IMG/VR virus record: IMGVR_UViG_3300049225_000354
Location: 1-37,201 of that record
Strand: one strand, 5' to 3'
Source of the DNA: a virus
Length of the DNA stretch: 37,201 nucleotides
Shown here piece by piece: positions 1 to 37,201 of this stretch; position 1 is the stretch's first letter, and the number at the start of each line of letters is the position of its first letter. The notes under the pieces are model-generated. The model was not told the DNA's origin. It ran no database searches and saw only the letters and a list, made by a program, of their open reading frames with translations. The position numbers were made by a program, and so were the translations under genes.

Positions 1-1
1 C

Positions 2-427
2 TCATTTTTCTTCTCCAATTTGAATGAACTCTAATAACTCTGCAACCACTTTAAACGGATTGCGTGATCTCACTTCTCGATTGCCAACAACGCAACTAAA
101 ATCACCGTTGTTGTGCCTCTTGACTTTGTACTTGCACTGATCGAACAAGTACCAGTCGGTAGTGAACTCAGCCAGCGGTCGAGACTCACTAACCGATGAA
201 CTCAGAAACTTGATTGCATCCAGCAACACGGGCTGATCAGCAGTGCGGGTTATCCTGCAACCTTCACTTTGCAGTCGAATCGAGTCACCGACTTCACATC
301 CATCAGCAAAGTCACGCAATTCATCGGCATCGTCAGACGCCTCCAATGCAAAGTTAGTCAAATCGTACTCGGACATCTCAGAAGTAAATCCGCGTCCAGT
401 TGTATCTTGAATGAAAAACATTTTCAT
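2..427 (-). CDS. Hypothetical protein, 141 aa
   Basis: I do not recognise this protein. It is acidic and soluble, with no membrane segment or obvious motif. The start is supported by an AGGAGAG ribosome binding site 6 nt before ATG. It overlaps the stop of the upstream gene as ATGA, so it is the last visible member of a four-gene coupled minus-strand operon (1552 to 2). The stop codon lies 2 nt from the window edge. Such clusters of small acidic proteins in phages are often early or accessory genes that act on the host, but nothing here shows a function. Confidence 0.8.
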   Translation of the reverse strand: MKMFFIQDTTGRGFTSEMSEYDLTNFALEASDDADELRDFADGCEVGDSIRLQSEGCRITRTADQPVLLDAIKFLSSSVSESRPLAEFTTDWYLFDQCKYKVKRHNNGDFSCVVGNREVRSRNPFKVVAELLEFIQIGEEK

Positions 428-864
428 CTTGTCTCTCCTGTTGAAGGTGAATGTTGCAAAATAAACGAAAACAGTTCTCGTTTATCGATCAACGCATCAA
501 TGTTGCGTTCATGCATTGGCAACCAACGTGGATGGTAGTCGGGTTCCCCGTTCATGCTATCCCACATGCATTCAATCGTATGTTCGCCAACCCAAATGCA
601 GGGAACATCTGACTTGTCGATCCGAGGTTTGTAACCGTGCATCTGAAGGATGTTCGCGGCATGTTGCATTCGGATGATGTACCCGTGCTGTCGGTAGATC
701 TGCAAGTCTTCCAGCATGCCCCTGCCACGCTCACTGCGATCAATGATGCTGTGGGCAAACTCACCAATCCACTTTGGCGCGTCTAGCACGATGTCCACTA
801 GCATACGCTGCGCCAACGCATTGCGGTTGCATGCGTCCGAAAAGATGGTTTTCAGTTTCTTCAT
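424..864 (-). CDS. Hypothetical protein, 146 aa
   Basis: Unrecognised soluble protein, basic at the N-terminus (MKKLKTIF) and rich in His, Met and Trp in the C-terminal half. It overlaps the next gene by 4 nt (ATGA) and sits 11 nt behind the preceding gene, so it belongs to the same operon. There is no transmembrane helix and no cysteine cluster. Confidence 0.8.
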   Translation of the reverse strand: MKKLKTIFSDACNRNALAQRMLVDIVLDAPKWIGEFAHSIIDRSERGRGMLEDLQIYRQHGYIIRMQHAANILQMHGYKPRIDKSDVPCIWVGEHTIECMWDSMNGEPDYHPRWLPMHERNIDALIDKRELFSFILQHSPSTGETR

Positions 865-875
865 TTCGTTTCTCC

Positions 876-1325
876 CTAGTAAGTTGAAAGATGTTTGAAG
901 TCGATGTCTTCATCATCGGCATGCGATCCTGCCAAACACCAGACGAAACGCAAAAGATTTTCGTCCTCATTTTGCAGTTCACTTTCATCCCACGCACCAA
1001 ATGGTCGCAGGTAATCAGCAGCGGTTTCTTTGCCGGTGAACTCGATTTGAAATGCTTGGATGAATGCTTCACAGTCATCATCGCACTCACCCTGATGCGA
1101 ACACTTCTCAAGTGCTTCCCATAATTCATCAGTCACATCATCTTTACAAACAGTGTAATCCGATCCGCTCACCATCAGTCGATCCATCTTGCCATCGCTG
1201 CGTTTGACGTATCCACCGTTTTTCGCGACGAAGGATTCAGCATCTTTTCTGTCTCTGAACATCCCTGTTATTTGGATGTTTGCTGGATCGTTCTCATGGT
1301 TGTGAGTGATGTACTTAGGTTTCAT
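876..1325 (-). CDS. Hypothetical acidic protein, 149 aa
   Basis: Unrecognised protein. The frame is open further upstream, but ATG at 1325 is chosen because it overlaps the stop of the preceding gene as TAATG and gives the N-terminus MKPKYITHNHENDP. The C-terminal half is strongly acidic with scattered cysteines (KCSHQGECDDDC), which might bind metal, though the spacing is not a standard zinc finger. Confidence 0.75.
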   Translation of the reverse strand: MKPKYITHNHENDPANIQITGMFRDRKDAESFVAKNGGYVKRSDGKMDRLMVSGSDYTVCKDDVTDELWEALEKCSHQGECDDDCEAFIQAFQIEFTGKETAADYLRPFGAWDESELQNEDENLLRFVWCLAGSHADDEDIDFKHLSTY

Positions 1326-1552
1326 TAGTTCAACTCCAGAACTGAATTTTGTCCGAGTGGTGTAACTTCCAGCGACCAATATTCTTGCGAATACGGGATG
1401 CCAGTCGCCTCATGTACAGGCCTGTGGACCGAAATCAATCCAACAGATTCGAGATACTCGAAGTAATCCATCCACTCAGTGAAGTGCATGCCAGCTTCAT
1501 TCCGAGTGCATGCCTGCTGCAACTCCGTGAATGCTTCGCTCATTCGACTCAT
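1325..1552 (-). CDS. Hypothetical protein, 75 aa, first gene of left operon
   Basis: Small unrecognised protein. ATG at 1552 has a good GGAGG site 8 nt upstream; a second in-frame ATG lies three codons in. It is the first gene behind the promoter at 1605-1634 and the attenuator-like hairpin at 1572-1596, and it is coupled to the next gene by TAATG. Confidence 0.75.
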   Translation of the reverse strand: MSRMSEAFTELQQACTRNEAGMHFTEWMDYFEYLESVGLISVHRPVHEATGIPYSQEYWSLEVTPLGQNSVLELN

Positions 1553-1571
1553 TCCGATCCTCCGGTTGGTG

Positions 1572-1596
1572 AAAAAAACTCAGCAGTCGTCTGCTG
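1572..1596 (-). terminator. Attenuator-like intrinsic terminator in the leader
   Basis: Reading the minus strand, CAGCAG-ACGA-CTGCTG forms a 6-bp stem followed after AG by seven T. It lies between the promoter at 1605-1634 and the ribosome binding site of the gene starting at 1552, so a transcript must read through it to express the operon. This suggests attenuation or anti-termination. A similar layout is seen at 33262-33318. Confidence 0.6.
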
Positions 1597-1604
1597 ATCA
1601 CATC

Positions 1605-1634
1605 AATCTATTCGTCATTTCAGATGCTGGTCAA
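1605..1634 (-). promoter_or_regulatory. Sigma70-like promoter A (left operon)
   Basis: On the minus strand: TTGACC at 1634-1629, an 18-bp spacer, and TAGATT at 1610-1605. The -35 lies inside GATTTGCTGTTGAC, which recurs exactly at 33201-33214 and nearly at 13551-13564. It drives the four-gene operon ending at position 2. Confidence 0.6.
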
Positions 1635-1664
1635 CAGCAAATCCGATCCAGCCTAAAACCTGGA

Positions 1665-1690
1665 ACATATCGTCAACTCGCGAGGTATCG
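1665..1690 (-). promoter_or_regulatory. TCGCGA-type upstream motif, copy 1
   Basis: The plus strand reads ACATATCGTCAACTCGCGAG followed by GTATCG. It resembles the 25-bp tandem repeats at 36273-36334 and lies 30 bp upstream of the -35 of promoter A, the same distance as the right-hand copy from promoter E. It is a candidate regulator-binding site. Confidence 0.5.
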
Positions 1691-1740
1691 ATTTCTCAAG
1701 GTTTTTTTCAGGTCGTTTTCCCACACATGGGCAGACGCCA

Positions 1741-1770
1741 AAAAAGCCCCTGATAAGAGGGTGCTTTTTA
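1741..1770 (-). terminator. Intrinsic terminator after HNH gene
   Basis: AAAAAGC(C)CCCT and AGGG(T)GCTTTTT pair around a GATAAG loop with one mismatch. The stem is flanked by A and T tracts, so it can act in both directions. It lies between the stop of the HNH gene at 1815 and promoter A, and so isolates the late operon from the left operon. The GCCCCTGATAA core recurs at 36378. Confidence 0.7.
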
Positions 1771-1814
1771 ACCCAAAAAGTTTGAGAGAAGAGAAGAGTC
1801 AGGCTGAAAGATGA

Positions 1815-2132
1815 TCACTCATCTCGGAGGTCATGCTCTTTACTGAGAGATCCAGTAGAGTGTCGGATCTGATGGCAGTCACGGCACAGGGAAACCAGAT
1901 TAGACCAGACAAGGCGAAGTTCCGGTCTTTCCTCTAGTGGTTTGATGTGGTGAACGTGCTCCGCTGCCGTCACTCTCCCCGCTGCTTCACAGTCAGCACA
2001 GAGTGGGTTGTCGTTCCTGAATCGCTCGGAGAGTCTCCTCCAGCGATGGTCGTAACCTCTCGCGGCAGTCTTGTTGCATTCGTTGCATCGGTCACCACTG
2101 TAATAATGACCCTTGCTGCATATGCGTTTCAT
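1815..2132 (-). CDS. HNH endonuclease, distal copy
   Basis: 105-aa HNH nuclease. A pair of zinc-knuckle cysteines lies at the N-terminus (RCNECNK), then CADCEAAG. The catalytic segment VHHIKPL is followed by SNLVSLCRDCHQIRH, the usual beta-beta-alpha metal finger. Phage HNH proteins of this size assist terminase in cos cleavage or act as free-standing nicking enzymes. Here the gene is not next to terminase but at the far end of the late operon, beside a second HNH gene. It is separated from that gene by a strong hairpin, so it may have lower or independent expression. Confidence 0.88.
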   Translation of the reverse strand: MKRICSKGHYYSGDRCNECNKTAARGYDHRWRRLSERFRNDNPLCADCEAAGRVTAAEHVHHIKPLEERPELRLVWSNLVSLCRDCHQIRHSTGSLSKEHDLRDE

Positions 2133-2160
2133 GACGCACCCAAAATGGACCCCCTACCCC

Positions 2161-2198
2161 TTAAAAAGAGAACCCCTGCCGCAACTACGCGACAGGGG
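2161..2198 (-). terminator. Strong intrinsic terminator between the two HNH genes
   Basis: On the minus strand CCCCTGTCGC and GCGGCAGGGG form a 10-bp stem (one G-T) with loop GTAGTT, followed by TTCTCTTTTT. The stop codon of the upstream HNH gene (2185) lies inside the loop. It is probably the main terminator of the late transcript. Confidence 0.75.
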
Positions 2199-2427
2199 CC
2201 GTGGGGTTTCGATGTAATTCAACGTGGCACTCGCGGCAGACTGGCATGAGGTTGGATCTTACGAACATAAGCTTTGGGTTTACTGCTACTGGGACGATGT
2301 GATGGGTTTCTGTAGCCCCACGCTCTCGCCCTTGTTCTCTGCATATCCTGCACCATGGTTCAGAGTTCCTTACCTTCCTTGAAAGCGTACGCCAAGCCTT
2401 GCCACGTTTGCGTCTAGCCAATTTCAA
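2185..2427 (-). CDS. HNH endonuclease, proximal copy
   Basis: 80-aa HNH nuclease: basic N-terminus (ARRKRGKAWRTL), CRICREQG, catalytic ETHHIVPV, then SNLMPVCRECHVELHRN. The architecture is the same as in the neighbouring gene, so the two are probably paralogues or independent acquisitions. There is no ATG: TTG at 2427 or, better spaced from the GAGAGG site, TTG at 2421 is the likely start. It follows the 211-aa repeat protein by only 9 nt and ends inside a terminator hairpin. Confidence 0.85.
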   Translation of the reverse strand: MKLARRKRGKAWRTLSRKVRNSEPWCRICREQGRERGATETHHIVPVAVNPKLMFVRSNLMPVCRECHVELHRNPTAPVA

Positions 2428-2436
2428 CCTCTCTAT

Positions 2437-3072
2437 TTAATTCAACCACCCACCTTGAGCACAGTCGCTGCCTGCTGGGGGAGTGTATGGTGGGAACTGA
2501 TCGCATGGGTTTGGCTCAACGCATTCTAGGTCACCGTAATACTCCGTCCCGTATGCTCCGTACTGTTCGTCAAGCTTGACGATGCTCGGGTCAGCATGGT
2601 TAAAAACACCAACCATGGGAACATCGCCTACGTTGCCAAATTCAACTCCTGTCAAGACATCTTCAACAGGAGGGTAAACCGGAACAGGAGAACCTGACGA
2701 TTGAAGCGTTCCAACATACTCGGTGCCGTTACTTCCGTAACCAGTCCCAGCAAGCACAACACTAATGACGGGCAACTGAGAATTCCCAGTGAACTGACTG
2801 GTTGATCCATACACGATTCCACTGCGAACCTTGGACTCGTCTGGCATTCCACTGTCTGGATCAAGCGTTCCCGTAAACTGGCTAGAATCGCCGTAGGTGA
2901 TTCCAACCAGTACATCGGTTGTTGCGGGGTATCCCGTGCATGCACCTCCACCGCTGTTCGTTCCTTGGAGCACATTGATTGCGTCACCGTAGACAGGTGC
3001 TGTTGCAAGCACGTCCGAAGTTGCTGGGTAGCTTGCGCTGTAGAACTTCGCAAAGGAATTCACTACTGCCAT
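2437..3072 (-). CDS. Repeat-containing putative tail fibre or surface protein, 211 aa
   Basis: Built from about five degenerate repeats of 30-40 residues around the pattern YP-x-T-x-DVL-x-G-x-x-YG followed by FTGTL (for example TDVLVGITYGDSSQFTGTL). The C-terminus is cysteine- and proline-rich. Such Tyr-Gly and Thr-Gly repeats suggest a beta-rich extended virion protein. Its place next to the 554-aa fibre-like protein and the LamG protein supports a role at the tail tip or capsid surface. ATG has AGGAGAGAG upstream. The exact family is not recognised. Confidence 0.7.
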   Translation of the reverse strand: MAVVNSFAKFYSASYPATSDVLATAPVYGDAINVLQGTNSGGGACTGYPATTDVLVGITYGDSSQFTGTLDPDSGMPDESKVRSGIVYGSTSQFTGNSQLPVISVVLAGTGYGSNGTEYVGTLQSSGSPVPVYPPVEDVLTGVEFGNVGDVPMVGVFNHADPSIVKLDEQYGAYGTEYYGDLECVEPNPCDQFPPYTPPAGSDCAQGGWLN

Positions 3073-3081
3073 CTCTCTCTC

Positions 3082-4746
3082 CTAGCTAATTGTAACACTG
3101 TGAGTGTCGCCCGCACCGTTTGCATAGGTGAACGCCGTTCCGACTGTCACAAGTCCAGTCTGCAACTCAGTGACCGCACCAGCGGCTATAGAGGCAGCGG
3201 TGATTGCGTCATTTTGAAACTCATGAACATCAGCAGCAACGTGATTGCTTCCAGTGACCTGAACAGTACGATGCGTTCCTTGACTTGTTAACAGCCTCTC
3301 TCCAAAAGAACCTGATGCGTAGCTTCCTGAAGTCAGTGCATCCCAGAACTCTTGCGGAGTTGTATCGTTCAAGGCAGCAATCGCCACCCCGTTTGCTGTG
3401 ATCCCTGCGTTATCGGGTGCGACTGTGTTGAATCCGGTCGCTGTTGCCCAGTCTCCTTGATTCTGTTGCAGTTCATTCGTATCTGCGAGTATGGATGCGA
3501 TGCTTGCGTTGTCGGGTGCGAGAGTATTCGCACTATTTGTCCCTCGCATGTCTGTGTTCGTCGTTGTAGTCGCAACGAGTGTGACATTGGCTACCGCATC
3601 AGAAGATGGGTCGAAGTCGTTTAGGTTCGATATGGCGTTGATGATCGTAGTTTGATTCGCCGCAGTAGCGTCTCCACCTCCTCCACCACCGCTCGGTGCG
3701 TTCTCCAGTGCGTTGACCGTGTACTGGTACACCGATCCGTCTAGAACAAGTGCGGTGTCGAGCTTATCAGTAGTAACCTTGATCGAATCGACGACTGTAT
3801 CGACAGTCGCTAACGCAGCTGATGTAGCCAGTGCGCTTACGTCAGCCTTAAATTGATCTTCTCGATTCCCTGACACAAGGTACAGATAGATGGCTTCACT
3901 TGTTAACTGACTTGCAACGGCTCCGGTCGAGGCGTCGATGTCCATTAGATCCCAGTTCCCTGGAATCGAGTTCAGGATGTCGCTTACGTCCTGTGCGTTC
4001 GCAGTAGTGACCGCACTCGTCACCGAACCTACCGCTGTCACGCTCGAAACCACATCCACCGCTGGGTCAAAATCGTTCAGGGCAGAAATACTTGCTGCTG
4101 TTGCGAGCGACGAAACATCAGCTTGACTGGCTGTTCTGCTTGCTGCGTCAGTGCTTACAGACTCGGTCGCAGGATCAAAGTCGTTCAATGATGCGATAGC
4201 GTTGCTGATTGCAGTCTGATTGGCTGCGGTTGCATCGCCTCCACCACCACCCGATACTGCATTGCAATCAAGCTCATTCGCAACCGTGAACACCATTTGA
4301 TCGGTGACAGTTTTGATCGCCGTGATGCTTGTGTTATCAGGCGTAGTTGTGTTCAAGGCAGAGAAGCGTAGTCCAAACGTACCACTGTTGATGTAGCTCA
4401 GGGTTGGTACGTCCCACACTGCTGTAGATACCTCTGCCGAGGTTAGCATTGGCGTAACCACGCACGAAAAGGTATTGACGAACGTGTCGCTACTGATAGT
4501 AGCTTCTTCCTCAAAGTGAAACTGATCTCCTACGGATGGAGTGCTTGGTTGCGCCGAACAATCATAGGTTCCAGTTGTCGATGCCCGTTTTGTAATTGTT
4601 ACCGATGTTGAATCAGCCGCACCGTTTTTTCGCACACTTACACTTGGCGTTGAGTCCGCATTGATCAACTGACCGTTGCTGTCGTAGGTATTCATGACCC
4701 AATACAGCGTTTCGTTTTGGAGTAGTTGCGTTGGTCGATTGCTCAT
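3082..4746 (-). CDS. Putative tail fibre / baseplate protein with internal repeats, 554 aa
   Basis: Low-complexity protein rich in Ser, Thr, Ala, Asn and Asp. The N-terminal 120 residues look like a beta-sandwich domain (NETLYWVMNTYDSNGQL; TKRASTTGTYDCS). After this come long stretches with two near-identical Gly-rich modules (SGGGGGDATAANQT followed by LNDFDP) near residues 170 and 360. VWDVPTLSYINSGTFGLRF and FWDALTSGSYASGSFGERL resemble the AVWDA-GTFGE motifs known from phage fibre and baseplate proteins. It starts ATGA-overlapped with the LamG gene. It is probably a trimeric receptor-binding or fibre protein. Confidence 0.65.
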   Translation of the reverse strand: MSNRPTQLLQNETLYWVMNTYDSNGQLINADSTPSVSVRKNGAADSTSVTITKRASTTGTYDCSAQPSTPSVGDQFHFEEEATISSDTFVNTFSCVVTPMLTSAEVSTAVWDVPTLSYINSGTFGLRFSALNTTTPDNTSITAIKTVTDQMVFTVANELDCNAVSGGGGGDATAANQTAISNAIASLNDFDPATESVSTDAASRTASQADVSSLATAASISALNDFDPAVDVVSSVTAVGSVTSAVTTANAQDVSDILNSIPGNWDLMDIDASTGAVASQLTSEAIYLYLVSGNREDQFKADVSALATSAALATVDTVVDSIKVTTDKLDTALVLDGSVYQYTVNALENAPSGGGGGGDATAANQTTIINAISNLNDFDPSSDAVANVTLVATTTTNTDMRGTNSANTLAPDNASIASILADTNELQQNQGDWATATGFNTVAPDNAGITANGVAIAALNDTTPQEFWDALTSGSYASGSFGERLLTSQGTHRTVQVTGSNHVAADVHEFQNDAITAASIAAGAVTELQTGLVTVGTAFTYANGAGDTHSVTIS

Positions 4747-5450
4747 CTTATTCTGCCTTGCTGCTGTCCTGAAAACCTTGAACTAATGAATGGGCTATAC
4801 GATCCTGTTGCTTCCGGTTCGTATCCTCGCCCTGACGCGAGCAACGCGATATCAGTGCTAGACAGCACTGAATCAAACACGCGAAAGTCGTCGATTAACC
4901 CTTCGTAACCGTACCGGCCTAAGTACAAATCTGAATTACCAATGCTATAAGTCCCTGCTGACCTTGTGTCGAACTCCTTCGTTCCATCCACCCAAAGCTC
5001 GGTCTGCCCGCTATTTGATCGGTCATAGGTGAACAAAACATGCTGCCACGTTTCGTCGGTCATTTCGCCTGCCTCCAGCAGTGAGTCACTGTAGCCTACC
5101 TGGAAAACATCGTATGGAATGCCTTGGCAGAGCGCAAAGCTTTCGTCGCTGCTGTTTCCCGCATAGAGCATGCCTTGCGTGTCACCTGTGTCGTAAGCGT
5201 AGATCCACAGTGAAATCGTATAAGAGTCAGACGATGTGATACCAATGTCTGAAAAAGAAATGTAGTCACCGTTGTACCCACTATTGGGAAACGAAAAGGC
5301 GTGCGTTCCACTAGCACCGGTCGCGGATACTACCGACATGCTTCCGTTGCTTGTTCCGTCATTTGCATCGCCAGACAGATCGTCATACGGATCTGCTTGG
5401 TCTAGCGTTGGGCAAAGCCAGCATACCTCTGTTCCGATTCCAGTTGGCAT
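4743..5450 (-). CDS. LamG / concanavalin-like lectin domain protein, 235 aa
   Basis: Contains one LamG (laminin G-3-like) jelly roll: DYISFSDIG, SYTISLWIYAYD, WQHVLFTYDRS, ELWVDGTKEF, YLGRYGYEGLIDDFRVFDSVLS, the classic order of strands for glycan-binding phage decoration or fibre proteins. ATG at 5450 (MPTGIGTEV) is chosen because AAGGA precedes it and the upstream gene stops at 5461; the frame is open further upstream. It probably binds host surface polysaccharide together with the next gene. Confidence 0.75.
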   Translation of the reverse strand: MPTGIGTEVCWLCPTLDQADPYDDLSGDANDGTSNGSMSVVSATGASGTHAFSFPNSGYNGDYISFSDIGITSSDSYTISLWIYAYDTGDTQGMLYAGNSSDESFALCQGIPYDVFQVGYSDSLLEAGEMTDETWQHVLFTYDRSNSGQTELWVDGTKEFDTRSAGTYSIGNSDLYLGRYGYEGLIDDFRVFDSVLSSTDIALLASGRGYEPEATGSYSPFISSRFSGQQQGRIR

Positions 5451-5460
5451 TTCTATTCCT

Positions 5461-5673
5461 TCAGCCTTTAGTGTTTTTTTGCTCGGCCAAAGCTTTCCAT
5501 ATTTCGAGCCTGTCCTGCTGACAATCCTCAGCAAGTTTTTCTGCGCGTTCCAAGCGTGCTTCAGTCACGCCAAGATGTTTCATTGTTTGCCTCCACAACA
5601 CGGTGATGGCTCCCGACATTCCTGTGATTGCTGTAGCCAGCAAGCCTAGTGTCGTTGGATCTGGGGTCGTCAT
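5461..5673 (-). CDS. Holin-like small membrane protein, 70 aa
   Basis: One hydrophobic segment (about residues 8-26, LGLLATAITGMSGAITVLW) is followed by a charged amphipathic coiled-coil tail (EARLERAEKLAEDCQQDRLEIWKAL). The start ATG at 5673 overlaps the preceding stop as ATGA. The size, single membrane helix and position after other membrane proteins and a protease fit a holin or XhlA-like lysis accessory protein. A structural membrane role is also possible. Confidence 0.55.
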   Translation of the reverse strand: MTTPDPTTLGLLATAITGMSGAITVLWRQTMKHLGVTEARLERAEKLAEDCQQDRLEIWKALAEQKNTKG

Positions 5674-6077
5674 CGCTTTACCTCTGCTGCTTTCCTTAGC
5701 CAACTAAAAAATGCCCCACGGTTGCTGTATCCTGTTCTCGAACCAACGACTCGACCACCAAGCTTAATGTCAAAGCTGGGAGTTGGTCTGCCGTCAGGTG
5801 AGCATTTGGTGACGCGCCACCCAGCATTCCTGAGCGGGGTCACGCATTCCCTTTCAAATGCCTTGCATGGAGGGCATCCGTCTTGGCTTGTGAAGACGAC
5901 TTCGGAAGTAAGGTCTACTTCTTCTTCGATGATTAAAGGCTTTTCGACCTCAAGCAGTTCAATGTCGTCAACCTGTTTTTTATATTTTCTCTCAGCAACT
6001 GTTGCGCTCGACATGATCGAAAGAACAACAATGGTCGCTGCTCCGTAAAGGAGGAAGTCAAAAATCTTTGCAGTCAT
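5670..6077 (-). CDS. Membrane-anchored thioredoxin-like protein, 135 aa
   Basis: The N-terminal hydrophobic helix (about 5-25) is a signal anchor, followed by an acidic linker and a thioredoxin-like domain with the CxxC motif DGCPPCKAFE near residue 70. A cis-proline-like segment (RPTPSFDIKLGG) and terminal strand (GYSNRGAFFSWL) follow. The CPPC site suggests periplasmic thiol-disulfide exchange. ATG at 6077 is chosen by its TGATG overlap with the protease gene. The partner is unknown. Because the next gene encodes a cysteine protease whose active thiol must be kept reduced, functional pairing is a reasonable inference. Confidence 0.65.
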   Translation of the reverse strand: MTAKIFDFLLYGAATIVVLSIMSSATVAERKYKKQVDDIELLEVEKPLIIEEEVDLTSEVVFTSQDGCPPCKAFERECVTPLRNAGWRVTKCSPDGRPTPSFDIKLGGRVVGSRTGYSNRGAFFSWLRKAAEVKR

Positions 6078-6823
6078 CAAATTACCTTTGCTGATTTAAT
6101 CGCGACATATTCTTGAGCGATGCAGTTACGGCTACCCTTTTCCCAAAGAACCTGCATTCCATCACCGGACCAATTCTTTCCCCAAGAGTTTACGATTAGA
6201 ATTCCGTATCCTTTTTTCTTTTCGTAAACGCCCTTGATACCTAAGACCAAGTGACCCCACCAACTTAAGCCGAGGGTCACTGGTGAGCAGTCAGGTGCAA
6301 TCAAAGCACTAAAAGCAGTTTCAAAGTCCCTGCTCGGGATCTCTTCATATTCTGCGATACCGTACTTTTGAGCCGACTGCTTGACTGTCGATCTATTTGA
6401 TTGACTGCGTGAGATCAATGCTTCTGGAAAGACTTGAACGGTAGGTATTCCATGCTCTTGCACTGCTTGAACTGCCTGCATTGCCCATCCACCAACATTG
6501 CGGTAACCCTTGTACAACTGAGCGGGGTAGCTTGCAGAAAGATGCAATGGTGGTGACTCATCGTAACCGGACTGAGCAAGTGCAACCGCTACTCCTTGAA
6601 CCAAGCCAAAGCACCAGCAGTAGTTTGTTTTTGACTGGCTAAGAATCGGACAATTTGCAGACTTAAGTGTATGCCAAGGTGAGCAGTCGCGTTTGTCCTG
6701 CTCGCGTATCATGTCACGCCAGACATCTCTTGGGTACTTCTCCCCTGAGAATTCTGGGACCACCGATGCAAACGGTTCTGCATCAAAGTCCCTATTGATA
6801 AAGCCAGTACCAAACTCGCTCAC
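6077..6823 (-). CDS. Papain-like (C1 family) cysteine protease, 248 aa
   Basis: The catalytic triad of a papain-fold peptidase can be read. The active Cys lies in TNYCWCFGLV (around residue 70) with an upstream Gln (LSQSKTN) for the oxyanion hole. The His is in LSWWGHLVLG and the Asn in VNSWGKNWSGDG near residue 220. No signal peptide is visible. GTG start overlapping the upstream stop (GTGA). Among membrane and holin-like genes, where a phage normally has its endolysin, it could be a lysis enzyme attacking a protein-rich envelope, or a virion-associated or host-directed protease. No other endolysin (lysozyme, amidase) is visible in the window. Confidence 0.8.
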   Translation of the reverse strand: MSEFGTGFINRDFDAEPFASVVPEFSGEKYPRDVWRDMIREQDKRDCSPWHTLKSANCPILSQSKTNYCWCFGLVQGVAVALAQSGYDESPPLHLSASYPAQLYKGYRNVGGWAMQAVQAVQEHGIPTVQVFPEALISRSQSNRSTVKQSAQKYGIAEYEEIPSRDFETAFSALIAPDCSPVTLGLSWWGHLVLGIKGVYEKKKGYGILIVNSWGKNWSGDGMQVLWEKGSRNCIAQEYVAIKSAKVI

Positions 6824-7263
6824 TTCGCACCAACCCTTTCTCTAAACTCAGAAACAGAAGAAGGTGCATTAAACGACTTTGAATTACCAGAGTCATCCAT
6901 GACTGCTATGCATGGTGACTTAGACTCGTATTTAAGAAAAAGCTTCTGCAACCATTCGGGCGATCCAGATATCTCACCAGGTGCATCGTCAATGACTCGA
7001 AACTTAATACCTCGCTGGTCAGCAATCTCATCGAGCACTGGGCTAGATGCCGTGTATTGTTGATCAGCAGTCATATCAGGTGACTTGATGAGCAGAACAG
7101 AAGTGGCAGACAGAACCTGATCACCCCTGTCCTTGCTTGGAAACCACTGGTCAAGATACCCAGAGTCCCATGCGACGAATGCCAACGCAGCAAACAAGAC
7201 AATAGAAACCCTGTTGTCGCAAGAACTGCAAGCAGCACCTGGTGAAGATCTTATGTCTATCAC
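6820..7263 (-). CDS. Membrane-anchored protein with possible thioredoxin-like fold, 147 aa
   Basis: The N-terminal region has one hydrophobic segment (VSIVLFAALAFVAW, about residues 19-32). The rest reads like a thioredoxin fold without an active CxxC: VLLIKSPDMT, IKFRVIDDAPG, SPCIAVMDDSG, SVSEFRERV. GTG start overlapping the previous stop as GTGA. It lies between a two-helix membrane protein and the papain-like protease and is probably part of the same envelope-directed cassette. The fold assignment is tentative. Confidence 0.55.
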   Translation of the reverse strand: MIDIRSSPGAACSSCDNRVSIVLFAALAFVAWDSGYLDQWFPSKDRGDQVLSATSVLLIKSPDMTADQQYTASSPVLDEIADQRGIKFRVIDDAPGEISGSPEWLQKLFLKYESKSPCIAVMDDSGNSKSFNAPSSVSEFRERVGAK

Positions 7264-7640
7264 TCGCCCCCCCCTTCCAAGCTTTTAAGACGCTTGTCTA
7301 GGTCGTTGAGGACACTAAGAAGCTTATCTACATCCACTGCATCCTCGGACGTTCCCGAAACCTTTTTCGGCAGCCTTTTCTTAACTGCATCAACGCTCCA
7401 CTCAGCAAGTGGTTTCAAAATTCCAGTCACTACCCCAATACTGAGAATGCCAATCAATTGCACTGCACTGACCAGACTTGTCAAAAACAAGGTAGCCAAA
7501 GAAACGCTTTCCATACCTTCAGGAGGTTCGTCGTTGAACAAGAACGCAAAGAAGTTGTTGCTGAATAGGAAATACACTAATGCCAATGTTCCGCATCCAG
7601 CAATAAACTGAGCACTTTTGTTTTTCTTCAATTCATCCAT
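7260..7640 (-). CDS. Two-helix membrane protein, 126 aa
   Basis: Two hydrophobic stretches (FIAGCGTLALVYFLFSNNFFAFLF; LATLFLTSLVSAVQLIGILSIGVVTGIL) are followed by a basic patch and a C-terminal coiled coil (DKLLSVLNDLDKRLKSLEG). ATG at 7640 (MDELKKN) is chosen over a longer frame because it overlaps the upstream stop by 8 nt. Holin or membrane-scaffold function is possible. It is coupled to both neighbours. Confidence 0.6.
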   Translation of the reverse strand: MDELKKNKSAQFIAGCGTLALVYFLFSNNFFAFLFNDEPPEGMESVSLATLFLTSLVSAVQLIGILSIGVVTGILKPLAEWSVDAVKKRLPKKVSGTSEDAVDVDKLLSVLNDLDKRLKSLEGGGE

Positions 7641-7938
7641 ATCCAGGTTCTCCCTCTTGATAGGATTTTGATAAATCTGCTGCCTCAATGTTTTCGTCGA
7701 TCCATTTTTGAATCAACGCAACGACCAACTTGGTCGCGAGGCTAAGGAATAGGGCATGAATCAACCCGCCATATTCAGGAGAGTTCCTGACTCTAAGGGT
7801 GGCATTCCTGATTGCAATCTTCCTGATGCTTGACTTGCTTGCATGGAAGTCAGGATTAATGCTGCATGCAACGGAATACTCTTGTCGCGCAATATCACGC
7901 AACCGAAGACGCTTGTTTTTTGAAAGCAGAAAATCCAT
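7633..7938 (-). CDS. Hypothetical protein with a C-terminal membrane segment, 101 aa
   Basis: The N-terminal half is very basic (SKNKRLRLRDIARQ; SSIRKIAIRNATLRVRN). A hydrophobic helix follows (GLIHALFLSLATKLVVALIQKW) and then a polar tail. First gene of the membrane/lysis-like cassette. Not recognised. Confidence 0.6.
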   Translation of the reverse strand: MDFLLSKNKRLRLRDIARQEYSVACSINPDFHASKSSIRKIAIRNATLRVRNSPEYGGLIHALFLSLATKLVVALIQKWIDENIEAADLSKSYQEGEPGYG

Positions 7939-8001
7939 GTGTACCCCACAATTCCCTCATCCCTGATCACTGAATGAGAGAATCGCGGGAGAAGAGCGAG
8001 C

Positions 8002-8010
8002 ATTTTAGCA
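8002..8010 (-). promoter_or_regulatory. Possible extended -10 promoter for the lysis-like cassette
   Basis: The minus strand carries TGCTAAAAT, an extended -10 element, in the 92-bp gap between the helicase stop and the gene starting at 7938. There is no convincing -35. Weak support. Confidence 0.25.
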
Positions 8011-8030
8011 AAACATGGTTTTTTTCAAAA

Positions 8031-9761
8031 TTAGAACGGCATGTCGTCAGGATCTATCGCAAAATCCATTGTTTCCGCAGCAGGGTCTTCAAGGTCGTAG
8101 TCTTCGATCCTGTCATACGCTCCATCCTTTACAATCTCAATGTGTTTCGGGGTACGGAGTGCTCCACGCTCTGCAAGATCTATCGCATCTTCGATCTTCA
8201 TTGGGAAAGGCAGGGATGTGCGTTTTAACCACCACCTCATTGCCATGCTTCGGGCAAACCCATCGTGAAGAATGCAAACCCACTCGCTCACCACCTTGCG
8301 TTCCATCCAGTCGCCGTCAAGGCTAACCGAGTAATCAACTCTCAGCGTATCTGGCTTGCCGTTCTTGCCCTTCCACAACTGATATGCGATAGATTCCACG
8401 TTATGCCATCTTGGGGTCTTTAGGATGGCTTGACGGGACGCTCTAGTGTCGATGTTTGGTTGACGAGGAAACTCGAAACCGCATTTTTCGCAGACAGTTG
8501 CAGAAGCTGGGAGAATGGCGAAACAACTGGGGCAAGCTTTCTGCGGTGCTTCACCTCCTTCTGACTTCACCTTAATTGTGTTGATGCCATAGCTCGGAGA
8601 ATCAATCGGTCCATGACGCTCAATGTTGCCACCGAAGTCCTGTATCCAGCAAACATCCTTGCCCTTGTGTAGTCGGAATCCTCTGCCGCAGATCTGGTAA
8701 AACAAACCTGGCGATTCAGTTGCTCGGCAAACTGCAATGTGCTCAATGCGGGTGCAATCAAAGCCAGTAGTCAGGACATCCACGTTAACGAGAAACCGCA
8801 AGCTTCCCCGGTTAAAGTTGTCGATGAGAGTTGACCTAATAAGGGGCAGCGTTTCACCAGTGACTAGCCCAACCGAATGTCCTTTGTCAGCAATCCTCGC
8901 TCGAATGGATTCTGCATGAGCAACGCCACTTGCAAAGATGAGCACCGACTTGGTTTGCTTCTCATCACTAGCAGTAACGATCTGATCAGTGATGACAGTC
9001 CCCGCTTCAAGGAACTTTCCCTCAACTTGGCTTTTGTTGAAGTCGCCAGCAGTCTTTTTGACTCCAGACATATCGACCTGATCAGCAACTAGAGTCGAAG
9101 GCTTGGTCAGGTAGTTGTCGTCAATCAGCTTACGCAACGGCACTGCATGGGCAACATAATCAAACTGCCTGCTTGGACCGTAGATCAGTCCACCGTCCAA
9201 CCTGTACGGGGATGCCGTCAATCCCAACAGCAACGCATTGGGCGAAGTCTCGCGAATATCGTTTAAGAAGATCTGGTACTGAGACTCGTCACGCTGGGGT
9301 ATTTCATGCGCCTCATCGACGATGATCAACTGCCGCTCACCAAACTCTTCTCCTTTGGTGCAGCAGGATTGGATCGTTCCAAATATGATATCTGGTGACG
9401 TTTCCTTTCTGCCAAGTCCCGCACAGTAGATCCCACAAGATACATCAGGTAAATGCTGTGCGAACTTGTCGAGGTTTTGTTCAACCAACTCTTTCGATCT
9501 GGCAAGCACAATTGATCGGTAACCAATCTTCGCGATGCCACGCAAGATGTCAGCAATGACAATTGTCTTGCCCGCTCCTGTTGGGAGCACCAACAGTGGG
9601 TTCTTCCCCCTGTGAGTCTTGGTTCCCCTCCAAAAGGCCTCGATAGATTCCTGCTGATAGTCACGCGGCGTAAACATGCTCTTCTCCAAGTAAGGGCAGT
9701 TGACGCATCCATTGCTACAGCATCGCCCTCTACTGAGCAGGAACTCTCGGCTTAAAGGCAT
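8031..9761 (-). CDS. SF2 DNA/RNA helicase with N-terminal CCxNGCxxCPY module and zinc ribbon, 576 aa
   Basis: Superfamily 2 helicase of the DEAH/UvrB-like type. Walker A is LPTGAGKT (near residue 60), motif II DEAH, motif III GLTASP, motif V TTGFD, and motif VI QICGRGFR. A C4 zinc ribbon (CPSC, CEKC) follows near residues 430-445, then an SSB-like or C-terminal domain. The first 25 residues (SREFLLSRGRCCSNGCVNCPYL) match the RGxCCxNGCRxCPY signature of the small DUF5522-like family, here fused in front of the helicase. It heads the replication/recombination cluster and starts with a TAATG overlap to the metallopeptidase gene. It probably unwinds phage DNA for replication or recombination. Confidence 0.88.
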   Translation of the reverse strand: MPLSREFLLSRGRCCSNGCVNCPYLEKSMFTPRDYQQESIEAFWRGTKTHRGKNPLLVLPTGAGKTIVIADILRGIAKIGYRSIVLARSKELVEQNLDKFAQHLPDVSCGIYCAGLGRKETSPDIIFGTIQSCCTKGEEFGERQLIIVDEAHEIPQRDESQYQIFLNDIRETSPNALLLGLTASPYRLDGGLIYGPSRQFDYVAHAVPLRKLIDDNYLTKPSTLVADQVDMSGVKKTAGDFNKSQVEGKFLEAGTVITDQIVTASDEKQTKSVLIFASGVAHAESIRARIADKGHSVGLVTGETLPLIRSTLIDNFNRGSLRFLVNVDVLTTGFDCTRIEHIAVCRATESPGLFYQICGRGFRLHKGKDVCWIQDFGGNIERHGPIDSPSYGINTIKVKSEGGEAPQKACPSCFAILPASATVCEKCGFEFPRQPNIDTRASRQAILKTPRWHNVESIAYQLWKGKNGKPDTLRVDYSVSLDGDWMERKVVSEWVCILHDGFARSMAMRWWLKRTSLPFPMKIEDAIDLAERGALRTPKHIEIVKDGAYDRIEDYDLEDPAAETMDFAIDPDDMPF

Positions 9762-10060
9762 TACTCAACCGAAACAAAAATACGGTCAGTGGCTAGAAGT
9801 GCTCTTGCAATGTCAGTTCCCATGCGGGTAACTGTTTCCTCTGCCTCGAAAAGCAATTCGTTTTGTGCATGAATTAGCTCATGTAAAAGAGTGTCCAAGA
9901 AAGTTTGCTTGGAGAGATCGATGCGGACGCTGATTGTTTTTGTGTCACGGTTGCAGACTCCCCATGTTTTCTTTGGCAACCTCGATGCGTTCCATTGACG
10001 GTAGGTCAGCAGGTTGATTGTCCATTCACAACCATTGATTTTAGTCTTCACGCTTTCCAT
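9761..10060 (-). CDS. Small HExxH zinc metallopeptidase-like protein, 99 aa
   Basis: Contains LDTLLHELIHAQ, the zinc-binding HExxH helix, with downstream Glu residues (FEAEETVTRMG) that may give the third ligand. It resembles phage SprT- or ImmA-like mini-metallopeptidases. Targets are unknown: roles could include cleavage of a host regulator or of a DNA-bound protein. AAGGTGA precedes ATG. It is coupled to the helicase by TAATG. Confidence 0.7.
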   Translation of the reverse strand: MESVKTKINGCEWTINLLTYRQWNASRLPKKTWGVCNRDTKTISVRIDLSKQTFLDTLLHELIHAQNELLFEAEETVTRMGTDIARALLATDRIFVSVE

Positions 10061-10063
10061 GGG

Positions 10064-10459
10064 TCACCTTCCGTTGGCAGCGTCAAAATTCCTGTCGTCC
10101 TCAACAAAGTCGTAAGCAAACTCTTCCCCGCACTCCTTGCATGCAGCGTAGTCCCACTCTACAGGCATCGCGTTGTGGCATACGATGCAAGTCATTCCTG
10201 CATAATCTTCGCCACCGTCATTTCTTGCAGGAATCACATCAATCTGAAGGCTTAGTTTTACGGTATGCAGAAACTGAGTTTTGCCACCAACATCCCTGAC
10301 GTAGACATCGACCTCCGATGGCAGTTTGCTGGTCTTCTTGAAAAGGTGATACCAGTTAGCCATACGTCTTGCAGTTTCGCAGTAGGTGAGTCCTTCACCA
10401 AAAGACATCCAGTTCTGAAAGTCTTTGTCGCCTGAAATCCTTGCTTCTCTCTTTAGCAT
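10064..10459 (-). CDS. Hypothetical protein with C-terminal zinc ribbon, 131 aa
   Basis: The C-terminal third contains CIVCHN then CKECGEEF, a C4 zinc ribbon. The N-terminal part (FGEGLTYCETARRMANWYHLFKKTSKLPSEVDVYVRD) is not recognised. AAGGA site before ATG. Being in the DNA-metabolism operon, it may bind nucleic acid. Confidence 0.65.
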   Translation of the reverse strand: MLKREARISGDKDFQNWMSFGEGLTYCETARRMANWYHLFKKTSKLPSEVDVYVRDVGGKTQFLHTVKLSLQIDVIPARNDGGEDYAGMTCIVCHNAMPVEWDYAACKECGEEFAYDFVEDDRNFDAANGR

Positions 10460-10467
10460 GCTGCATC

Positions 10468-10497
10468 CTTAAAAAATGGTTGCGTTCGATCAATCAA
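10468..10497 (-). promoter_or_regulatory. Possible promoter D (TGCTGTTGA family)
   Basis: The minus strand reads GATGTGCTGTTGATT, an 18-bp spacer and TTTAAG. The -35 region matches the family seen at 1629, 13550, 33210 and 36236, but it codes for the last residues of the PP-loop protein. The -10 also overlaps the Shine-Dalgarno sequence of the gene starting at 10459, so it may be chance. Confidence 0.25.
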
Positions 10498-11269
10498 CAG
10501 CACATCCGCATCCACCCCAATCCATAAGTTCATCAAAAGAAAGCTGGGTATTGGAGTCTATTTCCTTCTTCAACTGCAAAAGAGTCAAGTTGCTTTTTTT
10601 CCCGTTTCTCATTCTTGTTAAAATTGAAACGTCACCAAGTTGCACCCGCAGTTTTTCTTCTTCTTCCACCCACCTATTGAAAACTTCTGGTTTTGTTTTG
10701 TACAAGTGACGAAACTGAGCAACTCCAGACTTCACGCATCCTCCACCACAATTTGCGTGAGCAAACCCTAAGTCGTAAAGCTTGCATGGAGACAGGCCTT
10801 CTGACCTGCACCACTCCAGCATCTTTTCTTTCGTCATTATGGGCTTTTCACACATAGGTGCTTCAACCTGCCATGGACTGTGTCTCTCCCTCACCTTCTT
10901 GAGCCTGTGGGGTTCATTCCAGTCAAGACCGAAATAAGTAACGCAATAAGATGGATCGCAGTTGTCCTTCCTCCATTTATTCAAAAGCTTTCTTTTTAAA
11001 ATGTCGCTGCATGGATCAATTCTAGAATTACCTAAAAACTTCCTGTCTCGAAAAACTTCAAATGGAGTTCGACCATCTTCAATCTTTATAAATTTTGCAC
11101 CAATGTTTTTAGACGACGACTTTAAAAACTCATACAGAGTAGGATCTTCGATTTTTGTGTCAGCAAAAAGCAAAACCATTTCCTCGGTCCCATGTTGCTC
11201 TGCAACTCGCTTTGCTGCTGCCCAACTGCAAACGCCACCGCTATACATGACCAGATGTTTAATTTTCAT
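10490..11269 (-). CDS. PP-loop ATPase / PAPS-reductase-like protein, 259 aa
   Basis: N-terminal MYSGGVCSWAAAKR is a modified PP-loop (SGGxxS) of the adenine-nucleotide alpha-hydrolase superfamily (PAPS reductase, QueC, TilS, tRNA thiolases), followed by LLFADTKIEDPTLYEFL and GNSRIDPCSDILKRKLL. The C-terminal half has cysteines in HANCGGGCVKSG and ends with GGCGC. Phages commonly carry such proteins. The family adenylates a substrate for sulfur transfer, base modification or amide formation, but the actual substrate is unknown. AAAGGA precedes ATG. The 5' untranslated region consists of the tRNA-like structure at 11286-11388, an unusual arrangement. Confidence 0.8.
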   Translation of the reverse strand: MKIKHLVMYSGGVCSWAAAKRVAEQHGTEEMVLLFADTKIEDPTLYEFLKSSSKNIGAKFIKIEDGRTPFEVFRDRKFLGNSRIDPCSDILKRKLLNKWRKDNCDPSYCVTYFGLDWNEPHRLKKVRERHSPWQVEAPMCEKPIMTKEKMLEWCRSEGLSPCKLYDLGFAHANCGGGCVKSGVAQFRHLYKTKPEVFNRWVEEEEKLRVQLGDVSILTRMRNGKKSNLTLLQLKKEIDSNTQLSFDELMDWGGCGCAVD

Positions 11270-11285
11270 GACAATCCTTTAAAAG

Positions 11286-11388
11286 CAACTGCTTTGGGAG
11301 TCGAACCCAAGTACTCAGGGGGAAATAGAACTTCCACAGAACCAGTCCCTTTCTTTGTTTAAAGTGAGTACTGCCCACGCAAGCAGTC
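11286..11388 (-). ncRNA. tRNA-like structure 1 (no D-arm), 103 nt
   Basis: Reading the minus strand: 7-nt acceptor-like strand GACTGCT, about 10 unpaired nt, then GTACTCA, which pairs with TGAGTAC 47 nt later. Next come a perfect T-arm (TTGGG-TTCGACT-CCCAA) and AGCAGTT closing the acceptor stem with one G-U pair. The T-loop TTCGACT fits the tRNA consensus TTCRANY. There is no D-stem or correctly placed anticodon arm. The layout is that of a tmRNA tRNA-like domain, but no tag-coding segment fits. No CCA is encoded. The structure ends 17 nt before the start codon of the PP-loop gene. It is not a canonical tRNA. Confidence 0.6.
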
Positions 11389-11396
11389 AAAAAAAA

Positions 11397-11460
11397 TGGT
11401 TGCGGGGGAATCAAACCCCCGTGTTTAACAATCCCTTGAAACATTACCTTCAGTCAACCA
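11397..11460 (-). ncRNA. tRNA-like structure 2 (no D-arm), 64 nt
   Basis: Minus strand: TGGTTG pairs with the terminal CAACCA. Then come 11 unpaired nt, a hairpin (TGTTT/AAACA plus CAA/TTG, loop GGGA, TT bulge) and a T-arm CGGGGG-TTTGATT-CCCCCG. The order of parts is the same as in structure 1. Eight T follow directly, so it may also act in termination. It begins 5 nt after the stop of the DUF669-like gene. Confidence 0.6.
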
Positions 11461-11465
11461 ACCCA

Positions 11466-11921
11466 TCAAAACGGTGCTTCGTCAGAAGACACTGCCGGAT
11501 GGGAAACTGGCAGAGGTGCGTCCACAACACCACCAGCAACTCGCTTGACAACATTGCTGTCGCCATACTCTGCGTCCTTGCGGATGTCTACAGTAACAGC
11601 AACGATGCTGTTAGTCCCAGCAAGCTCAGATGGGTCCGCGATCTTGCCTTGAATGCCAACAGCATTAGCAAGACGCTTGATCCCCTCAAGCCCGATCTTC
11701 ACAACCTTCGGGTTGTTGTGAACAACCATCAGTGAATCCCAGATCTTAGAATTCGTGTGGTCGCCTTCAAGGACTTGGTAAGTCACCTTGACACGCTGAC
11801 CTCCTGCCTTGGTTTCAACCAAACTGCACTCTTCTACAATGCAGTTGTAGGTTCCCTTTGGCAGTGGACCGATTGGGCGATCCTCGACCTGAATTTGATC
11901 GAGATCAATTTGAAACGACAT
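11466..11921 (-). CDS. DUF669-like single-strand-binding/recombination partner, 151 aa
   Basis: The pattern PLPKGTYNCIVEECSLVETKAGGQRVKVTYQVLEGDHTNSKIWDSLMV is that of DUF669 phage proteins, an OB-fold-like family that replaces SSB and is encoded beside Sak4/RecA-like ATPases. The C-terminus is acidic and ends EAPF, like the DxDxPF tips of SSBs that recruit partners. It lies directly downstream of the Sak4-like gene, which supports a joint role in annealing and recombination. Confidence 0.75.
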   Translation of the reverse strand: MSFQIDLDQIQVEDRPIGPLPKGTYNCIVEECSLVETKAGGQRVKVTYQVLEGDHTNSKIWDSLMVVHNNPKVVKIGLEGIKRLANAVGIQGKIADPSELAGTNSIVAVTVDIRKDAEYGDSNVVKRVAGGVVDAPLPVSHPAVSSDEAPF

Positions 11922-11936
11922 TCTTCTCTCTCCGTA

Positions 11937-12662
11937 TTAAGAAACATTTGTGACTGCGGAAATGTACGCTTCCGCATCCGAAAGATCAAACTTTTCGGGT
12001 AAGCTTGGAACCCTGTTTTTTGCCTGGTAGGCAGGCTTGCCCACTGTGTGGAATACGCGACGACCTTTGTCAATTCCAACATTCCTAGTGCGACCAAACG
12101 ATTCCTCTTTCTGAGAAACCGCCATCTCTGGTTCTGCAAACAGCACCTCGTCGCACCACTCTGAAACTAGTGCTCGACAATGCTTGGAAAGGTTAACGGC
12201 CATTTGATCCCAACTCATTCCATTGGGATGTTCAACTTTGACCTGTGTCGCGTGACCAATAAGCAAAACATGCTTCCCTGCATCTCTTGCCTTATCGCAT
12301 GCTTTCAGGATCGCACCCATGCGTCTGGCAGTTTCGAGATTCCCCTTGCCAAAGTCCATCTTAAAACCTTCCTCTGCAAGTTCGTTCCAGATTAGATTTT
12401 CAAGCCAGTCTACTGAGTCAATAATAATAGTCTCAAACTGACTGCTGACGCACTCCATGACCGCAGAGTAAACATCCCTAGATCCAGTCAGCCTCTGCGT
12501 TGCTGTAACGTCAACGTGGGCAAATCCGTCCTCGGTTGGAAGCAGGACTGCGTTCGGCCATTTGGCAGCAAACGTAGTCTTCCCCACTCCTTGAGCACCA
12601 TAAATTAGCGTCCTTCTTGGAACGCTTTGAATTCCAGTGGTTACGCTATCTAAAAATCCCAC
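11937..12662 (-). CDS. Sak4-like RecA-fold ATPase, 241 aa
   Basis: Walker A GAQGVGKTT at residues 22-30 and Walker B FETIIIDSVDWLE near residue 80, followed by KACDKARDAGKHVLLIGHATQ, place it in the AAA_24/Sak4 family of phage single-strand annealing recombinases. Length is normal for the family. GTG start overlapping the previous stop (TAGTG). It works with an SSB-like partner, here the DUF669-like protein encoded next. Confidence 0.85.
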   Translation of the reverse strand: MGFLDSVTTGIQSVPRRTLIYGAQGVGKTTFAAKWPNAVLLPTEDGFAHVDVTATQRLTGSRDVYSAVMECVSSQFETIIIDSVDWLENLIWNELAEEGFKMDFGKGNLETARRMGAILKACDKARDAGKHVLLIGHATQVKVEHPNGMSWDQMAVNLSKHCRALVSEWCDEVLFAEPEMAVSQKEESFGRTRNVGIDKGRRVFHTVGKPAYQAKNRVPSLPEKFDLSDAEAYISAVTNVS

Positions 12663-12973
12663 TACTTTTCTCCCATAACAAATTCTGTAATTACTTCTAT
12701 TGCTTCATCAACTTCCCACGCGACATCAACGATGTCCTTCGCCATTGCCTTGACTTCTCTGGCAACAACAGTGTCTCCTGCAAAGTTATAACGCTGTTGT
12801 ATAACCCCCCAGACACTCCTGACGCATGCGTCACCTAGAGCATCGATTAGGTCTAGCAATGCTTCTGCTTGCGGTCCTCGATTAAACCTCTCAGCCGCTT
12901 CAAGCCTTTCCCTTGCTTGGAAAGCTTTTAGTCTGAGCCACTTTAAGTGTTCAGCATCTGCCTCACTAAACAT
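12662..12973 (-). CDS. Hypothetical helical protein, 103 aa
   Basis: Predominantly alpha-helical and acidic. The N-terminus forms an amphipathic helix (EADAEHLKWLRLKAFQARERLEAAERF). No known motif is visible. It overlaps the upstream gene by 8 nt and the Sak4-like gene by TAGTG, so it is firmly in the recombination operon. Confidence 0.65.
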   Translation of the reverse strand: MFSEADAEHLKWLRLKAFQARERLEAAERFNRGPQAEALLDLIDALGDACVRSVWGVIQQRYNFAGDTVVAREVKAMAKDIVDVAWEVDEAIEVITEFVMGEK

Positions 12974-13442
12974 CGTATTTCCTGTATTCTCGGTTAACCC
13001 CTCGATAAGATATCGCTCTTCTTTCTAGCTCACGCAAGTCCATTACAAATGGGTCTGTGCCTTTAGCTTCTTGTCGCGTTAGGCAGTGACCACATTTGCA
13101 CATGATCATGCACTCTGCGTCAACATCGACCTCGATACACTCTTCTCCTTCAATGACAAGTCTGGTCACCCACGCATCAATTGTGACAAATTTCTTATCA
13201 ACTTCCATTCCAAGTATTTTCGCACCAGCATAAGTTGGCTCTTCTCGGAAGTGGTGGAAAGAGTTCCTTAGTCTTCTGCCAAGGTAGCGATGCATCTTGA
13301 GGTGCTTTTCTTCATCGACGAAGTCTTTAAAGCCATCAACAAACTTGAAGGCATCACTGAAACCTATATCATAAGTTTCTCGGGTGTAGACATTGCAACC
13401 GACCTTAAAAGGTGGGCAAATTTGCTGGTTTTCAACTTTCAT
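12966..13442 (-). CDS. Hypothetical protein with CxCxxC motif, 158 aa
   Basis: First gene of the minus-strand DNA-metabolism operon. The centre has a beta-rich part (KFVTIDAWVTRLVIEGEECIEVDVDAECMIMCKCGHC) with a CKCGHC cluster that may bind zinc. ATG at 13442 (MKVENQQI) or 13454 (MDCRM) is possible; a longer open frame would run into the divergent RusA-like gene. The promoter at 13526-13555 lies inside that gene. Confidence 0.65.
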   Translation of the reverse strand: MKVENQQICPPFKVGCNVYTRETYDIGFSDAFKFVDGFKDFVDEEKHLKMHRYLGRRLRNSFHHFREEPTYAGAKILGMEVDKKFVTIDAWVTRLVIEGEECIEVDVDAECMIMCKCGHCLTRQEAKGTDPFVMDLRELERRAISYRGVNREYRKYDV

Positions 13443-13473
13443 GCGACAATCCATTTTGCGCAAAGGAAAAACA

Positions 13474-13929
13474 ATGTTTGAGCAACGCATCCTTACAATC
13501 AGCATAGATGCTGAACTGAAAAACCAAAATAGCGGGCAAACGAGGCACTGGTCAACAGCACATCGCGAAAAAAAGACAATGACCACTGCTTTGCTAGATG
13601 GAAGAATTCTATATCCAGGTGATGGAAATCTCAAGTTTGGCGTGTTTTGCAAGGAAATAATGCCGCATCCGTTCGACGCTAGAGTTGACGTTAGCGTCAA
13701 AAGGATACTAGGCAAAAAACAGAGGTTGTTCGACCCTGACTCAATTTTACGCGGCAATTGCAAGCAACTTGTCGATGCCGTTGTTGACTCTGGGATCTTA
13801 GCAGATGACTCATCTAAGCATATTGGGAGAGTGCTTGGAATGCAGGACGCTAGTCAGCGTGATCGCGGTCCTGCGATTGAAATTACCTTTTGGGAATCTC
13901 CTGATGAGCAGAGTACTAGTTGTTCCTGA
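13474..13929 (+). CDS. RusA-like Holliday junction resolvase, 151 aa
   Basis: Typical RusA layout: N-terminal strand (QRILTISIDAELKNQNSG), then FDARVDVSVKR, then the acidic cluster FDPDSILRGNCKQLVDAVVDSGILADDS resembling the RusA DxDN...KxxxDAL...DD signature, and a C-terminal strand (PAIEITFWES). The usual Asn is replaced by Ser. ATG at 13474 has AAGGA upstream. It resolves branched DNA intermediates before packaging. It starts the only plus-strand operon in the left half, divergent from the recombination operon. Confidence 0.65.
   Translation: MFEQRILTISIDAELKNQNSGQTRHWSTAHREKKTMTTALLDGRILYPGDGNLKFGVFCKEIMPHPFDARVDVSVKRILGKKQRLFDPDSILRGNCKQLVDAVVDSGILADDSSKHIGRVLGMQDASQRDRGPAIEITFWESPDEQSTSCS
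13526..13555 (-). promoter_or_regulatory. Sigma70-like promoter C for the recombination operon
   Basis: Minus strand: TTGACC at 13555-13550, 18-bp spacer, TATTTT at 13531-13526. The extended -35, GATGTGCTGTTGACC, matches promoter A (GATTTGCTGTTGACC) except for one base. It sits inside the RusA-like coding sequence and would start transcription about 75 nt before ATG 13442. Confidence 0.5.
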
Positions 13930-14605
13930 CTTGCATTCTCCAGCTATTCATCCGCTTGCATTTGACTTTGTCAGAAGGATTGAAGACGACTGGCAAACAG
14001 AACGCACTGTCTTCTTGGGTGACATTTTTGACTTACATGCATGTTCTTATCATGCAAAGGAACTTGGCACCCCTAGAGCACTTGCGGAGGTTGAAGAAGC
14101 TCACGAGCAGATGCAACCGTTTTATGAACACTTTTCAACTGGCAGGGTAGACTTTTTAGTTGGCAACCATGACGCACTGATTTGTCGCAAGGCAGTTGAT
14201 GCTGAGATCCCTGAAGAGTGGATTAGGCCAATCAAAGACATATTCGGAATGCCCAAGAATTGGCGAGTCACCGAAAGATACGGAACAGTGCTCTGCGATG
14301 GGGTTGCCTATCGTCACGGTGATGCGGGAGCAGGGGGCCAGACGCCTGCCATAGCACAGGCAAAGCAAGCAATGCGTTCAACGGTGATTGGACACTTTCA
14401 CGCTGCGTTTGGAGTCCACTGGTACGCCTGTGACGCGATGCGGGTCTTTGGGTGCAGTGCAGGTTCCCTTTGCGATCCTAGTCACTTGCAGCAACGGTAC
14501 GGGAAACGATACGCAAAGCGTCCAATACTTGGCATGGCAGTCGTCATCGATGGGACGCATTGCTTTTGTGAGGTGATGCCTGTAAAAAATAGGGGAGTTC
14601 GATGA
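13904..14605 (+). CDS. Calcineurin-like metallophosphoesterase, 233 aa
   Basis: All signature motifs appear in order: VVPDLHSP (DxH), FLGDIFD (GDxxD), LVGNHD (GNHD), YRHGD and IGHFHA (GHxH). This is a two-metal phosphoesterase fold. Phage members act on nucleotides or nucleic acid ends. ATG at 13904 overlaps the RusA-like gene by 26 nt, so the two are coupled. No signal peptide. Confidence 0.85.
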   Translation: MSRVLVVPDLHSPAIHPLAFDFVRRIEDDWQTERTVFLGDIFDLHACSYHAKELGTPRALAEVEEAHEQMQPFYEHFSTGRVDFLVGNHDALICRKAVDAEIPEEWIRPIKDIFGMPKNWRVTERYGTVLCDGVAYRHGDAGAGGQTPAIAQAKQAMRSTVIGHFHAAFGVHWYACDAMRVFGCSAGSLCDPSHLQQRYGKRYAKRPILGMAVVIDGTHCFCEVMPVKNRGVR

Positions 14606-14820
14606 AAGACGGCGCAATGATTTTTGATGGATGCGATAATGCCATTGTCGGCACCAACATTGACGGGACGCTCGTTTACGACTATGAACTGCTGATCGAA
14701 GTTTTTATTGACGAGCAAGACATGTCGCTTGATGAAGCAAGGGACTGGGTCAACTTTAACGTAATCGGGTTGCTTGGAAATGACGGTTCTCCATCCATTA
14801 GAATGCCAGAAAGTCTATAG
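14602..14820 (+). CDS. Small acidic conserved phage protein, 72 aa
   Basis: Unrecognised acidic protein (FDGCDNAIVGTNIDGTLVYDYELLIEVFIDEQ, with MSLDEARDWVNFNVIGLLG). It overlaps the upstream stop as ATGA and the methyltransferase gene by about 40 nt, so it is translated within the same operon. Confidence 0.7.
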   Translation: MKDGAMIFDGCDNAIVGTNIDGTLVYDYELLIEVFIDEQDMSLDEARDWVNFNVIGLLGNDGSPSIRMPESL

Positions 14821-15559
14821 CGTAGGCAGTTTGTTTTCTGGTATCGGTGGACTCGAATTGGGTCTGTCTTGGACGAAGCGTTTCGCACCGGCCTTTTTCG
14901 TGGAGAAGGATGAATATGCGCGTAAGGTACTTAGAAAGCACCACCCTGTCACGCCAATTGAGAAAGATGTTGTCAGGTTTCCCTACCGTCCGATTAAAGA
15001 CTGGGAATGTGACATCCTCGCAGCGGGATTCCCTTGCCAAGACATCTCCACAAGCGGGCCTAAAACAGGACTGTCAGGAAAAAAGTCAAGCCTGTTCTTT
15101 GAGGTCATTCGCGTGGCTAGATTGCTCAGACCCAGAGGCATATTGCTGGAGAACGTGGCAACAATGCTTGATCGAGGAATGGACGAGGTACTCTGGTCGC
15201 TTTCCGAAATCGGGTACGATGTTGAATGGCACATTATATCATGCGAATCCGTTGGTGGATCTCACAAGCGACCCAGAGTGTTTGTCATGGCCTACCCCAG
15301 CGGCGCACGAAGCAAGGCTGGGATATCAGAAGAGACATCGCGGAGCAAAGGGCATACAGGAATCCCTTACCACTGTCGTAATCAATCGTCTGGGTGGACG
15401 GGAAGCAGTCACTGGGCAACTGAACCCGATGTGGGTCAGTTGGTTGATGGGTTTCGAGACAGGGCATGTCAACTTAGATGCCTCGGAAACGCAGTAGTGC
15501 CTCAGTGCGCTGAGATTATTGGTTATCGGTTTGCTCAGATACTTGACTCTCTGCATTAG
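14780..15559 (+). CDS. C5 cytosine DNA methyltransferase
   Basis: Complete C5 methylase of 259 aa. Motif I is SLFSGIGGLELGL (SAM binding). Motif IV GFPCQDIS carries the catalytic Cys. Motif VI is GILLENV and motif VIII is SHKRPRVFVMAYP. The C-terminal segment TEPDVGQLVDGF...CLGNAVVPQ corresponds to motifs IX-X. The recognition region is short, as in phage enzymes. ATG 14780 is preferred, with TTG 14774 upstream. It methylates phage DNA, probably to escape host restriction. Most of the gene from about 14967 to 15497 is simultaneously open in the +1 frame and encodes recognisable protein there (see next entry). The 3' end overlaps a convergent minus-strand gene by 44 nt. Confidence 0.92.
   Translation: MTVLHPLECQKVYSVGSLFSGIGGLELGLSWTKRFAPAFFVEKDEYARKVLRKHHPVTPIEKDVVRFPYRPIKDWECDILAAGFPCQDISTSGPKTGLSGKKSSLFFEVIRVARLLRPRGILLENVATMLDRGMDEVLWSLSEIGYDVEWHIISCESVGGSHKRPRVFVMAYPSGARSKAGISEETSRSKGHTGIPYHCRNQSSGWTGSSHWATEPDVGQLVDGFRDRACQLRCLGNAVVPQCAEIIGYRFAQILDSLH
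14967..15497 (+). CDS. Overprinted ORF inside the methyltransferase gene, phage 'AKTSP...WPTP...LNPxWVxWLMGF' family
   Basis: In the +1 frame relative to the methylase, an uninterrupted reading frame encodes DSLAKTSPQAG, then YSGRFPKSGTMLNGTLYHANPL, LSWPTPAAHEARLGY and QLNPMWVSWLMGFETGHVNL. I know this order (AKTSP, W/FP+SGxMxxGxxY, WPTPxA, LNPxWVEWLMGFPxG) from phage proteins annotated as methyltransferase-associated. Chance conservation of four motifs in order is unlikely. ATG 14967 with GAGAAAG upstream is the best start (176 aa); the frame is open back to 14847. Function unknown. Either this is a true overlapping gene or a family created by overprinting of C5 methylases. Confidence 0.6.
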   Translation: MLSGFPTVRLKTGNVTSSQRDSLAKTSPQAGLKQDCQEKSQACSLRSFAWLDCSDPEAYCWRTWQQCLIEEWTRYSGRFPKSGTMLNGTLYHANPLVDLTSDPECLSWPTPAAHEARLGYQKRHRGAKGIQESLTTVVINRLGGREAVTGQLNPMWVSWLMGFETGHVNLDASETQ

Positions 15560-15806
15560 CAATTGCTTTATCAACCAACGCTGCGGCCCCAACCTTAAGT
15601 GCTGACCTTGGGAGCATCCTTAAAGGCGAGGGAAGCATGTTTTTCTGCTGGACAAGCCTCTGAACAATCACCAATTTGTTTGCCTTGCACCATTCGATGC
15701 CATTGTCATCCATCTTGCGTTTCCAGTTGTTGCAACCACAACCTCTGGTTTGCCTGACAACCCAGTCTGGTATTAGCTTCCCTAGTTCTGTCCCTACTCC
15801 ACTCAT
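15516..15806 (-). CDS. Conserved small phage protein with CGCxxW motif, 96 aa
   Basis: Contains GTELGKLIPDW, GCGCNNWKRKMDDNGIEWCKANKLVIVQRL, a pattern seen in small phage tail-end proteins; the clustered Cys (GCGC...C) may bind metal. It starts TAATG-coupled to the 809-aa tail protein. Its 3' end overlaps the convergent methylase gene by 44 nt. Function unknown. Confidence 0.7.
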   Translation of the reverse strand: MSGVGTELGKLIPDWVVRQTRGCGCNNWKRKMDDNGIEWCKANKLVIVQRLVQQKNMLPSPLRMLPRSALKVGAAALVDKAIANAESQVSEQTDNQ

Positions 15807-18235
15807 TACGGCCCCTCCCCACTTGGCTCACCACCTGACTCACCACCTGACTCACCACCTGACTCACCGCCTGACTCACCACCTGACTCACCACCTGACT
15901 CACCGCCTGACTCACCACCTGACTCACCGCCTGACTCACCGCTTCCAGGTTCGCACTGACAGGCCACGGTCTGGATTTGCTTCTCGTCCCATTGTCCAGT
16001 TGCCGCTGCATCAGGATTGACTGGTACGATCCCTGCGCTGCCATAGTCTTGCTGACAATCACCCGCTGGACCTCCACAAAGGACACTGGGAAGGTTGACG
16101 CCTGCAAAGACATTAACGGACCAAGTCACGCTAACCTGATACGTCGAGAATGGACAAGATGCCGTACTCGGCTCAACACACATTGTTCCGCTCACGACCA
16201 AAGAGTTGGTTGGACCATCAGAGTTAAGTTGAACCGTAAAGCTAGCACAGCAACCAGTTGTGCTGCCTAACTGAAAATTGCTCATGCCACCACCCCATTG
16301 ATTGTTGTTGTCGGCTGGGTCGGGTACGTTCTGCCAAGTAAGGTTAAACCCGCTAAACTCAAACTGATCAGAGCATTCGGCGCAATCGGAGCACTCAGGA
16401 CATTCTTCACCCTCCAAGAAAACGCCACCCAACTCCGCACACTCCGACTGAGTGACTCCAGGCATTGGCCCATCATCAGTGCAGCAGCATCCACAAGGTT
16501 CGCAACACACTTCGGCTTGAATTGGTTCATCAGCGGCATAACTGCAGACATTAACAGTTGCGCGAGTGACGGAAAGAAAGTCTTCATTGCACCCTTCAGA
16601 ATCTTGCGGTCTGCTAACTGATGTTACGACTTGAAGTGGCATCAGCGGTGGGTAAATCGTGTTGTCCTGTGTAATTGCTGGACAACTTTCATTGTCACCA
16701 AGGACTCTTATGTGCTTTCTTGTTTTGTATTGAAGTCCGCAGTCGGCAACGTAAGTCATTAGCTGATCTGCTGATCCATCTTTCTTGCCGACCACTTCGT
16801 ACTTAACAGCCTTTCCGTACATTGCAGATTCGGTTGAAAACACATAGTAGTTCTGATCATTTGGGTCCCAAAAGGCAAATCCTTTAGATCCGTTTTTTAA
16901 ACAATCAATAGGCAAGCAGGGATGCGTTTGAATGTGATCGTTAATCCCCTGCGCTGGATTATCGGGGTCGTCAAAGTACGTTTCTGGATTTTCGCCTTCA
17001 AAGTTTTCCGATGAATGAAGCCAATTTCCCGTTGATTCTTGGTAAGTTGCGCAGACCCATCTGGCTATTGGGTTTTGAACGTCAACTATATGCCACTCGC
17101 CTGTCCGAGTCCCAAGTCCACTTATATACGGAACACATCGATTGTCAGCGTTTTCCAACCTAGATGGGTAAGAAACTCTTTCAATTATGGCCCAACCTTG
17201 ACGTGCAGAAAACCTGTGCGGGTTGAGTGCATTGATTCTGTATTCCGCTGCCCCACCCTCGGGGTCGGGAGTGACCTGAAGTTCTTCAGGGAAGTCCACA
17301 TAAGGCCACTCGCTGGCAAACGAACTGTCTGGGAAAACCCGCAAGCTTTTAACCTCAGTGTCGTCTTCCCCTCTCGGCATTGCATCGTAATCGTCAATGG
17401 AAACTCTCATCCGGTTTACAGACTGAGTGCATTGCTCGACCTCCCACCTTGGATAGCACTGACTGCCTGTGTTGCAATCGTTTTCGCAATCAAAGTATTC
17501 GTCTAGGATTCCGTATGTCATCACGGCATACCCAACGCTACCCCCAGCATGCAGCATTTGGTACATGTCTGGGTTCTGGCCTTGCAGGGCGGTGAAGTTA
17601 TCAGCACCAACCGCATGGGCAAAAAGTTTTCTTGGGTCATGAACAAAAATCTGTTCGTTGTACTCAAGCCCCTCGTTTCCAAACTGATCTAAGACGTATG
17701 CGATAGCGCGTCCAGTGTCATTAAAACTGGTTTTAAGCCGAAACCTAACTCGTTGCGATTGAGGTGCATCTACTACAAAAAGAACACCTCCGAATACTGC
17801 GCAAAACGAAATTGTATTTTTAGGAATTGGGCGAGGAAACGTGTTGTAGACGTAGTATTCAGCATCACCGTAGCTATTTCCATCCGCTGCCCCTGCGCCG
17901 GTCTGTATAACTTCAACATCCACAAGCTGAAAATCTTCTGGCAGTCCTTGCCTACTTCTTGGATACGGCTTGTAAATCTTGCAGCGTTCAGGCGAAACCG
18001 CCGCCTGCATCCTAACCTGATTACCATCATCAATTTCTGGAACCGCAGCGGGGATCTCCTCTGGGGAAATGAATGCATACAGTTCCATATCGGTGGCAAC
18101 CTGCCTGCCTTGATTAAACTCACCAAGACCATGCTGCAACACATCTTCGGTTGGGTAACCGGAGATCAAGTCTTTTTTTGCAAAGTCGCCGAGTTGCCTC
18201 GTAACGTCTTTGCGCGAAAATCCGTAGAGTGTCAT
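15806..18235 (-). CDS. Large tail-associated protein with SGGE repeat tail, 809 aa
   Basis: Follows the tape measure and the 372-aa tail gene, the place of distal tail or tail-tip proteins. It is beta-rich with many cysteines (VCCEPCGCCCTDDG; CPECSDCAECSDQF near residues 600-650) that could form zinc or disulfide knots. The last 45 residues are nine perfect SGGE repeats. The N-terminus (SRKDVTRQLGDFAKKDL) is helical. It resembles no family I can name. It is probably a structural tail or appendage component with a flexible acidic tail. Confidence 0.65.
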   Translation of the reverse strand: MTLYGFSRKDVTRQLGDFAKKDLISGYPTEDVLQHGLGEFNQGRQVATDMELYAFISPEEIPAAVPEIDDGNQVRMQAAVSPERCKIYKPYPRSRQGLPEDFQLVDVEVIQTGAGAADGNSYGDAEYYVYNTFPRPIPKNTISFCAVFGGVLFVVDAPQSQRVRFRLKTSFNDTGRAIAYVLDQFGNEGLEYNEQIFVHDPRKLFAHAVGADNFTALQGQNPDMYQMLHAGGSVGYAVMTYGILDEYFDCENDCNTGSQCYPRWEVEQCTQSVNRMRVSIDDYDAMPRGEDDTEVKSLRVFPDSSFASEWPYVDFPEELQVTPDPEGGAAEYRINALNPHRFSARQGWAIIERVSYPSRLENADNRCVPYISGLGTRTGEWHIVDVQNPIARWVCATYQESTGNWLHSSENFEGENPETYFDDPDNPAQGINDHIQTHPCLPIDCLKNGSKGFAFWDPNDQNYYVFSTESAMYGKAVKYEVVGKKDGSADQLMTYVADCGLQYKTRKHIRVLGDNESCPAITQDNTIYPPLMPLQVVTSVSRPQDSEGCNEDFLSVTRATVNVCSYAADEPIQAEVCCEPCGCCCTDDGPMPGVTQSECAELGGVFLEGEECPECSDCAECSDQFEFSGFNLTWQNVPDPADNNNQWGGGMSNFQLGSTTGCCASFTVQLNSDGPTNSLVVSGTMCVEPSTASCPFSTYQVSVTWSVNVFAGVNLPSVLCGGPAGDCQQDYGSAGIVPVNPDAAATGQWDEKQIQTVACQCEPGSGESGGESGGESGGESGGESGGESGGESGGESGGESGGEPSGEGP
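15826..15945. repeat. 12-bp tandem repeat encoding SGGE
   Basis: Nine consecutive copies of GACTCACC[A/G]CCT (plus strand), with partial flanking copies, encode SGGE on the minus strand. Copies differ only at A/G in position 9 and at the edge, so the array is young and likely to vary in copy number. Confidence 0.9.
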
Positions 18236-18240
18236 TTACG

Positions 18241-19359
18241 CTATCTCAAAAAAGTAAAGGTGATCTGTGGCTGAACTCTTAGCAAATCATAAGGTGGTAC
18301 TCCGTTTTGAACATCTTGTATAAAGGGCAAGCCTCCTCTCGGACTTGGAGTATCGGACCTAAGATAAAGCTGCTGATGTCCCCATGTGCCAAAGTTCGAT
18401 GAAGGCTTAAGCTCACCTGATACGTTGAGATATCGAGTGTCTGCCCTAACCCTTGGCTGATCCCAACCTGGATTAAGCTCAACAATGACGGAGGAATTGT
18501 TAAGTGATTTAAGGGTCCAGTCCCTAACATGTATTGTGTAGGTCACCCTCTGACAACCAGTCTGAGTTACAACTCCACTTATCAGCAAAGGAACCGTAGT
18601 GTCTTCATAAGCAATGTCAGTAATCATTGCATGTCTAGGGGCTATTTGATTAAAACCACTTGCTTGCGGGACAGTGCTGTCAACGTACCAAATTTCTTCG
18701 TTTAATCGGTAAATTCTTTGAAATAGACTCTCGGCATCAAAACCTATCTCGTACTGAGAGAACGTAATAACCTGATCTGGCACAACCTTAACTGGAGGAT
18801 TGCTGTAAAGAGATCCTGTAGGCAACACACATGGACTCGGGTCACTGCCAGCAGCAACAGTTGTTTCATCTTCTGTCCAAGCAGTGACCTCACGCTGCTG
18901 TGCTGCGTATGTGATAATTGGGTCAATGCCTTCAATTGCATCTTCAGCGGTCGGTCCTGCCGGTAAAGCACTACCCGCATCTTGCCCCGTAGTATCAGTG
19001 AACGTGCAACTAACAGAAAACTCAAGACCGTTTGATGAGTTCCTGTTTACTCCAACCGAAGTGCATCGCCACCAGTAGTAAACATCTCCCTCAGGAGTCT
19101 GGTAGACGGTGTCTCCCGCCTTTGGAAGCGTGTTATTGAAGTTAGCACCAGTGGTTGGTGCAGGAGCGTTACGCACCATATCCTCGTCCACCGAAGAAGG
19201 CCCAAAACCAACAATGGGTGCTGGGTCTTCGCTGTCAAATGCATGAACCCTGTATGTCACCTGAATGGACTTACTGACAACCTCCTGCCCGTTCTTCTGA
19301 ACAAGTGAGTAGGTTGCGTTGCCTGTTTTCTTGCGGCAAATTTCGTATTCGATAGTCAT
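18241..19359 (-). CDS. Tail protein, 372 aa (unknown)
   Basis: Lies directly after the tape measure gene (TAATG coupling) and before the 809-aa tail protein, the position of distal-tail-like proteins. The sequence is beta-rich (TYRVHAFDSEDPAPIVGFG; VTYTIHVRDWTLKSLNN; RADTRYLNVSGELKPSSN) with no named motif. A virion role is inferred from position only. Confidence 0.6.
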   Translation of the reverse strand: MTIEYEICRKKTGNATYSLVQKNGQEVVSKSIQVTYRVHAFDSEDPAPIVGFGPSSVDEDMVRNAPAPTTGANFNNTLPKAGDTVYQTPEGDVYYWWRCTSVGVNRNSSNGLEFSVSCTFTDTTGQDAGSALPAGPTAEDAIEGIDPIITYAAQQREVTAWTEDETTVAAGSDPSPCVLPTGSLYSNPPVKVVPDQVITFSQYEIGFDAESLFQRIYRLNEEIWYVDSTVPQASGFNQIAPRHAMITDIAYEDTTVPLLISGVVTQTGCQRVTYTIHVRDWTLKSLNNSSVIVELNPGWDQPRVRADTRYLNVSGELKPSSNFGTWGHQQLYLRSDTPSPRGGLPFIQDVQNGVPPYDLLRVQPQITFTFLR

Positions 19360-21497
19360 TAGTTAACAGCCTGTGGTAAAGACCTTCTTACTTCTTCTGT
19401 GTTTAGCTTTGCTTCTCGCCGCATTTCCTCTAGTTGCTGGTTAAGCGTATCTAACTGCATTTCCCTTTTCTTGTTTGCTGCGTCTTGAGCCTTAAAAGCT
19501 AAGTTCTCGGCAACCCGTTGCTGAACAAACCTGTAGTCGGCTCCGGCTGATGTAAAATCAACGCTAGGACCGCCCATTTTCTTTAGAGCATCCGCAGCGT
19601 CTTTTTCTTTCTTAAACCTATCTTCGATTTGTTTCTTTCTTTCATTGCCTTCCTCGTCGATCAACTTCATCCTGTGCTCATGCATCTTGTCTAGATCTTT
19701 CTGCGGATCTTCGACCATCCTTCTTTTCTTTTCTGCTTCTTCATGCATCTTCTCAAGTTCGTCGATCTGCATGATTGCTTTCTCAAAGTCTTCTTTTGTC
19801 ATCCGCATTCGCATGCGTTCTTTGCTAACTTCTCGACGCATTCGCTCAAATTGTGAAACGCGATTGAACTGATCTTCCAGTTCTTGAATTATCTTTTTTT
19901 GCTCGGAGGTTTGTTTTGCAACATCGTCCATTGCTTTTTTGTTTGCTGCGGTGGTTCTGCCGTTTATTTTGGCCGCTTTCTCTTGCGACTTTTCGATTTC
20001 CTTTCTCTGCTTTTCCCTATGTTCGTTCATCTCCTTGAAAGTCATTGGCTTGCCAAACCTATTCTCTTGCCCCAGTTGACCAAAATCAAATGTAAGAATG
20101 TTTTTCAAGTCTTGTATTTTTTGAACAAAATTATTACCCATCCTGTCACCTATCTGGCCTAGCCTGTCAAATCCCATCTCATATCCTTCTAAGGACATGT
20201 TTACCCACTCAAGCATTGTCGCCCCAAGCCTCTCAATGGGAGCACCAGGAGTTGTGGACAACTCAAACAGTATTCCTTTAAGTTTTGACCACTGCCCCCC
20301 AATGGTGTCCATTGCCTTGGTCAACCTTTCGCTGTACTGTTCCGCGCTAGCAGCAAGAGCCTTGGAAACCATCTCGGCACTAATCGCACCGTCTTCCATT
20401 TTCTTTCGCAGACTGTCGTAGCTTTCGCCAGTCATCTCAACCATTTTTCGCAGAGGATTAAATCCTTGGTTGGTGAACTGCCTAAGTTCCTGACCCTGCA
20501 ACTTCCCTGCGGCAGTCACATCTGCGAACGCCTTTGTCAAGAGGCGTAACCTTTCAACATCGCCCCCTGCAATAGTACCAAGTGCCTTAAGATCTTCTAC
20601 GACGAACTTTGATTCTCTACCGAATGACATTAACTGTCTTGCGCCTTCCGCAAGCTGAGTTGTCGTTAGCGGAGTTTCTCTAGCAAGTTTCTGGAACCTC
20701 CTTATTAACCCTGCTGCGGCCTCGTCACTGTTGCCCATAAGAACAGACAAATCGATAGTGGTCTTACGCAATTGCATTGCATTTTCAGTTGCTTTCTTAA
20801 GAGCAAGTGCAAGCCCAGCAAAGCCAGCCACAATGGGAACCATCTTTGCCCCAAGCATCGCTGCACCTCTGACCGCACCGATCATTGGACCGCTAGCACC
20901 CATTGCACCCGCAATGTTCCCGAATACACCTGCTTGCATTCCAGGTGACATTCCCCCAACCATTCCACCGAACTTCCCAGAAAACCTTTTGGCATCCATT
21001 ACCCGTTGCTGGAATATGTTTTTGTTCGCTTTTTTGATTTCATGGGCGCGCTGCAACACCTTTTGGTGCTCCTCCTTGCTGCGATTCCTGCGCTTTACAA
21101 AAGCATCTTCTTGGAACTTGTTTTTCTCTGCCTCAATTTTCTTCTCAAGATCTGCCTCCCTGTTGATCTTTTTCTGTAAAGCAAGCTCCTCCTCTTTAAG
21201 CTTTATATTCGTTTTCTCAAATTTGTTATGGGCAACCTTCTTGAATCCTGCCTTATCAAGATCCTTGTTCAGTTCTTTAAGGATCGTAAGACCCTGTTCC
21301 TGAGTGATGCTGCCATCTGCGCGAAGCTTTTGTAGGTTCTTAATCCCTGCCTGATATCTATCAACATCAGTGGTCGCACCCCTCATGGCATCTCTAAAGG
21401 TCTTAAGAGCAGACCTAGAGTCCATTGCACCTTTCTTAAGCGAAGATGCATTAAGGATGACATCGTAACGTAGAGCACCGACTCGTTCAGCAGTCAT
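19359..21497 (-). CDS. Tail tape measure protein, 712 aa
   Basis: Sets tail length and is injected with the DNA. N-terminal coiled coil (KKEELALQKKINREADLEKKIEAEKNKFQEDA), a hydrophobic Gly/Ala/Met-rich segment (MVGGMSPGMQAGVFGNIAG...), and then the tape-measure signature (NSDEAAAGLIRRFQKLARETPLTTTQLAEGARQLMSFG; LRQFTNQGFNPLRKM). A long charged C-terminal coiled coil follows. At about 0.15 nm per residue the tail would be near 105 nm. ATG overlaps the frameshift gene stop as ATGA. Confidence 0.9.
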   Translation of the reverse strand: MTAERVGALRYDVILNASSLKKGAMDSRSALKTFRDAMRGATTDVDRYQAGIKNLQKLRADGSITQEQGLTILKELNKDLDKAGFKKVAHNKFEKTNIKLKEEELALQKKINREADLEKKIEAEKNKFQEDAFVKRRNRSKEEHQKVLQRAHEIKKANKNIFQQRVMDAKRFSGKFGGMVGGMSPGMQAGVFGNIAGAMGASGPMIGAVRGAAMLGAKMVPIVAGFAGLALALKKATENAMQLRKTTIDLSVLMGNSDEAAAGLIRRFQKLARETPLTTTQLAEGARQLMSFGRESKFVVEDLKALGTIAGGDVERLRLLTKAFADVTAAGKLQGQELRQFTNQGFNPLRKMVEMTGESYDSLRKKMEDGAISAEMVSKALAASAEQYSERLTKAMDTIGGQWSKLKGILFELSTTPGAPIERLGATMLEWVNMSLEGYEMGFDRLGQIGDRMGNNFVQKIQDLKNILTFDFGQLGQENRFGKPMTFKEMNEHREKQRKEIEKSQEKAAKINGRTTAANKKAMDDVAKQTSEQKKIIQELEDQFNRVSQFERMRREVSKERMRMRMTKEDFEKAIMQIDELEKMHEEAEKKRRMVEDPQKDLDKMHEHRMKLIDEEGNERKKQIEDRFKKEKDAADALKKMGGPSVDFTSAGADYRFVQQRVAENLAFKAQDAANKKREMQLDTLNQQLEEMRREAKLNTEEVRRSLPQAVN

Positions 21498-21766
21498 CGC
21501 ACCATTCCTAGCAGTTGATCTCGGGCAGATTCCATATCAAGTTCTTCCCCCGAAGTGGCAGACTCTTCCATTTTCTGGACCGCCAAGTGATACGCGATCC
21601 AACTATCAACGACTGCTGGATCTACGTTGTTCATCCAAGTGACCGGATCATCAATACTGAGGTCAGAGCATATCTTGAAGACCCACTGAAGTCGGTGGTT
21701 CTTCTGGAACTCTGTCTCTAGCTTTGCGATCCGGCTTCCTCGTTTTTTTCCTTGCTGTCCACCCAC
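21494..21766 (-). CDS. Tail assembly chaperone, frameshift extension (gpGT-like T part)
   Basis: Has no good start of its own. It is expressed as a -1 frameshift extension of the gene at 21718-22077. The slippery heptamer A-AAA-AAC (21748-21742) is correctly phased in the first frame, and shifting gives ...EKKRGSRIAKLETEF.... The fused protein is analogous to lambda gpGT, which chaperones the tape measure during tail assembly. The neighbour downstream is the tape measure gene, as in lambda. Confidence 0.8.
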   Translation of the reverse strand: MGGQQGKKRGSRIAKLETEFQKNHRLQWVFKICSDLSIDDPVTWMNNVDPAVVDSWIAYHLAVQKMEESATSGEELDMESARDQLLGMVR

Positions 21767-22077
21767 TCTTGAATTGCAGAATGCAATGCATCGAGTTTCA
21801 TGGAATCGAGGCTAGAAACAGCCTCGGTGTCAGCATCAGAGAAAACCATTTTCCCGTCTTTGTCGCAAACACAATCGATGATCGTGTAAACGCGATGACG
21901 CTCACGGTAAGAGTCTTTTGCGTTGCCCTTAGCATCGAACATCTGTGCTGCCCTACGGCAACGCTTCAGTTCGCTAGGAAGCTTGACATAAACATCTTCA
22001 CCGAAAAACTTTTGAGCAAGCTTTTGAGGCTTGTCAATCGCCGCCTTCTCCAGCAACTTCTTCTTCGTCAAACTCAT
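21718..22077 (-). CDS. Tail assembly chaperone (gpG-like), 119 aa
   Basis: Short helical acidic protein directly before the tape measure gene. Its normal product ends AGSQS. About 10% or less of ribosomes are expected to slip at AAAAAAC (inferred from lambda) and produce the longer form. N-terminus MSLTKKKLLEKAAIDKPQKLAQ. It overlaps the upstream gene by 44 nt. The pair occupies the gpG/gpGT position between major tail protein and tape measure protein. Confidence 0.8.
   Translation of the reverse strand: MSLTKKKLLEKAAIDKPQKLAQKFFGEDVYVKLPSELKRCRRAAQMFDAKGNAKDSYRERHRVYTIIDCVCDKDGKMVFSDADTEAVSSLDSMKLDALHSAIQEWVDSKEKNEEAGSQS
21742..21748 (-). promoter_or_regulatory. -1 ribosomal frameshift site
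   Basis: Minus strand A AAA AAC in the zero frame of the chaperone gene (codons gaA AAA AAC). It lies in the 49-nt overlap of the two frames, the classical X-XXY-YYZ form. Confidence 0.85.
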
Positions 22078-22360
22078 AGAATTCTTCTCCCGTAGAAGGT
22101 TTGTTCAAAATCTCATCTGGAACGTCTGGTGGTTCAGAGTAGCCCCTTGTCTTGCTTTGCATCACAGTCGCAACCTCTTCAGAAATCTGTTCTTTCTCAA
22201 GTGGTCCAATATCAGTTCTGATAAAGCAAATATGACCTGGAGATGACCAGTCCACGAAACCTACAGACTTGCCATCAACAATTACCCAGTACCTGTCGAG
22301 AGACTCTTTCTTGCGTGTTCCAAGATTGACTCCTTCGACAGGTTGAAGTTTTACATCCAT
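22034..22360 (-). CDS. Hypothetical protein between major tail protein and chaperone, 108 aa
   Basis: Unrecognised. Beta-rich N-terminal half (RYWVIVDGKSVGFVDWSSPGHICFIRTD), strongly acidic C-terminus (EEFYEFDEEEVAGEGGD). Tail-related role is inferred from position only. The 3' end overlaps the chaperone gene. Confidence 0.6.
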   Translation of the reverse strand: MDVKLQPVEGVNLGTRKKESLDRYWVIVDGKSVGFVDWSSPGHICFIRTDIGPLEKEQISEEVATVMQSKTRGYSEPPDVPDEILNKPSTGEEFYEFDEEEVAGEGGD

Positions 22361-22390
22361 TTATTTTCTCCCAAAAAACTTAAAATGAAA

Positions 22391-22894
22391 TTATGGTGTG
22401 GGGCAGATAACACTGTCTTTGACTGGCTCTTCAGTTGTTAGAACCGGCCCAGTGCCACCATCAAGTTGGATCGTGATGCTGATCTCCATGAGAGTGCTCG
22501 TCTCAAGAGATGGCAATCCCAATGAACTTATGAAGCCAGTTCCGGTAAGTGTTGATGGAGAAGTTGTGCCATCCCTTGATTCAGGAAGTACGACTGTAAT
22601 GCACAGTTGCTCCCCATCTGCAAACAAAGAGTTTGGCCCGCTCAACGCAGCGTCAAAAACAAAGGTTGCCTCAATTGTTCCTGGATCAGAAACATCTGCT
22701 GGAATTCGTCGCATGAACCCAGTGTCGTCGAGGCATGTTGTGTCAATTGCCTCCATAGTCAATTCGGGAAGCTGAATCGACCTTGGGCATCCCATGCATA
22801 TTTTCGGGTCGGATGCTGAACAATCGCTTTGGTCTTTAAGAACAATAACTGCTCCCTGCCCAGTATCTCCAAGAAATGTAGTTCCGTATGCCAT
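22391..22894 (-). CDS. Major tail (tube) protein, 167 aa
   Basis: Resembles the phage lambda gpV/HK97 major tail family: ELTMEAIDTTCLDDTGFMRRIPADVSDPGTIEATFVFDAALS, and a C-terminal strand (METSITIQLDGG-like). The length is normal for a tube monomer. Position between the tail terminator and the chaperones is the standard gene order. Polymerises into the tail tube. Confidence 0.8.
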   Translation of the reverse strand: MAYGTTFLGDTGQGAVIVLKDQSDCSASDPKICMGCPRSIQLPELTMEAIDTTCLDDTGFMRRIPADVSDPGTIEATFVFDAALSGPNSLFADGEQLCITVVLPESRDGTTSPSTLTGTGFISSLGLPSLETSTLMEISITIQLDGGTGPVLTTEEPVKDSVICPTP

Positions 22895-22906
22895 GTTTAA
22901 ATCCTT

Positions 22907-23323
22907 CTAAGTAAATGAGAAGCAGACATTGAAGTCTTGCATTGTTCGGTAGATGTGTAGGTCGCTTCCATCAATAGGCTTGAATGCGTCAGTCGATGGT
23001 CCGCTGTTCTGACCGATAGACCTAACAGCCAAGTCCTGTGCGTACCCCCTCGGGAACGACTTGAAAGATGACCTGCATGCTTTCCATGTGCTCTGCGACT
23101 CTCCCTGCTTGTAACTCCAAGCCTCCAACTGAATGCGAGACTCAAAGAAATCAACCATGTTGCATTCTACAGCATCGTAGGCATTGCTGCTAATTTGAGT
23201 GATAACAACGTACTGCCCAGTCACATCCTGCGGAGGGTTGGTGCAAAACACATTGCTGCCAACCGCTGCTGAGACATCAGCATCAGTCAGAAGCTGGTTA
23301 CGCAGATATTCAAGGAGCATCAT
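22907..23323 (-). CDS. Tail terminator (DUF3168-like), 138 aa
   Basis: Fits DUF3168 (HK97 gp10/lambda gpU neighbour): MLLEYLRNQLLTDADVSAAVGSNVFCTNPPQDVTGQYVVITQIS, then ESRIQLEAWSYKQGESQSTWKACRSSFKSF. Caps the tail tube and joins it to the head. It starts with a TGA-overlapping ATG after the preceding gene. Confidence 0.75.
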   Translation of the reverse strand: MMLLEYLRNQLLTDADVSAAVGSNVFCTNPPQDVTGQYVVITQISSNAYDAVECNMVDFFESRIQLEAWSYKQGESQSTWKACRSSFKSFPRGYAQDLAVRSIGQNSGPSTDAFKPIDGSDLHIYRTMQDFNVCFSFT

Positions 23324-24003
23324 TTATCAATCTCCGGTACATCCACGGGTTTACCAAGCCTCTTCGCCCACTGCTTTGCAATCTGCACAACCTTCCTCTG
23401 CTGCTTGGACATGGTTGTGTCAGCGGCGGTCCTAAAGAACGGTCTTGGGGGAAGTCGCATGGCAACCTTTCCGTTGCCACCCTTTCTGTCTTTGTTGATA
23501 CCGCCCCAGAGGATGATCACAGCACCGTACTCCAGCAGGTGGGCATGCGGTGCTACTTGGTGCGATGGACCCGCAGTGCTGCCTACAACCGCATCCCTTC
23601 GTCGGCCCTTCCAGTTGCGAGCGATAATAGCGTCTGCAAGTGTCCTCCTCGGTCCCCATCGCTTTGACTGAGCCTTTTTGCCAAGCTTTTTAAACGTCCC
23701 AGTGCTACGCGACCGACCAATGGGTTGCCCTTGCGGATTGACTGAATTCTCAGCGTCCATGGACCGCTCGCCGGTCTTCATGACCTGCTTCTTTGCCTCT
23801 GCTCGGACAATAGTTGTAGCGGCGCGAGCGGCTGGCCTTGCAACACGCTCTGTGATCAAGAAACTTAGATCTCTGAACAACATGTCAGTCGATTTGCTGT
23901 GCTGAAAACCAGACTGCGTTTTTTTGCTAACACGCTTGCCACGCTTGATGGCGAGTGCCTCTTTTTTTGCGTTCTGCAATAATCTGTACTGATTGCCGTT
24001 CAT
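23320..24003 (-). CDS. HK97 gp10-like tail/neck protein, 227 aa
   Basis: Basic protein with VAPHAHLLEYGAVI and FFRTAADTTMSKQQRKVVQIAKQWAKRL, the signature of the HK97 gp10 family of neck proteins. The N-terminus is extended and lysine-rich (KEALAIKRGKRVSKKTQSG). Lies between the head-closure and tail-terminator genes. Confidence 0.75.
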   Translation of the reverse strand: MNGNQYRLLQNAKKEALAIKRGKRVSKKTQSGFQHSKSTDMLFRDLSFLITERVARPAARAATTIVRAEAKKQVMKTGERSMDAENSVNPQGQPIGRSRSTGTFKKLGKKAQSKRWGPRRTLADAIIARNWKGRRRDAVVGSTAGPSHQVAPHAHLLEYGAVIILWGGINKDRKGGNGKVAMRLPPRPFFRTAADTTMSKQQRKVVQIAKQWAKRLGKPVDVPEIDK

Positions 24004-24362
24004 GACTTTTTCAACTCCACTCGGAGTTCACGATTGGTCCCAGACACATCTCGAATTGCCACGATCCCGTACTCTTCGCCTTCGATCATGACTCTCATGA
24101 GAGCATTGACATCCTTTGCCTGCTCCTTGTCTCCAACGATCACATGGGTCGATAACTCGGTCACAGCATCGCCATAGACTGTCTCTTTGCCCGATACGCT
24201 AATTAGCTCGCAAGGCCAATCACTGACGCTTGTAGCCCATGTGGAGTTCTCTGTATACGTTCTCTGACCATAAGAGTCGGTTTGCAGGTTCTGCAACTGG
24301 AACGTAGCTAGATAGTTTCGGAAACCGATTCGTTTCCTTCGGAAACCAGTCAGTTTGGTCAT
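24000..24362 (-). CDS. Head-tail joining (head closure) protein, 120 aa
   Basis: Small beta-barrel protein (RNYLATFQLQNLQTDSYGQRTYTENSTWATSVSDWPCELISVSGKET; VIVGDKEQAKDVNALMRVMIEGEEYGIVAIRDVSGTNRELRVELKK), typical of the SPP1 gp16-like/phage_H_T_join family that seals the connector. ATGA-type coupling to both neighbours. Confidence 0.75.
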   Translation of the reverse strand: MTKLTGFRRKRIGFRNYLATFQLQNLQTDSYGQRTYTENSTWATSVSDWPCELISVSGKETVYGDAVTELSTHVIVGDKEQAKDVNALMRVMIEGEEYGIVAIRDVSGTNRELRVELKKS

Positions 24363-24955
24363 GGATAGCTACTCCGCATCAACTTGCGGACAATCGCTTC
24401 GTAGCTTCTGCCATCGTTTGTGTTGACCAGATTCTCCTGAGCCGGATCGAAGTACAGTCTTCCGACTTCTAGCAAGATTGCCTGCTTCGCAAGCTCAGGG
24501 ACGCAATCGGTGCTCGGTTGACCTGCGGTGAACGCAATGGTCACTGATCGATTGTTTTTGATTGTGTCAGGCCAAGAATCAATGTCAGGGGCTAGGAAGA
24601 GGCGGCGTCTGGCAATGTCCAAATCATACTGATCTGTTGCAAGCGTTGCCTCTGTCGCAGTGCCGTTGTCGTCATACTTGTACTTAACAGACTCAACAGA
24701 ATAGACAGGACGCATGTTGATAAGAATGCTTCCACCTTTTTCAGGGAAGCCAAGCATACGCTGCTCAAACGTCTGAGCGATCCAAGAACGCTCTGTATCA
24801 ATCTCCAGTTGCTCAGTCGCAGCGGTCACAAGACGCTGGATCATCGCATCCTGAGCAGTCCCTCCGACTCTTAGGTGCTGCTTTGCCTCTACGAGACTTA
24901 CTGGATTGTTTGCGGGACTTGTTTTTCTTTCGATTGTCCAGTTTGGAATCTTCAT
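24359..24955 (-). CDS. Head-tail connector (gp6-like), 198 aa
   Basis: Has NPVSLVEAKQHLRVGGTAQDAMIQRLVTAATEQLEIDTERSW, a standard phage_connector/gp6 signature, with a C-terminal AIVRKLMRSSYP. ATG at 24955 (MKIPNWTIERK) gives the usual length. It overlaps the 3' part of the preceding small gene by 143 nt in another frame, an unusually long overlap. Confidence 0.8.
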   Translation of the reverse strand: MKIPNWTIERKTSPANNPVSLVEAKQHLRVGGTAQDAMIQRLVTAATEQLEIDTERSWIAQTFEQRMLGFPEKGGSILINMRPVYSVESVKYKYDDNGTATEATLATDQYDLDIARRRLFLAPDIDSWPDTIKNNRSVTIAFTAGQPSTDCVPELAKQAILLEVGRLYFDPAQENLVNTNDGRSYEAIVRKLMRSSYP

Positions 24956-25073
24956 CGACTTTTTCACAAACCCCAAGGTAGAGAAGAGTTGTAACAACCC
25001 CCTCGTTAAGCTTATCTGTGATAAACCCCACCTCGCGATTGAGGTGGGGTTTTATGAATTTTACCTTGGTCAC
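24813..25073 (-). CDS. Small head-associated protein, 86 aa
   Basis: GTG start 2 nt after the capsid stop. The first half (MTKVKFIKPHLNREVGFITDKLNEGVVTTLLYLGVCEKVDED) looks like the small proteins found between capsid and connector genes, such as those with KVxFL...AxxLxxxGVAEYV. The second half is Lys/Arg/Ser/Cys-rich low complexity and overlaps the connector start. A 12-bp hairpin lies within its 5' end. It may be a head decoration or assembly protein. Confidence 0.5.
   Translation of the reverse strand: MTKVKFIKPHLNREVGFITDKLNEGVVTTLLYLGVCEKVDEDSKLDNRKKNKSRKQSSKSRRGKAAPKSRRDCSGCDDPASCDRCD
25023..25053. terminator. Strong hairpin after the capsid gene
   Basis: AAACCCCACCTC-GCGATT-GAGGTGGGGTTT is a perfect 12-bp stem with 6-nt loop beginning about 23 nt after the capsid stop, followed by a short T run. 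It is probably an attenuating terminator or a 3' stabiliser that raises capsid mRNA relative to downstream genes. It also lies in the 5' end of the next ORF. Confidence 0.6.
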
Positions 25074-25075
25074 GA

Positions 25076-26329
25076 TTACGCGATGGTCAGTTTGACCAAT
25101 GCCTCTGGGTTAACTGAAGCAAGCGCGATTCGCTGCGTAGCTTGAACACCGATTTGATCGGTATTTGCATAAAGCTGATCGAGAATTCTAAAGGACAGAT
25201 TTCGACGATCACCGAAGTAGTGGCTAGTTCCGATATCACCAAAGGTGATAAGCAGGTCGCCAGATGTGCTCGATGCAGCACCTGGAACAGCCTCACAAAG
25301 GTTGACTGGGAAACCAAACAGCGATGGACGCTGACCGGACTCGATGTCGCCCATTGCAGTTCCACCAGATGCGTTGATGAGATCACGCACCTGACCGTAG
25401 AACACGCTTCGGTTCATCGTCCACTCACGCTTGATGCCTGCGAAGTTTGGAAGGAGTGCAACCAAAGCAGTCAGGTCGGTGAGTGCGATACTGCTAACAC
25501 CGACGACAGTGTTGCCGACGACATCGGTATCACCTTCGATTCCACCAGTGTAAAGAGTAGAGCCAGTGAAGAGAGAATTATCCTCCGCTTGAGACATGCC
25601 ATAGGCGATGTCCCTCGTAACTTCATCGACAATGTTGACGATGGAATCTTCAACCAATTCGCTGGAAATTTTTACAAGACCAGCCATTTTCTTTGCTGTC
25701 AAAACGGCTTGCTCGAAAGTCATGTGGCTCGAACTGATCGCGCCCTCTTCAGCGGGGTACGATACGGATGCGTGACCGATGACCTTTGGAACGGTCCATG
25801 TCAGAGCACCCATAGCAACGCGACGACAAAGCTTCCTTGCGTGACCATACTCATTGAGCAGGTTGATCAACGCATCGCTCAGTGGAGTCGGCACGGTTTC
25901 GATTCCGCGACCTGCGTCCGTTTCATTTTGGCTGGCAAGGAACTGCTTGGCCTTTGGGTTTCCACCAAGTGCAGCAAGCCACATTCCTGACTCGTATGCA
26001 TCTTCGACGCTGTTGAAGACAGATGTCTTCTGGTTTTTGACTCTTGCAGGGATCAAGGGTTCGTCCTCTTTTTCGATCTCAGGTTCGGTGATTGCTGCAA
26101 CCGCAGCAGGAGTAATTTTCGCGGCAGCAATTTTGTCTTTTGCTGCTTGAATTTTGACAAACCGATCTTTTTCGCTTTCCAGTCCAGAAAACTCAATATT
26201 AAGAGCGTCGATTTGCTTGTTGTCGTCCTCGGTAAGGCTACCTTCGCCTTCGAGAGCAACGTCCGAAATTGCCTGCATCTCATCAGCGATGTCAGACAGG
26301 CGAGCATTGATAGCGTCTACGCGAGACAT
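25076..26329 (-). CDS. HK97-fold major capsid protein, 417 aa
   Basis: N-terminal 100 residues are an acidic coiled coil (DIADEMQAISDVALEGEGSLTEDDNKQIDALNIEFSGLESEKDRF), the delta/scaffold domain that is cleaved by the protease. The shell domain follows: ETDAGRGIETVPTPLSDALINLLNEYGHARKLCRRVAMGA, GLVKISSELVEDS, RSVFYGQVRDLINASGGTAMG. AAAAGGA precedes ATG. Preceded by its own possible promoter and followed by a hairpin. Confidence 0.92.
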   Translation of the reverse strand: MSRVDAINARLSDIADEMQAISDVALEGEGSLTEDDNKQIDALNIEFSGLESEKDRFVKIQAAKDKIAAAKITPAAVAAITEPEIEKEDEPLIPARVKNQKTSVFNSVEDAYESGMWLAALGGNPKAKQFLASQNETDAGRGIETVPTPLSDALINLLNEYGHARKLCRRVAMGALTWTVPKVIGHASVSYPAEEGAISSSHMTFEQAVLTAKKMAGLVKISSELVEDSIVNIVDEVTRDIAYGMSQAEDNSLFTGSTLYTGGIEGDTDVVGNTVVGVSSIALTDLTALVALLPNFAGIKREWTMNRSVFYGQVRDLINASGGTAMGDIESGQRPSLFGFPVNLCEAVPGAASSTSGDLLITFGDIGTSHYFGDRRNLSFRILDQLYANTDQIGVQATQRIALASVNPEALVKLTIA

Positions 26330-26371
26330 GTTTTTCCTTTTTTTGTCAAGGTGGAACCCACAAGTTGGGCA

Positions 26372-26399
26372 ATTTTACCAAAAATATTTATTTCACCAA
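26372..26399 (-). promoter_or_regulatory. Possible capsid promoter
   Basis: Minus strand TTGGTG at 26399-26394, 16-bp spacer, TAAAAT at 26377-26372, in the AT-rich gap between protease and capsid genes. It is a plausible booster for capsid expression but has a poor -35. Confidence 0.35.
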
Positions 26400-27023
26400 A
26401 TTGCTTAAGCGAAGTTTCATTCTCTTTGCCGATGCATCTGCCTTGTTGCTGATCGCAGCAGGACACAATGCAAGTGGCTTTGACTCTGCCTTGGCAGGCT
26501 TTTTACGCTCTTTTGGTGCATATACAGAATCAACGAAACCCATTTCGACAGCTTGTTCAGCGTTCATCCAAGTTTCATCGTCCATCATCTTTTTGCACTC
26601 TTCTGGAGACTTCCCGCATCGCTCTGCGTAGACTTCAGAAATCTGCTCATCAAGCATGTCGAGGATGTCGGCAACCTGCCGGAATCCCTTCGCGTTCTCT
26701 GCTGCCACGGTCCAAGCGTTATGGACAAAGAACAATGCATTGCTGTTCATGACCACCTTGTCGGCAGCGCAGGCAACCACAGTGGCGATTGAGCATGCTT
26801 GAGAGTCGATGTGAATCGTTACTTCACCACCATCGTATGCTCGGATCTGGTTATACATACTGATACCGCTGGTGACGCACCCACCCTCAGAGTCGAGGTG
26901 AATAGTCAGATCGCCAGTCTGCTCTGCCATAAGATCCATGAAGTCATCCGAAGATACCCCATTTTGGAAGTCACCGATCATGCCTCGCATGGTGATGCTA
27001 CCGTCTGTTCCTTCAAGTTTCAT
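26388..27023 (-). CDS. ClpP-like head maturation protease, 211 aa
   Basis: S14-type prohead protease: DLTIHLDSEGGCVTSGISMYNQIRAYDGGEVTIHIDSQACSIATVVACAADKVVMNSNALFFVHNAW. The nucleophile Ser lies in QACSIAT and the His in FVHNAW. ATG 27023 overlaps the portal stop. Cleaves the capsid delta domain during maturation. Its C-terminus is a basic tail (PKERKKPAKAESK) typical of a scaffold-linked protease. Confidence 0.88.
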   Translation of the reverse strand: MKLEGTDGSITMRGMIGDFQNGVSSDDFMDLMAEQTGDLTIHLDSEGGCVTSGISMYNQIRAYDGGEVTIHIDSQACSIATVVACAADKVVMNSNALFFVHNAWTVAAENAKGFRQVADILDMLDEQISEVYAERCGKSPEECKKMMDDETWMNAEQAVEMGFVDSVYAPKERKKPAKAESKPLALCPAAISNKADASAKRMKLRLSNLVK

Positions 27024-28305
27024 CGTCTTGTTCCTCTGGGGTCGCGGGGGGTAACTCGGGTGACTCACCCGCAGGTTCGTTACTGAAGTCGTCATCAAGC
27101 CCTTCGACAGGATTGAATCCATGCATCATGCGGACTTCGTTGGTTGTAATGGCAAACTGCTCACGCATCTTGCGTGTATAGTCTGCGAGCGTCGATGGAT
27201 CGCCTTTGAGCAGCGGCGTAGTGTCGAACTCGTAGTGGACGTTGCCACTGTCTCTGAGTTGTTCAGGAAGCAACTTGCGGTTGCACTCTTCCTCCCACTT
27301 ACAGAACCACCGGCTCAAACATCCGTTGATGAACGCAGCGTTGCGTTCAGTGATCGACTTGTAGGTGATGCCTGTCTCGTCGCCAAGGATTGACTCAAGG
27401 CCAAAGATCATTGCAATGTCAACTCTTTGAAACTGACGTTGTTCGATGAACTGTGCATCAGACGCAGAGATTGGCAAAGTGTTCAGGGACATCCCTTCCC
27501 TAAGCAAACCAACCTTGCCACTGTTCTCAACGCCCTCATGCTTAGTTTCAAAGTTGGCTAGGAACTCTGATGCTTCTTTGGAACTTCGGAACATTCCAGG
27601 TGGTGCTGTTATCACCATACCTGGCCTGCCTGAGTTCTTCAGTGCTGATGCGGAACCGTCCTGCCCAGCAATGCCAAGGCCAAACGCATCGCGGAGCACA
27701 TCGATGACATGCATGCCCCATATACCGTTGTAGGACATTCCCATGATGTGAAGCATGTCACGGTCAGGGACTTTCCAGTATTCGTTTTCAGAAAATGCGG
27801 TTCCAAGGTTTGCTGAGATGCCTGCGTTCTTGGTTACAAGATGCCACTTCTGATCATCAACCAAAATTGTCTGGCAGTTCTCGGGTAGCACTGGGATGAG
27901 TGCTGTTGGTTGACCCAAACTGTTTCGATCAATGAACGCTCGGCCATTACCAAGTAACAACGCATGGATCATCATCAACTCTTTGAGTTGAAACGGAGTC
28001 ATGAGATGATTGGGCGATACGTTCAAAAGCTTGTGGCCAGGTGAAGTCCTTGATACTTCGCTTCCACCGTCAGGTCTGCTTTTCCTTGCATTGATCGGAA
28101 GTCCAGCAAGATGCCCAGATATCTTCTGAGCAGCAAACCAGACAGGTGGCAACCCAAGTACCGAGTTCGTTGTTACGTTGACTCCTGACTTAGCCTTGCC
28201 TCCACCAAAAGCCTCGATCAGCCACGCTGCCGGATCGGAGATCCTGCTTTGCAATGCTTTGAACTTCTTTCCAAGCCTTTCAGCCATCCTAATTTCATGT
28301 GACAT
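27013..28305 (-). CDS. Portal protein (HK97 type), 430 aa
   Basis: Typical portal features: TNSVLGLPPVWFAAQKISGHLAGLP, LMMIHALLLGNGRAFIDRNSLGQPTALIPVLPENC, MSYNGIWGMHVIDVLRDAFGLG and FGLESILGDETGITYKSITERNAAFINGCLSRWFCKWEEECNRKLLPE. Forms the dodecameric vertex through which terminase packages DNA. The C-terminus is acidic (EEQDDET). Overlaps the terminase gene by 11 nt. Confidence 0.92.
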   Translation of the reverse strand: MSHEIRMAERLGKKFKALQSRISDPAAWLIEAFGGGKAKSGVNVTTNSVLGLPPVWFAAQKISGHLAGLPINARKSRPDGGSEVSRTSPGHKLLNVSPNHLMTPFQLKELMMIHALLLGNGRAFIDRNSLGQPTALIPVLPENCQTILVDDQKWHLVTKNAGISANLGTAFSENEYWKVPDRDMLHIMGMSYNGIWGMHVIDVLRDAFGLGIAGQDGSASALKNSGRPGMVITAPPGMFRSSKEASEFLANFETKHEGVENSGKVGLLREGMSLNTLPISASDAQFIEQRQFQRVDIAMIFGLESILGDETGITYKSITERNAAFINGCLSRWFCKWEEECNRKLLPEQLRDSGNVHYEFDTTPLLKGDPSTLADYTRKMREQFAITTNEVRMMHGFNPVEGLDDDFSNEPAGESPELPPATPEEQDDET

Positions 28306-29983
28306 ACCAGTCTCCTCTGCCTCGCACAGGTGCGACAGTCGCTCTTGCGAGTGCCATTAAACATGCAACGAGTGGGTCGATTTTTTGACTGCTCGACGCC
28401 TTGTCGAGCATGTATCTATCACTCCGGTCCCGAACAGCAACTGCGTTGGACAAGCACCATTTGAGAAGAACATCGTCGTCATGACGAAAGTTCCCGTCAG
28501 CACATGCTTGTCGAAAGATGCTGATAGGAGAATTAAAGTGAGCGGTTGTTTGAGCCATCGAAGCAATAGTCAGTCCCTGCTGACTGCATTGCTCTCCAAA
28601 CTGCTGTGCCTGATAGGGGTCGATAGCAACGTCAGTTCCGTTGAGATCCCAGTAGTCTTGCATCAGGTCAGCTTGGAGGTCGGCAATAGGTGCAGGGGTT
28701 ATCCTTATGCGTCCATCATCGATGAAGTCACAGAATGGTTTTTCTCGGAGATCTCTTTTTGTGTTAACCGAGATGTACGCCTGTGTCTTTACTTCGTACC
28801 GATAAATCGGAGTTCCATCTGTTTCGCTTTTGTCTGTCTCGAAACGTGAAACGGCAGCGTACGCGCAGAGATCGTCCCTGCCTCCAAGATCCACTCCAAA
28901 ACTTACTGCGTCTGCATCACGCCAATCAGACAGTTCACCTGAGCACTTGGCAAAGTGCTCCATGTCAAAGATGTGTTCAGTTGAGCTAACAAGCACGTTT
29001 GCATGGTAGCGTTTGAATCGGTTCATAGCCGTTACGCTTGACGCTGCCTGCTTCGCTTGCTGCTCAAGGAACTCGGCTGAAACCGATACGCCAATGTTCG
29101 GGTTGGACTTTATCCACAAGTCTGGATCGAGTGGATCATCCTTCTCATCCATCTCGTAGCAAGCCACAAAAATGCTGTTATCGTCAACTGCCTGCTCTAG
29201 CACCTGCTTGGCGTAATTGACTTCTTCGATCCATATGTGACTACGGTCATCACCTGCAGTGGTCACGGTCAGGATTAGCGGTTGTGCTCTTGAACCAGAA
29301 CCTGTCTGCATCGTTGAGTAAAACGGTTGATGGACTTTACGCCACGCATGAGTCTCGTCTAGGACACAGAGCACGGGGTTCAGTCCATCGAAGGGCCGGT
29401 CAGATCCTACGCAAGAGATGTTGCCACCGTTGTGCTGAAACCGAATGATCTTGTTTTGGTAGATGGAACCTTCTTTGATCAGTGGCGACTGCTCTCGCAT
29501 TCGAATGCACTCGGCCATGACCACTTTCTCGGCCTGTTCCTTCTTGGTTGCTGCTAGGATGACTTGTGCTCTAGCTTCCGCATCGTTGGTGAACGGGTTG
29601 ATGTCGATAGATGCCATGAGCATCGCGATGCCCGCAGCAATCGACGACTTGCCGTTCTTTCGCCCCATCGACCAGTACGCCCTTCGGAACCTTCGGCAGT
29701 TATCGTCCTTGCGTTTCCATCCGAAGATCGTCGAAATGCAAAACTCTTGCCAAGGTTCCAAGTGAAACCTCTTGCCAGCATGCTTTCCGATGGAGTGCCT
29801 CAACGCCACTGGGAAGTACTGGCAGATCGCGTTTGCTGTCTCTCTGTCAAAGTAGTAAGGGAAGTCTTTATTTTCAGAGTTTGCTAAATCCCGAACTTGC
29901 CTTTCAACAGCTTGACGTACAGAACGACAGACAGTTATTTTTTCATCTAGAACGTCTTGGATGTATTGCTCACTCGGAGTCAT
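28295..29983 (-). CDS. Terminase large subunit, 562 aa
   Basis: Walker A-like SMGRKNGKSS near residue 106-115, Walker B NPVLCVLDETH near 205-212 (catalytic Glu 211), and a C-terminal nuclease domain with SFGVDLGGRDDLCAYA, AIDPYQAQQFG and QKIDPLVACLMALAR carrying the metal-binding acidic residues. Length is standard. Works with the P27-like small subunit encoded next upstream. Either ATG 29983 or GTG 29986 could be the start. Confidence 0.93.
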   Translation of the reverse strand: MTPSEQYIQDVLDEKITVCRSVRQAVERQVRDLANSENKDFPYYFDRETANAICQYFPVALRHSIGKHAGKRFHLEPWQEFCISTIFGWKRKDDNCRRFRRAYWSMGRKNGKSSIAAGIAMLMASIDINPFTNDAEARAQVILAATKKEQAEKVVMAECIRMREQSPLIKEGSIYQNKIIRFQHNGGNISCVGSDRPFDGLNPVLCVLDETHAWRKVHQPFYSTMQTGSGSRAQPLILTVTTAGDDRSHIWIEEVNYAKQVLEQAVDDNSIFVACYEMDEKDDPLDPDLWIKSNPNIGVSVSAEFLEQQAKQAASSVTAMNRFKRYHANVLVSSTEHIFDMEHFAKCSGELSDWRDADAVSFGVDLGGRDDLCAYAAVSRFETDKSETDGTPIYRYEVKTQAYISVNTKRDLREKPFCDFIDDGRIRITPAPIADLQADLMQDYWDLNGTDVAIDPYQAQQFGEQCSQQGLTIASMAQTTAHFNSPISIFRQACADGNFRHDDDVLLKWCLSNAVAVRDRSDRYMLDKASSSQKIDPLVACLMALARATVAPVRGRGDWYVT

Positions 29984-30452
29984 CACGCTTCATTGCCTCA
30001 ACAATGGATGCCAGTGACTCTGCTTGTTTCTTTTTGTCATCCCCGTCAGGCAGGGAAAGCTTGCCTCGGCTTGCAGGGGTCAACCCAAGCTCGGTGACAA
30101 GCTTGATGTGCTCAGAGGCAAGACGACCCATTGCAGTCGATGCTGGAGTGATCCTGCTGCCTGACTCATGGATATGCCCCTCCTGCTGAACAATCTCGTA
30201 AAGCTTGAGGTACTCTGCGTAGGTGATTGAGTAGTGTTCAAGCAGGTGAGCATCTGTCCGAGAAAGCATTCCCATCTCTCGGAGGATGTCGCAGGTTTGC
30301 CTCCAAACCTTCTTTGCTGTCTTGCAAAGGTGGCGAGGCATGGTCGGTTCAGATTTACTGGAAGGTGGTTCGCGATGATTTTTCCGCTGCGGATCTTTCT
30401 TGTAAGATCCGTTCTCTTCCTTGACTTTTGTCGCTAATCGTCTTGCTGGCAT
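29970..30452 (-). CDS. Terminase small subunit (P27-like), 160 aa
   Basis: Helical protein: PRHLCKTAKKVWRQTCDILREMGMLSRTDAHLLEHYSITYAEYLKLYEIV... and SRITPASTAMGRLASEHIKLVTELGLTPASRGKL, the P27 terminase family pattern. Basic N-terminus for DNA. ATG 30452 with TAAGGA is chosen over an upstream in-frame Met. It recognises the packaging site and recruits the large subunit. Confidence 0.85.
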   Translation of the reverse strand: MPARRLATKVKEENGSYKKDPQRKNHREPPSSKSEPTMPRHLCKTAKKVWRQTCDILREMGMLSRTDAHLLEHYSITYAEYLKLYEIVQQEGHIHESGSRITPASTAMGRLASEHIKLVTELGLTPASRGKLSLPDGDDKKKQAESLASIVEAMKRDDSE

Positions 30453-30481
30453 TTCCTTACCCCGTTTGAGATTTGGCCTGC

Positions 30482-30509
30482 ATTCTATCAAAATGAAGCA
30501 TTTCGCCAA
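30482..30509 (-). promoter_or_regulatory. Promoter for the late packaging/head/tail operon
   Basis: Minus strand TTGGCG at 30509-30504, 16-bp spacer, TAGAAT at 30487-30482 (5/6 to consensus), in the 130-bp divergent gap. It starts transcription of the terminase operon. Confidence 0.45.
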
Positions 30510-30519
30510 AAAGTAAGGG

Positions 30520-30549
30520 TTGACCCGCTAAAGCAATCAGGTGTACGGT
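30520..30549 (+). promoter_or_regulatory. Promoter for the primase/helicase gene
   Basis: TTGACC at 30520, 18-bp spacer, TACGGT at 30544. The -10 is weak. The transcript would begin about 27 nt before ATG 30583. Confidence 0.4.
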
Positions 30550-30582
30550 TTTGTTTTAACTGTCGCAAATCTGGGGATAAAA

Positions 30583-32577
30583 ATGATACCTAAGTTTTAC
30601 AAAGAGATCGGTGCTCGGCTTGTTTGCATCAAGAAGGGAACCAAATCGCCTGCAATACCAGCATGGACAAAGATCGAGGATCGCTATGACGAAGCGTCCA
30701 AGAAGTTCGACCCGAACGTCCACAATAAAGTCGGATGGATTCTCGATGATACGCATTTGGTCATCGACATCGACACTCATGACCCAAGCAAAGACGGTTA
30801 CGCTGCGTTGCAGAGACTCTCGGACGACCTTGGTGTAGACCTTTATGAAAGAGCAACCGTTGTCGTTAAAAGTCCATCAGGTGGTGCTCACCTGTACTTC
30901 TGGAAAGACCCTGACATCAAACTGCCCAAGTCGTCGAAGGAATATGCAGGACTCGATTTCCTTAGTGCCGGATCTCAGGTGATCATTGCTGGGAGTTCTC
31001 ATGATGCTCATGCAGGTAGCTACGTCTTTGAACGTGAGTCCGAGTTTATCGCTCCGGTGATGACTGCAACCTTGCATGAGTGTTTGTCTGACATTCGTCC
31101 CGATAGCAACGCGAATATTGCCATCGAGCCATCTGAGGATAGACCTGGCGACGAGTTTAACAAGAGTGATCGAGCACTTGAGCATGTCAAGGGTCACATG
31201 TCTCAAGAGGGTTATTCGTTCAAACACAAAGGTGATCACTACGAGTTCACGCGACCAGGTAAGACCGACAATTCGTTTGCCATCTCGGGAACGCTCGGAC
31301 GTAAAAGCAAGCAGGGAAACTACATTCTTCGCAACTTCTCCACCAGTGACCCAGTCTTTCCTAGCGATGCGTCCATCACTATCTTTGAAGCATTCAGACT
31401 GATCAACCACTGGGATCGGGATCAGGTGACATTGCATGCGTCTGACTTGGGGTTTGGTTCGCAGATTGATGTCAGTGAGATTGAAGAAAGCGTTGATGAT
31501 TGGCTTGCCAAGATTCCTGAAACCAAAAACAGGGTTGACCAGCTTCCAAGCTACGAGATTGCCAAACGTGTTCTTTGCAGAACATTCGATGAACTGGGAG
31601 AAATCAGTTCTGGACTTCGCAGGCCTTACGTCATCGAGGGTCTGATCAGGACCGGAGAAGTGATGAACGTGATTGCTGCACCGAAGGTTGGTAAATCTTG
31701 GTTGGTGTACAACCTTGCTGTGAGCACCGCATGTGGAAGGGAGTTCCTTGGATACAGAGCAAGCAAAAACCTAAAGGTGCTCCTGATCGACAACGAGTTG
31801 CACTGGGAGGAACTTGCTTGGAGAGTACATCAGGTTGCAGGCAATATGGCCGCTAACCCTCACGATGCACTCACAGTCTCATGTGTGCGTGGAATGGACA
31901 TCAGCCTTGCAGGGATAGAGAAGTTGCTTGATGAAATCAATGGAGAACAGTTCGACCTCATCATCATCGATGCCCTTTACCGAGTTCTTCCCAAAGGTGC
32001 ATCAGAGAACGACAATGCACAGATGACTCAGTTGTACAACCGGATCGACCAGATTGCAGGGAAGAACAACACAGCGGTCATCTGCATCCACCACACAAGC
32101 AAGGGTGCTCAGGGAGGCAAAGATGTTACTGATGTCGGCGCGGGAGCCGGTGCGATCAACCGTGCCGCTGATACGATCCTGACTATTCGCCCGCATAGGG
32201 ATGACCCATACTTCGTCATCAACGCGCTGACTAGGTCTGGGCAGAGTCCTGAGCCAATCGTGGCTGAGTTTGATTGGCCTATCTGGATGGTAGCACCCGA
32301 TGTGACCCCTGAGCTACAGGATGACTCACCACCTAAGAAACAGTCTGCCAAAGAGGTGAACACTGCACTCTGCCTCGACCTGATCCGGCGCGACAGTGAA
32401 ACAAGCCTAAAAGACCTTGCGTCCGAGACTGGACTATCCGAGGGTTCTATTCGGTCCTACTGCAAGCAAATGCAGGACGATGGACTCATTGAGATCGAGA
32501 AACGTCCGTACAAGCCAAGCATCATTCGGGACGCTTCAGATGCCCGCTCGGAATCCGAAGAGTGGCAACCGGAGTGA
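30583..32577 (+). CDS. Bifunctional primase-polymerase / RecA-like helicase, 664 aa
   Basis: N-terminal prim-pol domain (residues about 1-190: VGWILDDTHLVIDIDTHDP with the metal-binding Asp pair, VVVKSPSGGAHLYFWKDP, GLDFLSAGSQVIIAGSSHD). A linker follows, then a RepA/DnaB-like ATPase: Walker A IAAPKVGKSWL near residue 365 and Walker B FDLIIIDALYRVLP near 455. CIHHTSKGAQGG and GAGAGAINRAADTILTIRPH come next, and finally a C-terminal winged helix (SLKDLASETGLSEGSIRSYCKQMQDDGLIEI). This is the phage replication initiator that primes and unwinds DNA. ATG 30583 (MIPKFYKEI) with GGGGA upstream is preferred over an upstream Met. Confidence 0.88.
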   Translation: MIPKFYKEIGARLVCIKKGTKSPAIPAWTKIEDRYDEASKKFDPNVHNKVGWILDDTHLVIDIDTHDPSKDGYAALQRLSDDLGVDLYERATVVVKSPSGGAHLYFWKDPDIKLPKSSKEYAGLDFLSAGSQVIIAGSSHDAHAGSYVFERESEFIAPVMTATLHECLSDIRPDSNANIAIEPSEDRPGDEFNKSDRALEHVKGHMSQEGYSFKHKGDHYEFTRPGKTDNSFAISGTLGRKSKQGNYILRNFSTSDPVFPSDASITIFEAFRLINHWDRDQVTLHASDLGFGSQIDVSEIEESVDDWLAKIPETKNRVDQLPSYEIAKRVLCRTFDELGEISSGLRRPYVIEGLIRTGEVMNVIAAPKVGKSWLVYNLAVSTACGREFLGYRASKNLKVLLIDNELHWEELAWRVHQVAGNMAANPHDALTVSCVRGMDISLAGIEKLLDEINGEQFDLIIIDALYRVLPKGASENDNAQMTQLYNRIDQIAGKNNTAVICIHHTSKGAQGGKDVTDVGAGAGAINRAADTILTIRPHRDDPYFVINALTRSGQSPEPIVAEFDWPIWMVAPDVTPELQDDSPPKKQSAKEVNTALCLDLIRRDSETSLKDLASETGLSEGSIRSYCKQMQDDGLIEIEKRPYKPSIIRDASDARSESEEWQPE

Positions 32578-32929
32578 CCTGAGCCTTTGCTTCTCGATCA
32601 ATCTGAGCGACGATCTTCTTCGCTCTGGAGAAACCAGCGTCACCACCCCACAAGGCCCATGCTATTCGTCCATTGGACGGGTAGCCTTTCTCACCAGGGG
32701 AAAACCCCTCGGCCTTTTTGTCTACTTCGTGACGGGCAAAGAAACTGTAGGCTCTTTTCCAAGTGCTCTTGGAAAGCTTCTTGTCGTTGACGATCTGGCG
32801 AGCACGGGTTGCACCTACTTGGGTTCCACCTCTTCCATGCTCCTCCCTCCAAGCAATTCCCTTCTTTGCTTCCGAGATCATTCCGTTTGAAACACTGAGG
32901 TCAATCTCATTTTTGAACTGATCTGCCAT
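32522..32929 (-). CDS. Phage protein with GYPSNGRIAWALWGGDAG motif, 135 aa
   Basis: Carries the AKKGIAWREEHGRGGTQVGATRARQI and GYPSNGRIAWALWGGDAGFSRAKKIVAQID segments known as a small domain in phage head and protease-linked proteins. Function unknown. ATG 32929 is chosen; the open frame goes further up into the inverted-repeat element. Its 3' end overlaps the convergent primase gene by 56 nt. It is the only minus-strand gene in this part. Confidence 0.7.
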   Translation of the reverse strand: MADQFKNEIDLSVSNGMISEAKKGIAWREEHGRGGTQVGATRARQIVNDKKLSKSTWKRAYSFFARHEVDKKAEGFSPGEKGYPSNGRIAWALWGGDAGFSRAKKIVAQIDREAKAQVTPVATLRIPSGHLKRPE

Positions 32930-32954
32930 CCTTGGCCCCGTTACCCCACTGCAT

Positions 32955-33084
32955 CCTAATAAAACGGTTATCGTCTTGCGTAGCATGACGCCTTCGTGCT
33001 GCGTTGCTTTTGCGTTCGCTAACGTAAACGGCGAAGCATTCGCACGGCAACGAAGCGTCACCGCGACGATAACCGTTTTTTAGG
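32955..33084. mobile_element. 130-bp MITE-like inverted-repeat element
   Basis: Ends are near-perfect 20-bp inverted repeats (CCTAATAAAACGGTTATCGTC and its complement at 33065-33084, differing by one base). The interior is also an imperfect palindrome around 33025 (GCGTTCGCTAACGTAAACGGCG). No ORF. Could be a non-autonomous transposable element or a large hairpin; there is no clear target duplication. Confidence 0.55.
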
Positions 33085-33209
33085 GAAATGCAAGTGGTAA
33101 CGGCAATTTGGTTGCAAGTGGTTTGGTGACAAGAACTTAGGACGCAAGATTTCGACCAAAAAGGCGTGACAGTCACAGGTGTCACAAGATTTTCCAGCAA
33201 GATTTGCTG
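33085..33209. other. Intergenic DNA upstream of promoter B
   Basis: No gene is visible in this stretch, which completes the gap to promoter B. It contains the palindrome GTGACA-N8-TGTCAC at 33166-33185. Confidence 0.5.
33166..33185. promoter_or_regulatory. Operator-like inverted repeat
   Basis: GTGACA-GTCACAGG-TGTCAC is a perfect 6-bp dyad with 8-bp spacer, centred about 35 bp upstream of the -35 of promoter B. It is a candidate binding site for a dimeric regulator (CRP/FNR-like spacing). Confidence 0.4.
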
Positions 33210-33239
33210 TTGACAGAGGGTATTTGGGTCGAAGATACT
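33210..33239 (+). promoter_or_regulatory. Sigma70-like promoter B (small-gene operon)
   Basis: TTGACA at 33210 (perfect), 18-bp spacer, GATACT at 33234. The -35 lies in GATTTGCTGTTGAC, identical to promoter A on the other side of the window. Start of transcription would be near 33246. Confidence 0.7.
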
Positions 33240-33248
33240 GTTAATTCA

Positions 33249-33338
33249 ATGAAACGACTCGCCTGCCGACCAGAGCACATCCCCTCCCCAGTGGCTGTTT
33301 TTGGTCGGCAGGTTTTTTACTTTTGGAGAGAAGAATGA
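33249..33338 (+). CDS. Short leader ORF, 29 aa
   Basis: MKRLACRPEHIPSPVAVFGR..., starting about 3 nt after the predicted transcription start (almost leaderless, no Shine-Dalgarno) and ending with TGA overlapping the next ATG (ATGA). It runs through both arms of the attenuator hairpin, so its translation would disrupt the terminator. It is a candidate leader peptide for translation-coupled attenuation. Confidence 0.4.
   Translation: MKRLACRPEHIPSPVAVFGRQVFYFWREE
33262..33318 (+). terminator. Attenuator/terminator in leader of small-gene operon
   Basis: CCTGCCGACC (33262) and GGTCGGCAGG (33303) form a perfect 10-bp stem with 31-nt loop followed by TTTTTT. It lies between promoter B and the first gene at 33335. 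Confidence 0.7.
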
Positions 33339-33562
33339 AGGTTTGGAAGATTGATTGGGTTGACTCAAGTGGGCAGAGACAGTGCCGTTTTCGCAGTTCC
33401 AAGCGTACTGCACTTACTAGAGCAACGAGAGCAAACAAAGAAGCTGGGAGTTGCTCTGGGGACAAGGCCAAGCTAGATCACATCGAGATCCCAACATCTC
33501 GTTTTGAACTGATCGACTTTTTGAACGGACAGATGGATCTTGTCAGTAAGGAGGTGGAGTGA
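33335..33562 (+). CDS. Hypothetical basic protein, 75 aa
   Basis: ATG 33335 with GGAGAG upstream (a TTG further up is unlikely). MKVWKIDWVDSSGQRQCRFRSSKRTALTRATRANKEAG: basic, short, unrecognised. First gene of the small-gene operon. Ends overlapping the next ATG. Confidence 0.7.
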   Translation: MKVWKIDWVDSSGQRQCRFRSSKRTALTRATRANKEAGSCSGDKAKLDHIEIPTSRFELIDFLNGQMDLVSKEVE

Positions 33563-33642
33563 TGATTGAGTTTTGGATGCTTGTGGTCGGGACCACTCTA
33601 ATCATTGCAGGCTTGGTTCTTAAATCGAAAAGAGGGTGGTGA
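33562..33642 (+). CDS. Tiny single-pass membrane protein, 26 aa
   Basis: MIEFWMLVVGTTLIIAGLVLKSKRGW is a single hydrophobic helix with basic tail. The ATG overlaps the preceding stop (TGATG) with GGAGG 6 nt upstream. The stop overlaps the next start (TGATG). Small, but the coupling on both sides supports it. Confidence 0.6.
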   Translation: MIEFWMLVVGTTLIIAGLVLKSKRGW

Positions 33643-33872
33643 TGAGAGAGTCACAATTTGAAAAGATGTGCAGATCGCTGAAAGAAAAAGACGCAGAGAT
33701 CGAGCGTCTTAATGAACTCGTTGAAGCAGGCAAGGAAGATCGTAAGGCGATTGACGAACTTGTCGATGAGAACCGGCGACTTCGTGAGTTGCTGGAGAAG
33801 GCCGTGGTCTACTCCCACTCGATGCCTACTACGCTTGTCGCAGCAATCGAAAAAGAGGTGGGTGATGAGTGA
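33642..33872 (+). CDS. Coiled-coil protein, 76 aa
   Basis: ATG 33642, overlapping the previous stop. Sequence FEKMCRSLKEKDAEIERLNELVEAGKEDRKAIDELVDENRRLRELLEKAV is a continuous leucine-zipper-like coiled coil. It is likely to oligomerise, perhaps with the tiny membrane protein before it. Overlaps the next gene by 8 nt. Confidence 0.7.
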   Translation: MRESQFEKMCRSLKEKDAEIERLNELVEAGKEDRKAIDELVDENRRLRELLEKAVVYSHSMPTTLVAAIEKEVGDE

Positions 33873-34077
33873 GCACTGCACAGGAAAGAAGGCATACGGG
33901 TCTTATCGTGCTGCCACCCATGCCATGAGGCTAATCCGCAAGGGAAGCAGTAGGCACGAAGTTCCCAGCAGAGTGTATAAATGTGGATCTTGCGGGAACT
34001 GGCATCTGACTAGCTCCCAAGATGGATTCAAGGAAAGCAATGCAAGGAAACCGAAATGGACCCGTTCGAAAAGGTAG
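33865..34077 (+). CDS. Small zinc-ribbon-like protein, 70 aa
   Basis: MSEHCTGKKAYGSYRAATHAMRLIRKG... with YKCGSCGNWHLTS, the CxxC-x2-WH element of small phage zinc proteins. Highly basic C-terminus (KPKWTRSKR). Probably nucleic-acid binding. It overlaps the next gene by 22 nt. Confidence 0.7.
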   Translation: MSEHCTGKKAYGSYRAATHAMRLIRKGSSRHEVPSRVYKCGSCGNWHLTSSQDGFKESNARKPKWTRSKR

Positions 34078-34220
34078 TGCGTCAACTTTTGGATAACCTG
34101 GAAACTCGACTTAACGAGGCAAGGGTTCAGCAAGACGAACGTCGATACGAAATTGTTTGGGACATCATGAAGGATCTGAAGCGTATCAGCGACAACGTCC
34201 TAGCAGAAGAAAAGCGGTGA
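34056..34220 (+). CDS. Small helical protein, 54 aa
   Basis: MDPFEKVVRQLLDNLETRLNEARVQQDERRYEIVWDIMKDLKRISDNVLAEEKR. ATG lies inside the preceding gene. It is alpha-helical and acidic/basic alternating, probably a coiled coil. Too short to be found by simple length filters, but well placed in the coupled series. Confidence 0.6.
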   Translation: MDPFEKVVRQLLDNLETRLNEARVQQDERRYEIVWDIMKDLKRISDNVLAEEKR

Positions 34221-34222
34221 CA

Positions 34223-34531
34223 ATGGTGACAATGGAATGGAATCCATTGTTTTCTTGGACATTTGGACACAAACGTCCGAGAACGTCCGAGAAACCGAAA
34301 AATCGTCGTAAGTCGTTGGCATCAAACGACTTAGGGCAAATCTGGGTGTCCGTATTTGAAAAGCGGAAAAACACAGATGGGGCCAGTGGTCGCCCGATCT
34401 TCTCGAAATGTCATAAAATCGACCCCTGTCGATATCGACATGTCGCGATGTTACGATATGTTAGCTGCCGGTTTCACGATATCGTCAGGAACCGACCTAG
34501 AATCGATCAGAATCGACGTTCAAAATTTTAG
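34223..34531 (+). CDS. Doubtful ORF, 102 aa
   Basis: MVTMEWNPLFSWTFGHKRPRTSEKPKNRRKS..., 2 nt after the previous stop with GGTGA before ATG. The second half runs through palindromic DNA (34427-34463) and looks non-coding. Basic and unrecognised. Perhaps only the N-terminal part is meaningful. Confidence 0.3.
   Translation: MVTMEWNPLFSWTFGHKRPRTSEKPKNRRKSLASNDLGQIWVSVFEKRKNTDGASGRPIFSKCHKIDPCRYRHVAMLRYVSCRFHDIVRNRPRIDQNRRSKF
34427..34463. promoter_or_regulatory. Palindromic TCGCGA-type regulatory site
   Basis: TGTCGATATCGACA is a perfect 14-bp palindrome at 34427-34440, followed by TGTCGCGATGTTACGATATG, which matches the reverse strand of the 25-bp repeats at 36273-36334. Here the motif is on the plus strand. 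Confidence 0.5.
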
Positions 34532-34650
34532 GCTGCCTGCACTCAAAACATGCTGGAAATCGTGTCAGGGAGCCGCTCAGCACCCCACACCGGCAGATTA
34601 GAATTTTCCAGGGGAAACCGGAAACCGGAAACCGGCAGAATACCGAAAGC
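34532..34650. other. Noncoding DNA with GGAAACC repeats
   Basis: No ORF supported. Contains three consecutive GGAAACC units (34613-34633) and a GCCGCTC-rich segment, part of the AAACCG-rich region described in findings. Confidence 0.5.
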
Positions 34651-34690
34651 GCAAAATAAAACCGGCAAAATCTTTCGATTCTGCCGGTTT
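34651..34690 (-). terminator. Intrinsic terminator of the right-hand minus operon
   Basis: Minus strand AAACCGGCAGAATC-GAAA-GATTTTGCCGGTTT (13 of 14 bp paired) followed by TATTTTG. It terminates transcription from the 36159 operon and the small membrane gene. Confidence 0.65.
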
Positions 34691-34706
34691 GCGTTGGTCA
34701 AATTGT

Positions 34707-34736
34707 GGTTTCCGCTCACTTAAGTGAGCGGAAACC
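34707..34736. repeat. Perfect 30-bp palindrome
   Basis: GGTTTCCGCTCACTT directly joined to its exact complement AAGTGAGCGGAAACC, no loop. It covers the stop region of the small membrane gene. It could be an additional terminator or a protein-binding dyad. Confidence 0.85.
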
Positions 34737-34853
34737 TACGATTGCTGCAATCATGCTGCAGGCGAATAGCGGTAAAGTTACCGGGGCTACAATTGCGAAT
34801 AGGAAAGCAATGCCACCGATCCAAGCAATACCGATCAGGCTAGCTGTTCGCAT
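34716..34853 (-). CDS. Small two-helix membrane protein, 45 aa
   Basis: MRTASLIGIAWIGGIAFLFA followed by IVAPVTLPLFACSMIAAIVGFRSLK: two hydrophobic segments. ATG 34853 overlaps the stop of the preceding gene, AAGGG 7 nt before. It resembles small phage membrane proteins with unknown roles (holin-like is possible). Confidence 0.55.
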   Translation of the reverse strand: MRTASLIGIAWIGGIAFLFAIVAPVTLPLFACSMIAAIVGFRSLK

Positions 34854-35544
34854 CGGCAACCCTTTCGGATAGTCGTTTTGACGCAGTGCCGTGCGCCTTG
34901 AAACCTACTATCGTCTTTCGGTCCCGCTTCTCACACAACATGCATTGTTCACACGATACGGTTTCCGTGGTTTGAGCGGGGCAAACTACAATCGGTACCC
35001 CTGCCGGTGTGCGGTTTCCACGATTGGGGGCATCTTTCGGCAGGATGCAAACCACGGGCGCGATTCCCAACGCATGATACCGATCCGCTTCCGGCAGGGA
35101 ATCAGCCGAAAGATTAATCGTCAAACCGTCAACACTATTCGCATCGGCTATAGCCTGCCGATTGTGCGCATCGGTTGGATCATAGTGGGTGTAGGTCCAT
35201 CCGCGCTTCCCTGCCGATGCTGCGCTTAATTGCTTAAGCTTGGATCGGTGAATTCTGTCAACCCTACTGAGCCTACCGTCTTTCGGCAGATCACCTGCTT
35301 GGTTGTGTCGCCATTTTTGCCCCGCCGGAAACCTTGAAACCGCTTTGCAAAACAGGGACCACCGATCCAAACCACGTTTCCCTGCCGATACCTTTGCCCA
35401 ATGCATCTTAAGCGGTCCAAACCGCGCGTAGCAATCGGTCCCGTTTAAAGGGCATTCTTTCGGACATGTCTTTTCGTCTGATGTGGAAACCGGAATTTTT
35501 CCGACCTTTACGTTTCCGCTTTTCATTGTCAACGATACGTTCAT
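34840..35544 (-). CDS. Cysteine-rich phage protein (DUF7227-like), 234 aa
   Basis: N-terminal KVGKIPVSTSDEKTCPKECPLNGTDCYARFGPLKMHWAKVSAGKRG matches the KTGPxPVSTSxxxTCPxxCPLxxxxCYAxxGPLxxHW signature of a family I recall as DUF7227 from phages. The C-terminal CEQCMLCEKRDRKTIVGF provides another cysteine set. It may be metal- or nucleic-acid binding. AGGTGA before ATG. Confidence 0.7.
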   Translation of the reverse strand: MNVSLTMKSGNVKVGKIPVSTSDEKTCPKECPLNGTDCYARFGPLKMHWAKVSAGKRGLDRWSLFCKAVSRFPAGQKWRHNQAGDLPKDGRLSRVDRIHRSKLKQLSAASAGKRGWTYTHYDPTDAHNRQAIADANSVDGLTINLSADSLPEADRYHALGIAPVVCILPKDAPNRGNRTPAGVPIVVCPAQTTETVSCEQCMLCEKRDRKTIVGFKAHGTASKRLSERVADANS

Positions 35545-35598
35545 TTTGTCACCTATTTGTGTGCTGGAAATTCTTTTGAAACCGTGTTTTTTGCCGAT

Positions 35599-36159
35599 TC
35601 AAACTAAAATGTAAGCAGTACCAAACCGCGTCAGGCAAACCTTGTTTGCGCGGTCGATTCTTTGGCCGTTAACGTGAAAGAATCGATCCCCCTGCGGGCT
35701 AAAATCGCAACCTAGCTTTTGCCACCGACCGGAGAATGTATCGTCAGTAAATGCATCTGATCCACTGCCGACAATCGCAAGCATTCCGCGTACCTTTGCA
35801 AATACTGATTTATGCTTGTAAGTGGGATGATCAGAACATCCGGTATAGTACTCCTCAAAAGCTTTTCCGGATGGATGTTTGAACGTCACGTCAGAAAGCA
35901 AAACCGATTCACCATGGCAAACCGTTTTTGTGGTTTTGTTTTTGAACGACCAACGCGAATTTTTGGCTTTCTCTTCACAACTATGCTTTCGCAAATTTCT
36001 ATAAGCTTCCGTTTTCTCGAAGCAGTAAAGTAAACCTTCCAATCGGCTCCCGTCACAATCCACGGGGAAACCGTCAACACATGGAAATTCCATGTCGCCA
36101 TCGGTGAAGACCCCATCTTTCAAATCGAGCCGGAAACCGTCCGCAGTTTTAAACATCAT
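35599..36159 (-). CDS. Hypothetical protein, 186 aa
   Basis: ATG 36159 (MMFKTADGFRL) with AGGTGA upstream, chosen over a longer open frame because of the promoter and the hairpin at 36183. The sequence contains FPCVDGFPVDCDGSRLEGLLYCFEK and GCSDHPTYKHKSVFAKVRGMLAIVGSG. Unrecognised. First gene of the right-hand operon, followed by the cysteine-rich gene after 54 bp. Confidence 0.7.
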   Translation of the reverse strand: MMFKTADGFRLDLKDGVFTDGDMEFPCVDGFPVDCDGSRLEGLLYCFEKTEAYRNLRKHSCEEKAKNSRWSFKNKTTKTVCHGESVLLSDVTFKHPSGKAFEEYYTGCSDHPTYKHKSVFAKVRGMLAIVGSGSDAFTDDTFSGRWQKLGCDFSPQGDRFFHVNGQRIDRANKVCLTRFGTAYILV

Positions 36160-36182
36160 TCTTTCACCTATGCTTTCGGGTA

Positions 36183-36213
36183 ATTCTGCCGGGGAGTTGT
36201 TCCCCGGCAGAAT
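36183..36213. promoter_or_regulatory. Perfect 13-bp inverted repeat over the transcription start
   Basis: ATTCTGCCGGGGA-GTTGT-TCCCCGGCAGAAT. It overlaps the predicted -10 (36212-36217) and start of transcription of promoter E, so it fits an operator, or a 5'-end RNA hairpin upstream of the 36159 start. Confidence 0.55.
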
Positions 36214-36241
36214 ATTAATCGGAAACCGTAGGCACAATCAA
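36212..36241 (-). promoter_or_regulatory. Promoter E (right-hand minus operon)
   Basis: Minus strand TTGATT at 36241-36236, 18-bp spacer, TAATAT at 36217-36212. The flank GTGCTGTTGATT and the 45 bp upstream of it align with promoter A, including the TCGCGA motif 30-31 bp before the -35. Confidence 0.55.
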
Positions 36242-36272
36242 CAGCACAATCGACCAGGAACCAAAAACGGAA

Positions 36273-36334
36273 ACATATCGTAATGTCGCGAGATATTACA
36301 TATCGTAATGTCGCGAGATATCACATATCGCGAT
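36273..36334. repeat. 25-bp tandem repeats with TCGCGA core
   Basis: Two near-identical copies of ACATATCGTAATGTCGCGAG-ATAT(T/C) with period 25 and a partial third. They are iteron-like. A related single copy lies upstream of promoter A (1665-1690) and another on the opposite strand at 34441-34463. Confidence 0.75.
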
Positions 36335-36377
36335 TTTCCGAGGTGTCGTTTCCCGACCCACGCCTGGAAAAATTATT

Positions 36378-36418
36378 GCCCCTGATAAAGGGACTCTTTT
36401 CAGCCAAAATTTTTTTAC
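36378..36418. repeat. Terminator-like repeat unit, copy 2
   Basis: GCCCCTGATAAAGGG then CTCTTTTCAGCCAAAATTTTTTT; related to the hairpin at 1741-1770 and to 36594-36627. CCC-TGATAAA-GGG can form a short stem. Confidence 0.5.
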
Positions 36419-36593
36419 TGTGTTCATGGTCGATGCCATCGACAACCACTCGCTCCAGCTAGATCGAGCCAGTCTCAATCATTGTCGGGCATCGTCTGAT
36501 GCTGGATCGATGATCATCATCAGCATCGGATCGAAATCGATTCCCGATCAACCTGCGTTTAAAATTTTCCAGGTCATATAGCGATTCGATTTT
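36419..36593. other. Noncoding repeat-rich DNA, GATC-rich
   Basis: No supported ORF. Contains GATGCTG and CAGCATC as an inverted pair around ATGATCAT (about 36500-36525), many GATC/ATCGAT words and AT-rich blocks. An origin or regulatory function is possible but unproven. Confidence 0.4.
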
Positions 36594-36627
36594 GCCCCTA
36601 TAAGGGCATCGCTTTCAGAAAATTTTT
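36594..36627. repeat. Terminator-like repeat unit, copy 3
   Basis: GCCCCTATAAGGGC hairpin then ATCGCTTTCAGAAAATTTTTT, aligning base by base with 36378-36418 (TTGCCCCT, ATAA, GGG, CTTTCAG, TTTTTT). Confidence 0.5.
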
Positions 36628-36677
36628 TGCCCCATCAACCGAGGCCTGGCGATCAGCCACAGTACCTCCCAGCAGAT

Positions 36678-36705
36678 CCACAGGACGCACTGAGATGTCC
36701 TGTGG
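36678..36705. terminator. Hairpin CCACAGGAC / GTCCTGTGG
   Basis: Perfect 9-bp stem with 10-nt loop in noncoding DNA, no T tract. May work with the terminator at 36724-36757. Confidence 0.4.
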
Positions 36706-36723
36706 CAGATTGTGCAATGGCAC

Positions 36724-36757
36724 AAAAAAAGCTCACCAGCAGAGATGCTGATGAGCT
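36724..36757 (-). terminator. Intrinsic terminator after the partial gene
   Basis: Minus strand AGCTCATCAGCA-TCTC-TGCTGGTGAGCT, 12 bp with one mismatch, followed by seven T. It ends the transcript that enters the window from the right. Confidence 0.8.
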
Positions 36758-36791
36758 ACATGGACATGCTAAAAAACGGACGGGATACCCC

Positions 36792-37201
36792 CTACCCAAA
36801 CCAAGAGAAAATATCCTCACCGAGAATGAATTTAGAAAGCACTTGCATGTATTCCTGAGTGCAACACCCCTGCATTGAATAGTTTGTGAGTTGATCTTGC
36901 ATATCGATTCCGAAATCGCGTTCAATCTTGCCATGCAGGTTTGCCATTGCTTGAATCTGAGGGTCGGACCCCTCATCCTCATCCCTGATTGGCATCGCGT
37001 TGATCAGCAACGCTTTCCACTCATCAGTCTGTTGCTGGTTCCACCGATCCCCGCTAATGAATCCTTCCTCAACAGCATAGTCGTACAGCATGCCTTCCAG
37101 AGGGAACATCTCCTGAGTGCAGTACTCTGAACGCTGAAGAATCAGTGAGCATTGTATGCCCGATGCTGGACCCTCGATAAAGAGTCCGGTTTCACCGTAC
37201 A
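36792..37201 (-). CDS. Partial gene cut by the right edge, at least 136 codons
   Basis: The frame has no stop back to the window edge; residues read GETGLFIEGPASGIQCSL, then FPLEGMLYDYAVEEGFISGDRW and the C-terminus KFILGEDIFSWFG. An internal ATG at 37109 would give 105 aa, but the reading frame upstream looks equally coding, so the true N-terminus is probably outside. Acidic, cysteine-containing and unrecognised. Confidence 0.65.
   Translation of the reverse strand, partial: YGETGLFIEGPASGIQCSLILQRSEYCTQEMFPLEGMLYDYAVEEGFISGDRWNQQQTDEWKALLINAMPIRDEDEGSDPQIQAMANLHGKIERDFGIDMQDQLTNYSMQGCCTQEYMQVLSKFILGEDIFSWFG

Follow-up and report, generated by a model that had tools for sequence, protein, structure and literature searches.

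Two reduced tRNA-like elements behind the SSB gene of an uncultured marine phage: candidate marks for message processing and a possible site of cassette exchange

What role might two tRNA-like structures without a usable anticodon play in the gap between two phage genes? The question is posed by IMG/VR record IMGVR_UViG_3300049225_000354, here called the window (37,201 nt, positions 1 to 37,201). The record derives from an uncultured marine tailed phage, a bacterial virus with terminase, portal, capsid, and tape-measure genes. The gap measures 196 nt and interrupts a series of minus-strand genes in the order Sak4-like, DUF669/SSB-like, gap, PP-loop, 131-aa gene, SprT-like, and helicase; because these surrounding genes run on the minus strand, the two elements, RNA1 and RNA2, are to be read on it too. 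Every phage sequence bearing such an element is metagenomic; RNA2 is represented once, RNA1 by two identical copies, and a more diverged phage contributes one further element. The features of the locus are as follows.

11937-12662, minus strand: Sak4-like annealing protein gene
11466..11921, minus strand: SSB-like gene (DUF669, C-terminus DEAPF), upstream of RNA1
11397..11460, minus strand: RNA1, tRNA-like, with acceptor stem and T-arm, beginning 5 nt past the SSB stop codon (found by structural scanner, in a relative, and with a counterpart in phage G013)
11455..11460, minus strand: RNA1 acceptor 5' strand UGGUUG, pairing with 11397-11402
11397..11402, minus strand: RNA1 acceptor 3' strand CAACCA, pairing with 11455-11460 (6 bp)
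11403..11421, minus strand: RNA1 T-arm CGGGGG-UUUGAUU-CCCCCG (6 bp, 7-nt loop)
11389..11396, minus strand: run of eight T after RNA1 (seven in the relative)
11287..11388, minus strand: RNA2, tRNA-like, with 71 nt from acceptor 5' strand to T-arm and a partial 7-bp central helix
11294..11310, minus strand: RNA2 T-arm UUGGG-UUCGACU-CCCAA
11275..11280, minus strand: AAAGGA, likely ribosome-binding site of the PP-loop gene, just past RNA2 (read from the sequence)
10490..11269, minus strand: PP-loop gene (PAPS-reductase-like, phrog_424), downstream of RNA2

Several repeats were observed elsewhere in the window. About ten head-to-tail 12-nt repeats occupy 15803-15958, at the 3' end of an 809-aa ORF (15806-18235). 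The 25-nt sequence ACATATCGTAATGTCGCGAGATAT is present as two tandem copies near the right end (36273-36322) and as diverged copies at 1665-1689 and 34438-34462, and these repeats could be operator or iteron sites. A 32-nt terminator-like hairpin (GCCCCTGATAA...) lies near both ends of the record (1746-1777 and 36378-36409; 75% identical).

Structure and non-randomness of the two elements

In both elements the acceptor stem and T-stem together provide 12 stacked base pairs, the same length as in tRNA, composed of 6 + 6 pairs in RNA1 and 7 + 5 pairs in RNA2, whose acceptor stem GACUGCU/AGCAGUU has a G-U pair outermost. The T-loops follow the pattern UUCRANN, RNA1 having a U at position 56. A structural scanner that looks for an acceptor stem and T-arm enclosing any middle returned RNA1 and RNA2 alone from both strands of the 37-kb window, compared with a mean of 0.12 in shuffled sequence, and relaxing the scanner added one weak match, within a coding region. 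With the relaxed scanner, 20,000 dinucleotide shuffles of the 196-nt gap gave 27 that contained one strong element and 0 that contained two. The scanner selects for pairing, so the pairing itself is unusable as a test of covariation. The overall folding energies of RNA1 and RNA2 are ordinary (z -0.6 and -1.1). An earlier note on this DNA had described two tRNA-like structures with an acceptor stem, a T-arm, and 7-nt loops, separated by eight T in untranslated space and offering no usable anticodon; both structures do exist, on the minus strand, and the lack of a usable anticodon and the untranslated location are borne out as well.

The elements share with bacterial and phage tRNA genes and their fragments the 12-bp stack, the canonical T-loop, and a same-strand position between ORFs, but RNA2 is without a D-arm, and both are without an anticodon arm or an encoded CCA; neither forms a cloverleaf of D-arm, anticodon arm, and T-arm. 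ARAGORN, which the note had proposed as a check, called no tRNA or tmRNA for either element in standard or metazoan-mitochondrial mode; Rfam searches gave no tRNA or tmRNA at the gathering score, and the tRNA model RF00005 did not match the elements even at E<=5. The D-arm was said to be missing from both. RNA2 clearly has none; the case of RNA1 is uncertain, since its central stem is nearly isoenergetic with a competing D-arm-like hairpin (-18.6 vs -19.3 kcal/mol). The long central stem that had been seen in each element is no better than chance in RNA1 (p 0.29) and is reduced in RNA2 to the partial 7-bp helix, which is marginal (p 0.024).

The earlier comparison with tmRNA fares poorly. The acceptor stem, T-arm, and short linker in place of the D-arm do resemble the tRNA-like domain of tmRNA (RF00023), but the elements show no clear long conserved central helix and no tag frame, and they score 13.1 and 11.1 bits, far below the 47-bit cut-off. 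When introns were allowed, ARAGORN read RNA2 as tRNA-Gln(CUG) with a 19-nt intron, a call rejected here because it was also made in 11% of control shuffles that kept only the acceptor stem and T-arm. We thus regard tmRNA-like or intron-split tRNA genes as largely refuted and extremely improbable.

The elements might instead be stable decoys resembling tRNA, which would sequester host factors or those tRNA-targeting defence enzymes that act on the acceptor or the T-arm. Two papers describe tRNA-cutting immunity that phage tRNAs can evade (PMC11555353, PMC12851939), but RNA1 and RNA2 offer no anticodon as bait for anticodon nucleases, they encode no CCA, and no defence-related neighbour was identified, which makes this role very unlikely.

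Counterparts in other phages

Comparison of the region and of both RNAs with the DNA of 50,697 phages yielded no meaningful match. In IMG/VR, a pattern search with the RNA1 linker and T-loop retrieved the known relative only (13 further matches were attributable to chance), and a search with the RNA2 T-arm and acceptor gave no matches; genome contigs searched with Sak4 likewise gave none. Full coverage of the region in IMG/VR is limited to one contig, 3300024346_000394, the closest relative, while a second contig, from the window's own species, ends inside RNA1.

RNA1 is identical in the closest relative, the alignment as a whole showing 84% identity, with differences at about 16% of its sites. 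It lies within a 79-nt identical run that extends exactly from the SSB stop codon to the T-run. This run is the sixth longest in the 22.7-kb alignment, about 3% of whose bases fall in runs that long. Because five longer runs exist elsewhere, it is suggestive, though not proof, of constraint on RNA1; it could also reflect a recent tract of recombination.

A 38.6-kb phage, G013, was reached through terminase relatives (TerL 61%, SSB about 35%). Its SSB stop codon is immediately followed by a third element of diverged sequence, GGCUCGUG...AAGGGG-UUCGAUU-CCCCUU-CACGGGCU, and such an element arose in 11 of 20,000 shuffles of that gap. Because a diverged relative bears one at the same place, we conclude that RNA1 and RNA2 are real. 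All three elements stack at least 12 acceptor and T-stem pairs and have the loop UU[C/U]GANU; their middles span 33 (RNA1), 71 (RNA2), and 17 nt (G013) as parsed by the scanner, and the elements align nowhere but in the arms used to select them. The central helix of the G013 element is also at chance level (p 0.55). Its position suggests that it is orthologous to RNA1, which the sequence cannot show. The acceptor stem of G013 is unlike that of RNA1 in sequence, with its pairing intact, and if the two are orthologous, this stem has changed in sequence and preserved its base pairing. A lack of compensatory changes in homologues, by which the note would have had its reading refuted, is not what G013 shows: its acceptor stem differs yet pairs, with homology assigned by position and not by alignment. 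The G013 acceptor can be extended by two more pairs, and its minimum-energy fold disrupts the T-arm. Between the element and a DNA methyltransferase gene stand two more hairpins (L129:2018-2125), both strong (-43.4 kcal/mol, z -5.05); a T-run closes the second. Behind the more distant DUF669/SSB genes at the other phage loci that were scanned, and in L137, no such element was found.

Transcription might also end or pause behind the SSB gene at RNA1 and its U-run, with ribosomes that finish SSB covering the acceptor 5' strand and so tuning the signal. The run of seven to eight T follows the acceptor 3' strand directly and is kept in the relative, RNA1 begins only 5 nt past the stop codon, and in L137, a more distant phage, the place directly behind SSB is taken by a clear intrinsic terminator (L137:1790-1825). 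A terminator scan nevertheless finds none here, and the strong T-arm hairpin stands 6 nt from the U-run; moreover, RNA2 is followed by four U only, and the G013 element has no U-run, its terminator-like hairpin lying further on. A terminator or attenuator is quite unlikely on this evidence.

A cassette flanked by a direct repeat

The closest relative differs from the window immediately behind RNA1, which is followed there directly by the 131-aa gene, RNA2 and the PP-loop gene both being absent from this place. The corresponding features of the window are as follows.

10485..11390, minus strand: insert of about 0.9 kb (RNA2 and PP-loop gene), absent from the closest relative
11391..11404, minus strand: direct repeat CGCAACCATTTTTT, left copy, formed by the RNA1 3' end (acceptor 3' strand and T-run)
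10471..10484, minus strand: direct repeat CGCAACCATTTTTT, right copy, just past the PP-loop gene

The 14-bp sequence CGCAACCATTTTTT flanks the insert in the window and occurs as a single copy in the relative. RNA1 and RNA2 are separate units with two histories: RNA1 goes with the SSB 3' end, to which it is assigned because it is identical in the relative that has neither RNA2 nor the PP-loop gene there, and RNA2 came with, or beside, the PP-loop gene. The note had placed both before the PP-loop gene; treating the pair as a leader of that gene is not supported. The junction fits integration at a tRNA 3' end, recombination at short homology, or deletion between repeats in the relative equally well. 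Insertion is the more economical direction, because G013 and L137 also have no PP-loop gene at this place.

The arrangement raises the possibility that tRNA-like 3' ends are chiefly entry points for cassettes, as tRNA 3' ends are for genomic islands, any function of the RNA being secondary. As at such islands, a short direct repeat from the RNA 3' end borders the cassette, here at both ends and in one copy in the empty site, and the same-species contig breaks off inside RNA1. The insert, however, is only 0.9 kb with one gene, and a tyrosine integrase (PF00589) is absent from the window, the closest relative, and G013, records that may be fragments. Short-homology annealing by the Sak4-like recombinase of the phage, or deletion between the repeats in the relative, would explain the junction equally, and a dedicated attachment site appears improbable.

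The idea that RNA2 is a general leader of PP-loop genes was rejected: among homologues from 8 phages and 42 genome contigs, a single one has anything like it upstream. In a Flavobacteriales MAG contig (L249, CALACF010000506.1), an abnormal tRNA (43.8 bits), its anticodon loop 6 nt long, stands about 44 nt upstream of a related PP-loop gene, and a second, weaker one (27.1 bits, below the cut-off), with mismatches in the D-, anticodon, and T-stems, follows the preceding gene. These abnormal tRNAs, at 873-943 and 1382-1457, both begin 2 nt past a stop codon. With about 50 homologues examined, the tRNA beside the PP-loop gene may be a coincidence. The PP-loop gene of this contig has an in-frame interruption, apparently an intein. 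Against solved structures, the PP-loop protein of the window gave a single sequence match, a chain named PptA (21fy_C, E 4e-7).

A possible role in message processing

Processing signals for RNase P or RNase Z were among the options listed in the earlier note, and this is the option that we favour, tentatively and as possible rather than probable: RNA1 and RNA2 may derive from phage tRNA genes and have been retained as marks that RNase P and RNase Z use to punctuate the transcript after SSB, with a second use of the 3' end in recombination. Both elements would have lost the decoding parts (D-arm and anticodon arm) of the ancestral tRNAs, retained the acceptor stem and T-arm, and come to serve as processing marks inside a polycistronic transcript. 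The RNase P cleavage site would be the 5' edge of RNA1, a few nucleotides behind the SSB stop codon, and trimming by RNase Z or exonucleases would take place at the U-run or within it. The SSB message would thereby be separated from what lies downstream, with defined, structured ends as the result. RNA2 would act likewise ahead of the PP-loop gene, which would have entered as a cassette at the RNA1 3' end.

Gene 32 of phage T4 encodes the T4 SSB. An acceptor stem with a T-arm is the minimal substrate of bacterial RNase P, which cleaves model hairpins of just these parts (acceptor stem, T-stem, T-loop) at the canonical site; its non-tRNA substrates include phage M3 RNA, the C4 antisense RNA of phages, intergenic RNAs of E. 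coli operons, and T4 gene 32 mRNA (PMC11143913). The elements described here have the structure of such a substrate, an acceptor/T-stem hairpin with a 5' leader. They are like the M3, C4 (P1/P7), gene 32, and intergenic RNAs in being acceptor/T-stem-like and of phage or intergenic location, although those substrates are established biochemically and RNA1 and RNA2 are known from sequence alone. The match with gene 32, likewise an SSB gene, is an attractive parallel and not evidence of homology.

Processing is favoured because the parts kept are exactly those that bacterial RNase P needs, while the middle varies freely, and because the place behind the SSB stop codon is kept between SSB proteins only about 35% identical. 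The location of RNA1 in the 79-nt identical run and the abnormal tRNA directly upstream of the Flavobacteriales PP-loop gene point the same way. Weighing against it are the lack of an encoded CCA, the ordinary folding energies, the possibility that the identical run is a recombination tract, the distant SSB genes without an element, and the extended acceptor stem and disrupted T-arm of G013, where the two extra pairs may hamper RNase P.

The main rival holds that the elements are decaying phage tRNA genes without function, of which the acceptor stem and T-arm are the last recognizable parts. tRNA genes between ORFs are common in phages, and the two abnormal tRNAs of the Flavobacteriales contig look like intermediate states. 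Neutral loss should, however, break acceptor and T-stem pairing at the same pace as everything else, and the pairing is intact in three elements (found by a scanner that selected for it); RNA1 is moreover unchanged between relatives that differ at about one site in six (~16%). Decay is on balance unlikely, if a serious competitor to processing.

That there is a whole family of phage RNAs behind SSB genes, reduced to the acceptor/T-arm half of a tRNA and used as mRNA punctuation, with 3' ends that are docking sites for the exchange of tRNA-like-plus-gene cassettes, is a doubtful extension of the processing reading. If RNA1 and RNA2 are processed, they would be natural minimal RNase P substrates that act as message separators in a phage, echoing the tRNA punctuation of mitochondria and tying SSB mRNA to RNase P in a way that is open to direct test. 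From the cassette junction it seems that gene exchange among phages is shaped by such elements too.

Follow-up and report, generated by a model that had tools for sequence, protein, structure and literature searches.

A gene for a DNA cytosine-5 (C5) methyltransferase in a phage genome raises the question of whether its DNA also encodes a second protein in another reading frame, and if so, what that protein has to do with the methylase. Long gene overlaps on the same strand are rare, and annotation programs suppress such genes. An earlier note on this DNA had proposed that two protein families share the gene, either through a true overlapping gene or through historical overprinting of C5 methylases. 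The window, that is, the whole stretch of DNA analysed, is the 37-kb IMG/VR virus record IMGVR_UViG_3300049225_000354, which carries phage genes for head, portal, terminase and tape-measure proteins.

The two frames and their motifs

The methylase frame, here called alpha, lies at 14780..15559 on the + strand, as do all the features of the gene described below. From the ATG at 14780 it encodes 259 amino acids, and a second in-frame start, a TTG, is found at 14774. The product of the nested +1 frame, here called beta, lies at 14967..15497. From a GTG at 14847 its frame is open until the stop codon at 15497, and the ATG at 14967 gives a protein of 176 amino acids, in keeping with the earlier claim of at least 176 open codons. 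The four peptides quoted from this frame (SLAKTSP, GRFPKSGTMLNG, SWPTPAA and LNPMWVSWLMGF) are all present, and FPCQDIS of the methylase and SLAKTSP are indeed encoded by the same DNA.

Searched separately, as the earlier note had suggested, the two translations led to different profiles. Alpha matched PF00145 (E = 4e-40) and phrog_363 (E = 3e-58), and its identity is also supported by an AlphaFold model and PDB fold matches. Beta belongs by profile to phrog_1008 (E = 1.8e-20 to 4e-20), which was matched by all 40 beta rows; its identification also draws on synonymous-shuffle tests and on DNA identity at the start site. No Pfam or NCBIfam family matched beta above the cut-off, and searches against PDB sequences gave chance matches only, such as a glycolipid transfer protein (E = 1.3). 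Both frames are intact in hundreds of phages and bacteria. Among the relatives that can be cultured are Mycobacterium phage ShroomBoi (L003) and Synechococcus phage S-H1 (L007).

The C5 frame had been credited with all catalytic motifs. Motifs I (LFSGIGG, 14831..14851, read from the translation), IV (FPCQ with the catalytic cysteine, 15029..15040, the same DNA reading SLAKTS in beta), VI (ENV, 15149..15157) and VIII (HKRPRVFVMA, 15263..15292, where the alignment with M.HhaI ends) do occur together in the alpha chain, as in PF00145, and motif X (LGNAVVPQ, 15482..15505), assigned from a weak profile match, follows in the same chain, with the beta stop falling inside it. However, motif IX is absent from alpha. 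The region EPDVGQLVDGF, previously read as motif IX-X, is not motif IX; the IX-like segment is in the +1 frame, as LNPMWVSWLMGF (15420..15455), and was recognised by its profile match to canonical C5 enzymes. Ahead of it, beta has a target-recognition-like zone from WPTPAAHEARLGYQ to SLTTVVINRLGGREAVTGQ (15288..15419), assigned on the grounds that the substitution phase follows beta there, together with the score of the C-terminal half of beta and the pLDDT of alpha.

The alpha and beta profiles were compared, using hhalign, with 41 aligned canonical C5 enzymes. Alpha matched over motifs I-VIII (E = 4e-53) and weakly at X (E = 0.0035). Beta matched only at motif IX, again weakly (E = 0.0015, hhalign probability 17%), with RLTPxECxRLQGFPD aligned against qLNPtWVEWLMGFP; a reversed-beta control gave E = 0.91. 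The weak match of beta is the exact complement of the motifs of alpha. Because the motif IX-like segment sits in the +1 frame rather than in the chain that carries I-VIII, alpha by itself falls short of a complete canonical C5 member. In Streptomyces phage Samy (L308) and Mycobacterium phage TinaFeyge (L311), alpha goes no further than motif VIII; the target-recognition region, EWLMG or EWMMG (motif IX) and IGNGVV (motif X) follow in the beta frame.

Downstream of the gene, on the - strand of the window, an 809-aa ORF (15806-18235) has no PHROG match at E 1e-5 and ends in ESGG repeats, with a DNA repeat at about 15820-15940.

Selection on both frames

Three sets of loci were mainly used, collected with the alpha profile from viral contigs (L063-L142) and with the beta profile from viral contigs (L143-L222) and from bacterial genomes (L223-L302). 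A beta match lay exactly in +1 to an overlapping alpha in 280 of the 303 fetched loci and nine loci had alpha only, while no stand-alone beta gene, that is, beta without alpha, was found among the 303.

As a null model, synonymous codons were shuffled within each alpha gene, which preserves both the encoded alpha protein and the codon usage of the gene. Among 170 non-redundant loci, 169 had a real +1 score higher than any of the 50 shuffles. Across the 170 loci the shuffles had an average of 3.5 stops in the +1 frame and the real sequences none, a difference that is partly selected because beta matches were taken from stop-free stretches. The window itself scored 247 bits, compared with a shuffle mean of 93 and maximum of 117, and its shuffles averaged 3.8 stops. 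The two halves of beta were also scored apart, with 100 shuffles each, in the window and in loci that had not entered the profile: the C-terminal half beat all shuffles in 48 of 49 cases and the N-terminal half in 35. In the window, the halves reached z = 9.6 and 6.7, respectively, the C-terminal half scoring 89 bits where the null averaged 8. These nulls rule out +1 conservation that is due to chance or forced by codons. The shuffles ignore shared ancestry, so their scores may be inflated by relatedness, a weakness from which stop counts and substitution phase are free.

Stops were counted zone by zone in loci picked by alpha alone, with the zones defined on alpha, and counts were also made without a beta filter; a control set, L053-L062, fell outside the motif rules and was left out of the counts. 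Relative to the null, the density of +1 stops was 0.97 in the first half of the stretch between motifs I and IV, 0.53 in its second half and 0.07 between IV and VI. From motif VI to 25 codons before X, there was not one +1 stop in about 6,200 codons, and at and after motif X the ratio was 0.9-1.3. No comparable depletion was seen in the +2 frame, and low-GC loci showed the same +1 depletion. The randomly placed +1 stops in homologues that the earlier note had named as grounds for refuting the overlap are decisively absent from both the shuffle comparisons and the stop densities, and the shuffle tests and zone-wise counts lend strong support to its proposal of a true overlapping gene. The overlap of alpha and beta is not chance.

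The converse holds for alpha. Shuffling the synonymous codons of beta in the target-recognition/IX zone introduced about three alpha-frame stops per locus, whereas the real alpha was open across this zone in 74 of 75 non-redundant loci against 7.0 expected, these loci having been filtered for an overlapping alpha. With the overlap filter off, only three of 139 beta-seeded loci had an alpha stop. Given the 74 of 75 against 7.0, alpha is therefore kept open in a region where it has no recognisable motif, which is consistent with a need to reach motif X.

The phase of substitutions was followed in 132 pairs of relatives, which are not fully independent, as some members are shared and some loci lie on the same contig. 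Upstream of the overlap, divergence at alpha codon positions 1/2/3 was 0.16/0.10/0.50; over motifs IV-VIII, it was 0.17/0.11/0.30, with the third-position value dropping from 0.496 to 0.302. Between motifs VIII and X, the pattern changed to 0.43/0.33/0.43, and after X it was 0.21/0.14/0.49. In close pairs, variation between VIII and X falls mostly at alpha position 1, which is the silent position 3 of beta (0.16/0.02/0.07 for the window against L011 and 0.16/0.05/0.00 for L003 against L211). Over motifs IV-VIII, alpha leads and beta adds constraint, and over VIII-X beta leads. Since substitutions there follow the beta frame, alpha is a passive reading between VIII and X. Within these boundaries, both frames are maintained by selection.

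A putative two-polypeptide enzyme

AlphaFold models were built from alignments of the window and the collected loci only. Over motifs I-VIII and close to the C-terminus, the pLDDT values of alpha mostly exceeded 90; they dropped to 38-53 for residues 176-213, which lie inside the beta-coded zone, so that alpha is predicted to be disordered over most of the target-recognition-like zone. The best PDB fold matches to the model were M.HhaI and M.HaeIII over about 170 columns, suggesting that alpha folds like the large domain of these enzymes. Beta alone gave no confident AlphaFold fold (pLDDT 58) and was left out of the fold search.

Signals for separate expression of beta are enriched. Of 157 loci, 122 have an ATG from which the +1 frame is open into motif IV, compared with 58 expected, and 60 loci have a Shine-Dalgarno (SD)-like 4-mer upstream of it, compared with 27.9 expected. 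The window and L011 do not differ in the DNA surrounding ATG 14967, and the ribosome-binding sequence at this start is poor (GAGAAAG).

Taken as a whole, the locus is best read, with a probability of about 80%, as a putative two-polypeptide C5 methyltransferase in which a single stretch of DNA is read in two frames. Alpha would provide the cofactor and catalytic motifs I-VIII as well as motif X, crossing the target-recognition/IX zone as an open but presumably disordered linker. Beta, started internally at ATG 14967 in frame +1, would carry motif IX and the region for target recognition. Judging by homology and substitution phase, the C-terminal half of beta appears to be methylase sequence whose frame no longer agrees with that of alpha, and its N-terminal part appears to have been overprinted on motifs IV-VIII. 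The two polypeptides would associate, beta acting in trans as the source of motif IX and of target recognition, and could methylate the phage DNA, probably to evade host restriction.

The idea that C5 methylases were overprinted thus seems to fit motifs IV-VIII, where alpha would be ancestral, but not VIII-X, where beta appears to be methylase-derived rather than a new protein. Similarly, both frames are real, as had been proposed, but the two "families" appear to be subunits of one enzyme, because none of the fetched loci has beta only and the Samy beta carries the target-recognition region, IX and X past the end of alpha.

A different and rather unlikely reading is that beta is real but has a function of its own, as a regulator, chaperone or anti-restriction factor, and that its overlap with the methylase is incidental. 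The lack of a Pfam or NCBIfam family for beta would fit this, and so would a group of enzymes related to that of Brochothrix phage BtpYZU01 (L322-L400, GC 0.42): their alpha, with both IX and X in its own frame, makes up a complete C5 enzyme, yet the N-terminal part of the +1 product is still conserved. Of 40 such loci, 36 are free of +1 stops over motifs IV-VIII, where the expectation is 0.25; in many, the +1 frame closes some 34 codons past VIII, and SLSDILE..V.EKYFLS is a frequent ending. The same openness despite an in-frame IX/X is seen not only within this group (e.g., L322, L326 and L332) but also in L303, L305-L307 and L310. This also counts against the two-polypeptide reading: since alpha of the BtpYZU01 type has its own motif IX, supplying IX cannot be the sole function of the +1 product, and the N-terminal part of beta may do something besides carrying this motif. 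However, an independent function leaves unexplained that none of the 303 loci has beta without alpha, that the only IX-like segment of the gene lies in beta, correctly placed between VIII and X, and that motif X is also in the beta frame of Samy and TinaFeyge.

A broader suggestion, held tentatively and at somewhat less than even odds, is that a +1 partner over IV-VIII is old and general in at least two large mobile C5 clades, including low-GC phages with an otherwise complete alpha. The overprinted N-terminal part of beta would then have its own function, and the overlap would be among the most widespread long same-strand overlaps in prokaryotes.

Programmed ribosomal frameshifting could instead fuse motifs I-VIII of alpha to the +1 target-recognition/IX zone as one enzyme, which would bring I-VIII, target recognition and IX into one chain in canonical order. 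This is very improbable: two frameshifts would be needed because motif X returns to the alpha frame, the +1 frame is open from before motif IV, far upstream of any useful shift site, and +1 starts and SD sequences are enriched. Least credible of all is a by-product of the C5 protein and its codon usage, with wrong-frame annotation mimicking a family: some +1 motifs are forced by alpha, shuffles still score about 54 bits and many +1 ORFs of high-GC phages are annotated as methylases, but this reading is contradicted by the synonymous-shuffle nulls and substitution phase, by equal stop depletion in low-GC loci and by the ordinary +1 stops among relatives of a Klebsiella phage enzyme (L401-L433; ratio about 0.9, with 0 of only four non-redundant loci open).

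Several loci depart from the common arrangement. An Actinomycetota MAG (L271, 3305-4440) has, downstream of a full alpha/beta pair, a partial second copy that has kept beta and the alpha motif X region and lost motifs I-VIII, possibly a spare recognition subunit. In L036 and L037, alpha is interrupted between VIII and X and beta is open, possibly representing a three-piece or decaying enzyme. L024 and L025 (positions 1-1778) carry a long insert between VIII and IX, and both of their frames stay open over about 580 codons. Mycobacterium phage Ochi17 (L001, 1130-1889) has a frame change relative to ShroomBoi by which alpha becomes the annotated genes 73 and 74 and beta is split as well.

If the two-polypeptide reading is correct, the annotation of many "orphan" phage C5 methyltransferases probably covers only half of an enzyme, and alpha expressed alone may yield an inactive or unspecific protein. 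The locus also offers a tractable natural case of one gene becoming two overlapping genes, in which comparison across hundreds of phages and bacteria finds both frames open and labour clearly divided.

Relation to known systems

The alpha/beta overlap was not found described in the literature covered, in which subscription journals are thinly represented, so that earlier notice is possible. The phrog_1008 label, "DNA methyltransferase", says nothing of a nested frame or a partner. Out-of-frame HNH insertions are known from actinobacteriophage methylases, in ShiLan and in the cluster F1 phage Pacc40 (PMC11855218). These, too, are proteins concealed out of frame within phage genes for DNA methylases, but they are homing endonucleases present as insertions (in ShiLan, in the third frame), whereas the +1 frame here overlaps the methylase motifs themselves.

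The small polypeptide of M.EcoHK31I is nested in an alternative reading frame. In this two-polypeptide C5 enzyme (YGGCCR), the large polypeptide has motifs I-VIII and X and the small one has IX, and the recognition domain is predicted to reside in the large polypeptide (PMC3404938). Alpha resembles that large polypeptide in having I-VIII and X and lacking IX. However, substitution phase assigns the recognition zone here to beta, in whose frame the VIII-X region evolves. Because the zone is placed in the other polypeptide there and the systems were compared by description, only a similar way of working is suggested, not membership of the EcoHK31I type. The other relevant system is the split C5 enzyme M.AquI, whose smaller polypeptide comprises the distal target-recognition part and motifs IX and X (PMC3404938). 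The window would share with it the division into two polypeptides, with target recognition and a IX-like segment in the small one, but differs in having motif X in alpha, so that beta does not combine IX with X, and in the nesting of beta. The loci of Samy and TinaFeyge are, by the same comparison, AquI-like.
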